DNA of 64,000 nucleotides from Alphaproteobacteria bacterium. Its GTDB lineage: Bacteria > Pseudomonadota > Alphaproteobacteria > Sphingomonadales > Emcibacteraceae. Under the pieces are notes generated by a model. The model did not search any database. It was given only the letters and a program-made list of their open reading frames with translations, and was not told the origin of the DNA. Positions 1-64,000 of this stretch are shown here, piece after piece. Location of the stretch: NCBI GenBank assembly GCA_002401455.1, contig NVTE01000002.1, positions 211,860 through 275,859 on the forward strand, given 5' to 3'. The first letter of the stretch is position 1; each line of letters opens with the position of its first letter. Made by a program: the position numbers and the translations under genes.

Positions 1-2
1 CC

Positions 3-122
3 CACAGAATTGCCAACCCCTATGACAAGCCGGTGGAATTCATCGAAGTTCAATGCGGCAGTTATCTGGGCGAAGACGATATTATCCGGCTGGAGGATGT
101 CTATGGCCGAGTGGCGGAATAA
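3..122 (+). CDS. Mannose-1-phosphate guanylyltransferase, C-terminal fragment
   Basis: The window opens inside a gene and shows only its last 39 codons, ending in TAA. The translated tail has the cupin-type end of bifunctional mannose-1-phosphate guanylyltransferase / mannose-6-phosphate isomerase proteins (ManC/AlgA family): a stretch reading EVQCGSYLGEDDIIRLED followed by a YGR motif. These enzymes make GDP-mannose for polysaccharides. The 5' part lies outside the window, so neither the full domain layout nor the neighbours can be judged. The call rests on this short but characteristic C-terminal motif. Confidence 0.75.
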   Translation, partial: HRIANPYDKPVEFIEVQCGSYLGEDDIIRLEDVYGRVAE

Positions 123-147
123 ACCCCTTCCCCGGGAATAAGGCCAA

Positions 148-585
148 CTAGCCCTCTTCCCCGCGCAAAGCCTTGAGCAGACTTTCGAACGGCAGGGTGA
201 CACATGTGAATCGATTCTTGTGATCTGAGACAGGCTGAAAGATATTCAGCGCGGCCCATTTATCGTCGGACCAGATTTTATCCTTCAGGCTATTTTCCGC
301 CAGATTATGCTGCAAGTCATCATGGATCGCCTGCAGGCTGTGTTCGGTTTCCCCAATTGAGCATTCCCCCAGGATTGAGGCGCTGGCCTGACACAGGACA
401 CAGGCTTTGGTTTCATGGGAAAAGTCGGAAATTCTGTCCCCCTCCAGATTGACGTAAACGGTAATCCTGTCCCCGCACAGGGGGTTGTGAACCGTTAAAT
501 TCAGATCCGAGCCCTCACGCTTTCCATGTCCCGTTGCGGCCGCCGCATATCTTAAAATAGCTTTCTGGTACAATTGATCGATCAT
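148..585 (-). CDS. NifU/SufU-like iron-sulfur scaffold protein
   Basis: A 145-residue protein of the IscU/NifU N-terminal family, which assembles Fe-S clusters in the cytoplasm. The ligand positions of the family are visible: Cys37 and Asp39 in a CGD motif, Cys62 and Cys65 in KACVLCQAS, and Cys128 in FTCVTLPFESLLKAL. It is closer to the SufU/SufE2 style than to classical IscU, because the middle cysteine region has a CxxC arrangement. It stands alone, convergent with the preceding sugar-nucleotide gene, and not inside a visible suf or isc operon. A zinc-binding sulfur-acceptor role like that of SufU cannot be separated from a scaffold role by sequence alone. Confidence 0.8.
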   Translation of the reverse strand: MIDQLYQKAILRYAAAATGHGKREGSDLNLTVHNPLCGDRITVYVNLEGDRISDFSHETKACVLCQASASILGECSIGETEHSLQAIHDDLQHNLAENSLKDKIWSDDKWAALNIFQPVSDHKNRFTCVTLPFESLLKALRGEEG

Positions 586-813
586 GGAAATTTTCTTTAC
601 TTTAATATAGGAGCTTATAAATTGACTATTCTATTCTTTGCGATCTGTCCAGTCTGGTTGGCAAATCATCTGGCGCATTATTGTTCGGTTTTCCCGATTT
701 TTTCCGGTTTTGCTTGATTTACCGGTCATTGTAAATGTAAGACAGATAATAATATAAACAGTAAAAAATCACGATCAACAGAATATTCATTCTCAGGAAG
801 GCTAAATATACTA

Positions 814-2421
814 ATGGCTAAATCTATTGCGTCAGGCATGACCAAGAATTTTCTTGGCCATGCACCTGAATGGTACAAACTCACAATTATTGGTTTTCTC
901 ATCTTAAACCCTGTGGTCCTCTTATCTCTCGGCCTTGAACAGGGCGGATATATTGTCGGCTGGATGCTGGTTATTGAATTTATTTTCACCCTAACCATGG
1001 CGCTGAAATGTTACCCGCTGCTGCCCGGCGGCTTGCTGGCCATTGAAGCCATCTTCATGAAATTATCCACCCCGGCCATGGTTAAACATGAAATTGAACA
1101 GGGCCTGGAAGTGATCCTGCTGCTGGTCTTCATGGTCGCTGGCATTTATTTCATGCAGAAGCTGCTGCTGCTTGTCTTCACCAAGGTTCTGCTGAACGTC
1201 AAATCGAAAACCGTTCTGGGCTTTCTGTTCTGCCTTATCGCCGCTGTTCTGTCCGCCTTCCTTGATGCCCTGACCGTGACCGCAGTGATCATCACGGTGG
1301 CTGTCGGCTTTTATGGCATTTACCACAAAGCGGCCTCCGGCAAGAAATCCCATCATGACCATGACCATTCCGAGGATCACGATGTGGATGAGCTTCACCG
1401 GGAAGACCTGGACCAGTTCCGGGCGTTCCTGCGCAGCCTGATGATGCATGCCCTGGTTGGCACGGCTCTGGGCGGGGTTTGTACCCTGGTTGGCGAACCT
1501 CAGAACCTAATTATTGGTGAGCGCGCCGGTTGGGATTTCATTGAATTCTTCCTGCGCATGTCACCGGTCACTATGCCAGTCCTGGTCATTGGACTGACCA
1601 CTTGTGTGTTTCTTGAGAAAACCGGCATCTTCGGTTATGGCGCCAAACTGCCGGAAAAAGTCCGGCATATTCTGGAAGAATTTGACGCTGAAACAACCGC
1701 AAAAAGAGACAACCGGGATAAAGCCGCCCTGATAGTACAGGTCCTGGTCGCTGTTTGGCTGGTGATTGGCCTAATGTTCCATATGGCTCCCGTGGGCCTG
1801 ATCGGCCTGTCCGTGATTGTCTTGCTGACATCCTTCACCGGGATTTCAGAAGAAAACCAGATCGGCAAGGCCTTTGAAGAAGCCCTGCCCTTCACCTCCC
1901 TGCTGGTGGTCTTCTTCGCCATCGTTGCTGTGATCGCAGACCAGGACCTGTTTGGCGGCGTCATCCGGTATGTTCTGACCCTGGAAGGATCAGAACGGAT
2001 TGCCGGTTTCTATATCGCCAATGGCCTGTTGTCAGCGATCAGTGATAATGTATTTGTTGGCACGGTTTATATCTCCGAAATTCAAAAGGCCCTGGAGAAC
2101 GGCACGATCAGCCGTGATGTCTTCGACCTGATGGCCGTCGCGATCAATACCGGGACCAACATCCCCTCCGTCGCAACACCTAATGGCCAGGCTGCGTTCC
2201 TGTTCCTGCTGACCTCAGCCATTGCACCGCTGATCCGCTTGTCTTACATGAGAATGGTGATCATGGCCCTGCCCTATACCATCATCATGTCGATTACCGG
2301 CTTCATCGCCGTAGTCACTGTGTTGGAACCAGCCACACAGATTATGTATGACAAAGGCATGATCCAGCATCATTCTGCCTATGAATTGAAGGTTGACAAC
2401 AACGGCAATCCCTCTCATTAA
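814..2421 (+). CDS. nhaB: Na+/H+ antiporter NhaB
   Basis: A 535-residue inner-membrane antiporter of the NhaB family, exchanging cytoplasmic Na+ for H+ in pH and salt homeostasis. The length is typical. The N-terminus ([17 protein letters not shown]), the [18 protein letters not shown] loop and the [11 protein letters not shown] segment near the C-terminus are family landmarks. About a dozen hydrophobic segments are visible. A His/Asp-rich loop lies near residues 179-190; a comparable acidic loop is known in other NhaB proteins. A purine-rich ribosome binding site (AGGAAGG) lies about 11 bases before the ATG. The gene is monocistronic and is followed by a strong hairpin terminator. Confidence 0.95.
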
Positions 2422-2462
2422 CAGGGGCGTCGATAATAATTAATCAACCTATAGTATAGTAC

Positions 2463-2500
2463 GGCTGCGGATTTCTATTTTTTCGCAGCCTTATTTTTTT
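2463..2500 (+). terminator. Rho-independent terminator of nhaB
   Basis: A 7-bp GC-rich stem, GGCTGCG (2463-2469) with CGCAGCC (2484-2490), is followed by TTATTTTTTT. It lies about 40 bases after the nhaB stop. Confidence 0.85.
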
Positions 2501-2940
2501 CCCAATTACAACCTGACAGATAATAATCCTGAAAAATAATTTAAGTCAGTATTCTACCGACAACAAGAACAGGGCAAGGAATATAACTATCCTTTCAAAT
2601 TATCACTTCTGAACGCCCACGGACAAAAACAAGGCAGCTGAAATAATAAATACCTGACAAAATAGCCTATATATATTAGCCTATTAATGACATCGACAAG
2701 CCTATGTCATTAAGCTATACCGCGCAGAAACCTTAACAAATTTAAAAATCATCCGATATGATCCTGGAACCAGAATTTCACACCCTTAAGATTACCTATC
2801 ACAAAATACAAAAAATAATATAATTGCACGCCGAACTCATAACAAACTGTTGGCGAGAAACATTTTTTGTGTTATCGTGTTCGCTTAATCAATAGTAATA
2901 TTGCTTGATTGGGGTGCACTTATAGGGAGAGTGAAGTGAA
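2501..2940. other. AT-rich intergenic region before the cold-shock gene
   Basis: This stretch has no convincing reading frame. Its right end holds the promoter and leader of the cold-shock gene. The rest is AT-rich, and I see no further feature in it. Confidence 0.6.
2850..2910 (+). promoter_or_regulatory. Putative promoter and leader hairpin of the cold-shock gene
   Basis: A sigma-70-like pair, TTGGCG (2850-2855) and TATCGT (2873-2878), is spaced by 17 bases. It would start transcription near 2885. Just after that lies an inverted repeat, AATCAA (2887-2892) with TTGATT (2905-2910), which would fold at the extreme 5' end of the mRNA. Structured leaders are common on cold-shock mRNAs. The assignment is by inspection only. 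Confidence 0.4.
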
Positions 2941-3528
2941 ATGGTGTCAAATTCATCAGTAGATATCCAGGTTAATCTGGATAAAGAACCTCTAGAGGTG
3001 GGAGGGAATTCTCTAACCATCGTAGATAGCACAGCAACCCATTTTGACGAAATTAACGGAACAATCAAATGGTTTGATTCCGTAAAAGGGTATGGCTTTA
3101 TTTCGCCCGAAGATGACAAAGGTGACATTTTAGTCCACTTTTCCATCTTAAAAGATATTGGGCGCCGCATGTTGCCAGAAGGTACCACAGTTAAATGTTT
3201 GTCGGCGGATCGGCCCAAAGGACGGCAGGCCGTTAAAATTCTTGAATTCGATTTAACGACCGCCATTGGGACTGATTTAGAAACGACTCTACCACAAATT
3301 GCTATTCTGGACGTGGACGAATCTGAATTTGTCGAAGCAACCGTCAAATGGTTCAACAGAGTCCGGGGATATGGTTTTGTAAACCGGGGCGACGGTGGCC
3401 AGGATGTTTTTGTCCATATGGAATTGCTCCGTAAATACAGCATTGATCATCTTGTTCCCGGCCAGACAGTGGCGGTTGCCGTTGACGATGGCGAACGGGG
3501 ACTTGTGGTTAAGGCTATCAAAATTTAA
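2941..3528 (+). CDS. Cold-shock protein with two CSD domains
   Basis: A 195-residue protein with two cold-shock (OB-fold) domains, at about residues 39-104 and 131-195. Both carry RNP1 (KGYGFI at 49-54; RGYGFV at 142-147) and RNP2-like (LVHF at 64-67; VFVHM at 156-160) motifs for single-stranded RNA/DNA binding. Double-CSD proteins of this size are typical of Alphaproteobacteria. They act as RNA chaperones, often in cold or stationary-phase adaptation. The first 38 residues and the linker are acidic and low in structure. The ATG is preceded by a purine-rich tract (AGGGAGAGTGAAGTGAA). The DUF192 gene follows after 34 bases on the same strand, a linkage common in alphaproteobacteria. Confidence 0.9.
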   Translation: MVSNSSVDIQVNLDKEPLEVGGNSLTIVDSTATHFDEINGTIKWFDSVKGYGFISPEDDKGDILVHFSILKDIGRRMLPEGTTVKCLSADRPKGRQAVKILEFDLTTAIGTDLETTLPQIAILDVDESEFVEATVKWFNRVRGYGFVNRGDGGQDVFVHMELLRKYSIDHLVPGQTVAVAVDDGERGLVVKAIKI

Positions 3529-3562
3529 TTCGTCACAAGTTAATTTTAGAATTGGTAAAGAC

Positions 3563-4051
3563 GTGCGTTTAAAATTTTTAAGAAACAGTGGTATATTTTT
3601 TATCCTGCATATTTTTATTATAACTATTCTGCCGCCTCAGTTGTCTTTTTCAGCTGAGGCGCAGCTTGTTTTTGACAAGGGTAACCTGTCAGTTATATCG
3701 GCAGATGACACCCATAGCTTTGCCGTCGAGATTGCTTCCACCGATGAGCAAAGGGCAAGGGGGTTAATGTACCGAAAGGAAATGAGCTCCCAAATGGGTA
3801 TGCTTTTTCTCTTCACAGAAAATCGCATGGTCACCATGTGGATGAAAAACACCTATATTCCGCTGGATATCCTTTTTATCGATCAAAAGGGCGTTATCGT
3901 CCATATTGCCAAATCCACCGTTCCAGAGTCGCTTGATTTTATTTCCTCCGGCAAACCAGTGATTTCTGCTCTTGAACTGAATGCCGGGCTTACCAACAGC
4001 CTTAATATTCAGGTCGGCGATAAAATTGACCATCCTTTCTTTTCCCGTTAA
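3563..4051 (+). CDS. Exported DUF192 family protein
   Basis: A 162-residue protein of the DUF192 family (PF02643). The reading frame is open further upstream into the cold-shock gene, but the sensible start is GTG at 3563. It follows a weak GGTAAAG site and gives a clean Sec signal peptide (MRLKFLRNSG, then a hydrophobic core, ending SFSAEA). The mature domain has the family signature: STDEQRARGLMYRKEM, then MGMLFLF, then VTMWMKNTYIPLDILFID. The function of DUF192 is not established. It is a small periplasmic or secreted beta-barrel-like domain. It lies directly after the double-CSD gene and is probably co-transcribed with it. Confidence 0.85.
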   Translation: MRLKFLRNSGIFFILHIFIITILPPQLSFSAEAQLVFDKGNLSVISADDTHSFAVEIASTDEQRARGLMYRKEMSSQMGMLFLFTENRMVTMWMKNTYIPLDILFIDQKGVIVHIAKSTVPESLDFISSGKPVISALELNAGLTNSLNIQVGDKIDHPFFSR

Positions 4052-4062
4052 TCCCAAAAAAA

Positions 4063-4092
4063 CCTGGAAAACCCTGGAAAACCCTGGAAAAC
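4063..4092. repeat. Three tandem copies of a 10-bp unit
   Basis: CCTGGAAAAC is repeated three times without a mismatch, just after the DUF192 stop codon and before the tRNA-Pro promoter. It looks like a short variable-number tandem repeat. No terminator fold is obvious. Confidence 0.9.
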
Positions 4093-4168
4093 CAAGCCAA
4101 AATGGTGAACAGAGGCTATAACGCCGACAAGAAAAATAAAAAAAAAGGTCGATAGTCAATAAATGCAC

Positions 4169-4197
4169 TTGCCCTTCGGAATAGCTTCTTGTATTAA
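4169..4197 (+). promoter_or_regulatory. Putative promoter of tRNA-Pro
   Basis: TTGCCC (4169-4174) and TATTAA (4192-4197) are spaced by 17 bases, placing a start about 18 bases before the mature tRNA. A 13-base palindrome, TTGATTTAATCAA (4207-4219), lies in the leader. Confidence 0.5.
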
Positions 4198-4221
4198 GCC
4201 CTCACGTTGATTTAATCAAGT

Positions 4222-4298
4222 CGGGGAGTGGCGCAGCCTGGTAGCGCACCTGTTTTGGGTACAGGGGGTCGCAAGTTCGAATCTTGTCTCCCCGACCA
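4222..4298 (+). tRNA. tRNA-Pro (anticodon TGG)
   Basis: A 77-base tRNA with CCA encoded. The acceptor stem CGGGGAG (4222-4228) pairs with CTCCCCG (4288-4294). The D-loop has AGCCTGGTAGC, the anticodon stem CCTGT/ACAGG encloses loop TTTGGGT (anticodon TGG), and the T-arm reads GTTCGAATC. All positions fit a proline tRNA. Confidence 0.97.
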
Positions 4299-4318
4299 TT
4301 AAATCAAACACAAAATAG

Positions 4319-4353
4319 CAGCCACTCAGGTTTTCCTGGTGGCTGTTTTTTTT
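4319..4353 (+). terminator. Terminator after tRNA-Pro
   Basis: CAGCCAC (4319-4325) pairs with GTGGCTG (4339-4345), with an inner CAGG/CCTG extension and a TTTT loop, followed by a run of eight T. Confidence 0.9.
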
Positions 4354-4652
4354 GTGCAAATTTCCGCGCTACACTGATAGTACGCCATTTAGCCTACCCT
4401 CCCCCTCTTCCCAAGACTCGACCTGCCGTTCAATGAGTTTTTCTCACGTTATACACGGACATCTCTCCGGGCCTTATTACGCATAAAATAGTTTAAATAT
4501 TACGGCATCATCGTCTCTCTCTGAAAGAACCGCCCCCATTAGCCCCTAACAATATTACTATTGGTAATGGACTGTTGAGTTTTAGTGACTTGCTACCTCC
4601 CTGTTATTCCTATCTGATGGTCAGAATAAATGATTATGGATGACTTTATACT
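4354..4652. other. Intergenic region before scoA
   Basis: No reading frame or structured element is convincing here. It should contain the promoter of the scoA operon, but no clear -35/-10 pair stands out. Confidence 0.5.
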
Positions 4653-5363
4653 ATGATAGATAAACGTTTTGACACCGTGCGCTCCACAGTAGCCGATATT
4701 CCTGACGGCGCAGTGGTCATGGTTGGCGGCTTTGGCGAAGCGGGCAGCCCGATCGAACTGATTCATGCCCTGATCGATCAGGGAGCCAAGGACCTGACCA
4801 TCATCAACAATAATACCGGCAACGGTGAAGTTGGTCTCGCCGCCCTGATCGGCAATGGTCAGGTCAGGAAGATGATCTGCTCTTATCCGCGCTCCAGCCA
4901 TTCCAAAGTCTTTCCCGAACTCTACCGGGCCGGCCGGATTGAGCTTGAGATCGTGCCCCAGGGCACTCTGGCCGAACGGATTCGCGCGGGCGGCGCTGGC
5001 ATTCCGGCCTTTTATACCGCCACCACCGTTGACACCCCCCTGGCAGAGGGCAAAGAAATCCGCACCATCGATGGCCGAGACTATGTTCTGGAATATGGCC
5101 TGAAAGCCGATTTCGCCCTGATCAAATGTGAGCAGGCCGACCGGCTGGGCAATCTGACCTACAACAAAACCGCCCGTAACTTCAATCCGATCATGTGCAC
5201 CGCCGCCACGACAACCGTCGTCCAGGCCCGTTCCCTGGTCGAGGTCGGCACCCTCAACCCCGAACATGTCATCACCCCTAACGTTTTTGTAGACCGTATA
5301 ATCGAGGTCACCGACCCCCTGATCGAATCCCGCCTTATCGCAGAAGGAATAACCTACCCATGA
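4653..5363 (+). CDS. scoA: 3-oxoacid CoA-transferase, subunit A
   Basis: A 236-residue alpha subunit of a class I (SCOT-type) CoA-transferase. It moves CoA, usually from succinyl-CoA, onto a 3-oxo acid such as acetoacetate. The N-terminal GGFGEAGSPIELIHAL and the ADFALIKCEQADRLGNL stretch match the family, and the length is typical for a separate A subunit. Its TGA overlaps the ATG of subunit B (ATGA), showing translational coupling. A transaminase gene follows in the same operon, and a KamA-type aminomutase lies beyond it in convergent orientation. The acid substrate may therefore be a 3-oxo acid derived from a beta-amino acid rather than plain acetoacetate; that is inference. Confidence 0.9.
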   Translation: MIDKRFDTVRSTVADIPDGAVVMVGGFGEAGSPIELIHALIDQGAKDLTIINNNTGNGEVGLAALIGNGQVRKMICSYPRSSHSKVFPELYRAGRIELEIVPQGTLAERIRAGGAGIPAFYTATTVDTPLAEGKEIRTIDGRDYVLEYGLKADFALIKCEQADRLGNLTYNKTARNFNPIMCTAATTTVVQARSLVEVGTLNPEHVITPNVFVDRIIEVTDPLIESRLIAEGITYP

Positions 5364-6028
5364 ATGTGACGTCGACAGAAACAAAAGGCTGGAGCCGGGA
5401 ACAGATGGCTGAACTGGCCGCCCGGGATATCCCCGATGGTTCCTATGTCAATCTGGGCATCGGCATTCCGGAACTGGTCGCCAAATTCGTGCCTGAAGGC
5501 CGCGAGTTCATCTATCATACCGAAAATGGCCTACTGGGCATGGGACCAGCTCCGGAACCAGGACAGGAAGACCCTGAACTGATCAATGCCGGTAAAAAAG
5601 CCGTCACCGCTGTGCCAGGAGCTAGCTATTTCCATCACGGCGACAGCTTCACCATGATCAGGGGAGGTCATATTGATGTCTGCGTGCTCGGGGCCATGCA
5701 GATTTCCCAATCGGGCGACCTAGCCAACTGGTCAACGGGCGCGCCGGACGCCATTCCGGCCGTCGGCGGGGCCATGGACCTGGTGGCTGGCGTCAAGACC
5801 ATCCTTGTCATCAGCCAGCATACAACAAAAACCGGGGCCGCCAAGCTGGTCGCGGACTGCAACTATCCCCTAACCGGGAAAAATGTCGTCACCCGGGTCT
5901 ATACGGACCTGGCGATTATCGACATCACCCCGGATGGGTTCCGCCTGCTAAAATTAGCCCCTGGCGTCACTTTTGAAGAGGTCTGTGAGAAGACCGACGC
6001 CCCCCTTTTGCCCCTGATCAAGGATTGA
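5360..6028 (+). CDS. scoB: 3-oxoacid CoA-transferase, subunit B
   Basis: A 222-residue beta subunit, partner of the gene before it. The catalytic glutamate of the family is visible as Glu55 in HTENGLLGMG; it forms the glutamyl-CoA thioester. The VNLGIGIPELVAKFVP and TKTGAAKLV segments are also typical. The ATG at 5360 overlaps the stop of scoA, and the transaminase gene starts four bases after this stop, so the three genes form one transcript. The substrate range cannot be read from the sequence. Confidence 0.92.
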   Translation: MNVTSTETKGWSREQMAELAARDIPDGSYVNLGIGIPELVAKFVPEGREFIYHTENGLLGMGPAPEPGQEDPELINAGKKAVTAVPGASYFHHGDSFTMIRGGHIDVCVLGAMQISQSGDLANWSTGAPDAIPAVGGAMDLVAGVKTILVISQHTTKTGAAKLVADCNYPLTGKNVVTRVYTDLAIIDITPDGFRLLKLAPGVTFEEVCEKTDAPLLPLIKD

Positions 6029-6032
6029 TTGA

Positions 6033-7346
6033 ATGAGTTTATCTCCCAAAAGTGCTGCCCTGTTTGATCGGGCCCGGAAAATCCTGCCCGGCGGCGTCAG
6101 CCGCAATACATTGCTGCGCGGAGCCCACCCGCTATATGTGGACTATGGCAAAGGCTGCAAGGTTGTTGATGTAGACGGTGTCGAGCGCATCGACTTCGCC
6201 AATAACATGGCCTCCCACATCCATGGTCACGCCTTTGGACCCATCGTCGATGCGGTCAGCGCCCAATTACAGCGCGGCACGGCCTTCACCATGGCGACCG
6301 AGGCCGAGGTTTTGTTTGCCGAGCATATGTGCAGCCGGTCCCCGGCCTTTGATAAAATCCGTTTTGTCAATTCCGGCACCGAAGCGGTCATGGCCGGAAT
6401 GAAAGCCGCCCGGGCCTTCACCGGACGGACAAAAATTGCCAAAGTCGAAGGCAGCTATCACGGGGCGTATGATTATGCTGAAGTCAGCCAGGCCCCAACC
6501 CCGGAAAACTGGGGCCAGTTGGATCACCCCAACGCGGTGCCGCTGGCCCAGGGCACGCCGAAAGCCGTGCTGACGGATATGGTGATCATCCCGTTTAATG
6601 ACCCGGAAAAAGCCATCGCTGTCCTGAATGAACATGCCCATGAGATTGCCTGCGTTCTGATCGATCCCATCCCCCACCGAATCGGCATGGTGCCCGTCAG
6701 CCCTGATTTTGTTCAGGCCCTGCGAAAATGGACCACGCGCAATGGCGCCCTGCTGATGTTCGATGAAGTGATCACCTTCCGTAGCGAGGTCGGCGGCATG
6801 CAGACCCGCCTGAAGGTGACCCCGGACCTGACCGCCATGGGCAAGATGATCGGCGGCGGTTTTCCGGTTGGCGCCCTCGCCGGCAGCAACGACGTGATGG
6901 AGGTTTTTGTCAATGGACGTCTGCCCCATTCCGGCACATTTTCTGCCAACCCGGTCACCATGACCGCTGGCCGCGTGGCCATGGAACTGTTCGACGCTGA
7001 GGCCGTCACCCGGCTGAATAAGCTCGGCGACTATGCCCGGGCCAGTCTTACCGACGCGATCAAGGTCGCTGATGTGCCGGCCTGCGTCACCGGGGCCGGG
7101 TCGTTGTTCCGTCTTCACCTGAAAGCCGACGCGCCCAGGAACTACCGGGACGCCCATCCCACAGCAAACGAAAAGGCTGCTCTCAGCAGCCTGATTGATC
7201 TTCTTTATGATGACGGCATCATGATGATTCACACGGCGGCGGCAACCCTGTCGACCCCCATGGGCACCCCAGAGATCGACCGACTTGCAGAATCCATGCT
7301 GAATGCCCTGCGCTCGATCAGGGAAAGGCTCATCGACCCCAGCTAA
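6033..7346 (+). CDS. Class III aminotransferase, beta-amino-acid / GSAM-like
   Basis: A 437-residue PLP-dependent fold-type I aminotransferase. It resembles glutamate-1-semialdehyde aminomutase and, more closely in several blocks, bacterial beta-phenylalanine / beta-amino-acid aminotransferases: VNSGTEA, SYHGAYD, LMFDEVITFR, the PLP lysine in AMGKMIGGGFPVGA, and LPHSGTFSANPVTM. It is unlikely to be the haem-pathway HemL, because it sits in a catabolic operon directly after scoAB. It would convert a beta-amino acid to a 3-oxo acid, which is what ScoAB acts on. The gene ends next to a terminator shared with the convergent kamA-like gene. The substrate is unknown; beta-aminotransferase activity is inferred from motif similarity and context. 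Confidence 0.75.
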   Translation: MSLSPKSAALFDRARKILPGGVSRNTLLRGAHPLYVDYGKGCKVVDVDGVERIDFANNMASHIHGHAFGPIVDAVSAQLQRGTAFTMATEAEVLFAEHMCSRSPAFDKIRFVNSGTEAVMAGMKAARAFTGRTKIAKVEGSYHGAYDYAEVSQAPTPENWGQLDHPNAVPLAQGTPKAVLTDMVIIPFNDPEKAIAVLNEHAHEIACVLIDPIPHRIGMVPVSPDFVQALRKWTTRNGALLMFDEVITFRSEVGGMQTRLKVTPDLTAMGKMIGGGFPVGALAGSNDVMEVFVNGRLPHSGTFSANPVTMTAGRVAMELFDAEAVTRLNKLGDYARASLTDAIKVADVPACVTGAGSLFRLHLKADAPRNYRDAHPTANEKAALSSLIDLLYDDGIMMIHTAAATLSTPMGTPEIDRLAESMLNALRSIRERLIDPS

Positions 7347-7367
7347 TCCTGTCACTTCCAGACAAAC

Positions 7368-7405
7368 AAAAACGGTGGTGCCCCCGAAGGAACGCCACCG
7401 TTTTT
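7368..7405. terminator. Bidirectional terminator between transaminase and kamA-like gene
   Basis: ACGGTGG (7372-7378) pairs with CCACCGT (7395-7401). The A-run before and T-run after extend the stem to AAAAACGGTGG/CCACCGTTTTT, so it can serve both converging transcripts. Confidence 0.85.
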
Positions 7406-7425
7406 TATTGTATCAGGCTTGCGCC

Positions 7426-8841
7426 TTATTGAACTTCGTCGAACAGCCCGGCTTCGTCATAGATCACCCGGTCGTTATAGCCGCTGAACCAGATTGCGTC
7501 TGGATTACGGCCAAGAATAGTGATCTTTCCCCGGTCCGGTGCATCGGCCGCGCCGCGCAGAAGTTTCATCACAATGACGCCTTTTTCACCGCCGGGAATG
7601 CCGGGGGCCGGTGTATTGCTGACCGCGACCACTTCGGTTTTACCCTTGTAATGGGTAATCGACAGGCGGGCGTGGGTTTCAACACCGGACAGGCCCTTTT
7701 GGGACTCATTCAAAATCCGCCAAGCTTCCTCAATCGGTACATTAAAGGCTTTATGACCGATGATATCCCGTCCGCAGAAGAAATAATGGTTTTCCACTTT
7801 ATTACGCTTCAGTTCCCGCTGCATGATACGCAGGGCGTCGGGGTCATTATTGATGCCCTTGATGATCGGGGCCTGGTTATCAACCGTCAGCCATTGCCGT
7901 TTGCCCAGTTCAACGATAGCCCGCTTGGTGCTTTCGATCCATTCCAGACCACCACCCGGAACATCAATATAATTGCCATTTTCGTCCTTCTTCAGGAACT
8001 CATCAGGATGATTGAAATGAACCATCAGGCGGAATCTAGTTTCCGGATAGGCGACATGAAACTTATCAAGCATATCAAAGAAAGTGGCATCGAACCGGTC
8101 AGGGTAAAAGGCCAGCTCCTTAGTGCCCAGACGGATGGATTCAATGCCCGCCTCGGACAAGCCGGCCAGCCAGGCACCAATATTCTTATTGGTCAGCACC
8201 ATGGGATCGCCACCGGACATGAGAATTTCCCGCAGTCTTTCGCGTCCGGTGTCCGGATGACGACCGCCATTCTCGGCAACAAGGCGGTTATGCTCCTTGA
8301 TATAACTGACGATATCGACCAGCTGGGCCATGCCTTTTGCCGCGACAGTTCCGTCTTCCCGTTCGATTTCTTTCTTGGCGATCAGTTCTTCCCGGTAACA
8401 GAAGCGGCAATGGGCAGAACAGGTACCCACCACATAAATCAGACCCAGTTCATATTTATGGATCAGGCCTTCAACCGGGCTATAGCTCATCTGCTTGCCC
8501 GGGTCAGCGGAGCCGTCCAGATCGTAAGTTTCCCGCGGACTGGCCTTGACCAGAACCTGAATCGGTTTGCTGGTCTTGGCGATGTCAAAATAATGACGCG
8601 TGATTTTGACCGGCATCCGTGCTTCCACGTCCAGACCCGTGCCTTTTAAGTCTTCCAGAGCCTGAAGCTCTTCCGGGGAATAGAAACCCTGCATGTCTTC
8701 GGGCACATTGCCAGTGGCAAATTTCTTGATGCCAGCAATAATTTGGCGGTCATATTTGGCGTTCACGACCGTATCCAGGAAGGCCTGCTCCCGCTCTGTG
8801 GGGATGTGTTTGGCCTTCTTTACGGGGGTCTGAATTGTCAT
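7426..8841 (-). CDS. KamA-family radical SAM amino-acid 2,3-aminomutase
   Basis: A 471-residue radical SAM enzyme of the lysine 2,3-aminomutase family, which uses a [4Fe-4S] cluster, SAM and PLP to shift an amino group from C2 to C3. The cluster motif CSAHCRFC has Cys141, Cys145 and Cys148. The GGDP motif (210-213) follows MSG, and the PLP lysine is probably Lys401 in YKGKTEVV. It is longer than clostridial KamA. The second aspartate that grips the lysine side chain in the clostridial enzyme (within the VVDAPGGGGK segment) has no counterpart, as the aligned stretch reads LSITHYKGK. The true substrate may therefore not be lysine. The gene is convergent with the scoAB-transaminase operon and divergent from a LysR regulator. 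Confidence 0.85.
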   Translation of the reverse strand: MTIQTPVKKAKHIPTEREQAFLDTVVNAKYDRQIIAGIKKFATGNVPEDMQGFYSPEELQALEDLKGTGLDVEARMPVKITRHYFDIAKTSKPIQVLVKASPRETYDLDGSADPGKQMSYSPVEGLIHKYELGLIYVVGTCSAHCRFCYREELIAKKEIEREDGTVAAKGMAQLVDIVSYIKEHNRLVAENGGRHPDTGRERLREILMSGGDPMVLTNKNIGAWLAGLSEAGIESIRLGTKELAFYPDRFDATFFDMLDKFHVAYPETRFRLMVHFNHPDEFLKKDENGNYIDVPGGGLEWIESTKRAIVELGKRQWLTVDNQAPIIKGINNDPDALRIMQRELKRNKVENHYFFCGRDIIGHKAFNVPIEEAWRILNESQKGLSGVETHARLSITHYKGKTEVVAVSNTPAPGIPGGEKGVIVMKLLRGAADAPDRGKITILGRNPDAIWFSGYNDRVIYDEAGLFDEVQ

Positions 8842-8919
8842 GGGGCTACCCTTTGATTGTGTGTGTTTAATGTCTCAAGTTATGTCTTTACCTCATGCAT
8901 AAGAGGAACGGACATCTCT

Positions 8920-8957
8920 GGAATATTTCCAATAAATCCCACCTACATGCATTGCAT
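8920..8957. promoter_or_regulatory. Palindromes between kamA-like gene and LysR gene
   Basis: The divergent intergenic region holds a perfect 11-base palindrome ATGCATTGCAT (8947-8957) and an imperfect GGAA-TAT-TTCC (8920-8930). LysR-type regulators usually bind such sites between their own gene and a divergent target. Assignment to this regulator is inference. Confidence 0.35.
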
Positions 8958-9045
8958 ACATGAAATATATGGCCTAAGATGCGCTATTATAGAAGAGACA
9001 ACAACCGACATTTAGTCACATAAACATGAGCTTTAGTAATATAAT

Positions 9046-9954
9046 ATGTCCAATCCGAGACGCCTGGTCCCCAGCACCAGCATGTTAATGGCCTTTGAGG
9101 CCGCAGCCCGCTGCGGCAGCTTCACCGCCGCCGCCCAGGAACTTAATCTGACCCAGGGGGCCATCAGCCGCCAGGTCAGCGCCCTGGAGGCCCAGCTCAA
9201 CGTCTCCCTCTTCCGACGTATCCGCAAAGCCATTCAGCTGACTGAGGCCGGTAAAATTTATGCCCAGGAAATCGGGGCCGCGCTGAAGGACATCCGTAAT
9301 GCATCCCTGAATGCCATGAGAAACCAACAGGGTGGCATCCTTAATCTGGCCATCCTGCCGACCTTTGGCATGCGCTGGCTAATGCCGCGCTTTCCCGACT
9401 TCCTGAAACACAATCCCCAGATCACCGTCAATTTTACCAGCAAGCTATCGCCCTTTGATTTCAATAGTGAAAACCTTCATGCCGCCATCCATTTCGGCCT
9501 GCCCGACTGGCCCGGCACGGAGAGTACCTTCCTAATGAAAGAAGAAGCCATCCCGGTCTCTGCCCCATCTCTAGTGGCAAAATCAGCGCCGAATACTCCG
9601 GCCGACATTGCCGGGTTGCCACTGCTCAACCTGGAAACCCGCCCCCGGGCCTGGGCCGACTGGTTCGAGCAAAATGATGTGACGGTGCCTGCGGGCAAGG
9701 GCATGACCTTTGAACAGTTCGCCCTGGTAACCCAGGCCGCCATCGCCGGACTGGGCGCAGCCCTCCTGCCCCGGTTCCTGATCCAGTCTGAACTTGACAG
9801 GGGCGAGCTGATCCCGCTGCTGGACCTGCCCATCAAGAGCGCGGAAGGCTATTACCTGATGACGCCGACGCACCGGTCCTCCAATGCGCCGACCATCGCC
9901 CTTAGGCAATGGCTGCTCAAACAAACCGCCAAAGAAGCAAATCTTTTATCCTAG
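9046..9954 (+). CDS. LysR-family regulator (GcvA-like)
   Basis: A 302-residue LysR-type transcription factor. The N-terminal winged helix-turn-helix reads FEAAARCGSFTAAAQELNLT, then QGAISRQVSALE, a pattern typical of the GcvA/DsdC-like branch that often controls amino-acid catabolism. The C-terminal two-thirds form the effector-binding periplasmic-binding-protein fold (from about residue 95). It is transcribed divergently from the KamA-like gene with about 200 bases between them, the classic arrangement for a LysR regulator and its target. The effector, perhaps the amino acid substrate, is unknown. Confidence 0.88.
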   Translation: MSNPRRLVPSTSMLMAFEAAARCGSFTAAAQELNLTQGAISRQVSALEAQLNVSLFRRIRKAIQLTEAGKIYAQEIGAALKDIRNASLNAMRNQQGGILNLAILPTFGMRWLMPRFPDFLKHNPQITVNFTSKLSPFDFNSENLHAAIHFGLPDWPGTESTFLMKEEAIPVSAPSLVAKSAPNTPADIAGLPLLNLETRPRAWADWFEQNDVTVPAGKGMTFEQFALVTQAAIAGLGAALLPRFLIQSELDRGELIPLLDLPIKSAEGYYLMTPTHRSSNAPTIALRQWLLKQTAKEANLLS

Positions 9955-9997
9955 CCCCTCATCCAAGATGATAACCGGCTGAAGGGCCTGACCTCAC

Positions 9998-11143
9998 TCA
10001 TGAGCTACGCTCTATAGCCCGACTTTTTGGCTTATTTTCCCGGGGCAGACTGGGCCTGATCAGCAGCAGGCCATGAAGGATAATATACAACCCGAATGAA
10101 GTGACCCAGATCATCGCCGACACTGACAACCAGTCCTCCGATAACACTCTAAGCGGCACCATGACCCGCAAGGCTGCGGCCCCGACCATCAGGACAAAGG
10201 CGGTAATCATGAATTTCCCCGGCACCAACCGCCGCCCCGTATGGCGCAGCGTCACCCGGGTGATCAGTGACAACATCATCAGGCTCAGGGCTCCAACGGT
10301 AAAGGCATGAATCCAGGCCCCTGTGCCGATTTCCGCCCCCATCGTCCCGGCCCCGTATAAAATCATCGCCCCGATGAACCATAAATAGGACACATGCATG
10401 AACAGCACCAGTGGGGCATCAAGGATGAGAAAGCTGCGCCAGCGCAGAAACCGTCCCATTTGCACCGCCGCCGCACAAAAAGCAAAAAGCCCCCCTATCC
10501 GCTCTGGCACATCCGCCAGAACCCCGTATATGAACAGCATCAGGGACAAAGCCGAGAGATATTCCAACCAGGGCAGAACCTTAAGGTCCGGGCCGTTTTT
10601 CTGTCTCAGGGCATTACGGGTAAAGACTGTGGTCAGGAACCCCCCGGCCAAAATGAATTTAGCTATAACCCCCATCAGGCCAATCTGAATACCCCATGAC
10701 GCCCGTGCCATATCGCCGTCGATGATCGCCAGATGAAAGATGACATTGCCGCTGCACAGCATCCCCAGGATGGGTAGCAGGGCCAGGTAATGTTTGTTTT
10801 TCGCCCTGAGCAATCCAGGCAACAGCATGATCCCAGTTAGGCAAAAAAGACTGCTGTCCAGGATCATAATCCCATAAGCCGGGATCACCTCCCCACCATA
10901 AACTGCACCCCTGCCCGATAGCCAGGCCAGAACCAGCAGGGCCAGCCGCCAACCGCGAATTTCCTCCGTTCCCGCCCAGCCCGGCAAGGCTGTCAGGATA
11001 AACCCTGCGACAATGGCCCCGGAAAACCCAAAAACCATTTCATGTCCATGCCAGAGCGGCAGATTATATAATGGGAGGGAAACGTCACTCATTCCCAAAG
11101 GGCTAAACAGGCCTGCTGCCATCAGCCAAAGGCCATAAATCAC
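9998..11143 (-). CDS. NnrS family membrane protein, 5' end anomalous
   Basis: A multi-pass (about 12 segments) inner-membrane haem/copper protein of the NnrS family, linked to nitric oxide and nitrosative stress tolerance. The frame begins at GTG 11143, giving 381 residues, but no ribosome binding site precedes it. The conserved family N-terminus (APLWQSGFRPFYLLG) continues upstream in the same frame as far as about 11190 without an ATG, GTG or TTG. A good ATG at 11212-11214 lies in another frame, separated by a run of eight A on the plus strand (11191-11198). One extra base in that run would join them into a protein of about 404 residues. The gene may be frameshifted, phase-variable or affected by a sequencing error. 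Confidence 0.75.
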   Translation of the reverse strand: MIYGLWLMAAGLFSPLGMSDVSLPLYNLPLWHGHEMVFGFSGAIVAGFILTALPGWAGTEEIRGWRLALLVLAWLSGRGAVYGGEVIPAYGIMILDSSLFCLTGIMLLPGLLRAKNKHYLALLPILGMLCSGNVIFHLAIIDGDMARASWGIQIGLMGVIAKFILAGGFLTTVFTRNALRQKNGPDLKVLPWLEYLSALSLMLFIYGVLADVPERIGGLFAFCAAAVQMGRFLRWRSFLILDAPLVLFMHVSYLWFIGAMILYGAGTMGAEIGTGAWIHAFTVGALSLMMLSLITRVTLRHTGRRLVPGKFMITAFVLMVGAAALRVMVPLRVLSEDWLSVSAMIWVTSFGLYIILHGLLLIRPSLPRENKPKSRAIERSS

Positions 11144-11339
11144 CCCCAGCAGATAGAACGGACGAAAGCCACTCTGCCACAGGGGAGCAGAAAAAAAATC
11201 AGCCTTGGGTCCATCAGGTTCCGTCAGGTCACTGCCCCTCTTAATTTCTTAACCAATCAGGTTAATGTTAAATGGTCTCCCCCCCCCCTTGTACAGGATG
11301 ATGAGTTGTATCCATATGACTGACATCAACGCTCCTGGG

Positions 11340-12713
11340 CTATTTCCTGAAGATCAGTCGAAAATACAGGCCGCCCTCAGGTGCATTGTGACAATTTATG
11401 CTGCCATGATGGGCAAGCATGATCTGACGGGTCAGACTGAGGCCGATGCCTGACCCTTCTTTTTTGGTGGTAAAGAAGGGCACAAATATCCTTTGCAGCA
11501 TATCCTCTTCAAGACCAGTACCATTATTACTGATCTCAATGACACTGTTGCTGCCGTGATCAATATAAGCCTTCAGGGTGATGCAGGCCTCCGGTGTATC
11601 CCGGACGGCTTCAACAGCATTTTTGACCAAATTTATTATCGCCTGATCAATGAGTTGCGGGTCGGCATTCAGCATAAGTGATGGCGGCGAGACATGGGAT
11701 CTGAGCGTAATATTTTCTGCTGTGCATCGCTCTTCGAACAACTGGATCATCGTCTCGAAAATTGTCGCTACCTTCAGGTGTTGATAGTCCGGTGGCGGTA
11801 CTTTTGTCATTTTTCGATAATTTGACACAAAGCTATCCAGGTGGCCGCTGCGTCGAGAAATGGCCCCGATACCATCCTGCAGATCGCCCAGCATATCGGT
11901 AAATTCATCGGAAATATTTTCCTGCGCCGCCTTGGCGCTAATGTCCTCCATCAACATATTCATACTGCTCGACAGGGAGGCTACCGGGGTCAGGCTGTTC
12001 ATCAGTTCATGGGTCAGAACATGGACCAGATCCTGCCAGGCTTCGACCTGAGTAGTGTCCAGTTCACTCTGGATATTATGCAGGGAAACCACATGACTGG
12101 ACACGCCATCAATGATAATTTTAGTGCTGGCGAGGGAGAATTTAAGCTCCTCATTATTATGACGGAGGCGAATAAGACGTTTTCTGCCCGCCCGGACATG
12201 GTTCAGTTCATAAAGCAAGCTGGGGCCAAAGGCAGTCAGGTCTGAAATTCTGTGAATATGGCTCAGGCCAAACAGCTTCTTGGCAGCATTATTGAGCAGG
12301 GAGGCGTTCTGGTTTTCCGTGATAGACAGCAGAGCCACGGGAATATGATCGATCAGGGCATGAAAATAGCGGCCCTGTTTTTCGTGCTTACTGCGGTCAT
12401 CTTTGAATTTCCCCATGACCTTATCATAGGCCTCCGCCAGGCCCACCTTGCTGCTGCCAAAGCCTTTACGGCCCAGCTTCTGAGAGAAATCAGAAAACTG
12501 TATCGCTTCTAGAAATGAGATCATTTCCCGCTCTGACTGGGTAAGTTTAGTCAACAGGCTCCAGAATTGCACAACAGCCCCTGTCAGCAAAATAACGGCA
12601 ACGGCATGTTTTTCACTGCTGTATAAGACCCAGACCAGAACGAATAATGTGACGCACAGGAGGATAAGACGGACGGCAACATTCAGGGCCATGCGGCTGA
12701 AATTATAGCTCAT
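11340..12713 (-). CDS. Sensor histidine kinase (NtrY-like)
   Basis: A 457-residue membrane kinase. Two hydrophobic segments (about 11-30 and 37-55) with almost no periplasmic loop lead to a PAS-like domain (about 115-215), a HisKA domain with the phospho-accepting His235 in LTHELMNSLTP, and an HATPase domain with NLVKNAVEA, NGTG and GSGIGLSLTRQIM boxes. The short membrane part suggests it senses a membrane or cytoplasmic signal. Its ATG overlaps the end of the upstream response-regulator gene by 11 bases, so the two form a two-component system. The target is most likely the divergent export operon. Confidence 0.9.
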   Translation of the reverse strand: MSYNFSRMALNVAVRLILLCVTLFVLVWVLYSSEKHAVAVILLTGAVVQFWSLLTKLTQSEREMISFLEAIQFSDFSQKLGRKGFGSSKVGLAEAYDKVMGKFKDDRSKHEKQGRYFHALIDHIPVALLSITENQNASLLNNAAKKLFGLSHIHRISDLTAFGPSLLYELNHVRAGRKRLIRLRHNNEELKFSLASTKIIIDGVSSHVVSLHNIQSELDTTQVEAWQDLVHVLTHELMNSLTPVASLSSSMNMLMEDISAKAAQENISDEFTDMLGDLQDGIGAISRRSGHLDSFVSNYRKMTKVPPPDYQHLKVATIFETMIQLFEERCTAENITLRSHVSPPSLMLNADPQLIDQAIINLVKNAVEAVRDTPEACITLKAYIDHGSNSVIEISNNGTGLEEDMLQRIFVPFFTTKKEGSGIGLSLTRQIMLAHHGSINCHNAPEGGLYFRLIFRK

Positions 12714-14088
12714 GCTTTTCCATTCTCCGGTAAAGAGAGGCCCGGGTAATGCCCAGATCTTTTGCCGCCCGGGAAATATTTCCCCGATGCCGCTTCAGAG
12801 CCGTTTCAAGGGCAATTTTTTCCAGTTCCTCCAGCGTTATCTGATCTTTGCCCACAGGGGAGGTGAAAGAAGCCTCTCCGCCGTCCTGCTCCATTCGAAT
12901 GGGAAAATCTGTCGCTTCCAGCTGTTCGCCCTGGGCCAGAATTATCGCCCGCTCCACCCCGTGGCGCAGTTCACGGATATTGCCGGGCCAGTGATAGTCA
13001 CGCAGGATTTTATGAGCTTCCTGGGATAAAAGCCGGATAGATTGATTATATTTCCGGGCATAATGGCGGACAAAATAATCCACAAGCTGGGGGATGTCGC
13101 TGCGCCGATCCCGCAGGGGCGGAACCTGAATTTCCACCGTATTGAGCCGATAGCGCAAATCCTGACGGAATATATTATCCTTGGACAACTCCTCTGGACT
13201 AACGTTGGTGGCACTGATCAGGCGGATATTAATCGCCACCGGCTTGTTGGAGCCCACCGGGGTTACCTGCCGCCGTTCAAGCGCCGTCAGCAATTTGGTC
13301 TGCAGGGCCAGGGGCAGGTTACCGATTTCATCCAGAAACAGGGTGCCGCCTTCCGCCGCCTGCATCAGGCCGATCCGGTCTTCCCGGGCATCGGTGAAGG
13401 CGCCCTTTTTATGGCCGAACAACTCACTCTCAAACAGGTTTTCGCTGATGGACCCCAGATCAACGGTGATCAGTGCGGCGTCCCGGCGCAGGGATTGACG
13501 GTGAATTTCCCGGGCGATCAGTTCCTTGCCCGTGCCATTCTCGCCCAGAATCATGATATTGGCCTCTGTCGGGGCCGCCTGCCCGATGATCTCCATCACC
13601 TGGGCGATGGCCTGACTATCGCCAATCATCCGGTCCGCACTGTCAAGGCTATGCTGCATTTCCCGGTTACGGCTCTTTAGTTTTTTTGATTCTTCGTCAT
13701 AGTGGGCCAGGCGAACCGCCGTGCGCAGGGTTGAAACCAGTTTTGCATTCTCCCACGGCTTGGTGATGAAATCAGTTGCCCCCTTTTTCATCGCCTCCAC
13801 CGCGAGTTCCACGCCGCCGTGCGCGGTAATCACGATGACGATCATGTCCGGCTTTACCGCCAGAATGTCGCCCAGCCAATGCAGGCCTTCGGTGCCCGAA
13901 TCCGCGCCCAGGGTGAAATTCATGTCCAGAAGCACGGCATCAACCTCCTGATTCCGGAGAATTTTTCTGATCTGATCCGGGCGGTTGGTGGTGCTGACCG
14001 AGGCAAAATGGCGTTTCAGCAACAGGCGGGCGGCGATCAGGATATCCTGATCATCATCAACAATGAGAATATTGCCGGTTTTAGCCAT
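12703..14088 (-). CDS. Sigma-54-dependent response regulator (NtrC family)
   Basis: A 461-residue activator. The receiver domain (1-125) has the acidic pocket at Asp11-Asp13 and the phosphorylated Asp55 (AVLLDMNF). The AAA+ domain (about 150-390) has Walker A GENGTGKE (181-188), the sigma-54 contact loop as GAFTDA (228-233, a variant of GAFTGA found in many activators) and Walker B GTLFLDEIG (247-255). A Fis-type helix-turn-helix ends the protein (about 425-458, LKRHRGNISRAAKDLGITRA). It is coupled to the downstream kinase gene and divergent from an operon preceded by a -24/-12 promoter, so it very likely activates that operon. Confidence 0.95.
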   Translation of the reverse strand: MAKTGNILIVDDDQDILIAARLLLKRHFASVSTTNRPDQIRKILRNQEVDAVLLDMNFTLGADSGTEGLHWLGDILAVKPDMIVIVITAHGGVELAVEAMKKGATDFITKPWENAKLVSTLRTAVRLAHYDEESKKLKSRNREMQHSLDSADRMIGDSQAIAQVMEIIGQAAPTEANIMILGENGTGKELIAREIHRQSLRRDAALITVDLGSISENLFESELFGHKKGAFTDAREDRIGLMQAAEGGTLFLDEIGNLPLALQTKLLTALERRQVTPVGSNKPVAINIRLISATNVSPEELSKDNIFRQDLRYRLNTVEIQVPPLRDRRSDIPQLVDYFVRHYARKYNQSIRLLSQEAHKILRDYHWPGNIRELRHGVERAIILAQGEQLEATDFPIRMEQDGGEASFTSPVGKDQITLEELEKIALETALKRHRGNISRAAKDLGITRASLYRRMEKHEL

Positions 14089-14113
14089 TTGCCCTGCCCT
14101 TTTAGATATTAAG

Positions 14114-14154
14114 TTGTTCAGTATCGGACAATAACTGTACGAAAACGAACAGTT
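14114..14154. promoter_or_regulatory. Putative activator binding sites (upstream activating sequences)
   Basis: Inverted repeats lie 60-100 bases before the -24 element: AACTGT-N10-ACAGTT (14133-14154) and TTGTTC-N6-GGACAA (14114-14131). A further CGAACTG half-site lies at about 14166-14172. Position and symmetry fit enhancer sites for the NtrC-type regulator encoded next door. They could also serve an auto-regulated divergent promoter. Confidence 0.45.
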
Positions 14155-14213
14155 TCCGTCAATATCGAACTGCTCATGCGGCCTAACGGATTGATAATAA
14201 ACAATAAGCTAAC

Positions 14214-14229
14214 TGGCACACTCCTTGCT
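14214..14229 (+). promoter_or_regulatory. Sigma-54 (-24/-12) promoter of the export operon
   Basis: TGGCAC (14214-14219), five bases, then TTGCT (14225-14229) matches the RpoN consensus TGGCAC-N5-TTGCW exactly. It lies 36 bases before the ATG of the adaptor gene. The divergent gene encodes an NtrC-type activator. Confidence 0.9.
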
Positions 14230-14264
14230 AGTATTTAAGTGCAGCATTAAAACCGGATACGATC

Positions 14265-15629
14265 ATGGAAAAGAAACCAAACAAGAGAGACAACAAAGTG
14301 GTTGATATGACCCCGAAAAGCTCAACAGTGAAATCTGGCTTAGAAACTGACCAAAAATCTGGTCAAGCCATGGACCGCAGGATAGAAAAGAAAAATACTC
14401 TATTTTCAACCCGGAATATGATGATCGCCGCCGGCCTGGTCGGCGCTCTTGTCCTGTATCTGGCCTTTGCCCCGGAAAGTGGACGTCTGTATAAAATTGA
14501 TGGTGACCGGGTGGTGGTCGCACCGGTGGTCATGGGACAGTTTGAAGATTTTATCCCGGTGCGCGGCCGAGTGACACCAGCGCAAACAGTGTTTCTGGAC
14601 ACCGTTGAAGGCGGCCGGGTCGAGAAAATCCATGTGGAGGATGGTGCCACCGTGACCGCAGGACAAATTCTGGTGGACCTGTCCAATACCAGCCTGCAGC
14701 TTGATGTCATCTCCCGCGAGGCCCAGGTCACCGAACAGCTCAACAACCTCAAGACCATTGAGCTGTCCCTGGAGCAGAACCGGCTGAGCCATAAACGCAA
14801 TCTCATTGAAATTGATTATCAGATCACCCGCCTGAGCCGCCAGGTCGCCCGGCGCAAACAATTAGCCGTCCGCGGCAATGTCTCCATCGCCGACCTTGAA
14901 AACGCACAGGATGAACTGGCTTATTTTAAAAAACGCCATGCCATCACCCTGGAAAGCCAGGCCTCCGATGAAAAGATGCAACAACAACAGATGAAACAGC
15001 TGATAAACTCGACGGAACAGCTGAAAAAAAACCTGATTTTTGCCCGCAGAAACCTGGACAATCTGGTGGTTCGGGCCCCGGTCAATGGCAAACTGACAGC
15101 CTTTGACGCGGTCATTGGCCAGAGCATGGACAGGGGACAACGCTTGGGCCAGATCGACGATCCGGATCACTTCAAGATTAAAGCCCAGATTGATGAGTTC
15201 TATCTTGGCCGGGTTGATGTGGGCCAACGGGCCCTGGTCAAGGTTGGCGGTCAGGAATTAACCCTGAAAGTGAAAAAAACCTACCCCCAGGTCAATAACG
15301 GCCAGTTTGAAATTGATATGACCTTTACCGGACCAACACCCCGGGGCATTCGCCGGGGACAGACCGTGCAAAGCAAGCTGTTTCTCGGCGATACCGGCAA
15401 AGCCATGGTCATTCCCAATGGCAGTTTCTACGCCGACACCGGCGGCTCCTGGATATTTGTTGTCAGCCCCGATGGCACCAAGGCCGTGCGGCGGGATGTG
15501 CGCCTTGGCCGCCGCAACAGCAAGGTCATTGAGGTCATTGACGGCCTGCAGCCGGGCGAAAAAGTCATTGTATCGCCCTATACCAATTATATCGACATGG
15601 ACCGGCTTGAACTGACCGGTGTCAATTAA
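14265..15629 (+). CDS. HlyD/MacA-like periplasmic adaptor
   Basis: A 454-residue membrane-fusion (adaptor) protein. After a 45-residue cytoplasmic tail there is one membrane anchor (about 49-66, MMIAAGLVGALVLYLAFA). Then come a biotinyl-lipoyl-like half (GGRVEKIHVEDGATVTAGQ), a coiled-coil hairpin (about 140-260), the second lipoyl half (LVVRAPVNGKL) and beta-barrel and membrane-proximal domains. It would link the inner-membrane ABC transporter encoded downstream to an outer-membrane channel. No TolC-like gene is in the window. It is the first gene of an operon under the sigma-54 promoter. Confidence 0.9.
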   Translation: MEKKPNKRDNKVVDMTPKSSTVKSGLETDQKSGQAMDRRIEKKNTLFSTRNMMIAAGLVGALVLYLAFAPESGRLYKIDGDRVVVAPVVMGQFEDFIPVRGRVTPAQTVFLDTVEGGRVEKIHVEDGATVTAGQILVDLSNTSLQLDVISREAQVTEQLNNLKTIELSLEQNRLSHKRNLIEIDYQITRLSRQVARRKQLAVRGNVSIADLENAQDELAYFKKRHAITLESQASDEKMQQQQMKQLINSTEQLKKNLIFARRNLDNLVVRAPVNGKLTAFDAVIGQSMDRGQRLGQIDDPDHFKIKAQIDEFYLGRVDVGQRALVKVGGQELTLKVKKTYPQVNNGQFEIDMTFTGPTPRGIRRGQTVQSKLFLGDTGKAMVIPNGSFYADTGGSWIFVVSPDGTKAVRRDVRLGRRNSKVIEVIDGLQPGEKVIVSPYTNYIDMDRLELTGVN

Positions 15630-15656
15630 CCGAACCGCAACCCAAAGGAATAACCG

Positions 15657-16340
15657 ATGTTAAAACTTAATAATCTCAGCAAGGTCTACCGGACCGAAGA
15701 AGTGGAAACCACCGCCCTCAATAACATCAGCTTTCACATTGAAAAGGGGGAGTTTGTCGCGATCATGGGCCCGTCGGGCTGTGGCAAATCGACGTTACTG
15801 AATATCATCGGCATGCTTGATAATCCGTCCAGCGGCGAATATCATTTTCTGGGAGAAGAAATCGCCCAGGCCAGCGAAAAACAACTGGCCAATATTCGCA
15901 AACAAAACATCGGTTTCATCTTTCAGAGCTTTAACCTGATTGATGAGCTGACGGTGTCGGAAAATGTCGAACTGGCCCTGCTCTATAATGATGTGCCGGC
16001 CAAGGAACGTAAGGAACGGGTCGCCCGGGTTCTGGACAAGGTTGGCATCGCCCACCGGGCCCGGCATATGCCGAGCCAGCTTTCCGGTGGCCAGCAGCAG
16101 CGGGTGGCGGTCGCCCGGGCCCTGGTAGCGGAACCAGCCATGATCCTCGCCGATGAGCCGACCGGCAACCTGGACAGTGCCCACGGTGAAGAGGTCATGC
16201 AAATGCTCAAAAGCCTGAACGAAGAAGGCTCGACGATCATCATGGTCACCCATTCCCCGTCCCACGCCGACTATGCCCGCCGGACCATCAACCTGTTTGA
16301 CGGCCAGGTGGTCACGGAAATTTATCGCGCGGCTGAATAG
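15657..16340 (+). CDS. ABC transporter ATPase (MacB/LolD type)
   Basis: A 227-residue ATPase with Walker [10 protein letters not shown] (38-46), a Q-loop, signature LSGGQQQR (about 142-149), Walker B with ADEPTGNLD, and the H-loop histidine in [11 protein letters not shown]. It belongs to the LolD/FtsE/MacB group, which powers FtsX-like permeases by mechanotransmission rather than by moving substrate through the membrane domain. It lies 27 bases after the adaptor and is followed by two FtsX-type permease genes. The transported molecule is unknown. Confidence 0.93.
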
Positions 16341-16382
16341 GTCGGGCGATCAATGACATAACCAGACAGTAGAGAATAGAAC

Positions 16383-18833
16383 ATGATCAATAATTATTTT
16401 TTGGTTGCCTTACGCAACTTGGTTCAAAATAAATTATACAGTGCAATTAACATCGGCGGGCTAGCGGTTGGCCTGGCCAGTTGCCTGCTGATCTTCCTGT
16501 TTGTCAAGGATGAGATGAGTTATGATAAATGGATTCCCAATGCGGAGAATATTTATCGGGTGAACATGACATCTATGCGGCCGGGTCGCCCCCCCGATGC
16601 CAGTGCTGAAAACGCCTGGCCGGTGCATGATGCGATCCTGCAGGAATTCCCCCAAATCGAAGAAGCCGCACGGCTCGTCGATCTGGATCATGTTGTCCGG
16701 CAGGGAGAAAACATAAACCGGGAACGCATTATTCATGCGGAGGACAATTTTTTCCGAATTTTTGAACTCCCCCTTTTGGAAGGCGACCCGGAAACCGCCC
16801 TATCGGATTACACCTCAATCATTCTCTCCGAGAAGATGGCGGCAAAATATTTCGGCAGTCAACCGGCCCTGGGCAAAGTCTTTACCGTCGATGATAAAAA
16901 AGATTATAAAGTTGTCGGAATATTCAAAAATCTGCCCCAAAACAGCCATATGGTTTTTGATTTCCTGGTCAGGGTTGAAGACCCGATGTTTCCGGGGTGG
17001 AACCCAGGGTGGGGGTCTAGATTTCTGTATTTATACGTAAAACTCAAACAGGGTACCTTGCCAGAAACCCTCAGCGATCGCTTTGCGGCTATGGTCAATA
17101 AATATGTCGACCGGGAAAATCCCCCGGTCCTGACCCTGCAAAATATCCGTGATATCCATCTTGACCCGAACCTGTCAAACGATATGAAAACCGGCGGAAG
17201 TCGGGTTGCGGTATATACCTTCTCAGGGATAGCAGTCCTGATATTATTCATTGCCGGCATAAATTTTGTTAATCTGTCCACCGCCCGCTCCTCTTTAAGG
17301 GCCCAGGAAGTCTGTCTCCGTAAAGTTATGGGCGCAAGTCGCGGGCACTTGATATTTCAGTTCCTGGGAGAAGCCATTTTCATGATCCTGATTGCCGTCC
17401 TGATCGCCCTGGCGTTGGTTGAACTTGTGTTCCCCTGGTATAATGCTTTTGTCGATAAACAACTGGCCCTGGATTATTTTGGGGACAGATATCTGCTGGC
17501 AACCATATCAGCCCTGATTGTTGTCATCAGTCTACTGGGCGGCCTCTATCCGGCGGTCCTGTTATCTTCTTTCCGCCCGGCGGCCATTCTGAAAGCCAAT
17601 AGCTCAAGCCAGGGCGGCGGCTCACAAGGGTTGCAATCCGCATTGGTCATCCTTCAATTCACCGTATCGATCACTTTGGTCATCTGCACTGCGGTCATCT
17701 CCAGCCAAGTGGACTATATGGGCAATAAGGACCTAGGTTTTGCAAAAGAAAACAAACTGGTCATGAAGGGATCAGGATATAATGGTTTTCCAGCGACAAA
17801 AACCCAGGCATTGGTCACCGAAATCAGTAGCCTCAGGGATGTGGAGACAGTGGCATTTTCTTTCGAAGTGCCCGCCGGAACAAGCGGCCGGACTAATGAT
17901 ATCAGGTTTCTCGACAAGATGGGTTCCCAAAACCAGATCGCCATGAGCTACCTGAAAGTGGCTAAAGGATATTTTCAAACCTATGACGTTCCCCTCCTTG
18001 CCGGGCGTGACTTTTCCCGGGACCGGAGCCAGGATGAATTGGTCGTTCCCAATGACCCCACAACACCATTGAGGCGGGCGTCGGTTATTTTAAATCAATC
18101 GGCCATGCGCAAAATGGGTTATAGCCGTCCGGCAGATATTCTGGGCCAGGTCATTCAGATCCCGGTTCGGGTTGACGGGGCTGAGGGCGGCACCTGGAAC
18201 GAATTGGAGGTCATTGGTGTCGTGCCAGATATGCATTTTTTGTCCCTGCATGAAAAAGTAAAACCCTTCATATTTATCAACCAGAAAAATGGCTTCCGCC
18301 ACCTGACTGTGAAATATCGGCCGGAGGCCAATATCCCGCTTTTAACCTCAGACCTGGGAAAAGCATGGGCCAGGATATTTCCTGACAGTCCCGCGATCAT
18401 GTCGTTCCTTGATGATGACATTGACAAACAATATGAGGGTGACACCAAGATGGCAACCTTGATGGCAACCTTTACCGGGCTGGCAATTGTGATTTCCTGT
18501 CTTGGCCTTTACGCCATGGCGTCGTTCACTACTGACCGGCGAACCCGGGAGATCGGCATCCGAAAAGTGATGGGGGCCAGTGTGTTAGACATCATCAGGC
18601 TGTTGGTCTGGCAGTTCTCGAAGCCGGTGCTGATCGCCAATATCATTGCCTGGCCGGTGGCTTATCTGCTGATGCAGGATTATCTGAACGGGTTTCAGTA
18701 CCGTATTGACCTCGGCCCCGGCACGTTCATCACGGCCAGCGTTCTGACCCTGCTCATCGCCTGGGCCACGGTGACCTGGCACGCCGCCAAGGTCGCGAGT
18801 ACCAAACCCATCACCGCGTTAAGATATGAATAG
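16383..18833 (+). CDS. FtsX/MacB-like ABC permease 1
   Basis: An 816-residue permease with two MacB-PCD + FtsX modules. TM1 is near residues 20-40, then a large periplasmic domain (about 45-260), three membrane segments (about 285-410, with the NFVNLSTARS and EVCLRKVMGASRGHL motifs), a further segment (about 425-450), a second periplasmic domain (about 460-680), and three final segments ending in ITALRYE. The RTREIGIRKVMGAS motif in the second half is the conserved coupling helix. This two-module architecture is frequent in Acidobacteria, Bacteroidetes and some Proteobacteria, often beside NtrC-type regulators. It probably pairs with the next gene. Confidence 0.9.
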   Translation: MINNYFLVALRNLVQNKLYSAINIGGLAVGLASCLLIFLFVKDEMSYDKWIPNAENIYRVNMTSMRPGRPPDASAENAWPVHDAILQEFPQIEEAARLVDLDHVVRQGENINRERIIHAEDNFFRIFELPLLEGDPETALSDYTSIILSEKMAAKYFGSQPALGKVFTVDDKKDYKVVGIFKNLPQNSHMVFDFLVRVEDPMFPGWNPGWGSRFLYLYVKLKQGTLPETLSDRFAAMVNKYVDRENPPVLTLQNIRDIHLDPNLSNDMKTGGSRVAVYTFSGIAVLILFIAGINFVNLSTARSSLRAQEVCLRKVMGASRGHLIFQFLGEAIFMILIAVLIALALVELVFPWYNAFVDKQLALDYFGDRYLLATISALIVVISLLGGLYPAVLLSSFRPAAILKANSSSQGGGSQGLQSALVILQFTVSITLVICTAVISSQVDYMGNKDLGFAKENKLVMKGSGYNGFPATKTQALVTEISSLRDVETVAFSFEVPAGTSGRTNDIRFLDKMGSQNQIAMSYLKVAKGYFQTYDVPLLAGRDFSRDRSQDELVVPNDPTTPLRRASVILNQSAMRKMGYSRPADILGQVIQIPVRVDGAEGGTWNELEVIGVVPDMHFLSLHEKVKPFIFINQKNGFRHLTVKYRPEANIPLLTSDLGKAWARIFPDSPAIMSFLDDDIDKQYEGDTKMATLMATFTGLAIVISCLGLYAMASFTTDRRTREIGIRKVMGASVLDIIRLLVWQFSKPVLIANIIAWPVAYLLMQDYLNGFQYRIDLGPGTFITASVLTLLIAWATVTWHAAKVASTKPITALRYE

Positions 18834-18842
18834 GAGCTTAAA

Positions 18843-21293
18843 ATGTTCAAAAACTATATCCTGATTGCCCTGCGCAATATGATGCACAACAAGCTTTACA
18901 GCCTGATTAATATCGGGGGGCTGGCTCTGGGCCTGGCGGTTTTTGTCTTTGCCACGGTTCTGTCGAATTATGAGAAAACCCATGATATGTTTTTTGACAA
19001 AGCTGACCGGATTTATACCCTGGGATCGGTCTTTTCACCGACCGCCAATGTCGGGGTGATAGAAGATGATAATGTCTATACAACGATGGCCCCGCTATTG
19101 ACGGCAGAGGTGCCCGATATTGAGGCCATCGCGCGGATCGTCAAACACGAATTTCTTCTGTCAATGGGCGACCGGAAATTCTATCAGGACATCAAGTTCG
19201 CTGATAAAGCGTTTTTGAAAATTTTTGATTTTGACTATCTGGCCGGGGACAGCAGCGCCCTTGATGATCCTTCGGGCATAGTGTTGACCGAAACAATGGC
19301 GAGAAAATATTTTCCGTCGCCGGACTTTTCCGCTGAGATGGCAATGGGACAAGTGATCTCGCTGGATCATAAACATGACCTCCGGGTGACGGCTGTGATC
19401 CGTGATGTCCCCAAAAATTCACATTTTTCCTCTTCCCTGTTCGGAGATTATCTTGCCGTTGTTGCGACCCTGCCCGCCCTTAACAAGATGACGGGCTATA
19501 ACCTGGACGGAAACTGGGGCAATTTGACCAGTGGAAATCTGACCTATGTCCTGCTGCCCGCCCATCTTGATGCTGAGTGGCTTGAGAGGCAGGCCAATGG
19601 GGTCTTTGATCGTCATGCCTCGGACTATGCCAAAGACTATCTCACCGGCCTCAAGAGCCATCGCCTGCAGGATGTGAATCTGGTGATATGGGACATGCTG
19701 GGCCTGCCTGTCATTGAGGGCATGGTGGTGCTGGGTTTTCTGGTGCTGATCATTGCGGGACTGAATTATACCAACCTGGCCACGGCCCAGGCCATGGGAC
19801 GGGCGAAAGAAGTTGGCCTGCGCAAAACCATGGGGGCGTCAAGGGGCCAGCTTCTGACACAATTCCTGATCGAAAGCATGGCGATCGCCATGATTGCCAT
19901 GTTGGTGGCCCTGGCGATGCTCGAAATGATTATTCCGGTCTTTAATGACAGTATGGGAAAAATAGTGTCTTTGGAGTATTCGTCTTTGCTGCCCTCCCTT
20001 ATGGGCGTCACCTTTCTGGTCGGATTGATTGCCGGTCTCTATCCGGCCTATGTCATTATCAGAGCGACACCCGTAGATGCCCTGAATAACGCCCTTGGAA
20101 CAGGATCAAAGGGGTCCTTTGTCCGCAGCTGCATGATGGGGGCCCAGTTTGTTATTTCTATTGTTATGCTGGCCATGGTTGCCGTGGTGTCGTTCCAGAA
20201 TGAAAAGATGAAGGAAAGCAGTGAAATTTATCCAAAATCACAGATTGTGACCTTGCAAAGACTTGGAGTCGATGACCTCCAGGGCCGGCTTGAGACCTTG
20301 CAAAGGGAAATGAACACTATTCCAGAAGTAGAGAATGTTACCTTTTCCAGCAGGGTACCTTTTGAACAGGGATCCTGGACATTTGACGTCACAAAAAATT
20401 CGGGGGATGTGGCGGCCAAAGTCAGTCTTCATCGAATTGCGGTGGAGTATGACTTCCTGAAAACCTATGATATTCCCCTCATTGCGGGCCGGGACTTTTC
20501 CCGTGACTTCGCCAATGATCTGGAGACAAGAGACTCTCGCGCTGTCAATGTCATCCTCAATGAACTGGCCTTGAAAAAAATAGGGTTCGCCTCGGCGGAG
20601 GATGCCCTTAACAAGAGCTTTTATCAGGTCTACGGGGGACACGCGGCGGCAAAAAAATCGAAAGCCTATGTCATCGTCGGTGTGATGGCGGACCAGAATT
20701 TTCTGGGATTGCACAATGATGTCAAACCATTCGTCTTTCGGGTGGACCCCCGTTACTATTACAAAGCTTCCATCCGGATCAAAGGCCAGAATTTAACCCA
20801 GACCATGGAAGAAATTAATGACATCTGGCAGAAAATTAATCCAGACTATCCGATTCAGGTTAAGTTTCTGGATGAAATTTTTGACATGACTTTCAAGCGC
20901 AGCCGGGCGATAAATATGGTGCTCGCCGGCTTTGCAGTTATGGCTTTGACCCTGGCGTTTGTTGGCCTGTTTGGCCTGTCTGCCTTCATGGCGGAACGGC
21001 GGACCAAGGAAATCGGACTTCGCAAGGTGATGGGGGCGAAAACCCATCAGATTGTCCTGTTGCTGATCTGGCAGTTCTCCCGTCCCGTATTATGGGCGCT
21101 GGCGCTGGCCTTGCCACTGGCCTACCTGGCCTCTGACGCCTATCTCACGTCCTTTGCTGACCGGATTAATCTGCAAATGGTCCTGATCGCGGGGTCAGGC
21201 CTTGTGGCCCTTGTATTATCCTGGCTCATTGTATCGGCTCATGCTGTGCGGGTTGCCCGCAGAAAACCCATCACCGCCTTAAGATACGAATAG
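18843..21293 (+). CDS. FtsX/MacB-like ABC permease 2
   Basis: A second 816-residue permease, a paralogue of the gene nine bases upstream. It shares the same start (MFKNYILIALRNMMHNKLYSLIN), both coupling motifs (KEVGLRKTMGASRGQL and TKEIGLRKVMGAK) and the same final ITALRYE. The periplasmic domains differ much more than the membrane parts. With one ATPase gene and two permeases, a heterodimeric transporter is likely, with each permease offering a different periplasmic surface. It is the last gene of the sigma-54 operon, and a terminator follows. Confidence 0.9.
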   Translation: MFKNYILIALRNMMHNKLYSLINIGGLALGLAVFVFATVLSNYEKTHDMFFDKADRIYTLGSVFSPTANVGVIEDDNVYTTMAPLLTAEVPDIEAIARIVKHEFLLSMGDRKFYQDIKFADKAFLKIFDFDYLAGDSSALDDPSGIVLTETMARKYFPSPDFSAEMAMGQVISLDHKHDLRVTAVIRDVPKNSHFSSSLFGDYLAVVATLPALNKMTGYNLDGNWGNLTSGNLTYVLLPAHLDAEWLERQANGVFDRHASDYAKDYLTGLKSHRLQDVNLVIWDMLGLPVIEGMVVLGFLVLIIAGLNYTNLATAQAMGRAKEVGLRKTMGASRGQLLTQFLIESMAIAMIAMLVALAMLEMIIPVFNDSMGKIVSLEYSSLLPSLMGVTFLVGLIAGLYPAYVIIRATPVDALNNALGTGSKGSFVRSCMMGAQFVISIVMLAMVAVVSFQNEKMKESSEIYPKSQIVTLQRLGVDDLQGRLETLQREMNTIPEVENVTFSSRVPFEQGSWTFDVTKNSGDVAAKVSLHRIAVEYDFLKTYDIPLIAGRDFSRDFANDLETRDSRAVNVILNELALKKIGFASAEDALNKSFYQVYGGHAAAKKSKAYVIVGVMADQNFLGLHNDVKPFVFRVDPRYYYKASIRIKGQNLTQTMEEINDIWQKINPDYPIQVKFLDEIFDMTFKRSRAINMVLAGFAVMALTLAFVGLFGLSAFMAERRTKEIGLRKVMGAKTHQIVLLLIWQFSRPVLWALALALPLAYLASDAYLTSFADRINLQMVLIAGSGLVALVLSWLIVSAHAVRVARRKPITALRYE

Positions 21294-21360
21294 CCCACGC
21301 CGTCATCCTGGGCTGACAATAAATTCCAGGATTTAGAACCACAGTGAGCCGTACCATGGT

Positions 21361-21383
21361 GGGCCTCCGGGCCCGTCTTTTTT
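21361..21383 (+). terminator. Terminator of the export operon
   Basis: GGGCC (21361-21365) pairs with GGCCC (21370-21374) around a TCCG loop, followed by GTCTTTTTTC. Confidence 0.75.
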
Positions 21384-21399
21384 CGACAAGTCCCCAGTC

Positions 21400-21747
21400 T
21401 CAGCCCGCCCCGCCTAAAAAGGTCATGCGCAACAGATGGACATAATCGGATTCCAGCACCATTAACGCCACCAGAACCAATATCGCCCCCGGCGGCACAA
21501 TAATCAGATAGAGCAGTGCCAGACGCTCCCACATCATATGCATGAAAACACTGATAATCAGCCCGGCCTTCAGTAGCATAAAGATGATAATCAGGCTCCA
21601 GCGCATCAGGCCCTCCACATTGAAATAATCAACGCTGTAGGACAGGCCGCTTAAAATGAATAACAGCGCCCAGATCTTCAGGTACAGCCCGATCGGGTGC
21701 TGTTGGCCTTTATGGTCTGCTGCTACATTCTGTGATATCTGACCCAC
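21400..21747 (-). CDS. Cytochrome c oxidase subunit IV
   Basis: A 115-residue protein with three membrane segments, of the prokaryotic cytochrome oxidase subunit IV family (CyoD/CtaF-like). The frame is open further upstream, but the start chosen is GTG at 21747, since AAGGAG stands six bases before it. It helps to stabilise the oxidase complex in the inner membrane. It is the last gene of the operon, ten bases after the second subunit III gene. The core (YLKIWALLFILS, LKAGLIISVFMHMMWER) is characteristic. Confidence 0.85.
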   Translation of the reverse strand: MGQISQNVAADHKGQQHPIGLYLKIWALLFILSGLSYSVDYFNVEGLMRWSLIIIFMLLKAGLIISVFMHMMWERLALLYLIIVPPGAILVLVALMVLESDYVHLLRMTFLGGAG

Positions 21748-21757
21748 AATATTCTCC

Positions 21758-22453
21758 TTACCAAAGATAGAAAAATGCGAAGATGAAAACCCAGACCAGG
21801 TCGACAAAATGCCAGTAGAGGCCGGTAATCTCGACAATCTGATAGTCACCCCGTCGCTCATAATCCCCCTTCAAAACCTTGATCGCCACGACCGTCAGAT
21901 AGATGACGCCCACCGACACATGAAGACCGTGAAATCCGGTGATCATAAAGAATGTCGCGCCAAACTGGTGAGCCCCAAAGGGGTTCTCCCACGGCCGCAC
22001 GCCCTCATGAATCAGTTTGGTCCATTCAAAAGCCTGCATACTGACAAAGCTCAGACCAAAAAGAGCCGTCACCAGCATCAGGATTCCGGCTTTTTTCCGG
22101 TCGCCCCGATAGCCCATATTGACCGCCATAGCCATGGTGCCACTGCTACTGATCAGAATGAAGGTCATGATTGCAATCAGAACCAGCGGCAGCTCCACCC
22201 CGCCGATGGTCAGGGCAAAGACTTCACTTGGGTTGGGCCAGGGCACGGTGGTGGTCATGCGCACCGTCATATAACCGGTCAGAAAAGTGCCAAAGATGAA
22301 GGTATCGCTCAGCAGGAATATCCACATCATCGACTTACCCCAGGACACATTCTTGAAGGCCTCGCGGTCGGAGGCCCAGTCGGTGAGCAGTTCCTCATGC
22401 CGTCCTATGGGAGCCGGAGTCTTTTCTGAAGGGGTGTGGTTATTACGCGCCAT
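21758..22453 (-). CDS. ctaE: Cytochrome c oxidase subunit III
   Basis: A 231-residue subunit III with seven predicted membrane segments. WGKSMMWIFLLSDTFIFGTFLTG, the GFHGLHVSVG motif and the final YWHFVDLVWVFIF are hallmarks of the family. I chose ATG 22453 (MARNNH) because GGAGAAGG lies just before it; an ATG five codons upstream would overlap that site. Subunit III stabilises the proton-pumping core and may guide oxygen. It follows another subunit III-like gene, so the operon has two paralogues. Confidence 0.85.
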   Translation of the reverse strand: MARNNHTPSEKTPAPIGRHEELLTDWASDREAFKNVSWGKSMMWIFLLSDTFIFGTFLTGYMTVRMTTTVPWPNPSEVFALTIGGVELPLVLIAIMTFILISSSGTMAMAVNMGYRGDRKKAGILMLVTALFGLSFVSMQAFEWTKLIHEGVRPWENPFGAHQFGATFFMITGFHGLHVSVGVIYLTVVAIKVLKGDYERRGDYQIVEITGLYWHFVDLVWVFIFAFFYLW

Positions 22454-22464
22454 ATCCTTCTCCT

Positions 22465-23070
22465 TCATGTCACCAGCAGCAACAGAAACAGGCCGAGCCA
22501 GACCAGCAGCATGAAATGCCAGTAAGTGCCACAGAGTTCCATACTAGCCGTGACCTTATCCGCGGCGGCCCCGCTGGCACTTTTCCTTAAGCCCCGGCCC
22601 CAGGCCACCAGCCCACCCAAAAGATGCAGGCCATGAAGTCCGGTAATCAGGTAGAAAAAAGCATTGGCCGGATTGACCCGGGCATAGGCCCCAAGGGCGA
22701 TCAGCTGCTGCCAGGCCATGATCTGCCCCAGCAGAAACAGGATTCCGGCAACGCCGCCGGCCATGAACATCCGGCGGGCCCGGACCATGTCACCGCGCCG
22801 GCCAAGGCGGGTCGCCCAGTGCATCAGGATACTGCCGATCAGCAACACAGCGGTATTAGGCCATAATATCCACGGCTCGACAAGAACCTGCCAGCCGCCA
22901 AGCATCATCCGCATATAATAGGCGGTGGCGAACAGGCTGAATAAAGCAGTCGCAACCCCGATAAACACAAACAGGCCCAGGCGTGTGGTTTTCAGGCTGG
23001 CCCCGCCATCGCCAGGGGCCTGGTCAAAGGCTTTGCCATCATCAAGCCAGGGTTTTGTCAAAATACTCAT
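22465..23070 (-). CDS. Second cytochrome oxidase subunit III-like protein
   Basis: A 201-residue protein with five or so membrane segments. It is related to subunit III by GLHGLHLLGGLVAWG and by the ending CGTYWHFMLLVWLGLFLLLL. It is shorter and more diverged than its downstream neighbour. Its ATG overlaps the stop of the subunit I gene (ATGA). Paired short and long subunit III genes occur in some haem-copper oxidase operons, but the role of the second copy is unclear. Confidence 0.75.
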   Translation of the reverse strand: MSILTKPWLDDGKAFDQAPGDGGASLKTTRLGLFVFIGVATALFSLFATAYYMRMMLGGWQVLVEPWILWPNTAVLLIGSILMHWATRLGRRGDMVRARRMFMAGGVAGILFLLGQIMAWQQLIALGAYARVNPANAFFYLITGLHGLHLLGGLVAWGRGLRKSASGAAADKVTASMELCGTYWHFMLLVWLGLFLLLLVT

Positions 23071-24875
23071 GTCCCGCCCTCCTCTGGCTTATCTTCCCCA
23101 GGTTTATCTTCTTCTGGCCCCTCTTCCGGATGGGCCGCCCGGTGGGCCTCAAAGGGTTGAGGCGGCATATTCTGCGGCATATAATCCTCCGCCGCACCCG
23201 GCACACTGAAGTCATAGGCCCAGCGATAGACGGTGGGCATTTCAACGCCCCAGTTGCCGTGTTTCGGCGGTGTATCGGGCGTCTGCCATTCCAGGGAATT
23301 AGCCTTCCACGGATTGCTGTCAGCTTTCTTTCCCCAGATCAGGCTCCAGACAAGATTATAGATGAACATCAATTGCGCCGCCCCGACCACCAACGCCGCT
23401 ATGGTGATCGCCATATTCAGGTCGGCGACAGAATCCGGGATGAACTCGATATCCTCATAATCATAATAGCGCCGGGGTACGCCGACAAAGCCCAGGTAAT
23501 GCATGGGGAAATATATGGCGTAAGTGCCGAGGAAGGTCACCCAGAAATGAACCTTTCCCATGCCTTCATGGAGCATGCGGCCGGTAATTTTCGGGTACCA
23601 GTGATAGATAGCACCAAAGACCACCAGGATTGGCGCAACCCCCATCACCATATGGAAATGGGCCACGACAAAATAAGTGTCCGACAGGGGCACATCGACC
23701 ACCACATTGCCCAGGAACAGCCCGGTCAGGCCGCCAAAAACAAACGTCAAAATAAAGGCGATGGCAAACATCATCGGGATGGTCAGGTGAATATCCGCCT
23801 TCCACAGGGTCAGGGTCCAGTTATAGACCTTGATCGCCGTCGGTACCGCAATGATCAGAGTCGTGACTGCAAAGAAATAGCCAAACGCCGGGTCCATACC
23901 GCTGACATACATATGATGGGCCCAGACGATAAAACTCAAGACGCCAATAGCCAGCAATGCCCAAACCATCATCCGGTAACCAAAAATAGCCTTCCGCGCA
24001 TGAACGCTGAGCAGGTCCGAGACGATGCCAAACGCCGGCAGTGCGACGATATAAACCTCCGGATGGCCAAAGAACCAGAACAGATGCTGAAACAACAGTG
24101 GACTGCCGCCGCCATACGCCAACGGCTCACCCAGGGAGACAATCTCCGGCATGAAAAAGCTGGTGCCGATCACCCGGTCCAGCAGCAGCATCACGCCACT
24201 GACAAACAGCGCAGGGAACGCTAGAAGCCCCATAAAAGTGGCGACAAAGATGCCCCAGACCGACAGCGGCATCCGCATCAGGGTCATACCCCGCGCCCGG
24301 GCCTGCAAGATTGTCGTGACATAATTCAGCCCGCCCATGGTGAAGGCGACGATGAAGATAATCAGCGACACTAGCATCAGGATAATGCCCCCGTCATAAC
24401 CGGGGGTGCCTGGCAGGATCGACTGGGGCGGATACAGGGTCCAGCCAGCCCCGGTGGGACCGCCAGTAACAAAGAAGCTTGCCACCAACACCAGAACCGC
24501 CAGCAGGTAAACCCAGTAGCTGAGCATATTCAGATAGGGAAACACCATATCCCGCGCCCCGACCATCAACGGGATCAAATAATTACCAAAACCGCCAAGG
24601 AAAAAGGCCGTCAGCAGATAGATCACCATAATCATGCCGTGCATGGTGACATATTGGTAATAGGCTTCCTGATCGATAAAGTCGAACACCCCCGGAAAGC
24701 CCAATTGCAGCCGCATCAACCACGACAGCACCAGCGCCACAAGGCCTATGGCCATGGCGGTTATGCTATACTGGACCGCAATAACCTTATGGTCTTGGCT
24801 CCAGATATATTTGGTAAAGAAATGCGTCGGCTCGTGCATCTCCGCGTCATAATCCTTGGCAGTTTCATCAGTCAT
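23067..24875 (-). CDS. ctaD: Cytochrome c oxidase subunit I
   Basis: A 602-residue haem-copper oxidase catalytic subunit with 12 membrane helices, reducing O2 to water and pumping protons. HPEVYI contains the CuB histidine, the Glu of the D-channel and the cross-linked Tyr, placing it in the A1 type. The haem-ligand segments (MHGMIMVIYLL; VAHFHMVMG with the tandem haem histidines) and HHMYVSGMD are intact. The C-terminal 80 residues are acidic and hydrophilic. Its ATG overlaps the end of the subunit II gene by eight bases. Confidence 0.95.
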   Translation of the reverse strand: MTDETAKDYDAEMHEPTHFFTKYIWSQDHKVIAVQYSITAMAIGLVALVLSWLMRLQLGFPGVFDFIDQEAYYQYVTMHGMIMVIYLLTAFFLGGFGNYLIPLMVGARDMVFPYLNMLSYWVYLLAVLVLVASFFVTGGPTGAGWTLYPPQSILPGTPGYDGGIILMLVSLIIFIVAFTMGGLNYVTTILQARARGMTLMRMPLSVWGIFVATFMGLLAFPALFVSGVMLLLDRVIGTSFFMPEIVSLGEPLAYGGGSPLLFQHLFWFFGHPEVYIVALPAFGIVSDLLSVHARKAIFGYRMMVWALLAIGVLSFIVWAHHMYVSGMDPAFGYFFAVTTLIIAVPTAIKVYNWTLTLWKADIHLTIPMMFAIAFILTFVFGGLTGLFLGNVVVDVPLSDTYFVVAHFHMVMGVAPILVVFGAIYHWYPKITGRMLHEGMGKVHFWVTFLGTYAIYFPMHYLGFVGVPRRYYDYEDIEFIPDSVADLNMAITIAALVVGAAQLMFIYNLVWSLIWGKKADSNPWKANSLEWQTPDTPPKHGNWGVEMPTVYRWAYDFSVPGAAEDYMPQNMPPQPFEAHRAAHPEEGPEEDKPGEDKPEEGGT

Positions 24876-25683
24876 TTTTATCTCCCTCCTGTTCGGCCAT
24901 CATCTCAGCAAAAGTCAGCTGGTCGGCCAGCCATAGCTGATAAGCCGCCGCCTCTTCGACGATGACAATTCCGCGCATTTGTGAATGGCCCACGCCACAG
25001 AGTTCCGCACAAAGGATTTCAAATTCACCGGTCCGGATCGGGGTGAACCAGAAATAGGTCACCATGCCCGGCACCAGGTCCATTTTGGCGCGAAATTGCG
25101 GCACGTAAAAATCATGCAGCACATCAAGTGACCGCAGATAAACAATCACAGGCTGGTCCAGAAGAATATGCATGTCATCCCCCTCGATGATAATGTCATC
25201 CCGGCCGAGAGGGTCTTGCGGGTCCAGACCCAGCGGGTTATCCCCGGAAACAAACCGGGTCGCGGCCTGACCAAGCTCACCGTCCTGACCGGGCAGGCGA
25301 AAATTCCAGCTCCATTGCTGGCCCACCGCCTCAAAGGCGCGGGCTTCTGCCGGTGGATTGATATATTGCGCCCAGACAACCAAGCCCGGGGCGAGCATAG
25401 CGATAATGCCGACCGTCGTCAGGCCGGTCAGCCACCATTCCAGTTTCTTGTTTTCGGGCTCAAACGTCGCCCGCCGACCGGGCTTATGGTGAAATTTGAA
25501 AATGGCCAATGCCATGAAAAGAGTGACCGCGACAAAGACAATCCCCGTGATCACAAAAGTAATGATCAGAGCATCATCTATGGTGCCCCAATTGGAGGCC
25601 AGTGGCGTGAACCACCAGGGACTTACGAAGGTAAACACCACGGTGATGATCACCAACACCACTAATATAATTGCTAAAACCAT
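24868..25683 (-). CDS. ctaC: Cytochrome c oxidase subunit II
   Basis: A 271-residue subunit II with two N-terminal membrane helices (about 3-25 and 40-63) and a periplasmic cupredoxin domain. The dinuclear CuA site is complete: His in VLHDFYVPQF, then CAELCGVGHSQM (C-x3-C-x3-H-x2-M). No CxxCH haem c motif follows, so it is of the aa3 rather than the caa3 type and needs a separate cytochrome c. It is the first gene of the operon ctaC-ctaD-III-III-IV. Assembly genes (ctaB, ctaG) are not nearby. Confidence 0.95.
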   Translation of the reverse strand: MVLAIILVVLVIITVVFTFVSPWWFTPLASNWGTIDDALIITFVITGIVFVAVTLFMALAIFKFHHKPGRRATFEPENKKLEWWLTGLTTVGIIAMLAPGLVVWAQYINPPAEARAFEAVGQQWSWNFRLPGQDGELGQAATRFVSGDNPLGLDPQDPLGRDDIIIEGDDMHILLDQPVIVYLRSLDVLHDFYVPQFRAKMDLVPGMVTYFWFTPIRTGEFEILCAELCGVGHSQMRGIVIVEEAAAYQLWLADQLTFAEMMAEQEGDKND

Positions 25684-25801
25684 ACCTGCTCCTCATATAT
25701 ATTATGGACCTGGCTCCGGAAAAACGGCATTACTGGTTCGGCAGCTGATCTGTCGACTTCCCCTCCTTAAAAACACAAACTCAAATGATACAAATATCTG
25801 G

Positions 25802-26392
25802 TTAGCCGTGTGCCGGGCCATGCATATGAACATCCCGGCCCGCATGATGCCGCAGGATGGTGACCGCGGTGTCTTCCTGGGCAAAGCTTTTCGTCCGAAC
25901 CCAGAGCAAGAAGCCGCCCCACTTTTTTTCACGGCGCATACGTTCAATTCGTTTCTGGGCAATGACATAGGCGAAAAATCCGCCAATCAGCAGGCCCAGA
26001 ATACCCAGCATCAGGCTGAGGCCAACCCCCTGCCAGACGTCAAGTCCATAAGACTGTGCAAGGCCTAAAGCCGCCATTATCAGAATATAACCAGGAATCA
26101 GCAACAGAACAGTCAAGCCTTCTGTACGGCTTTCAGGGTCGACGAATGCCTGACGTGGCACGGCGCTATTATCTTCCAGGTCCCGGGCATTATAGACGGC
26201 GTGGTGAAGGGTATGTTCGACTTTATCCGGCCTTGCCGGACGGGAAATTGCGGTATTTGAAAAACCCTGGAGCTCCAGATCATCGACGGCAGCCTGGATA
26301 TCATCTTCGCTGTTGAAAAGGCCGACGACTTCCCGCACATTACCTCTTGGTCCTGTTTCGCTCCCCCATTCCCCATACGTCAAATCATCCAT
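25802..26392 (-). CDS. YflT-like general-stress-type membrane protein
   Basis: A 196-residue protein. I start it at ATG 26392, with GGAGAAAG four bases upstream, rather than at an earlier in-frame ATG. The N-terminal part (VVGLFNSEDDIQAAVDDLELQGF) resembles the YflT / heat-induced stress domain. The middle has two hydrophobic segments (about 100-115 and 120-145), and the end is basic, with VRTKSFAQEDTAVTILRHHAGRDVHMHGPAHG. This N-domain plus membrane hairpin plus ferredoxin-like tail is seen in uncharacterised stress proteins. No function is established. It sits alone, 118 bases after the oxidase operon start. Confidence 0.6.
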   Translation of the reverse strand: MDDLTYGEWGSETGPRGNVREVVGLFNSEDDIQAAVDDLELQGFSNTAISRPARPDKVEHTLHHAVYNARDLEDNSAVPRQAFVDPESRTEGLTVLLLIPGYILIMAALGLAQSYGLDVWQGVGLSLMLGILGLLIGGFFAYVIAQKRIERMRREKKWGGFLLWVRTKSFAQEDTAVTILRHHAGRDVHMHGPAHG

Positions 26393-26482
26393 TGAACTTT
26401 CTCCAGAGAAGAAAATGTTCTTATATCTATTTATACCACAGATCAGGAACTTTTGCGAATCAGGACCATTATCATTTAAAGG

Positions 26483-26505
26483 CCCGGCCCTTGCGGTGGG
26501 CCGGG
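26483..26505 (-). terminator. Putative terminator after the dapD-dapE operon
   Basis: An 8-bp GC-only stem, CCCGGCCC (26483-26490) with GGGCCGGG (26498-26505), has a 7-base loop. On the minus strand it is followed by only a weak T-run (CCTTTAAAT). It lies about 90 bases after the last gene of the operon. Confidence 0.5.
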
Positions 26506-26593
26506 TCATAAAGACAGAATATCACAGGAATATTAGAACCTACCGACATTTAAGGGGGGACCTGCGCACGGACACTCCCAAACAAAAGGTCCT

Positions 26594-27172
26594 TTAAAAA
26601 ACCCGGATAATGACCTGCATGACCGACAGGGTGAACAGAGCTTTGAAAACCATCACGCCAAAGGCCAGCCAGCCGCTGATCTTAAGGGTTTGTTTAAACA
26701 GGAACCAGGTGACATAAAGCTCCAGATAGATCGCCACCGCCATCACGCCAAGCGCCCCGGCTTCAAGCGGCAAGACGTCCAGGCTGATCAGCATGGAGAT
26801 CGGCAGGATGATGTAATTGGCAATGACCCATAACCAATTGAAGGCAATGATCATATTGACATAATAGCTATCAATCTTGAGAAATTTGGTGAAGAAAATC
26901 ATCACCAGAGCGATCAGCGGCAACCGGCACAGGAATTCAATGATATGGGCAGCCAGGGAAATCTCATGACCCTGCTCCACCGCCAGATCAAAACTGATAC
27001 TCAGGCCTAAGAAAAACACCGGGCCGACGATGGCGATGGCCCAGAAAGACTTCCAGAAGGCCTCGGCAGAGGTATCAAAATGATCCATGGCCCGGGGATT
27101 GAGTTTGATAAACTCGAATGCGCCGGTCAGCTGTTGGATAAAGTGATTAATCAAAGATGGGCTTTTTTCCAT
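26594..27172 (-). CDS. Hypothetical five-helix membrane protein
   Basis: A 192-residue integral membrane protein with about five hydrophobic segments (roughly 45-65, 75-100, 105-130, 138-160 and 165-188). It has no recognised domain beyond a loose likeness to Yip1-type membrane proteins. Its ATG overlaps the stop of dapE by one base, so it belongs to the dapD-dapE transcript. I cannot assign a function. Confidence 0.7.
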   Translation of the reverse strand: MEKSPSLINHFIQQLTGAFEFIKLNPRAMDHFDTSAEAFWKSFWAIAIVGPVFFLGLSISFDLAVEQGHEISLAAHIIEFLCRLPLIALVMIFFTKFLKIDSYYVNMIIAFNWLWVIANYIILPISMLISLDVLPLEAGALGVMAVAIYLELYVTWFLFKQTLKISGWLAFGVMVFKALFTLSVMQVIIRVF

Positions 27173-28347
27173 TATTTAGCTTCCCCGGAAGAAAAAGATG
27201 AAGAAGGCGTGAAAAAGGCCTTCAGGATTTCGTGGTAAATTTTTGTTAATTGCTCAAGATCGGTAAGGCTGACACATTCATCAACCTTATGCATGGTTTT
27301 ATTGACCAGGCCAAATTCTGACACTGGACAGTGGTTTTTAATGAAGCGCGCGTCCGACGTACCGCCAGAGGTGCTCAGCTCCACCGTCAGGCCGGTCACT
27401 TTCATCACCGCATCTGAAATCAAGGTACTTAAGGTGCCAGGCGCGGTCAGGAAGGCATCGCCGGAAGCTTTCATGGCAAGCTCGTAATCGCCGCCAACCC
27501 CATCACAGACCGACCGGATCCACTCCTGCAGGCCCGCGTCCGTTTGCTCATTGTTAAAGCGAATATTAAACCGGGCCACGGCCTCAGCCGGAATTATATT
27601 GCTGGCACTGTTGCCCACATCGATGGAGACAATCTCAAGATTGGAATGCTGGAAATGAGCGTTGCCGTCATCCAGACGGCGGGCCAACAGCCCGTCGAGC
27701 ATCTTGACCAGCCGCGGGATCGGGTTATCGGCTAGGTCCGGATAGGCCACATGGCCCTGAGTGCCCTTCACCGTCAGCAGACTATTCAGGCTGCCCCGGC
27801 GGCCAATCTTGGCCATATCGCCGATTTTTCCCGGATTGGTCGGTTCGCCCACCAGACAATAATCCAGTTTTTCGCCCTCCTGCTCAAGCCAGTCGAGCAT
27901 CTTAATGGTGCCATTGACCGCCGGGCCTTCTTCGTCGCCGGTAATCAGGAAACTGATTGATCCGTCAAAATCGCCTTTGTCCTCAATCAGCCGTGACACC
28001 GCTGAGACAAAGGCAGCAATGCCACCCTTCATATCCGTAGCGCCCCGGCCATAGAGCAGGCCGTCTTTGATGGTTCCGGCAAAGGGATCAGCCTGCCATT
28101 GATCCGCCTGGCCTACCGGAACTACGTCCGTATGGCCGGCAAAACAGAAATTTGGCGCAGCGGTCCCGAGACGGGCATAAAGATTATCCACATCATCGGC
28201 ACCGGCCTCAGAGAACGGCAGACGATGACAGACAAATCCTAGGCTTTCCAACGCAGATTGCAAAACATCCAATGCCCCGGCATCGGCCGGGGTGACGCTT
28301 GGACAGCGGATCAAATCCTGGGTGAGTGTTACCGGATCTAGGACCAT
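27172..28347 (-). CDS. dapE: Succinyl-diaminopimelate desuccinylase
   Basis: A 391-residue zinc peptidase-family enzyme of the succinylase lysine/DAP pathway. It hydrolyses N-succinyl-LL-diaminopimelate. The first metal motif [21 protein letters not shown] and the catalytic-glutamate segment TGDEEGPA are all intact. The length is normal for DapE. It is translationally coupled to dapD upstream (TAATG overlap) and to a membrane protein downstream. Confidence 0.95.
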
Positions 28348-29192
28348 TAATCTCTCAACAGTTCATTGATTGAGGTTTTGGAGCGGGTACGGGCATCGAC
28401 CCGCTTGACAATAACCGCCGCATAAAGGCTGGGTCCCGGTGAGCCGTCGGGCAGTGGTTTGCCCGGCAGGTTTCCGGGAACCACAACGCTGTAGCTCGGC
28501 ACACGGCCCATGAATATCTCGCCAGTTTCCCGGTCAATGATCTTGGTTGAGGCACCGATATACACGCCCATGCTGAGCACAGCGCCTTCTTCAACGATGA
28601 CGCCTTCGGCTACTTCGGACCGGGCCCCAATGAAGCAGTTATCCTCGATGATTACCGGGCCAGCCTGCAATGGCTCCAGCACACCACCGATACCAACGCC
28701 GCCGGACAGATGAACATTCTTACCGATCTGGGCGCAGGAACCAACGGTGGTCCAGGTATCAACCATGGTGCCCTCATCCACATAAGCCCCCAGATTGACA
28801 AAAGATGGCATCAGAACGGCACCCGGCGCAATATAGGCCGAATGACGGACAATGGCACTGGGGACGGCCCGGAAGGCGGCCTGATCGAAGCGTTCTTTAT
28901 CCCAACCCTCAAATTTTGATGGCACCTTGTCATACCAGTTGGCATTGTCGCCTGGGGCGCCCTTGATGATCTTCATCTCATTGAGGCGGAAAGACAGGAG
29001 AACTGCCTTCTTCAGCCATTGGTGGACAACCCACTCACCATTTTCCTTAGCCGCAACCCGGGCCTGACCACTGTCCAGAAGATTAAGGGCATGGCTGACC
29101 GCATCCCTGACTTCGCCGGTGGTTGATGAGGAGATGTCGGCCTGGTTTTCCCAGGCAAGATTGATAGTGTTTTCCAATGACTGATCGGTCAT
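28347..29192 (-). CDS. dapD: Tetrahydrodipicolinate N-succinyltransferase
   Basis: A 281-residue left-handed beta-helix acyltransferase. It adds succinyl from succinyl-CoA to tetrahydrodipicolinate, two steps before DapE. The start at ATG 29192 ([17 protein letters not shown]) matches the family length; a further ATG 24 codons upstream is less likely. Hexapeptide-repeat character is visible from about residue 120 ([26 protein letters not shown]-like [13 protein letters not shown]). First gene of the dapD-dapE operon. Confidence 0.95.
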
Positions 29193-29296
29193 AAATAGTC
29201 CCTGATAAATATTACGATTAAAATCAAACCCGACAATACTGATTAGCCATAAACTGTCAATCAATTACCCGCGATTTTGGCCTTTTGCCCGAGGTT

Positions 29297-29971
29297 TCAG
29301 TCTTCAACCAGGGATTTAAGCCATGCCACCAGATCAGGCGCAGTAAAATCGATATGCTCCGCACTCGCCCCGGCCCCCGACCACTCATGGCCTGTGGGAA
29401 CCCAGACCGTTTTCATGCCCATGTCACTGGCCGGAACCAGATTTCGGGCAATATCTTCCACCATGACAGATCTCGAAGGGTCGATGTTCATCTCCCGGAT
29501 CATCTTGTGATAGCTTCGCGGGTCAGGTTTGGGGATATATCCCGCAGAGGTGATGTCAAAAATATCTTCGAACAGCCCCGCAATGCCGATTTTTTCCATA
29601 ACCTTCTCTGCATAGTCCCGGGAGGCGTTGGTATAGATGACTTTGACCCCGTCCAGGCTATTAATAGCCTGCCTCAGGGCGTCATTTCTGTCCAAAACAT
29701 CAAAATCAATGTCATGGACATAGGTGAGAAAATCCTGGGGCGGAATATCATGTTCCGTCATTAATCCCCTCAGCGTTGTGCCATAGGTTTGAAAATATTT
29801 CTTCTGGAGCGCCTTAGCTTCCCCGAGAGGCAGATCAAATTGCCGGGATATAAAATTCCCCATGCGTTTGTCAATCTGTGAAAACAAATTGTTTTCAGAT
29901 GGATACAACGTGTTATCCAGATCAAAAACCCAATATTCTATGCTGCTCTTATCTAATATCGGCACGCGCAC
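29297..29971 (-). CDS. HAD-family pyrimidine 5'-nucleotidase
   Basis: A 224-residue HAD hydrolase of the pyrimidine 5'-nucleotidase (YjjG/SDT1-like) branch. The nucleophile motif FDLDNTLYP stands near residue 20, the motif II threonine in VIYTNASRDY, and the motif III/IV region PKPDPRSY plus MVEDIARNL. It would dephosphorylate nucleotides or small phosphoesters. In alphaproteobacteria this gene commonly lies beside dapD/dapE and argB; here it is upstream of dapD on the same strand, about 100 bases away. Confidence 0.85.
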   Translation of the reverse strand: MRVPILDKSSIEYWVFDLDNTLYPSENNLFSQIDKRMGNFISRQFDLPLGEAKALQKKYFQTYGTTLRGLMTEHDIPPQDFLTYVHDIDFDVLDRNDALRQAINSLDGVKVIYTNASRDYAEKVMEKIGIAGLFEDIFDITSAGYIPKPDPRSYHKMIREMNIDPSRSVMVEDIARNLVPASDMGMKTVWVPTGHEWSGAGASAEHIDFTAPDLVAWLKSLVED

Positions 29972-30060
29972 TACCCTCCGGCAAATTTTACTTATTGTTA
30001 AGGCTCATCAGATAACATAGGCCACCATAAGATGTTGTTTTAAACCTGAGTATCTGAAAT

Positions 30061-31929
30061 ATGGAACCCAATATCGCACGTATGCTGTTAAAGTCCAAAG
30101 ATGAAAACAAAAATCAGCTGCACATACTCCCCTCGCCCTGTCAATTTGACCCTGCGGTTATGGTTGACATGTTTCCGGGACCTGCCCTGTTGGTCGATGG
30201 CCATATGGATGTTAAACATCATAATATTTTTGCCAAAAACCTGTTAGGTCCGCTCCAGGAGGGACAGGCCTTCCTGAAAGCCATGATTTCACGCTGTCTG
30301 TCCAATGACTGTCCGGATAGCCAGAAAACGACCCTGGACGGCAGTGATGGCTTGCGCCATTATGACCTTTATGCCTTTCCCTTAAAACAAGAAAAGACAA
30401 GCAGTAGCCCAATCGTATTCCTGTTTGGACGTGAAACCACCATTGAGCATAACCTGACCAATGCTCTGGTTGACTCCCGGCAAATGTTCAAGGACCTGGT
30501 GAGCTGTTCAACAGATTTTGCCTGGGAAACAGACGCTCATGGTAATTTCATCTATGCGTCCCCTAAAGGTATTCTTGGCTACACGGCCTATGAACTTAAC
30601 GGCAAAAATTCCCGGGATATGATCATCGGCGGCGAAGAAAATAACCCTTTTGGAGCCAGAGATAAGGTCAGCGAAATGGAATTGTGGCTCCAGCGGGCTG
30701 ACGGCGCCATGGCCTGCCTACTCGTCTCCTCCGTTCCGGTCCTTGATAATCACGCCAGATGGCAGGGGGCCCGCGGTGTTTGCCGGGATATTACTCCAAT
30801 TCGAGAACGTGAGGCCACCCTGCGCCGCACCCACAAGCGTGAACATGTACTAAGTAATATTATTGCCACTATCCGCGATATGACCACCCCTTCAGAAATG
30901 CTGGAAAAAGCCCTCACCGCCACCATTGATGGCATCAAAGTGGACTGCGGTTACATCATCCAGAAGACAACATTTGCCGAGGGAAGTTTCAAGGCTGTGA
31001 TTAAACAGCAGCAGGGGGCCCCCTGTGAACCGGACCTGATTTATAAACTGTGCCAGAAGGCCATGGAATTTTGGCAAGAGACGACCCCCACCGCCGGGAC
31101 GACACAGACCCTGAATATTGGCCCTCATCAAATTTTGATGGGCATGACCAAACATCATTCCGTCTCGAACGGGGCTATTTTACTGATCCGCACGGGCAAT
31201 AAAAATCAGTCCCAGGATGGTCAAAAAAATTGGCAAAAAGAGTGGAGTGAAGATGAAGTCCATCTTTTCAAGGGCATCACCACCCATCTGGGCATTGCCC
31301 TGGAACAGGCCATTACCCATGAAGAGCTTGAAAAAAGGGCTTATACCGACGACCTGACCAATCTTTTGAACCGCAGAGCCTTTGCCCAACAAATCAAGAA
31401 ACGCCTCCAACACCAGCAGAGAAGCCTCAAAGAAGGCGCCCTGTTGTACCTTGACCTCGATAATTTTAAGAATGTTAACGACAGTAAAGGCCATGCCCAC
31501 GGCGATTTAATTCTGCAGGAACTGGCGCAAATCATTAAGGAATCAGTCCGTGTCGGTGACTACTCGGCCCGCCTGGGCGGCGATGAATTTGCCATCTGGC
31601 TGGATGAAATTAATGGAAAAGATGCTCTTTTGAAAGCTCAGAACATTATCGTGTCGGGAACCAGGCTTGCCCATCTTGCCGACGTCGATGGCCCCCAAAT
31701 GTCCATTTCCATTGGCCTTGCCGTAAGCAATCCTGACAAAGGACATTCCTTTGATCAATTAATGGAACAGGCCGACACTGCCCTGTATCAGGCGAAGGCC
31801 AATGGAAAAGCATCCTGCGTTATGTTTGATCCGGAGTGCGACATAAAACAGAGCACAGATTCAGAGACAATCAATGACACGGTTCCCCGGGCGGAAGAAA
31901 GACAGCCAGAAAGAGACCCACATGCTTAA
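30061..31929 (+). CDS. PAS-GAF-like diguanylate cyclase
   Basis: A 622-residue soluble signalling protein. A PAS domain (about 140-260, CSTDFAWETDAHGNFIYASPK) is followed by a GAF-like region (about 270-420) and a C-terminal GGDEF domain (about 435-600). The active site reads RLGGDEFAIW (GGDEF at about 506-510). An inhibitory I-site RVGD lies five residues before it, so c-di-GMP synthesis with product feedback is expected. The extreme N-terminus may be a second, diverged PAS. Its stop overlaps the start of the DUF2336 gene (ATGCTTAA), indicating coupling. There is no membrane segment. Confidence 0.88.
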   Translation: MEPNIARMLLKSKDENKNQLHILPSPCQFDPAVMVDMFPGPALLVDGHMDVKHHNIFAKNLLGPLQEGQAFLKAMISRCLSNDCPDSQKTTLDGSDGLRHYDLYAFPLKQEKTSSSPIVFLFGRETTIEHNLTNALVDSRQMFKDLVSCSTDFAWETDAHGNFIYASPKGILGYTAYELNGKNSRDMIIGGEENNPFGARDKVSEMELWLQRADGAMACLLVSSVPVLDNHARWQGARGVCRDITPIREREATLRRTHKREHVLSNIIATIRDMTTPSEMLEKALTATIDGIKVDCGYIIQKTTFAEGSFKAVIKQQQGAPCEPDLIYKLCQKAMEFWQETTPTAGTTQTLNIGPHQILMGMTKHHSVSNGAILLIRTGNKNQSQDGQKNWQKEWSEDEVHLFKGITTHLGIALEQAITHEELEKRAYTDDLTNLLNRRAFAQQIKKRLQHQQRSLKEGALLYLDLDNFKNVNDSKGHAHGDLILQELAQIIKESVRVGDYSARLGGDEFAIWLDEINGKDALLKAQNIIVSGTRLAHLADVDGPQMSISIGLAVSNPDKGHSFDQLMEQADTALYQAKANGKASCVMFDPECDIKQSTDSETINDTVPRAEERQPERDPHA

Positions 31930-33181
31930 AAATATATTCCAACGCCTGCTTGGTAATTCTGACAAAAAATATTCCTATGAAGAGGCCCGGGATGCTCTGG
32001 AAGACCAGAATAACCAGGACAAGCAAAAATTGGCCAGTCATGAAGACACCAATCCGGAAATACTCTATTATCTGGCAACGGACCAGTCTGCTGATATCCG
32101 GCGAGAAATTGCCAGTAATAAAAGCACCCCTCATCAGGCCAACAGCGTTCTGGTCAAGGATGAAGATGTGGAGGTCCGTCAAGAGTTAGCCCGAAAAATT
32201 TCTCGGATGTTGCCCGACCTCGAACATGATGAAGTTAAAAAAATCCGCGAGAAGGTCATCGAAATTCTAGAGGAACTGGCCAATGACCAGTTTCCACAGG
32301 TTCGTCAAATTATATCTGAAGAACTGAGAACTTTTGACTGTGTTCCCCGACATATCATCATGAAACTTGCCCATGATGAAACCCTGGAAGTCTGTGCGCC
32401 AATTCTTGGATACTCCCCGCTGCTGAGCAGTGATGACCTCAAAGAAATCATTGCCGCAACGACCGTTGACGGGGCTCTCAAAGCCATTGCCAAAAGACCC
32501 CAGGTGGATGAAGAGGTCTCAGACGCCATTGCCTCCTCCCTGGACATTCCAGCCGTAGCCGCTTTGCTCGCCAATAAAAACGCCCAGATCAGGGAAAGCA
32601 CCCTGGATGCCATCATTGACCAGGCCACAAAAATCGAAGAGTTGCATAAACCCCTGGTCAGCAGTGCCAACCTGTCCATTCGCGCCATCAAACGCATCGC
32701 CGGTTTTGTCGCCTCCTCCCTGGTGAGTCAGATGATCGGATCATATAATCTGGACAAGGATGTAGCCAAGGATCTTCTACGTCAGGTAAAGAACCGTATT
32801 AAGGACGTCCCGGTTGATGAAGAGAAATCAGACAAACTGCAGCTACAGGCCCGCAAGTTCTTTGATCAGGGCATGCTTGATGACGCCTTCATTGAAAACA
32901 CCATAAAAAATCGTCAGAAGGAACTGCTGTATCTTTGTTTGGCAGAGCTGTCAAAAATGCCGGTAGCATCAATTAGAAAAATCCTATCCAGCAAAAAGGC
33001 CCGGCGCGTGGTCGCCCTGTCCTGGCGCTGTGAGCTGAACATGAGGACGGCAATCAAGATGCAACTGGAGATAGCCTGCATCCCATCCAACCTGGTCCTC
33101 AACGCCAAAGACGGATTTGATTTCCCCCTGTCCGAAGCCGAAATGAAATATGATCTGGCACTCTATGACGGAGGATCATAA
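31922..33181 (+). CDS. DUF2336 family alpha-helical protein
   Basis: A 419-residue protein of the alphaproteobacterial DUF2336 family. I start it at ATG 31922, which overlaps the stop of the diguanylate cyclase gene. The sequence is almost all helical, with HEAT-like repeats: short units such as DQSADIRREIASNKSTP and DEDVEVRQELARK, then NKNAQIRESTLDAI. Function is not known; the repeats suggest a protein-binding scaffold. Coupling to a GGDEF gene suggests that it works with that protein or is controlled by c-di-GMP, which is inference. Confidence 0.8.
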   Translation: MLKNIFQRLLGNSDKKYSYEEARDALEDQNNQDKQKLASHEDTNPEILYYLATDQSADIRREIASNKSTPHQANSVLVKDEDVEVRQELARKISRMLPDLEHDEVKKIREKVIEILEELANDQFPQVRQIISEELRTFDCVPRHIIMKLAHDETLEVCAPILGYSPLLSSDDLKEIIAATTVDGALKAIAKRPQVDEEVSDAIASSLDIPAVAALLANKNAQIRESTLDAIIDQATKIEELHKPLVSSANLSIRAIKRIAGFVASSLVSQMIGSYNLDKDVAKDLLRQVKNRIKDVPVDEEKSDKLQLQARKFFDQGMLDDAFIENTIKNRQKELLYLCLAELSKMPVASIRKILSSKKARRVVALSWRCELNMRTAIKMQLEIACIPSNLVLNAKDGFDFPLSEAEMKYDLALYDGGS

Positions 33182-33214
33182 GGGGGGGAGGAAATAGAGC
33201 CCTGCCCCTAAGTC

Positions 33215-34138
33215 TTATTTCTGTTTCCGGATCAAGGTGCCCACGCCATGCTCGGTAAAGAGTTCCAATAGCAGGGCATGCTCTACCCGTCCGTCAATGA
33301 TAACCGCACCGTCAACACCTTTGTTTACCGCATGCAAACAGGTGTCCACTTTCGGAATCATACCGCCATGAATGGTGCCGTCAGCAATCAGATCCTGGGT
33401 TTGCTGTTCGGTCAGTTCCGGCAACAACTCCATATTCTGATCCTTAACCCCAGCCACATCCGTCAACAGCAACAGACGTTCTGCACCTACCGCCCCAGCC
33501 AGGGCCCCGGCCATGGTATCGGCGTTAATGTTATAGGTTTCGCCATTTTCACCCAGTCCGATCGGCGCGATCACCGGAATGATATTGGTGGCACTGAACA
33601 TCTTGAGGAATTCCGCATTAACCTGTTTAGGGTAACCGACAAAGCCCAGGTCCAAGACTTGTTCAATCTGGGAATCCGGGTCCTTCTTTGTCCGGCGCAG
33701 GGCTTCAGCCACCACCAGGTTATTATCCTTGCCACTCAATCCGATGGCATGGCCGCCAACATTGTTGATCGCCCCGACAATGGATTTATTGATATTGCCC
33801 GACAGGACCATTTCCACCACCTCGACAGTGGCCTTGTCCGTAACCCGAAGACCATCAATGAAGGAACTTTCGATTTTCAGCCGGTCCAGCATACGGCCAA
33901 TCTGTGGGCCGCCGCCGTGAACCACAATCGGGTTCATGCCAACTTGCTTCATCAGCACAACATCATGGGCAAAGCTTAAGGCCAGCTTCTCATCGCCCAT
34001 GGCATGGCCGCCGTATTTAATGACAATGGTTCGGCCACTGTAGCGGCGCATATAGGGCAAGGCCTCTGACAGAATACTGGCTTTCTTGATCCAGCTGGAT
34101 TTTTGCTCGTCGAGCCCCAATGTCGCTTTATCAGTCAT
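33215..34138 (-). CDS. argB: Acetylglutamate kinase
   Basis: A 307-residue amino-acid kinase that phosphorylates N-acetylglutamate in arginine biosynthesis. The phosphate-binding [19 protein letters not shown] and [11 protein letters not shown] segments match the family; the N-terminal helix before residue 25 suggests the hexameric, arginine-inhibited form. It is the last gene of the rpmH-to-argB block and starts six bases after engB ends. Confidence 0.95.
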
Positions 34139-34144
34139 AATAGT

Positions 34145-34822
34145 CTAATTTCCATAAACAAGGTCGGCGATGGCGGCACGCAACTCTGCAATGCCTTCAC
34201 CTTTGGCGGCACTGGTCGAAATGATAACCGGGTGAGCCGCCACTTTCTTCGCAATCGCGGCCTGGGTTTTCGCCAGGACCTTTACCAGCTCATTTTTCTT
34301 TAATTTGTCCACTTTAGTCAGGACAATCTGATAAGAAACCGCACATTCATCCAGCATGGTCATGATTTCAAGGTCGCTTTCCTTGATGCCGTGACGGCTG
34401 TCGACCAGCACAAAGGCCCGGCGCAGGTTGGGCCGGCCGCGCAGATACTGACGCAGCAGCTTGGTCCATTCCTTGACCAGGCTGCGCGATACCTTGGCAT
34501 AGCCATAGCCCGGCAGGTCAGAGAGATACAAGGCATCCTCGCCCACAGTGCCCAGGCTGAAAAAATTCACTTCCTGGGTCCGGCCCGGCGTATTGGAGGT
34601 CCGCGCCAGTCCCTTCTGGTCGGTCAGGGCATTCAGCAGGCTTGATTTGCCCACATTGGACCGGCCGGCAAAAGATATCTCCACCCGGTCGGGGGCTGGA
34701 AGATGTTCCATAGCCACCACGCCGAGCATGAACTCGGACCGCTGGGAAAAGAGAAGACGGCCCCGTTCAAGCCGTTCTTCTTCTAATTTACCCGCTTTTT
34801 CTTCTTCTGTCAGTTCATTCAT
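34145..34822 (-). CDS. engB: Ribosome-biogenesis GTPase EngB (YihA/YsxC)
   Basis: A 225-residue small GTPase needed for assembly of the 50S subunit. G1 GRSNVGKS (53-60), G3 DLPGYG, G4 TKVDKLK and G5 STSAAKGEG are present. The length and the short N-terminal acidic helix are typical. It follows yidC after three bases. Confidence 0.95.
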   Translation of the reverse strand: MNELTEEEKAGKLEEERLERGRLLFSQRSEFMLGVVAMEHLPAPDRVEISFAGRSNVGKSSLLNALTDQKGLARTSNTPGRTQEVNFFSLGTVGEDALYLSDLPGYGYAKVSRSLVKEWTKLLRQYLRGRPNLRRAFVLVDSRHGIKESDLEIMTMLDECAVSYQIVLTKVDKLKKNELVKVLAKTQAAIAKKVAAHPVIISTSAAKGEGIAELRAAIADLVYGN

Positions 34823-34825
34823 CGA

Positions 34826-36601
34826 TCAGGCCTTGGTATCGGCGGGAATAGGATCAGCCCGGCGCATCAGCACCCACTGCTGAAGAATACCCAGAATATT
34901 ACTGAAGGTCCAGTAGATCACCAGCCCGACAGAGAACTGGGACAGCATGAAGGTAAAGACAATCGGCATGAACAGCATGATTTTGCGCTGCATAGGATCA
35001 CCGGAGGCCGGTTGCATCTGCATTTGAAGCCACATGGTGAAACCCATCAGGATCGGCAGGATACCCAGGGCCAGGAAGCCGGTGGGCTCCCACGGGATCA
35101 GGCCAAACAGGTTGGTGACCAGCATGGTGTCCGGCCCGGACAGATCCTTGATCCAGCCAAAGAACGGCGCATGGCGCATATCAATGGTCACATAAAGAAC
35201 TTTGTAGAGGGCGAAGAACACCGGGAACTGCAGGAACATGGGCAGACAACCGGAAACCGGGTTGACCTTTTCCTTTTTATACAGCTCCATGGTCGCTTGC
35301 TGCATTTTGGTTTTGTCATCGCCGTATTTTTCTTTCAGGGCCTTCATTTTAGGCTGAAGGACCTTCATCTTGTTCATGGACTTATAGCCCTTGTTGGCGA
35401 TGGGGAACAGGGCCAGCTTAACAATGGCGGTCAGCAACAGAATCGCAACACCAAAGTTACCGGCAAAGGCATAGAGGATATCCAACAGATAGAACATCGG
35501 CTTGGTCAGGAAATGAAACATGCCCCAATCGATGGCATAGTTCAGCATCTTGATATTTTCAACGTCGGTATAATTATCCAGCAGGGAGACCTTCTTGGCA
35601 CCGGCGAACAGGCGGGATTTTTCCTCGTAACTGTCGCCGGCGGGCAATGCCGTCCAGTTATGGAAATAATTGGCATAGAATTTTTCCGACGTCTCATCAC
35701 CGCGCCGGTAAACTTCCACATTAAAATCTGATTTAGGATCAGGAATCAGCGCCGTCAGCCAGAATTTGTCGGTAATGCCGACCCAGCCACCATCGGTGCT
35801 GGTGGCCGTATTCTTCTCGGTTTTCCCCATATCCTCAAGATTACCATAGCTGAATTCCTCAATCCCTTCATCCAGAGACCAGATGGGGCCTTCATGGAGG
35901 ATATAGAGTGCCTGGCCCGCCGGGCGGCCCTGGCGGACGATCCGGCCATATTGCGCTACATTAACCACATCGTCGGTGTTATTGGTCACCTTCTGGGTAA
36001 TGGTGAACATATAATTTTGATCAAGAGCAATGGTTCGGCTGAACAACAGGCCAGCCCCATTATCCCAGGTCAGGGTCACATCATCACCGGCTTCCAGAAC
36101 ATCACTGTCCGCCGTCCAGACAGACTCCTTGTCCGGCCCCGCAGCCCCGTTAATGCCCCAGCTGAAATCAACAAAATAGCTGCTCGCCGTGCCTTCCGGG
36201 CTCAGCAGTGCCACATCCTTGGAATCCGCATCCAGGGTTTCTTTATAATCCGACAGGGTCAGGTCATCCAGCCGCGCACCCTTCAGCGCGATCGAGCCAT
36301 GAACATGAGGGCTCTCGATAGTGATTTTTTCCCGGGAATTCAGAACTTCCTCCCGGTCTAGGGCAATGGTCATGCCGCCCATAGGGTTTTGGCCCGGAAT
36401 GCCCGCAGTAACCTTGTCACTGGTGCTGAAGTCAGGAAGCTCTTCGCCTCTTTCTTTGGCCTCGGCAATCTGTTGCTCACGAGCCACCTCGACGGCCTCT
36501 TGACGGGCCTCCTGCAGGGGAGCATCATAAAAATACGTATAACCTAACAAAATCGCCATGGTCAGGCCAATAGCGATCATAAAATTACGGTTGTCTTGCA
36601 T
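34826..36601 (-). CDS. yidC: Membrane protein insertase YidC
   Basis: A 591-residue insertase of the Gram-negative type. TM1 at about residues 8-26, a large periplasmic domain (about 65-350), then the conserved core with five helices (about 365-575). The core includes FPIANKGYKSMNKMKVLQPKM, NPVSGCLPMFLQFPVFFALYKVL and the final FSNILGILQQWV. It inserts proteins alone or with SecYEG. The gene is part of the conserved block with yidD and rnpA upstream. Confidence 0.97.
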   Translation of the reverse strand: MQDNRNFMIAIGLTMAILLGYTYFYDAPLQEARQEAVEVAREQQIAEAKERGEELPDFSTSDKVTAGIPGQNPMGGMTIALDREEVLNSREKITIESPHVHGSIALKGARLDDLTLSDYKETLDADSKDVALLSPEGTASSYFVDFSWGINGAAGPDKESVWTADSDVLEAGDDVTLTWDNGAGLLFSRTIALDQNYMFTITQKVTNNTDDVVNVAQYGRIVRQGRPAGQALYILHEGPIWSLDEGIEEFSYGNLEDMGKTEKNTATSTDGGWVGITDKFWLTALIPDPKSDFNVEVYRRGDETSEKFYANYFHNWTALPAGDSYEEKSRLFAGAKKVSLLDNYTDVENIKMLNYAIDWGMFHFLTKPMFYLLDILYAFAGNFGVAILLLTAIVKLALFPIANKGYKSMNKMKVLQPKMKALKEKYGDDKTKMQQATMELYKKEKVNPVSGCLPMFLQFPVFFALYKVLYVTIDMRHAPFFGWIKDLSGPDTMLVTNLFGLIPWEPTGFLALGILPILMGFTMWLQMQMQPASGDPMQRKIMLFMPIVFTFMLSQFSVGLVIYWTFSNILGILQQWVLMRRADPIPADTKA

Positions 36602-36657
36602 AGACTTCTTCTCTTACCTAAAGTTCAGGACCGTACATATCGGTCTTGTCATTATAT

Positions 36658-36903
36658 TTATTTTCCCAGAGCCCGGTCATCCTTATCCGGGACCGGATCA
36701 AAACCATGACCGCCCCAGGGATGACACCTGCCAATACGCCGCAGCGCCAACCAGCCCCCTTTAAAGGGTCCAAAACGGTCAATCGCCTGTTCAGCATATT
36801 CTGAACATGTGGGCAGATAACGACAGTTCTTCCCCAGCAAGGGCGAAACTGTATATCTATAGACTGTGATCATGGCTTTCAAGAGCCAGTTGAGGATTAT
36901 CAT
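36658..36903 (-). CDS. yidD: Membrane protein insertion efficiency factor YidD
   Basis: An 81-residue protein of the YidD family. The CRYLPTCSEYAEQAI motif and the GGWLALRRIGRCHPWGGHG segment contain the conserved cysteines. It assists YidC. Its ATG overlaps the stop of rnpA by four bases. Confidence 0.95.
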   Translation of the reverse strand: MIILNWLLKAMITVYRYTVSPLLGKNCRYLPTCSEYAEQAIDRFGPFKGGWLALRRIGRCHPWGGHGFDPVPDKDDRALGK

Positions 36904-37418
36904 CTTTTCGCCCGACCAGAAGCGGGCTTATCAGCCTTTCCGCGTCCTTTAGGGGAGGCCGGTGACCGGGGGCTCGGGCTTTTTGTGCCGTTCAGGCGCT
37001 TGAGACACCAGCTAAAATCCCGAATCAGTTGATCAAAGGACATATCCAGGCAGGCGGTCCGGGCAATCAGGACATAATCATGGCCCTTGAGCCCCTTGGT
37101 CGCCAGCACCTGATGCACCACCTGACGCAGACGCCGTTTGGCCCGGTTTCGCCTGACCGCATTGCCCACTTTCTTGCTAGCGGTGTAACCAACTCGGATA
37201 CCTGGCCGAATATCCGGGACATCTTCTGCCGCCGTCAGGCCCTCTTCGGACCCCTCATGTTCGGGGCTTGTTGCCACCTGAACAATCATGCCGCTTGAGA
37301 CCCATTTTTTTCGACCCGATGCAATGCGCAGAAAGTCCCGCCGTTTGGCAAGGACAGAAATCTTCTGCGGTTCATTCTGCGCATTTTTCTGCACACTATT
37401 TTCTGAGGTTTGGGTCAT
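36900..37418 (-). CDS. rnpA: Ribonuclease P protein component
   Basis: A 172-residue protein subunit of RNase P, which matures tRNA 5' ends. The RNR motif (RRNRAKRRLRQV, about residues 89-100) is intact, after a GYTASKKVGNAV strand. It is longer than the usual 110-130 residues: there are about 20 extra residues at the N-terminus, a 20-residue acidic insert (52-71) and a basic, Pro/Lys/Arg-rich tail (from about 145). Extensions of this sort are common in alphaproteobacteria. It overlaps yidD by four bases. Confidence 0.92.
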   Translation of the reverse strand: MTQTSENSVQKNAQNEPQKISVLAKRRDFLRIASGRKKWVSSGMIVQVATSPEHEGSEEGLTAAEDVPDIRPGIRVGYTASKKVGNAVRRNRAKRRLRQVVHQVLATKGLKGHDYVLIARTACLDMSFDQLIRDFSWCLKRLNGTKSPSPRSPASPKGRGKADKPASGRAKR

Positions 37419-37504
37419 TATTGCTTCTCAAACTACAAAACCGGCCGCTGTAGAACAGGGCCGGTTTCTGAAAATCTTTAGTATCTTAACCCTGATGTCA
37501 GGAC

Positions 37505-37639
37505 TTAAGCTGAGAGACGTTTCCGTCCCTTAGAACGACGTGCTGATAAAATCCGACGACCACCTACTGTGGCAGACCGTGACCGAAAACCATGCCGACG
37601 TTTACGAACCAAAATACTTGGTTGAAATGTACGTTTCAC
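37505..37639 (-). CDS. rpmH: 50S ribosomal protein L34
   Basis: A 44-residue protein, strongly basic ([18 protein letters not shown] at the start, KRLSA at the end), the classic L34 sequence. The start is GTG 37639; GGAG stands seven bases before it. It is the first gene of the block rpmH-rnpA-yidD-yidC-engB-argB. Confidence 0.97.
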
Positions 37640-37890
37640 TGGAATACTCCATTTGCTGCTATTAATTATCTATGCGTTAGCACACAAAAGTTACCGCCTG
37701 ACCATCAAAATCTGGCGTTCAATTTCAAAACGGGGGTATATAGCCAATCTTCACATGAGTCAATCGCCATCACCATCAATGTTTGGTTTTTTTGGCTCAA
37801 AAAATTATTTCTCCCCTTTCCGGCCAAAAATAGCTACAGTGAGGGACGGGACCACTTAATAAATAACATAAACAGGGATGCGCCCCCTTC

Positions 37891-39288
37891 ATGGCTGGAA
37901 CATTAAAACATCTGTCCATCAGGTCTAACCTTTCCCTGCGACTATTGCTGTTGACCATGTTCTTTGTCCTGCTGGCCGAAGTGCTGATCTATGTACCGTC
38001 GATCGTCAACTTTCGCAAGACCTGGCTTGAAGAACGACTGGCAGCGGCTAATATTGCCATACTGGCCATCGAAGCCGCCCCCGACCATACCATCAGCGAA
38101 ATGCTGTCCAAAAAGCTGCTCAGCAATGCCCAGGTTGCGGCCATCAGTCTTAAACAGAAAACCAAGAGACAACTGGTCCTCAATACCGACCTGCCGCTGA
38201 ATGTCATGGCTCGTTATGACCTGCGCGATGCCTCTTACTTGGATATGATGTGGGACACCATGAAAAGCCTGACCCACGGCCACCCTCACGGCAGCCTGAT
38301 TGAGGTCACCGGATATGCCAATTTCATGCAGGATGACGACGAGGCTTTCATCCAGATCATTTTCCATGAAAATCTGCTGTGCGAGGATATGCATCGCTAT
38401 TCGGTCAATGTGATGCTGCTGTCGATCATGATCTCCCTGATCACCGCCGGGCTGGTTTATTTCAGCCTGTCATACCTGTTGATTCGGCCGATAAAAAAAA
38501 TGACCCGCAGCGTGATTGCCTTTCGCGCCGCCCCTGAAAATGCCACCAGTGACTTATCCGCCGCCGGTCGGCAGGATGAGATTGGCGTCATCATGCGCGA
38601 GCTGGGGACCATGCAGAATGAAATCCGCAATGCCCTGATTCAGAAAAAACATCTGGCCCAGCTCGGCGAGGGTGTCAGCAAGATCAATCATGACCTGCGC
38701 AATATCCTGTCCAGCGCCCAGATGGTCACCGACCACCTGAGCACCGTCGACAATCCAGTGGTCCAGAAGCTAACCCCGCGCTTTGTCACCGCCATCGACC
38801 GGGCGATCAGGCTGTGCGAGAATACCCTAAAATATGGCAGTTCCACGGTGGAAAAGCCCACCCTCGCCCCGGTGGACCTGCATCAAACCGGGGAAGAGGT
38901 TATTCTATCCCTGGGCATTACTGAGCTTGAACATGTTAATGTTATCAATCGCATCCCCGAGGGCTTCACCATTGAGGCCGATGGCGACCAGATCTTCCGG
39001 GTATTCCTCAATCTATCGCGCAATGCCCTACAGGCCCTGAAGCAAAGCGGCGAAATAACCCTGTCCGCCCACCGGGAGAACGAGCGGACGATCATCGACA
39101 TCATGGATAATGGCCCCGGCATTCCCGCCCGGATCAGGGACACCCTGTTCCAGCCGTTTCATGTCAGCGGCAATGGTGGCTCCGGCCTGGGCCTGGCGAT
39201 CTCGAAAGAACTGATCGAAGCCCACGGCGGCACCATAGAGCTGGTCAGCTCCAGCCATGACGGCACCCATTTCAGGATTACCCTGTAG
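37891..39288 (+). CDS. Orphan membrane sensor histidine kinase
   Basis: A 465-residue kinase. TM1 (about 18-38), a periplasmic sensor region (about 40-170), TM2 (about 175-195), a HAMP-like linker (RPIKKMTRSV), a dimerisation domain with the phospho-accepting His in KINHDLRNILSS, and an ATPase domain with FLNLSRNAL, DNGPGIP and GSGLGLAISKELI. No response-regulator gene adjoins it. The signal is unknown. There is no strong ribosome binding site before the ATG. Confidence 0.87.
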   Translation: MAGTLKHLSIRSNLSLRLLLLTMFFVLLAEVLIYVPSIVNFRKTWLEERLAAANIAILAIEAAPDHTISEMLSKKLLSNAQVAAISLKQKTKRQLVLNTDLPLNVMARYDLRDASYLDMMWDTMKSLTHGHPHGSLIEVTGYANFMQDDDEAFIQIIFHENLLCEDMHRYSVNVMLLSIMISLITAGLVYFSLSYLLIRPIKKMTRSVIAFRAAPENATSDLSAAGRQDEIGVIMRELGTMQNEIRNALIQKKHLAQLGEGVSKINHDLRNILSSAQMVTDHLSTVDNPVVQKLTPRFVTAIDRAIRLCENTLKYGSSTVEKPTLAPVDLHQTGEEVILSLGITELEHVNVINRIPEGFTIEADGDQIFRVFLNLSRNALQALKQSGEITLSAHRENERTIIDIMDNGPGIPARIRDTLFQPFHVSGNGGSGLGLAISKELIEAHGGTIELVSSSHDGTHFRITL

Positions 39289-39305
39289 ATATACAGGGGA
39301 CAACC

Positions 39306-40187
39306 TCAGTCACCACCCCCGCTTAGTCGGCCAGAATACCCCTCAAACCGGTCAGCGATAAAGTCTATGAAGGTCCGGACCTTGGCATTGCTCATCATGT
39401 CTTTATGGGCCAGCACCCAAATCCAGTCCCGGGCAACAGGCACCGCCCCGGGGATTCGGACAATTCCAGCGGCAGAATCACCCATAAAACATGGCAAGGA
39501 CGCTATGCCCATACCTTCCTCGATCGCAGCCAGTTGAAGCACATCCGAATAGAGGTTCCCCCGGACCGGAATCGCAGGATATTTTTTCTTCTCAGGCCAG
39601 GCTAAATGCCTCGACCCATCGCCCCAGCCAAGCCACCGGCAGTCCTCAGGACAGGCCACCGGGTCATGATTCTGTAGGTAGGCCAGACTGGCGTAAGCGG
39701 AGAAATATACCCGACCGACCCGTTTACCGGCCAGCGATTCCGGTGGATTATCCGCATGACGGATCGCCACATCGGCCTCCCGGTTAGCTAGGTCCTTCAT
39801 AGCGTAGGTCATATTCACCTCGACGGTGACATCAGGATAAAGTTCCATAAAGTCAACAATGTCTGGCATCAGAAGATGGGTAGCAAAGCCGTTGGGAATG
39901 GTCACGCAGATCGTGCCCTCCAGGCGGGTGTCCCGGCCCAGAATATCACATTCGATGGCATTGAACTCATCGCGGATTTTTGTCGCCGACTGAAAAAGAT
40001 CCCGCCCGGTTTCTGTCAGCACATAGCCCTGGGGCCGGCGATCAAACAGCCGCGCCCCCACAGCATCTTCCAGGGCTTTGATCCGCCGGGCACAGGAAGT
40101 ATGGTGCAGGCCCAGTTTAGCCGCCGCCTTCTTCAGGCCCCGGGCCTGGGCGATGGCCAGAAAAATCTTCACGTCATCCCAATTCAT
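39306..40187 (-). CDS. LysR-family regulator
   Basis: A 293-residue LysR-type regulator. The start chosen is ATG 40187 (MNWDDVKIFLAIAQARG); an in-frame start nine codons upstream is possible. The helix-turn-helix reads LKKAAAKLGLHHTSCARRIKALE. The effector domain spans about 90-290. It lies divergent from the double-DUF1330 gene and GST gene, a likely target. The same type of regulator (WNDLRFFLELSRRGRL) reappears near 53.9 kb. Confidence 0.87.
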   Translation of the reverse strand: MNWDDVKIFLAIAQARGLKKAAAKLGLHHTSCARRIKALEDAVGARLFDRRPQGYVLTETGRDLFQSATKIRDEFNAIECDILGRDTRLEGTICVTIPNGFATHLLMPDIVDFMELYPDVTVEVNMTYAMKDLANREADVAIRHADNPPESLAGKRVGRVYFSAYASLAYLQNHDPVACPEDCRWLGWGDGSRHLAWPEKKKYPAIPVRGNLYSDVLQLAAIEEGMGIASLPCFMGDSAAGIVRIPGAVPVARDWIWVLAHKDMMSNAKVRTFIDFIADRFEGYSGRLSGGGD

Positions 40188-40349
40188 CTGACTGCCCTTC
40201 CGGCTTGGCCCCATTCAATCTTTAGGGGTGCATATTTGCTGTTATCAAACGCAATATTACTATCTATCCTGCAATTATACTACCCCTTAAGATCAGTCTC
40301 ACAAGAAAAAATGCCCCCAGAAATAACATATGAGACATTGGATAAGCCC

Positions 40350-41141
40350 ATGACCAGACTGAATTTAAAAATTGCTCTACCAACGCTGGTGATTTTTTTC
40401 GCCAGCTTCACCGCCGCCGCCACCGCGAAAGAGGCCCTCCCCATGGGGGTGGCCTCCCATCACGCACAGACCAGAACAGCCGACATCACCTTCAAAAGCG
40501 GCAAAATCATCGAAGTGGCCTTTGCGTCGGTTGAAGGCGGCAAAGAAGCCCAGCTTAGCCGGAACTATTTCCCCAAGATCATGCCTCTGGCGGCAAAATA
40601 CGGCGGTAAAATGCTCGGCAGCTTCAAGGTCACCGCCATCGTCCGGGGCGACATACAGCCCCAGATGATCGCCATTTTTGAATGGCCCAGCCTTGAGGCC
40701 CGCGACAGGCTCCTCGACGACAGGCAAGCACAGAAACTCTTTCCGATCCGTGATGATGCCATGACCTTCTTCAAACAGGCCTTTTACACGACAGATAAAG
40801 ATATCACCGTAACCTTCCGTCAGGACAAGACCTATGAGTTCTTCAACGCCTGGCTCTCAGATGAGGCCGATGAGCTTCTGCCCAGATATTTCGCCCAGTC
40901 AGCAGAGGTTAAAAATAAATATGGCCCACCAAAATTCGTCGCCAGCCTGACCCCCTTCGCGGGTGGCCCGACAGCGGATTATATCCTCAACCCCCATATG
41001 TTCGGTATCGTCGAATGGAATAATACCCAGACCTATTATGGCCTGGCCGCTGACCCGGACTTCAAAAAATCCGTGCCCCTGCTCAACCGGTCCCTGACCC
41101 GTATGGACATGATGCACGCCACCTTCAATTTCCCAAAATAA
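40350..41141 (+). CDS. Exported protein with two DUF1330 domains
   Basis: A 263-residue protein. I start it at ATG 40350 (MTRLNLKIALPTLV), where a signal peptide follows (hydrophobic core 8-24, cleavage near TAAATAKEA) and GGATAAG precedes it. Two DUF1330-like (dimeric alpha/beta barrel) copies follow, at about 30-135 and 140-263. The first holds IAIFEWPSLEARDRLLDD, the second FGIVEWNNTQTYYGLAAD. DUF1330 proteins are normally small and cytoplasmic, so an exported tandem form is uncommon. A GST gene follows 19 bases later, and a LysR gene lies divergent. Confidence 0.7.
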   Translation: MTRLNLKIALPTLVIFFASFTAAATAKEALPMGVASHHAQTRTADITFKSGKIIEVAFASVEGGKEAQLSRNYFPKIMPLAAKYGGKMLGSFKVTAIVRGDIQPQMIAIFEWPSLEARDRLLDDRQAQKLFPIRDDAMTFFKQAFYTTDKDITVTFRQDKTYEFFNAWLSDEADELLPRYFAQSAEVKNKYGPPKFVASLTPFAGGPTADYILNPHMFGIVEWNNTQTYYGLAADPDFKKSVPLLNRSLTRMDMMHATFNFPK

Positions 41142-41160
41142 TCAGAAGAAAGAACTTCAT

Positions 41161-41823
41161 ATGACTATACAGCTTTATCTTGACCACAGGTCAGGCAGTT
41201 GTCGGCGCGTTATGGCCGTGGCAAAACATTTATCCCTTGATCTGGAGGAAGTTTTCGTCGATTTACTCGCCGGTGGCACCCAGACCGAAGATTTCCTGGC
41301 CCTGAATCCGGCCGCCATGGTGCCGGTGATGACCCATGACCGTCCGGAGGGCAGCAAGCTGGTCCTGACCGAGGCTGCCGCCATTATGATTTATCTCTGC
41401 GAACAGCATCCGGGGCAGACCCTATGGCCGGCGACGGATGACCGGATTGAGGTCCTGAAATGGATGTTCTGGGCGGCCGAACATTTCCGTCCGCCGGCCC
41501 CGGTCTATTTTGAGGAGAAATTCATCGCCCCCCTCATGGGCGGACAGGAGAATGGCCCCCGCCTGGCCGAGGCCGAGCGGCAGGTCGAAAGACACGCCCC
41601 GGTTCTGGATGCCCATCTCAGCGGCCGGGACTATGTGGTCGGCGAGACCGTCACCCTGGCTGATTATGACCTGGCCGCCGCCCTGAGCCAAATGAGCCGC
41701 AGCCATGTGCCCTATGATCGCTATCCCAACATCATGCGCTGGGCAGCACATCTGGAACAAACCAATGCCGCCTGGCGCGATACCGGCATGCTGTTAAATA
41801 GCCGCATGAGCCAGGTCGCCTAG
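41161..41823 (+). CDS. Glutathione S-transferase
   Basis: A 220-residue GST with a thioredoxin-fold N-terminus (about 1-85; LDHRSGSCRRVMAVAKHL, LNPAAMVPVM cis-proline loop, LTEAAAIMIYLCEQ for glutathione binding) and a helical C-terminal domain (about 95-215; VGETVTLADYDLAAALSQ, the N-capping box). It conjugates or exchanges glutathione on an unknown substrate. It is likely co-transcribed with the DUF1330 gene before it. Confidence 0.88.
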   Translation: MTIQLYLDHRSGSCRRVMAVAKHLSLDLEEVFVDLLAGGTQTEDFLALNPAAMVPVMTHDRPEGSKLVLTEAAAIMIYLCEQHPGQTLWPATDDRIEVLKWMFWAAEHFRPPAPVYFEEKFIAPLMGGQENGPRLAEAERQVERHAPVLDAHLSGRDYVVGETVTLADYDLAAALSQMSRSHVPYDRYPNIMRWAAHLEQTNAAWRDTGMLLNSRMSQVA

Positions 41824-41832
41824 GTCACTACC

Positions 41833-41872
41833 CAAAAAAACAGGGAGTGGACACCACGCCCACCCCCTGCCT
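41833..41872. terminator. Terminator between the GST gene and putA
   Basis: CAGGGAGTGG pairs imperfectly with CCACCCCCTG around an ACACCACGC loop. A run of A precedes it, which would act as the T-run for the putA side. Confidence 0.55.
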
Positions 41873-41874
41873 TG

Positions 41875-44800
41875 CTAATCGTCCTCCAGACTGAACAGGT
41901 CCGTATTGCCGCCGGTGGCCACTGTATTGATGGTCAGGGTTTTTTCCGTGGCGAAGCGAAACATATAACGTGGACCACCGGCCTTGGGGCCGGTGCCGGA
42001 CAGGCCCTGGCCGCCAAAGGGCTGCACCCCGACCATGGCGCCAACAATATTCCGATTGATATAGGTATTGCCCACATCAAGCTTACTGAAAATATCCTGG
42101 GCCACGGCCTCAATCCGGCTGTGCACCCCAAGGGTCAGGCCAAAGCCTGTCGCCCGGATCTGCGCCAGCACCTTGTCCATATCCTTGGCTTTATAGCGCA
42201 GGATGTGCAGCACTGGACCAAACACCTCCCGGGTCAGCTGATCGAGGGAGCTGATCTGGTACATACGGGGGCCGAAAAAAGTCCCCGCCGCACAGTCCGC
42301 CGGTAACGGCACCTCGGCCAGCAACTTAGCCTGGCCTTCCATGACGGTCCCATGATCGCGCAACAGCTGGCGGGCCTTGTCATCAATCACCGGCCCGACA
42401 TCGGTCGACAGTTTAAGCGGGTCGCCCAAAGTCAGGCACGCCATGGCCCCGGTCAGCATCTCAATCACCTTGTCGGCGACATCTTCCTGCAGATACAGCA
42501 CCCTGAGCGCGGAACAGCGTTGTCCCGCCGACTGGAAGGCTGAGGAAATCACATCATCAACCACCTGTTCAGGCAGGGCCGTGCTATCGACAATCATCAC
42601 ATTCTGACCGCCGGTTTCCGCGATCAGCGGCACAATCGCCCCGTCCCGGTTGGCCAGCGCCCGGTTAATAATCTTGGCGGTATCGGTCGAGCCAGTGAAG
42701 GCGACGCCGCTGATGCGCTCATCGGCCACCAGCCGGCCCCCGATCCGGGCACCCTCCCCCGGAATCAGATGCAGCACATCGCCCGGCACGCCAGCTTGGT
42801 GAAGAATTTTAACGGCTTCCCCGGCAATGATCGGGGTCTGTTCAGCGGGCTTGGCGATCACCGCATTACCCGCCGCCAGCGCCGCCGCCACTTGGCCGAC
42901 AAAAATCGCCAGCGGGAAGTTCCACGGACTGATACACAGGAACGTACCCCGGCCATGGAGCGACAGGGCGTTACTCTCCCCCGTACAGCCGGGCAGGATC
43001 AGCGGTTCGGCAAAATTGGCCACCGCCTGCATCGCGTAATAACGCAGGAAATCAACGGCTTCGCGCACTTCGGACAAGCTGTCAGCAATAGTCCGGCCGG
43101 CTTCCCGGGCAATGATGCCCATCAGCGGCTCGCACTGGCCTTCCATCAGGTCGGCCGCCCGGTTCAGGATATCCGCCCGGGCCTGACCACCGAGCTTATC
43201 CCAGGATTTCTGGGCTGCCACACTCAGGTCAAGGGCGAGATCCATATCACCGTCTTCGGGAATGCCCACCGTGCCGACGATCTGGCGAACGTCAGCCGGA
43301 TTGACAATATCCGTCGTCGGTCGTTTCAGCAATTTGCCGCCGATGATCGGGCCGACGGTCAGGGGTTGTGCCACAGCCTGTTCCATTTTCTGGATGATAT
43401 GCGCCATCTCCACCGGGTCGTCAAGATCACGGCCGGCAGCATTCTTGCGCGGCCCGGCTTCCCGGCCAGAGGCCGACAGAATATCCACCGGCAGGGCGAT
43501 CTTGCCGTGGCGGCGCGGCGTGGCGCCCTCTACCTGGCCCATGCAGTCCTGCATCAGCTCCTCAACGGCGACATGTTTATCCATGAAGCGATTGACGAAC
43601 GAACTGTTGGCGCCATTTTCCAGCAGCCGCCGCACCAGATAGGGCAACAGGTCCTGATGGGCACCAACCGGGGCGTAAACTCGCATATTGACTGGCGTTG
43701 ATACTGTTTCCTGCAGTTGCTGATAGAGCAGATGGCCCATGCCATGCAGCCGCTGGAATTCAAAATCCCGGGTGTCGCCCGCTAACTCCAAAATCAGGGC
43801 CACGGTATAGGCATTATGGGTGGCGAACTGGGGATAGAGCACATCCCGGGCCAGCATCATGCGTTCGGCACAAATCTGGTAACTAAGATCAGTGCTGGGC
43901 TTGCGGGTATAGACCGGATAATCCGGCAGACCCATTTCCTGGGCATGCTTGATCTCGCTGTCCCAGTAAGCGCCCTTGACCAGACGGACCATGAATTTCC
44001 GGTTCAGCTCACGGCCGAGGGTAATCAGCCAGTCGAGCACATAGGGCGCACGCTTCTGATAGGCCTGAACCACAATGCCGAGCCCATCCCAGGCCATGAG
44101 CTCCGGGTCCCGGGCCAGGGCCTCAAATATATCCAGGGAAATATCCAGCCGGGCCGCTTCTTCTGCATCAATGGTGAAGCCCAGACCCCGTTCCTTTGCC
44201 GCCATCGCCAGGGCGCGAATTTTGGGCAGCATCTCGCCCATAACAATGTCTTTCTGGGCAAATTCATAGCGCGGATGCAGGGCGGAGAATTTGACCGAAA
44301 TTCCGTGGGCGCCATAGACCGTATCCTGGTCATTATCCACGCCAATCTTTTCGATCGCCAGCATATAGGCGTCAAAATAGGCGGCGGCATCATTCAGGGT
44401 CCGCGCGCCCTCGCCCAGCATATCGAACGAAAAGCGGGTGCCCGGGGTATTTTCCTTTTTTCCGCGCTTGGCCGCCTCCTCGATGGAGCGGCCCAGGACA
44501 TATTGCCCGCCCATGATCCGCATGGCCTGGCGCACGGCTTTACGAATGATCGGCTCGCCGGATTTTGACACCAGCCGCTTCATCCAGCCGGAGACATTCT
44601 TGGTCACATCATCGCCCAGACTGACGATCCCGCCGGTCATCATCAGGCCCCAGACCGAGGCATTGACAAACAGCGAGTCCGATTTGCCCTTATGATCGCT
44701 CCAGTCACCGGACTGAATTTTTTCGGCAATCAGCTTGTCCGCCGTCAGCCCGTCCGGCACCCTGAGCAGGGCCTCGGCCAGACACATCAGCGCCACGCCT

Positions 44801-45057
44801 TCCCGGTTGGACAGGCCAAATTCCTGGAGAAAATAATCCATCGTGTCCTGATCATCACTTTTTGACCGGGACCGGGTCACAAGGTCGCGAGCCGCAGTGA
44901 CAATGCGCTTCCGCGCCGCCCCGGACAGGCCACAGCTGTCCAGAAGATTGGTGATACAAACCTCCTCATCCGCATGGGTCACCTGGCGCAGCACAGCGCG
45001 AATGTCAGAAAGGGTTTTAACTTGAGCAGCAGAATTTTCAGCCAGAGAATACATCAC
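41875..45057 (-). CDS. putA: Bifunctional proline dehydrogenase / P5C dehydrogenase
   Basis: A 1060-residue PutA, oxidising proline to glutamate in two steps. The FAD proline dehydrogenase barrel lies in the first half (about 130-480; AVRLVKGAYWDSEIK-like MVRLVKGAYWDSEIKHAQ, then RMYAPVGAHQDLLPYLVRRL-like RVYAPVGAHQDLLPYL). The NAD aldehyde dehydrogenase lies in the second half (about 530-1030), with the catalytic Cys848 in SAGQRCSALR and FTGSTDTAKI for NAD. No ribbon-helix-helix DNA-binding domain is present, so it does not regulate itself. The Lrp-type regulator at 47.4 kb may do so. Confidence 0.96.
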   Translation of the reverse strand: MMYSLAENSAAQVKTLSDIRAVLRQVTHADEEVCITNLLDSCGLSGAARKRIVTAARDLVTRSRSKSDDQDTMDYFLQEFGLSNREGVALMCLAEALLRVPDGLTADKLIAEKIQSGDWSDHKGKSDSLFVNASVWGLMMTGGIVSLGDDVTKNVSGWMKRLVSKSGEPIIRKAVRQAMRIMGGQYVLGRSIEEAAKRGKKENTPGTRFSFDMLGEGARTLNDAAAYFDAYMLAIEKIGVDNDQDTVYGAHGISVKFSALHPRYEFAQKDIVMGEMLPKIRALAMAAKERGLGFTIDAEEAARLDISLDIFEALARDPELMAWDGLGIVVQAYQKRAPYVLDWLITLGRELNRKFMVRLVKGAYWDSEIKHAQEMGLPDYPVYTRKPSTDLSYQICAERMMLARDVLYPQFATHNAYTVALILELAGDTRDFEFQRLHGMGHLLYQQLQETVSTPVNMRVYAPVGAHQDLLPYLVRRLLENGANSSFVNRFMDKHVAVEELMQDCMGQVEGATPRRHGKIALPVDILSASGREAGPRKNAAGRDLDDPVEMAHIIQKMEQAVAQPLTVGPIIGGKLLKRPTTDIVNPADVRQIVGTVGIPEDGDMDLALDLSVAAQKSWDKLGGQARADILNRAADLMEGQCEPLMGIIAREAGRTIADSLSEVREAVDFLRYYAMQAVANFAEPLILPGCTGESNALSLHGRGTFLCISPWNFPLAIFVGQVAAALAAGNAVIAKPAEQTPIIAGEAVKILHQAGVPGDVLHLIPGEGARIGGRLVADERISGVAFTGSTDTAKIINRALANRDGAIVPLIAETGGQNVMIVDSTALPEQVVDDVISSAFQSAGQRCSALRVLYLQEDVADKVIEMLTGAMACLTLGDPLKLSTDVGPVIDDKARQLLRDHGTVMEGQAKLLAEVPLPADCAAGTFFGPRMYQISSLDQLTREVFGPVLHILRYKAKDMDKVLAQIRATGFGLTLGVHSRIEAVAQDIFSKLDVGNTYINRNIVGAMVGVQPFGGQGLSGTGPKAGGPRYMFRFATEKTLTINTVATGGNTDLFSLEDD

Positions 45058-45200
45058 AACCTCGATATAATGAATTAATATATGCTGTGAATATAACCAG
45101 TAAGCAGCAGAATATCTCGCTATAATTGGATTTTTAGCGATACTTAATCTATTAAAATAGCATAAATCCAGATTAATACACTAGATAAAGGATAAATAGA

Positions 45201-46580
45201 CTAACATTCGACCACATTGACCGCCAGGCCGCCTTTGGAGGTTTCTTTGTAGATGGCTTTCATGTCCGCGCCGGTCTGGCGCATGGTTTCGATCACCTTA
45301 TCCAGCGACACCATATGCTTGCCATCGCCGCGCAGGGCCAGACGGCTGGCATCGATCGCCTTGACCGCGCCCATGGCGTTGCGTTCAATGCAGGGCACCT
45401 GAACCAGGCCCCCAATAGGATCGCAAGTCAGGCCAAGGTTATGTTCCATGCCAATCTCTGCGGCATTCTCCACCTGCTCCACCGTGCCGCCCATGACCGC
45501 CGTCAGCGCGCCCGCTGCCATGGAACAGGCGACACCCACCTCACCCTGGCAACCGACCTCGGCCCCGGAGATGGAGGCATTTTTCTTGTAAAGCGAGCCA
45601 ATGGCCGCCGCCGTCAGCAAGAAGTCATAAATGCCTTCCCGGTCCCGGCGGTTATAAAACCGGTCAAAATAGCGCAGCACGGCCGGAATGATCCCGGCGG
45701 CCCCATTGGTCGGCGCGGTGACCACCCGGCCCCCGGCGGCATTCTCTTCATTAACCGCCAGCGCCCACAGGTTAATCCAGTCGAGAATCACCGTCGGATC
45801 ACATAGCTGGCGTTCCTGGCTCTTGCACAGGTCTTCATAATGCTGGGCCGCGCGGCGTTCCACCTCCAGGCCACCGGGCAGGATGCCGCGCTGGCTGCAA
45901 CCCCGGTCAATACAGCTTTCCATGGCCTGCCAGATGGTCTCCATACCGTCTGTGAGCTGATCGGTGCTGATCAGGGCGGTCTCGTTGGCCCGCATCAGCT
46001 CTGCAACCGTTAGGTCATGCTCGGCACACAGAGCCAGCAGCTCATCGCCGGAGCCAAAGGGATAGGGCACGGGGTCCTGCAGCACGGGTGCGGTATTCTT
46101 GCCCATTTCAGCCTCTGACATGACAAAACCGCCGCCGACGGAATAATAGGTATCCCGGGACAGCAGATCACCGGCGTCATCAAACACCTTGAACTCCAGG
46201 CCATTGGTATGGTGCGGCAGCAGAGCTTCCATCAGGAACGGCATATCGCCGGACGGGTCGAAATCAATGACCTGCTTGCCCAGGAGGCTGATCTTTTTGC
46301 TGCTCCGACAGTCGGCAACCAGGTCCTGAATAGACTCCGGGTCGATGCTGTCCGGCGTATGACCCATCAGGCCCAACACCAGGGCGACATCGGTGCCATG
46401 ACCGATCCCGGTCAGGGCAAGGGAGCCATAGACATTAATCTGAATTTTAGCAATTTGGGGGAACAAACCAGCCCCTTCCAGAGACAGAAGAAACTTTCGC
46501 GCGGCAATCATGGGTCCAACCGTATGAGAACTGGACGGACCGATACCGACTTTAAAAAGGTCAAAGACACTTAAGAACAT
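45201..46580 (-). CDS. sdaA: L-serine ammonia-lyase, iron-sulfur type
   Basis: A 459-residue single-chain L-serine dehydratase, making pyruvate and ammonia with a labile [4Fe-4S] cluster. The beta domain opens [20 protein letters not shown], and the catalytic part has [19 protein letters not shown] and [17 protein letters not shown] with the cluster cysteines. It lies 55 bases downstream of a short ORF on the same strand. It begins with a GGAG site 11 bases before the ATG. Confidence 0.96.
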
Positions 46581-46634
46581 TGCTCTGTTACTCCGAGAAT
46601 AAATCCACAGAGCTCCTGAAGCTCTTAATTCCTT

Positions 46635-46781
46635 TTATTTGGTATTCAGGCTTTTATCAACCGACTTGATATGATCAAGCACCCGAAACCATTTATTAGT
46701 CTGACAAATTTGCATGGCCTGTGACCGCCCTAACCGGCGGATCAGCTGTCTCGCCAATGCTTCTACCGTTTCATTAGCCAT
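46635..46781 (-). CDS. Short ORF (48 codons) upstream of sdaA
   Basis: An ATG-to-TAA reading frame of 48 residues, co-oriented with sdaA and ending 55 bases before it. The peptide begins MANETVEALARQLIRRLGR and continues with SQAMQICQTNKWFRVLDHI. It is a mixed, basic, helical-looking sequence with normal codon use, unlike a random frame. A weak GG-containing site lies before the ATG, with a hairpin (46816-46830) and a promoter-like sequence further upstream. It could be a small protein gene or a leader peptide. I do not recognise a family with confidence. Confidence 0.55.
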   Translation of the reverse strand: MANETVEALARQLIRRLGRSQAMQICQTNKWFRVLDHIKSVDKSLNTK

Positions 46782-46815
46782 ATCGTACCTACGCTTTCAC
46801 TTAACTTAAATAAGT

Positions 46816-46830
46816 CGTACTCTTAGTACG
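46816..46830. promoter_or_regulatory. Perfect palindrome upstream of the short ORF
   Basis: CGTACT-CTT-AGTACG is a perfect 6-bp inverted repeat with a 3-base spacer, about 35 bases before the ATG of the 48-codon ORF. It could be an operator (for example for the Lrp-type regulator) or an mRNA hairpin. Confidence 0.4.
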
Positions 46831-46907
46831 TTAAATATCACCTAAAATTGTGGCTTTTTTAAGCCCGGAGAACTCTTCTTGTGAAAGAATATTCTGCTCT
46901 TAGCCCC

Positions 46908-46936
46908 GATTTACGCCTCATATAAGGTTCTGTCAA
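46908..46936 (-). promoter_or_regulatory. Putative promoter for the short ORF and sdaA
   Basis: On the minus strand TTGACA (46931-46936) and TAAATC (46908-46913) are spaced by 17 bases. The -35 is perfect and the -10 weak. It points toward the short ORF and sdaA. Confidence 0.4.
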
Positions 46937-47041
46937 CGACTAAATAAATTTTTTAACGGGGGAGGATTATTGGCCGGATTTTTATGCTGTCACAGCTCCG
47001 TAAAATCCAGATTTCCCGGAGGGGAAAAGCCGAATTTTACC

Positions 47042-47189
47042 AAAAAAGGATGGTCTCGCGTATTTATGGGCCACAACCAAAGCTATCTCTTTTAGACCCC
47101 AACGGTATGAAGACTAACCCTCATACCCGATAAACTTTGTCAGACAGTCGGTAGCCACCCCGGACCATCTCTTCCATAAACACGCGAGA
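47042..47189 (-). ncRNA. Candidate structured RNA or regulatory leader
   Basis: Two 16-base arms, 47054-47069 and 47174-47189, are complementary along their full length; the one non-Watson-Crick position is G-U on the minus strand but A-C on the plus strand, so the minus strand is the better RNA. They enclose a hairpin GGTATGA (47104-47110) / TCATACC (47121-47127). A second pairing, 47049-47055 with 47163-47169, interleaves with the long stem as in a pseudoknot. A run of six T follows on the minus strand (47047-47042). It could instead be a small inverted-repeat element. I do not recognise an RNA family. Confidence 0.35.
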
Positions 47190-47397
47190 ACCAAGCAGTT
47201 CGGTTCTTGGTAAAGAACCATTTAATTTCAGATGAAGCTATATATTTATTCCATTGAATCAAATACCTAACTCACAGCAACAGTCTTCACTGTAGTGCAA
47301 TCATAGAATAGCTTTTCATAAGCAGAATGTGCTGTTATATTACGGTTTAATATGAAATATAATCTAGAGAACCGGATTTAAAACAGAATAAAATTCT

Positions 47398-47895
47398 ATG
47401 ACCCCTGAAAAATCCCTCAGTAAACAGAAACCCCTGGATAAAATTGATCAGAATATCCTGAAAATCCTTCAGGAAGATGGCCGGGTGTCCAACGTCAAAC
47501 TGGCCCAGATCATCAACCTGAGCCCGACCCCCTGTCTGGAACGGGTCAAGCGCCTGGAAAAAGAAGGCTATATCAAGGGCTATGTCGCCCTACTGGATTC
47601 AGACCTGCTCGGGGCCGCTCTGGTCTCTTTCATTGAGGTCTCCCTAGCCCGGACCACGACCAAGGCGCTGGATACCTTCCGCACCGAAATATGGAAGATG
47701 GAAGAAGTTCAGGAATGCCATATGGTCGCCGGGGGCTTTGATTACCTGATCAAGGTCAGAACCCGGGACATGGCCCATTACCGCAAATTCCTCGGCGAAA
47801 AACTGTCCAGCCTGAGCGACATCAGCAGCACCCATACCTATGTGGTTATGGAAGAAGTCAAAGTCACCAGCGCCATCGCCATCCCTAACACATAA
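47398..47895 (+). CDS. Lrp/AsnC-family regulator
   Basis: A 165-residue feast/famine regulator. The N-terminal helix-turn-helix (about 15-65; LDKIDQNILKILQEDGRVSNVKLAQ, SPTPCLERVKRLEKEG) is followed by a RAM ligand-binding domain (about 75-155; VQECHMVAGGFDYLIKVRTRD). It resembles the Lrp/PutR type that controls amino-acid catabolism in alphaproteobacteria. putA and sdaA lie within 6 kb on the opposite strand, making them likely targets. A ferredoxin gene begins 14 bases after it. Confidence 0.9.
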   Translation: MTPEKSLSKQKPLDKIDQNILKILQEDGRVSNVKLAQIINLSPTPCLERVKRLEKEGYIKGYVALLDSDLLGAALVSFIEVSLARTTTKALDTFRTEIWKMEEVQECHMVAGGFDYLIKVRTRDMAHYRKFLGEKLSSLSDISSTHTYVVMEEVKVTSAIAIPNT

Positions 47896-47909
47896 GATTA
47901 CCGCGTATT

Positions 47910-48227
47910 ATGACAACAATCACCTTTATTTCCCCCGATGCAAAGCAGCATACTGTCACCGCCACCAATGGTGAAACTCTGATGGATGCGGCGGTGGAAA
48001 ATGACATCCCCGGCATTGACGCCGACTGTGGTGGTGGCTGCGCCTGTGCCACCTGCCATATCCTAGTCCCCGATGCCTTTATGACCGAAGTGTCCCACAT
48101 GGATGAAGATGAGCAGTATCTGCTTGATTTTCTCGACAACCGGCAAAAAAACAGCCGCCTCAGCTGTCAGATTAAGGTTACTGACCGGCTGGACGGCATG
48201 GTGATTACGGTTCCTGAGCAGCCCTGA
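47910..48227 (+). CDS. [2Fe-2S] ferredoxin, adrenodoxin type
   Basis: A 105-residue ferredoxin. The cluster ligands are Cys40, Cys46, Cys49 and Cys86, in the C-x5-C-x2-C...C pattern (DCGGGCACATCH, then RLSCQIKV); Cys44 is an extra residue. The acidic helix SHMDEDEQYLLDFLD is typical of the vertebrate-type family that serves P450s or Fe-S assembly. It lies 14 bases after the Lrp-type gene and is probably co-transcribed with it. Confidence 0.92.
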   Translation: MTTITFISPDAKQHTVTATNGETLMDAAVENDIPGIDADCGGGCACATCHILVPDAFMTEVSHMDEDEQYLLDFLDNRQKNSRLSCQIKVTDRLDGMVITVPEQP

Positions 48228-48250
48228 GACTTGGGGCTGGCTGTCGAAGG

Positions 48251-48904
48251 TTACCAAGTGACGGTGATAGGGTGTTGCCCGTTCAGTATCTGATTGAGGA
48301 CTAGTCCAACCCTTGTGTAATAATGCCTGTCATAGCCATAATTTCTATGGGTGCGACAATCATGATGGCGATCCTGTCTATAACTATGCCTGGTCACTTG
48401 CTGGTAACCATGGCTACGGTCATAACGACGTTCTGCCCGACGGTCATATTTGGCATGCTTGCGGTGATGGCGACGTTCAGCACGGTCGGCCCGACGATCC
48501 TGTTTGGCTTCTAGGCGGTCCGCACGGTCATGGCGTTGTTCAGCTCGACGGTCATGACGGCGGTCGGCGCGATCATGACGACGGTCATATTTGGCATGCT
48601 GGCGGTCTTGTTTGGCCGCAATCCTGTCAGCACGGTCGTGACGGCGATCATGCTTGGCGACCTGCCGGTCATCCCGACGGTGGGCGCGCTGCTGGACCTG
48701 CCTGCGGTCATTTTTACCAAAATGTTTGCGGTCCTGTTTGCGGGTCCGCTCATGGGCCCGGTCATGGTCCTTTTGCTGAGACTGCTTCTCCCGGTGGCCA
48801 TCGGAATAGGCCACCGCAGCAGGGCTGCCAAAAGCCAGGGCCCCCAATACAAGAGTGCCCAACACCGTCCGGGCCATCATCAAGCTGCCTGTTGTCTTTT
48901 TCAT
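48251..48904 (-). CDS. Exported His/Arg/Asp-rich repeat protein
   Basis: A 217-residue protein with a Sec signal peptide (MKKTTGSLMMARTVLGTLVL, cleavage near AAVAYSDG) and a good AGGAA site before the ATG. From residue 35 to about 165 it is built of short degenerate units such as KHDRRHDRADR and YDRRHDRADRR, dominated by His, Arg and Asp. The last 50 residues are different (THRNYGYDRHYYTRVGLVLN, then GQHPITVTW), loosely like the RcnB-type end of periplasmic proteins. It may bind metal ions, polyanions or phosphate. No function is established. It stands alone. Confidence 0.75.
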   Translation of the reverse strand: MKKTTGSLMMARTVLGTLVLGALAFGSPAAVAYSDGHREKQSQQKDHDRAHERTRKQDRKHFGKNDRRQVQQRAHRRDDRQVAKHDRRHDRADRIAAKQDRQHAKYDRRHDRADRRHDRRAEQRHDRADRLEAKQDRRADRAERRHHRKHAKYDRRAERRYDRSHGYQQVTRHSYRQDRHHDCRTHRNYGYDRHYYTRVGLVLNQILNGQHPITVTW

Positions 48905-49003
48905 CGTCTGTTCCTTTCTGGTTAATGAGAATGGATACAGCCTATGAGAAAGCGCCTGAATGATTTCTGAACATGTTGCTTAACTTCTGTTCATCTTACA
49001 GGA

Positions 49004-49888
49004 TTAGCCCCGTAACATATTGATAATGCCGGAAAAATCCATATCATCCGCACTCATATCGGTGAATTTTTCATAGAGATCCCGGGACATTTGACCCAGC
49101 GGCGTCGTCACCCCGGCCGACTGGGCCGCTTCCTGGGCCAGACGCAGGTCCTTCAACATCATCGCTGCGGCAAAACCGGCCTTATAGTCGTTATTGGCTG
49201 GCGAGGTTTCCACCGGCCCCGGCACCGGGCAATAGGAGGTCAGTGACCAGCACTGACCAGAGGCCTTGGACGATATGGCAAACAGCTTGTCCGCCTCAAG
49301 GCCGAGCTTCTCTGCCAGCACGAAGGCTTCCGCGACGGAAATCATCTGAATGCCCAGCATCATGTTATTGCAGATCTTGGCCGCCTGGCCCGACCCGGCT
49401 TTACCGGCATGAATGATATTGGCCCCCATATTATCGAGATAAGGCTCGGCGGCGGTAAAGGCTTCTTCAGTCCCCCCGACCATGAAGGTCAGGCTGCCCA
49501 TGGCGGCGGCGGCAACACCACCGGACACCGGGGCATCGACCATGTTCATACCGGCGGCCGTGGCGGCGGCAACAACTTCGCGCGCGCTGTCCACATCAAT
49601 GGTCGAGCAGTCCATCATCAGAGTGCCCTCACCGGCAGCTGCGATCAGACCATTTTCGCCCAGATAGACAGACTTCACATGTTTTCCGGCCGGCAGCATG
49701 GTGATCACGGCGTCCACACCCCGGACCGCATCGGTGGCACTTGACGCCGCTGTTGCTCCCTCGACACAGATCTCCGCAACCACCTGATCGTTGAGGTCAA
49801 ACACTTTCAGCTCATGGCCAGCCTTGAGGATATTGCGGGCCATACCGCCGCCCATATTGCCCAGCCCGATAAATCCAACTTTCGCCAT
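49004..49888 (-). CDS. mmsB: 3-hydroxyisobutyrate dehydrogenase
   Basis: A 294-residue NAD-dependent beta-hydroxyacid dehydrogenase, oxidising 3-hydroxyisobutyrate to methylmalonate semialdehyde in valine breakdown. The Rossmann motif GFIGLGNMGGGMARN, the substrate loop DAPVSGGVAAA and the catalytic lysine segment KICNNMMLG are intact. It is the last gene of the valine operon, 30 bases after the hydrolase. Confidence 0.94.
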   Translation of the reverse strand: MAKVGFIGLGNMGGGMARNILKAGHELKVFDLNDQVVAEICVEGATAASSATDAVRGVDAVITMLPAGKHVKSVYLGENGLIAAAGEGTLMMDCSTIDVDSAREVVAAATAAGMNMVDAPVSGGVAAAAMGSLTFMVGGTEEAFTAAEPYLDNMGANIIHAGKAGSGQAAKICNNMMLGIQMISVAEAFVLAEKLGLEADKLFAISSKASGQCWSLTSYCPVPGPVETSPANNDYKAGFAAAMMLKDLRLAQEAAQSAGVTTPLGQMSRDLYEKFTDMSADDMDFSGIINMLRG

Positions 49889-49918
49889 CTGTCTTTCCTT
49901 TTCTAAAGTCCGTTCTTT

Positions 49919-50974
49919 TTAAAGAACCAGTTCTTTGTCACCTAAATTTTCGAAATGCGCCATCACCTGCGCGTCGGTTACGGCCTCAACCGTGGCCGGG
50001 TTCCAGGTCGGGTTCTGATCCTTGTCAATCAGGACCGCCCGCACGCCTTCGTAAAAATCGCTCTGGTAGGACACGATGTGGCTGACGATGCGGTATTCCA
50101 TCTGCATGGCCGGATTAAATTCCAGCGCCCCGCCCTGCAAAATCTGTTCGATGATCACTTTCATGCTGATCGGAGACATTTTTTTGAGTTTCGAGAGGGT
50201 TTTCGCCGCCCATTCATGGTCGATGGCCGCCAGATGATCCAGAATATCCTCAAGGCAATGCTCCCCAAAGGCGGCATCGATCAGATCGCGGAATTCATCC
50301 AGCGGTGCCTCACCAGGGTCCTCGGCGAAACAGGAAATTACCCGGTCCACATCATCGGCGCTCTTGATATCAGCCTCTGCCAGAGCGGTCACAAAACCGT
50401 CAATCTTATCAGAGGTCATATAGGAGGTGCCGATCCCGGTATAGAGAATATCCGCCCCCTTGAGCCGGGCACCGGTCAGACCCAGATACATGCCCAGCTT
50501 ACCCGGCAGGCGCGGCATGAAATAGCTGCCGCCCACATCGGGGATCAAGCCAATGGCTGATTCCGGCATGGCGAACAGGCATTTTTCTGTGATGATACGG
50601 TGAGATCCATGAACCGAGACACCGACACCGCCGCCCATGGTAATGCCGTCCAGAAGGGCAATATAGGGTTTGGGGAAATGATAAATCCGGCTGTTCATGA
50701 CATATTCGGTGGCAAAAAATTCGGTCGCCTTATGATGATCCTCCGGGCTGTTTTCCGCAAGAGTCTTAACGTCGCCCCCGGCACAGAAAGCCTTCTCTCC
50801 GGCCCCCTGGATGATCACCGCCTTGATGGCATCGTCCGTGGCCCATTTGACCAGTTCCTGATCCATCAGGACACACATGCCGGTGCTGAGGGAATTCAGG
50901 GCCCGGGGCCGGTTCAGCGTGATAATGCCAAGGCCGCCGCGTTCTTCAAAAAGGATTTCTGCTTCTGTCGTCAT
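49919..50974 (-). CDS. 3-hydroxyisobutyryl-CoA hydrolase
   Basis: A 351-residue crotonase-fold enzyme. It is longer than simple enoyl-CoA hydratases and matches the HIBYL-CoA hydrolase type, with the NRPRALNSLS start, GAGEKAFCAGGDVK oxyanion loop and GGGVGVSVHGSHR, and the ending DFYEGVRAVLIDKDQNPTW. It releases free 3-hydroxyisobutyrate, the substrate of the mmsB product downstream. Confidence 0.9.
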   Translation of the reverse strand: MTTEAEILFEERGGLGIITLNRPRALNSLSTGMCVLMDQELVKWATDDAIKAVIIQGAGEKAFCAGGDVKTLAENSPEDHHKATEFFATEYVMNSRIYHFPKPYIALLDGITMGGGVGVSVHGSHRIITEKCLFAMPESAIGLIPDVGGSYFMPRLPGKLGMYLGLTGARLKGADILYTGIGTSYMTSDKIDGFVTALAEADIKSADDVDRVISCFAEDPGEAPLDEFRDLIDAAFGEHCLEDILDHLAAIDHEWAAKTLSKLKKMSPISMKVIIEQILQGGALEFNPAMQMEYRIVSHIVSYQSDFYEGVRAVLIDKDQNPTWNPATVEAVTDAQVMAHFENLGDKELVL

Positions 50975-51075
50975 GGTTTTTAGTCTCCGAATTATCTGAA
51001 AAATTTACATAAGCCGACTATAACCCCAAAGCAGGCGAAAATCTGTAATGAAAAAGTATCAGATTCCATAAAGGG

Positions 51076-52212
51076 TTATTTTAAAATATGCCGCGCTGTG
51101 ATCAGGCGCATAATCTCATTACTGCCTTCCAATATCTGATGAACCCTGACATCGCGCAGGAACCTTTCGATGGGAAAGTCCGAGACATAGCCATAGCCGC
51201 CGTGCAGCTGCAGGGCCTCATTAACCACCTTAAAGCCGGTATCAGTGGCCAGGCACTTGGCCATGGCGGCAAAGGGCGTGGCGTCCGGGGCTTTAGCATC
51301 GACCTTGCTCGCCGCTTTATGGAGAAGCAAGCGGGCCGCTTCCAGTTCCGTCGCCATATCGGCTATCCGGAATTGCAGGGCCTGAAATTCATTGAGCCGT
51401 TTGCCGAACTGCTTGCGCTCCGCCATATAGAACACCGCGAGATCGAGACAGGCCTGGGCCGCGCCCAGCGAGCAGGCACCAATATTCAGGCGACCGCCGT
51501 CAAGACCCTTCATGGCAATCTTGAAGCCATCGCCTTCCGCGCCGACCAGGTTTTCCACCGGCACCCGGCAGTCCTCAAAATTAACTGTACAGGTCGGCTG
51601 ACTGTGCCAGCCCATTTTCTTTTCCTGGGCGCCAAAACTTAAGCCCGGCGTGCCGTTTTCGACTACGATGGTGCTGATCCCTTTGGGGCCGGCCTCACCG
51701 GTGCGGACCATCACCACATAGACATCAGACCGACCGCCGCCGGAAATAAAGGCTTTCGCCCCATTGAGAATATAATGGTCGCCGTCACGGACCGCCTTGG
51801 TCCGCAGAGACGCGGCATCGGAGCCGGCCCCGGGTTCGGTCAGGCAATAGCTGGCAAAATAAGCCATGGTGGTCAGTTTCGGGCAGAATTTCCGGCGTAG
51901 GGCCTGACTACCGAAACTGTCAATCATCCAGGTCGCCATATTATGGATCGACAGATAAGCCGCCGTCGAGGTGCAGCCTTTGGCCAATTCCTCAAAGATG
52001 ATCGCCGAATCCAGGCGACTGAGCGCCGAGCCGCCGACGTCTTCCTTGATATAGATACCCGCCAGGCCCAGAGCGGCGGCTTGCCGCAGGGCGTCTTCCG
52101 GGAAGATATGATCCTGATCCCAGGCTTCTGCATGGGGGGCAAATTCATTTTCCGCAAAGGCGCGGGCCATATCCTGTATGGCCCGCTGATCTTCATTAAA
52201 GGTAAAATCCAT
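51076..52212 (-). CDS. Acyl-CoA dehydrogenase (isobutyryl-CoA type)
   Basis: A 378-residue flavin acyl-CoA dehydrogenase. FAD-binding ([15 protein letters not shown]) and C-terminal ([35 protein letters not shown]) blocks are intact. The position between mmsA and the HIBYL-CoA hydrolase suggests isobutyryl-CoA dehydrogenase, making methacrylyl-CoA. A methacrylyl-CoA hydratase gene is not in the cluster. Substrate preference is inferred from context. Confidence 0.88.
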
Positions 52213-52247
52213 GGTTAAGTTCCTTAATTCAAAGATACTTTAGGACA

Positions 52248-53747
52248 TTATTTCAAGGTTGGGATAGAGAAATCTGCCTCAATGGTGCTGTCCGCCCAGC
52301 GAGCCGTCACGGTCTTCACTTTGGTATAGAACCGCAGACCTTCCATGCCATACTGGTTATGGTCGCCAAAGGAGGACGCTTTCCAGCCGCCAAAGCTATG
52401 GAAGGCCAGCGGTACAGGGATTGGCACATTGATACCAACCATGCCCACTTCCACCCGGTCCGCATAGGTCCGGGCCGCCGCACCACTGCGGGTAAAGATT
52501 GAGGTGCCGTTACCATATTCATGGTCCGTCGCCAGCGCCAGGCCTTCTTCAAAATTCTGAACCCGCACTATCTGCAGGACCGGACCGAAGATTTCTTCCT
52601 TGTAAGACCGCATGTCTTTTTTGACATTATCAAACAGGGACCCGCCGAGGAAATAACCCTCTTCACTACCTTCAAGAACAAAGTCACGGCCATCAATCAC
52701 AAGATCAGCGCCTTCATCAACGCCCATCTGGATATAATTCATCACTTTTTCACGGTGCTCTTTGGTCACCAAAGGTCCCATTTCCAGATTTTTTTCCAGG
52801 CTGGTGCCAATTTTCAGGGCCTTGATCCGCGGGGTCAGCAGCTCAACCAACTTGTCCGCCACTTCATCACCGACACAGACCGCAACAGAGATCGCCATGC
52901 AGCGCTCCCCGGCAGAACCATAAGCCGCGCCCATCAGGGCATTGGCGACACCTTCCAGGTCGGCATCGGGTAGGATCAGCATGTGATTCTTGGCCCCGCC
53001 CATAGCCTGACAGCGTTTGCCGTTTTTAGTGGCTGTTTCATAAACATATTGGGCGATCGGTGTGGACCCGACAAAGCTCACGGCCTTGATCCGGCTGTCA
53101 TTCAACAGGGTATCCACGGCTTCCTTATCGCCGTTGACCACATTGAAAACACCGGCCGGTCCGCCAGCTTCCAGAAACAATTCCGCAATGCGCATCGGGC
53201 AGCCCGGAACTTTTTCAGATGGCTTCATGACAACCGTATTACCAGTGACGATGGCCATGCTTGCCATCCATAACGGGATCATCGCCGGGAAGTTAAACGG
53301 GGTAATACCCGCCACCACACCCAAAGGCTTGCGCATGGAATAAATATCAATACCGTTTGCCACATTGTCGGAAAAATCACCCTTTTGCAGATGGGGAATA
53401 CCGCAAGCAAACTCAGCAACCTCAATACCGCGCAGGACAGATCCCATGGCGTCTTCGATCACTTTACCATGCTCAAGTGCCACCAGTTCCGCCAGCTCAG
53501 CTTGATGTTTAAATAACAGGGCCGTAAAGGCAGTCATAATCCGGGACCGATGCAACACGGATGTTGCGGACCAGGCCGGGAAGGCCGCTTCGGCGTTGGC
53601 TATCGCCTGTTCAACTTCAGACTTGCTGGCCATAGGGACCTGGGCAGATCGTACCCCGGTTGACGGATTGAAAACGGGTGAAAACCGGCCACTGGTGCCC
53701 TGAAGATGCTCACCACCGATTAAATGGGTATATTGTTTCATGGTCAA
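52248..53747 (-). CDS. mmsA: CoA-acylating methylmalonate-semialdehyde dehydrogenase
   Basis: A 499-residue aldehyde dehydrogenase making propionyl-CoA from methylmalonate semialdehyde, the last step of valine degradation. The catalytic cysteine lies in GSAGERCMAISVAV, and the family's MKPSEKVPGCPMRIAEL and EIFGPVLQIVRV blocks are clear. It is the first gene of the operon mmsA-acd-hydrolase-mmsB and is divergent from a LysR gene. Confidence 0.95.
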   Translation of the reverse strand: MTMKQYTHLIGGEHLQGTSGRFSPVFNPSTGVRSAQVPMASKSEVEQAIANAEAAFPAWSATSVLHRSRIMTAFTALLFKHQAELAELVALEHGKVIEDAMGSVLRGIEVAEFACGIPHLQKGDFSDNVANGIDIYSMRKPLGVVAGITPFNFPAMIPLWMASMAIVTGNTVVMKPSEKVPGCPMRIAELFLEAGGPAGVFNVVNGDKEAVDTLLNDSRIKAVSFVGSTPIAQYVYETATKNGKRCQAMGGAKNHMLILPDADLEGVANALMGAAYGSAGERCMAISVAVCVGDEVADKLVELLTPRIKALKIGTSLEKNLEMGPLVTKEHREKVMNYIQMGVDEGADLVIDGRDFVLEGSEEGYFLGGSLFDNVKKDMRSYKEEIFGPVLQIVRVQNFEEGLALATDHEYGNGTSIFTRSGAAARTYADRVEVGMVGINVPIPVPLAFHSFGGWKASSFGDHNQYGMEGLRFYTKVKTVTARWADSTIEADFSIPTLK

Positions 53748-53875
53748 AGTCCCTTTGTCTGAAAAATGATGCAGTTGAATATTTAGCTCCTGTTCACTTT
53801 ACTAGAGACAAAAATGCATTTCTATGGCAAAATATTCACAAACGTTCTGCAAAAATACACAATGGTGGTTTTTAA

Positions 53876-54772
53876 ATGTATGATTGGAATGACTTAAGGT
53901 TTTTTCTTGAATTGTCTCGGCGCGGCCGACTGGTCAGTGCCGCCCGCAAGCTGCATGTGGATCATACCACGGTCAGCCGGCGCATTGCCGCCCTGGAGAC
54001 TGAATTGAACGTGCGGCTGTTTGATAAATCACCGCGCGGCTATAAGCTGACCGATGCCGGCCTGCGGCTCCTGCCCCATGCGGAACAGATGGAAGCCCGC
54101 TCGAACCGCCTTTATCAAGAGATATCGGGCAAAGATGCCCGGTTGTCGGGCACGGTGCGGCTGGCGGCACCTGAGGGCCTGAGCGCCCATATCATTGCCC
54201 ATAACATGGCCCAGTTCCGCGCTCTGCACCCGGATATTGAGCTGGAACTAATGGCCGAGTCCCGGCGCACCAGCCTGTCCAAGCGGGAAGCCGACATTGC
54301 CATCACCCTGGCCCGACCCGACGCCGGGCGGGTGATCGCCTGGAAGCTCTGTGATTACCGGCTCCGGCTCTATGGATCGCAGGACTATCTGGACCGACAC
54401 CCCGACATATCAAGCCTTGAAGACCTGACTGATCATGACTTTATCAGTTATATTGATGACCTGATTCAGCTGCCTGAACTGCGTTTTCTAGACCAGATCA
54501 TAAAGGACCCCCATGTGGTCTTTCGCAGCACCAATGTTCTGGCCCAATATAATGCAGCCCTCGACGGCCTCGGCCTGTCGGTTGTCCATTGTTTCATGGC
54601 CGATCAGGACGACCGGCTGATCCCCGTCCTGCCTAAGCAAATTTTCATCGACCGGGAATATTGGCTGGTGGTTCATGAGGACCTGCGCCATGTGGCCCGG
54701 GTGGATGCGGTCTGCCGTTTCCTGACCCAACTGCTGAAAGAGCAGCATAACCGTATGGCAGGCAATATTTAA
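53876..54772 (+). CDS. LysR-family regulator, divergent from mmsA
   Basis: A 298-residue LysR-type regulator. The helix-turn-helix lies in RLVSAARKLHVDHTTVSRR, followed by the LFDKSPRGYKLTDAGLRLL linker. It lies about 130 bases from mmsA in divergent orientation, so it probably controls valine breakdown. It is of the same subfamily as the LysR gene at 39.3 kb. Confidence 0.88.
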   Translation: MYDWNDLRFFLELSRRGRLVSAARKLHVDHTTVSRRIAALETELNVRLFDKSPRGYKLTDAGLRLLPHAEQMEARSNRLYQEISGKDARLSGTVRLAAPEGLSAHIIAHNMAQFRALHPDIELELMAESRRTSLSKREADIAITLARPDAGRVIAWKLCDYRLRLYGSQDYLDRHPDISSLEDLTDHDFISYIDDLIQLPELRFLDQIIKDPHVVFRSTNVLAQYNAALDGLGLSVVHCFMADQDDRLIPVLPKQIFIDREYWLVVHEDLRHVARVDAVCRFLTQLLKEQHNRMAGNI

Positions 54773-54834
54773 ATGGCCTTTTCGATCGCTTGAAGTTATA
54801 GCTATCTCTAGATTGTTTTCGCCGGAGTATTTGA

Positions 54835-55323
54835 ATGACCACACCAGAATTACAGGACCAGATGAAACAGGCCATGGGACGCTTAGGGGCGTCTGTCACG
54901 GTCATTACCAGTCATGACGGCACTCGGAAATATGCCATGACGGCAACAGCGGTAACCTCCCTGACCCTGGACCCGCCAGCACTTCTGATTTGTGTCAATC
55001 AGGAAAATGGCCTGCATCATGCGCTGTCCAAGGGGCACAGTTTTTGCGTTAATATCCTATTTGGTGACCAGCAGGATATTTCCAACACCTGTGCCGGTGG
55101 GGAAAAAGGCGAGAATAAATTCAATCTAGGGGACTGGCAGCAATCAGAAGACAACATCCCCTATCTGGCCGGGGCCCAGGCGTCAATTTTCTGCGATCTG
55201 GACGATACCCATGTCTACGGCAGCCACAGCATATTCATTGGCAAGGTAAAAAAAATCATCACCCGTGATGATATTTCACCCCTGATGTTTCTGGCCGGGA
55301 ATTATTTCAGCCCCCACCCCTAG
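54835..55323 (+). CDS. Flavin reductase domain protein
   Basis: A 162-residue FMN-binding split-barrel flavin reductase (HpaC-like). The core reads MGRLGASVTVITSHDGT, then TATAVTSLTLDPPALLICVNQ, and SFCVNILFGDQQDIS. Such proteins supply reduced flavin to two-component monooxygenases. No monooxygenase gene is adjacent. It ends two bases before the convergent aminopeptidase gene. Confidence 0.88.
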   Translation: MTTPELQDQMKQAMGRLGASVTVITSHDGTRKYAMTATAVTSLTLDPPALLICVNQENGLHHALSKGHSFCVNILFGDQQDISNTCAGGEKGENKFNLGDWQQSEDNIPYLAGAQASIFCDLDDTHVYGSHSIFIGKVKKIITRDDISPLMFLAGNYFSPHP

Positions 55324-55325
55324 AA

Positions 55326-57122
55326 TCAGATAACCATGACCGACTGGGTGGCTCGAACCAGCCAATCCAGTTCGCTGTCTTCAAGGTAGGGGGATATTTT
55401 TTCCCGCACTTGGGCATGATATATATTGAGCCAGGTGATCTCCGCACTGCTCATCATATGGGCATTGACCAACCGTGTGTCGATGGGGACAAAGGTTATG
55501 GTCTCGAAGATATTCATCGGGCGGTCTTCGCCCTCAAAATGTGAGGGACGGACAATCATCAGGTTTTCAATGCGGATGCCATATTCCCCGGCCTTGTAAA
55601 AACCAGGCTCATTGGACAGAACCATGCCGGGCTGCAAAGACACCTCAAACCCCATACGGGATATCGACTGGGGTCCTTCATGTACGCCGAGATAACACCC
55701 AACCCCATGACCGGTCCCATGGTCATAATCCAGACCTACATCCCAAAGAGGTTTCCGGGCCAGGACATCCAGATGAGCACCGCTCCGGCCCACAGGAAAA
55801 CGCGCCTGGGCCAGGGCGATATGACCCTTCAGCACCCGGGTATAGCGATCCCGCTGTTCTTCAGTTGGTTTGCCAATGGCCAGGGTTCGGGTCAGGTCCG
55901 TGGTCCCATCCAGATACTGCCCCCCGGAATCCAGCAGATACAGCATATTGCCCTTTATCCGACGATTAGTTTCCGGGCTTGACCGGTAATGGACGATGGC
56001 CCCGTTGGGTCCGGCCCCAGATATGGTATCAAAACTCAGGCCACGAAAATTTGCCTGGTTCTGCCGAAATTTAAGCAAAACGTCCGTGGCGACCAGCTCA
56101 TCAATTTCACCAGAAGCAACATTTTCCTCAAACCAGAACAGAAATTTGCACATGGCGACCCCGTCCCGGATGTGGGCCGCGCGCATGCCATTCAATTCTG
56201 TTTCATTCTTACAGGCTTTCGGCAGTTGGCAGGGGTCTTGTTTTTCAACAACCTCAGCCCCGCCCTGACACAGGGCCTCCCTCACCGCTACAGGCGCTTG
56301 CTTCGGGTCAAGAAGAATTCGGTTTTTGGTTTTGCCTTTTCCCCGGCCCAGTTTCTTGACCGCCGCCAGGAAGTTTGCATAGGGCTTGATACTCACCCCG
56401 GCCCCTAAATGTGTGCGGACCTCGTCAGAGATTTTATCCTCATCGACAAAAAAATCCGCCTTCCCCGTGTTTTTCAAAATGAGATAGCCTAAAACCAAAG
56501 GAGAATGATCCACATCACTGCCCCGGATATTGAGCAGCCAGGCAATACTATCGAGGCTGGTCAGGACGGCAGCCTTCAGATTATCGGCTTTCAGTTCAGC
56601 CCCGAGGCGCGCCCGTTTATGCCTGGACTTCTCCCCGGAAAACTCCAGCGGTTGAGGAAAAACCGGCTTTTTTAGCGACTCCGGACGGTCCGCCCAGAGG
56701 CCATCTATGGGGTTAGAGACCACCGGGACCAGTTCGATCCCGGCATCTGCCAGGGGTTTCGATAGTTTCTCGATCCAGCCCTGTGTATGAAGCATGGGGT
56801 CATAACCCACTCGGCAGCCCTGCTCAAGGCCGGACAAAAACCACTCTTCCAGCTTGTCCTCATGGAGCTTTAACGGTTCAAAATCATGGACATCCACCTG
56901 ATTCTTAACCTGAAGTGTATACCGGCCATCCACATAGATGGCCCCCTGGTTCAGGGTGATCGCACTGAGGCCCGCCGACCCGGCAAAGCCAGTCAGCCAC
57001 GTCAGCCGCCTGGCCCGTTCCGGGGTATATTCACATTGATGTTCGTCGGCATGGGGAATGATAAAGCCGCAGAGATCCAACTCCCGCAAACTTTGCCGCA
57101 ACGCCAATAGTCGGTTTCGCAT
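55326..57122 (-). CDS. Xaa-Pro aminopeptidase (aminopeptidase P family)
   Basis: A 598-residue M24B peptidase that removes N-terminal residues before proline. The two N-terminal creatinase-like domains span about 1-300. The pita-bread catalytic domain follows, with metal ligands in LLDSGGQYLDGTTDLTRT, GTGHGVGCYLGVHE, SNEPGFYK and ENLMIV. I take ATG 57122 (MRNRLLALRQSLREL), with AGGGG before it, rather than an ATG seven codons upstream. It starts 22 bases after bioA on the same strand. Confidence 0.93.
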   Translation of the reverse strand: MRNRLLALRQSLRELDLCGFIIPHADEHQCEYTPERARRLTWLTGFAGSAGLSAITLNQGAIYVDGRYTLQVKNQVDVHDFEPLKLHEDKLEEWFLSGLEQGCRVGYDPMLHTQGWIEKLSKPLADAGIELVPVVSNPIDGLWADRPESLKKPVFPQPLEFSGEKSRHKRARLGAELKADNLKAAVLTSLDSIAWLLNIRGSDVDHSPLVLGYLILKNTGKADFFVDEDKISDEVRTHLGAGVSIKPYANFLAAVKKLGRGKGKTKNRILLDPKQAPVAVREALCQGGAEVVEKQDPCQLPKACKNETELNGMRAAHIRDGVAMCKFLFWFEENVASGEIDELVATDVLLKFRQNQANFRGLSFDTISGAGPNGAIVHYRSSPETNRRIKGNMLYLLDSGGQYLDGTTDLTRTLAIGKPTEEQRDRYTRVLKGHIALAQARFPVGRSGAHLDVLARKPLWDVGLDYDHGTGHGVGCYLGVHEGPQSISRMGFEVSLQPGMVLSNEPGFYKAGEYGIRIENLMIVRPSHFEGEDRPMNIFETITFVPIDTRLVNAHMMSSAEITWLNIYHAQVREKISPYLEDSELDWLVRATQSVMVI

Positions 57123-57144
57123 AATACGCGCCCCTAGAATCACT

Positions 57145-58431
57145 TTATTCGGGAGTATTAAGCACTTTATCTATGGCCTGTGTCAATGCTGCAAGTTCAT
57201 GGCTTTCAACGGAAAATGACGGTGTCAGGTAAATAATATTGCCAAAAGGCCGTATCCAGACGCCCTCATCGGCAAATTGCTTTGTCAACCGGGTGACATC
57301 GGCAATGTTTTTCATCTGAATAACCCCGATCGCGCCCTTGACCCGCACATCAACCACCCCCGGCAATTCCCGGAACTGCTCCAGCGATTGATTAAGGTGG
57401 CCTTCGATGCGCTTGACCCGCTCCAGAACCGGCTCATCACGGAAAATATCAAGGGAGGCATTGGCCGCCGCGCAGGCCAGGGGATTAGCCATATAGGTTG
57501 GCCCATGCATGAAGGCTTTATCCGGGTCATCGGACAGGAATGCCCCGTAGACCCGGTCTGTGGCCACGGTCGCCGCCATCGCGACGGTGCCGGCGGTCAA
57601 AGCCTTGCCCAGACAGATAATATCCGGGGTGATCCCCGCCTGCTCACAGGCAAACAGGGTGCCGGTTCGGCCAAAGCCGGTAAAAATCTCATCCAGGATC
57701 AACAGGACATCATTATCCGTACAGCTTTTCGAGATCGCCGCCAGCGTTTCTGCGCCGTGGAATTTCATGCCGCCCGCACCCTGAACCAGCGGTTCCATGA
57801 TCACGCCGGCGATCTGGTCCCGGTGGTCGGCGAGGAATTCACCAAACGCCGACAGTTCAGCCTCTGTTTCCGGCAAGGGGCGCAGGAACTGCTGCTGCAG
57901 AAAGCCGCTAAAGGCCTTATGCATTCCGCCGTCATTGTCCTCGCCCGTATTGCTGACCGACATGGCTGCTGTGGTATCGCCGTGATAACCGGACTGGAAA
58001 CAGACAAATCGCTGATGGCCCTCCTGCCCCAGGTTCTGCCAATATTGCAGCGCCATCTTCAGGGCAATTTCGACCGAGACCGAGCCGCTTTCGGAAAAGA
58101 ATACATGGTTGAGGTCGCCCGGCAACAGACCCGCAAGCCGTTTGGCCAGAGTTGCCGCCCCCTCATGGACCAGACCGCCCAGCATGACATGGGACATGTT
58201 TTTGACCTGGGCGATTATTTTTTCCTGCATGGCCGGATTGTTATAGCCATGGCAGGCCGTCCACCAGGAGGCAATGCCATCAATCAGCTTGCGCCCGTCG
58301 GCAAGTTCAATCATGACCCCATCAGTGGCGACCACCGGCAGGGCATCATCAACGGTCTGCATCTGGGCATAGGGCAACCAGATATTGCCGTAGCCTTCCG
58401 TGAACCAATCAGGGAGATCCTTGGTCATCAT
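57145..58431 (-). CDS. bioA: Adenosylmethionine-8-amino-7-oxononanoate aminotransferase
   Basis: A 428-residue class III aminotransferase of biotin synthesis, converting KAPA to [12 protein letters not shown] at the start, [13 protein letters not shown] and the PLP lysine in [13 protein letters not shown] are specific to BioA. It overlaps the stop of bioB (ATGA), so the two are translationally coupled. Confidence 0.95.
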
Positions 58432-59453
58432 TTGCCTTCGGGTTTGATTCCAAGACGGGCGAACAGCTCAAGGTCGGTATTTTGCGTCGGATTTGACGTG
58501 GTCAGCAGTTTTTCACCATAAAATATGCTGTTGGCCCCAGCCAGGAAACACATGGCCTGCATCTCATCATTCATCGCTTCGCGTCCTGCCGACAGCCGCA
58601 CATAGGAGGCGGGCATCAGAATCCGCGCCACAGCAATGGTCCGGATGAAGTCAAACGGGTCCATCGGATCTTCACCATAAAGCGGCGTGCCTTCGACCTG
58701 GACCAGCATATTGATCGGCACACTGCCCGGATGGCTCGGCAGGTTGGCCAGGGTCTGCAGCATACCGGCACGATCGGCCTTGGTTTCGCCCATGCCGACG
58801 ATGCCGCCACTACAGACATTCAGGCCCGCGCCCCGGACATTTTCAAGAGTATCCAGACGATCCTGATAGGTGCGGGTGGTGATGATTTCTTTATAATATT
58901 CCTCTGAACTATCCACATTGTGGTTATAATAATCCAGACCGGCCTTTTTCAGGATTGCCGCCTGATCGGCATCGAGCATGCCCAGGGTCATACAGGATTC
59001 GAGGCCCAAATCAGCCACGCCCTTGATCATGTCACAGACCGCGTCCATATCCCGACCCTTGGGACTGCGCCAGGCGGCCCCCATGCAATAGCGGGTCGCG
59101 CCATTGGCCTTGGCATTGCGGGCGCCTTCGAGAACTTTTTCCACCGCCATCAGGCGCTCGGCATCCACATCAGTCTGATAGCGCGACGATTGGGGACAAT
59201 ATTTACAGTCTTCCGGACAACCGCCGGTCTTGATGCTGCACAGTTGCGACAGCTGGACCCGGTTGGGATCGAAATGCTGCCGGTGGATGGTCTGCGCCTT
59301 AAACATCAGGTCCATCATCGGCAAGTCAAAAAATTCCAAAATTTCCCGCTTGGTCCAGTTATGGCGGAACCCGTCCGGGTAAGGACTTTTCGCTTGAGAA
59401 ATTTCACCAGAAGTCTGCGGTAAAGTCGAAGCATTTAAAGACGACATATTCAC
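58428..59453 (-). CDS. bioB: Biotin synthase
   Basis: A 341-residue radical SAM enzyme inserting sulfur into dethiobiotin. The SAM cluster motif is Cys79, Cys83 and Cys86 ([14 protein letters not shown]). The second-cluster ligands lie in GVSACGG-like DSSEEYY / [12 protein letters not shown] regions. It starts divergently from bioF with 137 bases between. Confidence 0.96.
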
Positions 59454-59540
59454 TCCAATCGATCGAATTTTGTCAAAATATGCCGCACCTTCCCCGAAGG
59501 TTACTGAAGAGTCAAGTTTTTTGCTCTTTGATTGACATAA

Positions 59541-59562
59541 TTGGCTCTATAACATAAGCCAA
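59541..59562. promoter_or_regulatory. Palindrome in the divergent biotin control region
   Basis: TTGGCT (59541-59546) and AGCCAA (59557-59562) form a perfect inverted repeat with a 10-base spacer, between bioB and bioF. It differs from the BirA operator (TTGTAAACC type) and from the BioR box (TTATAGATAA type). It is a candidate operator only. Confidence 0.4.
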
Positions 59563-59590
59563 AGTCAGATATTATTTTCAGGGTACACCC

Positions 59591-60754
59591 ATGACATCGC
59601 TTGACACCTTCGCAAAAGAAAAACTCAAACCCCTCGCCGATCAGGGTCTGCAACGTCATCTTCAGCTCACGGAACGCACGTCAGGCGGAAAAGCCCAGCG
59701 CGACGGACGGCAGATGATATCATTCTGCTGCAATGACTACCTGAACTTCACCCACCACCCTAAAGTCCGCCAAGCTGCAAAGGATGCCATTGACCGTTAT
59801 GGAGCCGGGTCCGGGGCCTCGCGCCTGATCACCGGCAACCACCCTCTGATCGCCGAGCTGGAAAACCGCCTCGCCCGCTTAAAGGGAACCGAGGATGCCT
59901 GTGTCTTCAGTTCAGGCTACCTGGCCAACATTGGAATCATCCCGACCCTGATCGGCCAACAGGATATTATTTTTATTGATGAACTCAGTCATGCCTGCCT
60001 GCGCGCCGGCAGCAGCCTGACCGGTGCCCAGATCGTCACCTTTCCCCATAATGACATGGATCAATTACAAAGCCAGATCAATCTGCTAAGGCCCCGCCAC
60101 CAAAACGCCCTTATCGTCACAGACGGCGTTTTCAGCATGGACGGCGACCTTGCCCCCCTTGATCAGCTAAGCCGTCTGGCTCGGGACAATGACTGTTGGC
60201 TGATGACCGATGATGCCCATGGCGTCGGGGTCATTGGCCACGGAGAAGGCATGGGCAAAGGCAGCCGTCATATGTTTGACCCTTTGCCTGATATCCCCCT
60301 GCAGATGGGCACCCTGTCTAAAGCCATTGGCAGCTTCGGCGGCTACCTCTGCGCCAGCAAACCTGTCATTGACCTGATCAAAACCCGGGCCCGCAGCCTG
60401 ATTTATACCACAGCCCTGCCCCCGGCCAGTGTTGCGGCCGCCCTGGCCGCCCTGGACATCATTGAGACTGAGCCGGAATATTGCAGTCGACCCCTGAAAA
60501 ACGCCCGGCTTTTCGCCCGACTGGTCAGCCTTCCAGAACCCGCTAGCCCGATCGTACCGGTCATCATTGGGGATACCGAGAAAACCATGAAGTTCGCCAA
60601 GCTTCTGGAGGACGACGGTTTTCTGGTCACCGGTATTCGGCCACCAACCGTCGCCTTTGGCACTGCCCGTCTGCGCTTTACCTTTTCTGCTGAGCATCAG
60701 GAAGAAGATATCCGCGCCCTAACCACATCCCTGAAAAAACATGGAATTGTATGA
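59591..60754 (+). CDS. bioF: 8-amino-7-oxononanoate synthase
   Basis: A 387-residue PLP enzyme condensing pimeloyl-ACP/CoA with alanine in biotin synthesis. NDYLNFTHHPKVRQAA, GAGSGASRLITGNH and the PLP lysine in GTLSKAIGSFGGYLC are diagnostic. It is divergent from bioB-bioA and overlaps bioD by four bases (ATGATGG). Confidence 0.96.
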   Translation: MTSLDTFAKEKLKPLADQGLQRHLQLTERTSGGKAQRDGRQMISFCCNDYLNFTHHPKVRQAAKDAIDRYGAGSGASRLITGNHPLIAELENRLARLKGTEDACVFSSGYLANIGIIPTLIGQQDIIFIDELSHACLRAGSSLTGAQIVTFPHNDMDQLQSQINLLRPRHQNALIVTDGVFSMDGDLAPLDQLSRLARDNDCWLMTDDAHGVGVIGHGEGMGKGSRHMFDPLPDIPLQMGTLSKAIGSFGGYLCASKPVIDLIKTRARSLIYTTALPPASVAAALAALDIIETEPEYCSRPLKNARLFARLVSLPEPASPIVPVIIGDTEKTMKFAKLLEDDGFLVTGIRPPTVAFGTARLRFTFSAEHQEEDIRALTTSLKKHGIV

Positions 60755-61416
60755 TGGTTAAAGTGATCTTCATTGGGGGCACCGGGACGGATATAGGTAA
60801 AACCTATGTAACCTGCCTGCTGCTTCGGCAGTTGCTGGATAAAGGATATAAAGTCCGAGCCATTAAACCGGTAATCAGTGGCTTTGATGAGATGGCCATC
60901 GACCAAAGCGATAGCGGCTTGTTGCTACGAGAAATGGGACTGGAGCCCAACCTGCACAATGCAGTCAAAATTTCCCCCTGGCGATTTAAGCAACCCCTGC
61001 CGCCCCATTTAGTCGCGAACAATATGGCCCTCCCGATAGATATTGAGGAAGTTGCTCGATTTTGCCAGCGGCAAGCCGAAGACGATCTTGACTTTCTGTT
61101 GATCGAAGGAGTCGGGGGCATCATGACGCCCCTTGATTATGAAACGACCACACTTGATTTAATGGTCCGCCTCAACTGTACCTGCCTTTTGGTTACCGGT
61201 TCCTATCTGGGAACCTTAAGTCATACCCTCACGGCTCTCACCTGCCTGAAACAATCCGGCGTCGCGGTATCGGGGGTGATAATTTCCGAGTCGGAACGGA
61301 ATTACATAAATTTTGATGAAATCATACCCGACTTCACAAAAATAATACCAAAATATTCAATAAAAAAAATTGGCCGCAACAGCCGAACCGTAGATATTTT
61401 TTCACTGATCATCTAG
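60751..61416 (+). CDS. bioD: Dethiobiotin synthetase
   Basis: A 221-residue ATP-dependent carboxylase closing the ureido ring of dethiobiotin. The P-loop GGTGTDIGKT (9-18) and the DLDFLLIEGVGGIMTPL block are typical. It is translationally coupled to bioF. Genes for pimelate supply (bioC, bioH) are not in the window. Confidence 0.93.
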   Translation: MMVKVIFIGGTGTDIGKTYVTCLLLRQLLDKGYKVRAIKPVISGFDEMAIDQSDSGLLLREMGLEPNLHNAVKISPWRFKQPLPPHLVANNMALPIDIEEVARFCQRQAEDDLDFLLIEGVGGIMTPLDYETTTLDLMVRLNCTCLLVTGSYLGTLSHTLTALTCLKQSGVAVSGVIISESERNYINFDEIIPDFTKIIPKYSIKKIGRNSRTVDIFSLII

Positions 61417-61558
61417 TCTGATTTACCGGGTAGTTTTTTCCCGATCGAGCACTATATGCCGAGCAGACTCTTCACCAAGATGGGTAAATTTTCAACTAAT
61501 TCCTGACTTTAGGCATTTGGCTTAACTTTTGCATAGTTTAAATGCGAAGGAGACAGCC

Positions 61559-61852
61559 ATGAACCAACAAAATATTGAAAACTCATACGACACCAAGACT
61601 TCAAGCCTTACGGGATTATCTTTTCTGGAGTTAGTTCAGGAAATGAAACTTTTCGGCATGGACCCAAAACCTTTTTTGGTGATCGCAGCCAACGATATTT
61701 TTTCCCGCCACGGGGAACAGGCGATAACTTATGCGGAACTCATTTTAGACCAAATGGTCAGAGAAAATAATCCTAATGGCATAGGCCTCTGGAAAGAACT
61801 CTATTGTATTTTACATAACCAAATTTCATCACCAAAAATTAGTATCCACTAA
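61559..61852 (+). CDS. Hypothetical 97-residue protein
   Basis: A small soluble, mostly helical protein starting at ATG 61559, with a strong GAAGGAG site six bases before it; an in-frame ATG at 61529 is less likely. No family is recognised with confidence. The stretch HGEQAITYAELILDQMVREN is helix-like. Its own strong ribosome binding site and downstream terminator suggest a real gene. It follows bioD by 142 bases. Function unknown. Confidence 0.7.
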   Translation: MNQQNIENSYDTKTSSLTGLSFLELVQEMKLFGMDPKPFLVIAANDIFSRHGEQAITYAELILDQMVRENNPNGIGLWKELYCILHNQISSPKISIH

Positions 61853-61860
61853 TTTTATGT

Positions 61861-61998
61861 TGTCTTTTCTGACAATCATCCCTACTATAAACTTATAGGT
61901 TGCGAGACCAAACGAATCCCTTGAAAGGTCATTTCTATGACCTTTCATCTGCCTGACTGCCTCGGTGAAGTTTTAAACTTCATCGGGGCCTTTTTTTT
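61861..61998 (+). ncRNA. Candidate small RNA with two hairpins
   Basis: TTGTCT (61861-61866) and TACTAT (61884-61889), spaced by 17 bases, would start a transcript near 61896. It would fold a perfect 10-bp hairpin TGAAAGGTCA (61922-61931) / TGACCTTTCA (61938-61947) and end at a strong terminator. The length (about 100 bases) and layout are those of a bacterial small RNA. The alternative is that both hairpins are just the 3' end of the mRNA of the 97-residue protein. Confidence 0.4.
61960..61998 (+). terminator. Strong rho-independent terminator
   Basis: CCTCGGTGAAG (61960-61970) pairs with CTTCATCGGGG (61978-61988) through 11 positions including two G-T pairs, with a TTTTAAA loop, then CC and eight T. 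Confidence 0.9.
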
Positions 61999-62028
61999 AA
62001 ATATAAATTTAGTAATAAGGAAAAGAAC

Positions 62029-62763
62029 TTATCCGATTGCGGCCAACCACGGCATGGCTTCAATCAGATAAAAGCCCAGGCTCTGTAACGACCCTGTGAA
62101 AATGGCCAACCCTGTCATAATCAGCAAAGCCCCGATGGTCAACTCCAAAGCCTTCATATGCTTCTTCACACGTCCAGATGCTCTTAGAAACCCATTAATG
62201 GCTACTGAGGCAATGATGAATGGCACGCCGAGGCCCAATGAATAAAGGGCCAGCAAGCCGACGCCCTGCGAGAAATGTTCCTGCGTGGCCGCCAAAGTAA
62301 GAATTGTCGCAAGAATCGGTCCGATGCAAGGCGTCCAGCCAAAAGCAAAGGCCAAACCAATAACATAAGCCCCCAATAGGCCCTTTTGCTCCCCACTGGT
62401 TTGAAAGCGGGCCTCCTTATAGAGAAAGGATAGCTTAATAAGGCCAGTGAAATGAAGCCCAAGGATTATTATCATAACCCCGGAGATCTTGGCAAAGGCC
62501 TCTTTATACTCCAGCAAAATTCCCTGAACAGCAGACGCCCCGGCGCCTAAAGCGATAAACACAGTGGAAAATCCCAGAACAAAAGCGACCGCCGGCCACA
62601 ACATGGCCCATTTTGCTATTTTGTCCCCATCCCGAACATCCTGATAACTGTTGCCAGTTATAAAACAGATATAAGCCGGCACCAGCGGCAAAACGCAGGG
62701 CGACAAGAAACTGAACATGCCGCTCACGACGGCAACTAAATATGAGACTTCGATACTATCCAT
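62029..62763 (-). CDS. CcdA-like cytochrome c biogenesis / thiol transport protein
   Basis: A 244-residue inner-membrane protein of the CcdA/DsbD-beta family with six helices. The two conserved cysteines sit in FLSPCVLPLVPAY (helix 1) and GWTPCIGPILA (helix 4), the pair that passes electrons across the membrane. It supplies reductant for cytochrome c maturation or periplasmic thiol repair. Here it lies near a TIGR02186 protein and a TauE/SafE transporter. Confidence 0.88.
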   Translation of the reverse strand: MDSIEVSYLVAVVSGMFSFLSPCVLPLVPAYICFITGNSYQDVRDGDKIAKWAMLWPAVAFVLGFSTVFIALGAGASAVQGILLEYKEAFAKISGVMIIILGLHFTGLIKLSFLYKEARFQTSGEQKGLLGAYVIGLAFAFGWTPCIGPILATILTLAATQEHFSQGVGLLALYSLGLGVPFIIASVAINGFLRASGRVKKHMKALELTIGALLIMTGLAIFTGSLQSLGFYLIEAMPWLAAIG

Positions 62764-62820
62764 GATTTTCTTTTTAACGGCATTCCCAAAAACCGCAAGG
62801 AGTTTTAGATCACAAGCGCG

Positions 62821-63633
62821 TTATCCGCTCATTTTTCGGGACAGAAAGCCGCCTAACCATCCGGCAAACAAGGCGACAATGATCGCCATAATACCATAAT
62901 AGGCTGGATATTCATGGGCAAATTTGTAAATAATTCTTTCCAGGCCTGCCTTGCCCACCTCAAGAGGTGATTTCACGCTGAGCAGCACTTCACCATCCCG
63001 AATCAGATGCACATCCACCTGATAATCCCCCACCGGCATATTAGCCGGGAATTCCAGAATCGCCCGAAACAAAATGCCCTCCAGTATGCTGATGGTACCT
63101 TCCTGCTGAGTATAGAGCTTCTTCGCTTTCATATTACGGATAAAGCCAGCCCGGAAGTCTTTTCTCTCCTCAGGAGTCGCTCCCTCCAGGAATTCAACCT
63201 TAAGTTGCTTCATTCCAGCAGCAATATCCCGTAACTGCTCTGGAGGGAGGATTAAGTCAAGTGGTCTAGTTGATGTAATAGCATAATACCCCTGAACATT
63301 CTTAATCGTCCGAAATTCTTTATTAGCCCAGATTGGCCCCATTTGCTCCTTTCGCCGGATGATCATGTCATGGCGTTCACTTTGAACCACGACAATAATA
63401 TCATAATCAGCGCCCTCCACAACAACACCATGGCCACCATCGCCTTGGGGAATATTACGTTCTATGGCGCCAAAAATCAGAAGTTCCGTGCCGGAAAATT
63501 CAGACGTGATTTTAATGGAATGACTGGACAGGTCCGTAACCATACGTTCCGCCCGGGCCGCTGGCCCCATAAAAAGGCCCGCAAGACAGGCCAGTCCCAT
63601 ATACAGGCCCATATGACAGATCATCCGTCTCAA
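62821..63633 (-). CDS. TIGR02186 family membrane-anchored protein
   Basis: A 270-residue protein with an N-terminal signal (MICHMGLYMGLACLAGLFMG, cleavage near ARAERM), an extracytoplasmic beta-rich domain (about 30-235; SSHSIKITSEFSGTELLIFGAIE) and a single C-terminal membrane helix (about 243-262). This layout matches the TIGR02186 family, which is often coupled to a TauE/SafE transporter. Its ATG overlaps the stop of such a gene here (ATGA). Function not established; a role with the transporter in sulfur-compound handling is inferred. Confidence 0.8.
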   Translation of the reverse strand: MRRMICHMGLYMGLACLAGLFMGPAARAERMVTDLSSHSIKITSEFSGTELLIFGAIERNIPQGDGGHGVVVEGADYDIIVVVQSERHDMIIRRKEQMGPIWANKEFRTIKNVQGYYAITSTRPLDLILPPEQLRDIAAGMKQLKVEFLEGATPEERKDFRAGFIRNMKAKKLYTQQEGTISILEGILFRAILEFPANMPVGDYQVDVHLIRDGEVLLSVKSPLEVGKAGLERIIYKFAHEYPAYYGIMAIIVALFAGWLGGFLSRKMSG

Positions 63634-64000
63634 TGAGCTACCCCCACTGATGTCACCGAATAAAGCTCATCAGGCTCCACAACAAGATCAACGGCCATCT
63701 TGGCACAGACCACCAGCACCAGAATGGCCAGTAGAATACGGAGTTGCTCTCCCTTCAGCTTCAAACCAACCCGCGCGCCGAACTGGGCCCCGATCACCGC
63801 CCCGATGAGCAGGATAAGGGCCAACACAACATCAACCGTCTGGGTATTGACCGAATGCAGGAAAGTGACACTGGCCGTAACAAAGGTAATCTGAAACAGC
63901 GAAGTCCCGATCACCACCTTGATCGGCATATTCAACAGGTAGATCATGGCCGGAACCATAATAAAGCCGCCACCAACGCCCATGATCGCGGCCAAAACCC
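63630..64000 (-). CDS. TauE/SafE (TSUP) transporter, truncated by window end
   Basis: The C-terminal 121 or more residues of a sulfite-exporter-type TSUP permease. The GVGGGFIMVPAMIYLLNMP block, with the conserved glycine-rich turn, begins the second half, followed by helices ending in LAILVLVVCAKMAVDLVV. The gene runs off the right edge, so start, length and partner are unknown. It is translationally coupled to the TIGR02186 gene. Confidence 0.85.
   Translation of the reverse strand, partial: VLAAIMGVGGGFIMVPAMIYLLNMPIKVVIGTSLFQITFVTASVTFLHSVNTQTVDVVLALILLIGAVIGAQFGARVGLKLKGEQLRILLAILVLVVCAKMAVDLVVEPDELYSVTSVGVAH

Follow-up and report, generated by a model that had tools for sequence, protein, structure and literature searches.

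What controls an ABC export operon that lies back to back with the genes of a two-component system? The question is raised by positions 14214–14229 of the 64,000-nucleotide stretch of DNA analysed here (the window), where a candidate sigma-54 promoter faces the adaptor gene of such an operon and the genes for an NtrC-type regulator and its histidine kinase run the other way. Comparison of sequences makes it highly likely, in our judgment, that the locus is a conserved signal-controlled export switch, leading from kinase to regulator, tandem enhancer, sigma-54 promoter, and MacAB-like exporter. From the DNA itself we read the genes, rpoN, the promoter with its conservation, and the conserved tandem palindromes, which in the sampled genomes are nearly confined to this module; phosphorylation, binding, activation, the direction of transport, and an envelope-acting compound as the signal are what we infer.

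Table 1. Features of the two-component system and export operon, in window coordinates
Feature	Position	Strand	Remarks
Histidine kinase gene	11340..12713	-	457 aa; H-box HELMN, HATPase_c
NtrC-type response regulator gene	12703..14088	-	461 aa; receiver, sigma-54 AAA+ with GAFTDA loop, Fis-type HTH
UAS1, distal enhancer palindrome (predicted)	14115..14130	.	TGTTCAGTATCGGACA; centre 104 bp upstream of -12
UAS2, proximal enhancer palindrome (predicted)	14136..14151	.	TGTACGAAAACGAACA; centre 83 bp upstream of -12
Weak sigma-70-like site TTGACG-17-TACAGT	14134..14162	-	Overlaps UAS2, points to regulator gene
Sigma-54 -24/-12 promoter TGGCAC-N5-TTGCT (predicted)	14214..14229	+	TGGCACACTCCTTGCT
Periplasmic adaptor, HlyD/MacA/DarC-like	14265..15629	+	454 aa; one predicted N-terminal TM helix
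ABC ATPase, DarD/MacB/LolD-like	15657..16340	+	227 aa
ABC permease 1, ADOP-like duplicated	16383..18833	+	816 aa; MacB_PCD x2, FtsX x2
ABC permease 2	18843..21293	+	816 aa; FtsX x2, MacB_PCD x1

The kinase and regulator genes overlap by 11 bases, and the gaps within the export operon are 27, 42, and 9 bases (Table 1). Pfam places Response_reg, Sigma54_activat, and HTH_8 domains in the regulator, which is the three-domain NtrC-type composition, and the domain matches bear out the divergent activator and kinase genes of the initial annotation. The adaptor, the ATPase, and a MacB_PCD/FtsX permease make up a MacAB-type component set (Pfam); the two permeases share 32% identity. The source genome assembly (2.08 Mb, 69% complete) contains rpoN, as well as four strong matches to the sigma-54 activator domain (E below 1e-60, the module regulator included) and three weak ones. 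An NnrS-family gene (9998–11143) adjoins the kinase gene, and a cytochrome oxidase-like cluster, recognized by eye (21400–25683), converges on the exporter from the opposite side.

The candidate promoter, TGGCACACTCCTTGCT on the plus strand, is the perfect TGGCAC-N5-TTGCT that had been reported upstream of the adaptor gene, and is separated from the ATG at 14265 by 35 bases (not 36, as first given). It has GG at -24, GC at -12, and the correct spacing, and transcription would presumably start near 14240, the position we take from the consensus spacing. The site is the one exact match to TGGCAC-N5-TTGCW in the window, where matches with up to two mismatches number 35 against 38 expected; in the whole genome, four exact copies compare with three of the reversed pattern. 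With copy numbers at chance level, the string by itself is no evidence, and we rejected any significance claimed from the bare match in window or genome. What makes the promoter convincing is its conservation across loci, the presence of rpoN, and the tandem palindromes described below.

Relatives of the module were collected by searching with the adaptor. Matches were found in 4 of 16 genomes of the genus, in at least 7 of 289 genomes of the class, and in at least 14 of 398 genomes of the phylum; each count includes the source genome, and the best four to five candidates per genome were scored in the class and phylum searches. Genome contigs yielded 12 loci, and the set studied comprised 34 loci including the window. 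We excluded duplicates of two Emcibacter records (L064, L065) and a contig of 3 kb (G162). We ran the comparison of neighbouring genes that had been proposed at the outset, and found the regulator divergent from the adaptor in 27 of the 34 loci (all except L019, L022, L044, L045, L050, L062, and L063), with another gene in between in Bacteroidetes. In the two Bacteroidetes versions checked (L018, L020), an outer-membrane efflux (OEP) gene lies between regulator and adaptor. The number of permeases differs from locus to locus, and by sequence the arrangement is present in distant bacteria. A second, diverged exporter is found in G001, a relative assembled as a single contig (L063; adaptor at 2207557–2208813 of G001:C1); its regulator and kinase genes lie downstream of it in the same orientation, and its adaptor is preceded by a strong sigma-54 site.

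Each region between regulator and adaptor was scored for its best sense sigma-54 site, on a scale with a maximum of 15 and with weights based on the published consensus. A score of at least 13 was reached by the sense strand in 20 of the 27 divergent loci, by the antisense strand in 4, and by the reversed pattern in none, and in 19 of the 27 the observed score was attained by no more than 2% of 500 dinucleotide shuffles. Before the orthologous adaptors of these 27 loci, the site is conserved in both position and orientation. The low score of one locus (L046) arises because clipping of the region cut off its perfect site, which lies 29 nt within the longest reading frame. Four others (L052–L055) have weak sites with a TTGTA-type -12 element, though these lie about as far from the regulator gene as elsewhere. 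The comparison indicates that 14214–14229 is very probably the working sigma-54 promoter of the exporter.

Upstream of the promoter lie two 16-bp palindromes of the type TGTnCr-N4-ynGnACA, 21 bp apart, which the initial annotation had overlooked. A palindrome-constrained motif search, given the stretches upstream of the sigma-54 site, returned agTGTtCGaTAtCGaACAct, with log-likelihoods of 172–259 over widths of 14–22 against 15–31 in letter-shuffled controls (three per width). At least one copy scoring 7 bits or more is present in 24 of the 27 divergent loci, compared with 0.06 matches per letter-shuffled region. Pairs with centres 20–22 bp apart occur in 19 of the 27 (exactly 21 bp in 16), and in 13 of these 19 the proximal palindrome is 81–86 bp from the -12 element; the distance in the other six is 62 (L047), 73 (L015), 76 (L057), 96 (L014), 114 (L046), and 240 bp (L058). 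Two loci have pairs at wider spacing (30 bp in L048, 40 bp in L061), and three have a single nearby copy (L017, L059, L060). The window palindromes fall within the range of about 80–150 bp upstream of the promoter that is typical of enhancers.

A motif trained on 23 loci, with the Emcibacter group (the window, L011, L012, and L043) held out, placed UAS2 first (22.9 bits) and UAS1 second (15.6) over the entire window, the next match scoring 10.5. The motif is absent from 3 of the 27 divergent loci, all of them in Bacteroidetes (L018, L020, L021); GTnAA-type repeats noticed there by eye, which might be an enhancer of another kind, were not singled out by the palindrome ranking. The regulators of these three loci read TRQTLYNK in the recognition helix, and 23 of the 24 motif-bearing loci read [ST]Rxx[LM]YRR, the remaining one (L016) being truncated; this difference is only suggestive because it tracks phylum. 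As judged from sequence conservation, the tandem enhancer is a new element and, in the sampled genomes, sits almost only at the module.

How specific the pair is can be seen from genome-wide searches. With one mismatch allowed, the tandem pair occurs in 13 of the 23 genomes picked for the adaptor, at one place each, as it does in the source genome; all 13 lie ahead of the exporter, and the reversed control gave none. The exact pair occurs in 7 of the 398 phylum genomes, every time at the exporter promoter. Allowing one mismatch there adds one exporter (G505) and four places elsewhere (G576, G458, G669, G492), again with none for the reversed control, so that the pair lies outside the exporter in 4 of 12 genomes. 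The 27 divergent loci are mutually related and served to train the motif, and all seven genomes with the exact pair had supplied training loci; independent support therefore comes only from the near-absence of the pair elsewhere, the held-out test, and the module in G731 described next.

A composite pattern, consisting of a sigma-54 site and one palindrome, matched 10 of the 23 adaptor genomes (control, none), 9 of them at the exporter, and had additional places at G286:C15, G155:C5, and G505:C6, the last being the sole match in its genome. The 13 genomes that did not match include those of L052–L055, with their weak -12 elements. Over 385 genomes of the class, the composite pattern matched 11 genomes (control matches in 2) at 13 distinct places, of which 6 are at modules of this kind. 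Among them is a further complete module in G731 (L137), discovered by the pattern search alone. Another, in G131 (L135), begins with a 114-aa secreted protein (7377–7721, with a sub-threshold PepSY match) followed by an ATPase and a permease, and no adaptor was found in it.

Two of the additional places point to targets outside the export operon. A site in G155 stands ahead of a lone permease with the same 102/72 geometry as that genome's own exporter promoter (L048), and in G286 a site lies about 40 bases before the gene of an exported S41 peptidase, with two overlapping candidate sigma-54 sites (scores 12.0 and 13.6). Five of the 13 places in the class search have no support as targets. The match at G505:C6 (L082) sits inside a coding frame and is unconvincing as an extra target, and G669, G066, G734, G199, G067, and G237 were not convincing either, the last five on a short look at most.

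The regulator itself is not always adjacent. In G190 and G286 the closest relatives of the regulator (55% and 56% identity) are encoded about 310 kb and 31 kb from the exporter, and the exporter still has a sigma-54 site and a pair of palindromes, here spaced 17 bp apart; given sites kept at the exporter and a regulator located elsewhere, the regulator probably acts in trans. "Self-contained", as the module was described in the initial annotation, is therefore too strong, in view of the unlinked regulators of these two genomes and the similar sites at the lone permease of G155 and the S41 peptidase of G286. Between promoter and adaptor, the exporter loci of G190 and G286 (L044, L045) have a single-helix open reading frame of 47–50 aa, counted by eye, possibly a small subunit or peptide. 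Elsewhere in the source genome, exact sigma-54 matches lie about 46 bases before a GGDEF-type gene, diguanylate cyclase-like by eye (L004, C17:13309–13324), and about 50 bases before a 276-aa open reading frame that looks secreted by eye (L001, C8:127805–127820); neither has an enhancer palindrome 30–160 bp upstream of the match.

The loop of the activator domain in the window regulator reads GAFTDA, not GAFTGA. A script reading of 28 module regulators gave GAFTDA in 14, GAFTGA in 9, GSFTDA in 2, and GAFTNA in 1; the script left 2 unread, and inspection by eye shows GAFTGA in one of these (L015). In Desulfovibrio vulgaris, GAFTDA is listed among the loop variants expected to stay functional (PMC4641369). 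The pull-down reported for VfmH, which bears GAFTDA, was without RpoN (PMC10714721), and this makes the variant a real caution.

The palindromes might mainly control the regulator's own gene through the weak minus-strand sigma-70-like site that overlaps UAS2, with the exporter served by some other activator or promoter. A similar placement of that site in L011 and L012 agrees with this reading, as does the single palindrome just upstream of the unlinked regulator gene in G190 and G286. We nevertheless consider it improbable: the distance from palindrome to sigma-54 site is similar in most loci, the exporters of G190 and G286 retain their two palindromes and sigma-54 site with no regulator beside them, and the sigma-70-like site is not above chance (one found, 0.8 expected) and is missing in L043. 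Any such minus-strand site occurs in 7 of the 27 loci. Autoregulation through the site at UAS2 is possible.

Less probable still is that the exporter answers to a different sigma-54 activator encoded in the genome, for instance within a general response to envelope stress. Candidates for the role exist, since the remaining three strong activators look DctD-like, LuxO-like, and PspF-like by eye, the last adjoining a PspA-like gene; but it is the divergent regulator that accompanies the adaptor in 27 of 34 loci, and the tandem palindromes are almost confined to the module among the genomes sampled. That the -24/-12 match is a chance resemblance, as its near-equal numbers in forward and reversed form might suggest, can be dismissed as very improbable in view of the conserved position and orientation of the site, with strong sense sites in 20 of 27 loci, and of its placement downstream of the palindromes. 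The divergent regulator is very probably, on these comparisons, the activator of the exporter promoter, and the link first drawn between the two-component system and the export operon is supported by the conserved promoter, the tandem palindromes, and rpoN.

What the kinase may sense is suggested by its predicted structure (AlphaFold; mean pLDDT 81.7, pTM 0.53). In this model and in an alignment of 21 sequences, helices 8–32 and 36–72 are joined by three residues, so the suggestion that the kinase has almost no periplasmic part has held up. After the hairpin come a helix (87–122), a strand-helix-strand region (127–213), the pair of H-box helices, and finally the ATPase domain. Residues 127–213 are predicted to form a cytoplasmic PAS-like fold, an assignment that rests on the model, as Pfam reported no PAS domain in the kinase and listed the ATPase domain alone. 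In structure, the model is matched best by chimeric LOV (PAS-type) histidine kinases, aligned over about 370 columns with a high overall rmsd of 12–20 Å and TM of about 0.3–0.4. Given the lack of a periplasmic domain in the model, an internal, intramembrane, or transporter-derived signal is more likely than direct binding of a periplasmic ligand to the kinase.

Taken together, we propose that the membrane-embedded kinase would phosphorylate the NtrC-type regulator, which would bind the two 16-bp palindromes, two helical turns apart, and from 104 and 83 bp upstream activate RpoN-polymerase at 14214–14229. Adaptor, ATPase, and the two ADOP-like MacB/FtsX permeases would thereby be turned on, and the exporter, probably with a TolC-type protein encoded elsewhere, would remove a compound from the inner membrane or periplasm, by expulsion or extraction. 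No outer-membrane factor gene is present in the export operon of the window, and OEP genes are present elsewhere in the genome. The operon had been described as a secretion module without identified cargo. An export operon it is, and no peptide precursor or cargo gene was seen in it; because it contains no cargo gene, dedicated secretion is no likelier than efflux or detoxification.

The enhancer pair and sigma-54 promoter would constitute a defined, portable regulatory code for a patchily distributed family of exporters. Such a code allows unlinked targets of the regulator to be sought from DNA alone, a search that here yielded the lone permease and the S41 peptidase, and these targets offer a testable route towards both signal and cargo.

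Among known systems, the exporter resembles MacAB-TolC and ADOP in its adaptor, ATPase, and MacB_PCD/FtsX permease, and sequence matches tie the window adaptor and permease 1 to MacA and MacB chains of solved structure. It differs in having separate genes for ATPase and permease and duplicated permeases of 816 aa, which fall below the cut-off of the ADOP model TIGR03434 (309 and 248 against 622 bits). The darobactin exporter DarBCD provides the top NCBIfam model for the adaptor and ATPase and the second for both permeases; identity with it was rejected, as the scores are 236 of the required 450 bits (NF038010), 290 of 375 (NF038007), and, for the permeases, 157 and 129 of 700 (NF038008). The regulatory half is like NtrB/NtrC, ZraS/ZraR, and AtoS/AtoC in placing a regulator with receiver, AAA+, and Fis-HTH domains beside a kinase gene and in having an enhancer some 100 bp away from a -24/-12 promoter, whereas here the palindrome is its own, the exporter is the main target, and there is no periplasmic sensor. 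Scores stay below the NCBIfam equivalog cut-offs for these systems.

Bce kinases are not known to have an extracellular sensor domain, and in lacking one the window kinase is like them. A further likeness is the pairing of an ABC transporter with a two-component system, which in BceAB-RS of Firmicutes induces the transporter (PMC10314905); here, the module differs in its adaptor, its sigma-54 NtrC-type regulator, and the PAS-like fold of its kinase. By analogy, we offer tentatively, as a rather unlikely reading, that the module is a Gram-negative sigma-54 counterpart of Bce, in which the hairpin kinase would read the working state of the FtsX/MacB-type transporter. If so, the demand for transport would switch on the pump itself and, in certain genomes, also helpers encoded elsewhere, such as an extra permease and an S41 peptidase.

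A published study has already connected sigma-54 with FtsX-type permeases in general: COG0577 permeases are enriched for sigma-54 control in Gammaproteobacteria, Opitutia, and Bacteroidia, in what is presented as the first such evidence (PMC12316311). This was the sole directly relevant paper on a sigma-54-controlled exporter of this kind that we found in the open-licence literature, where, supplements aside, no account of the enhancer palindrome or the divergent arrangement was found; its main text does not contain "upstream activat", "divergent", or "HlyD", and PMC3162934 gave no match for transporter terms. The module described here would take that published statistical link further, to one particular regulator with its operator and arrangement of genes.
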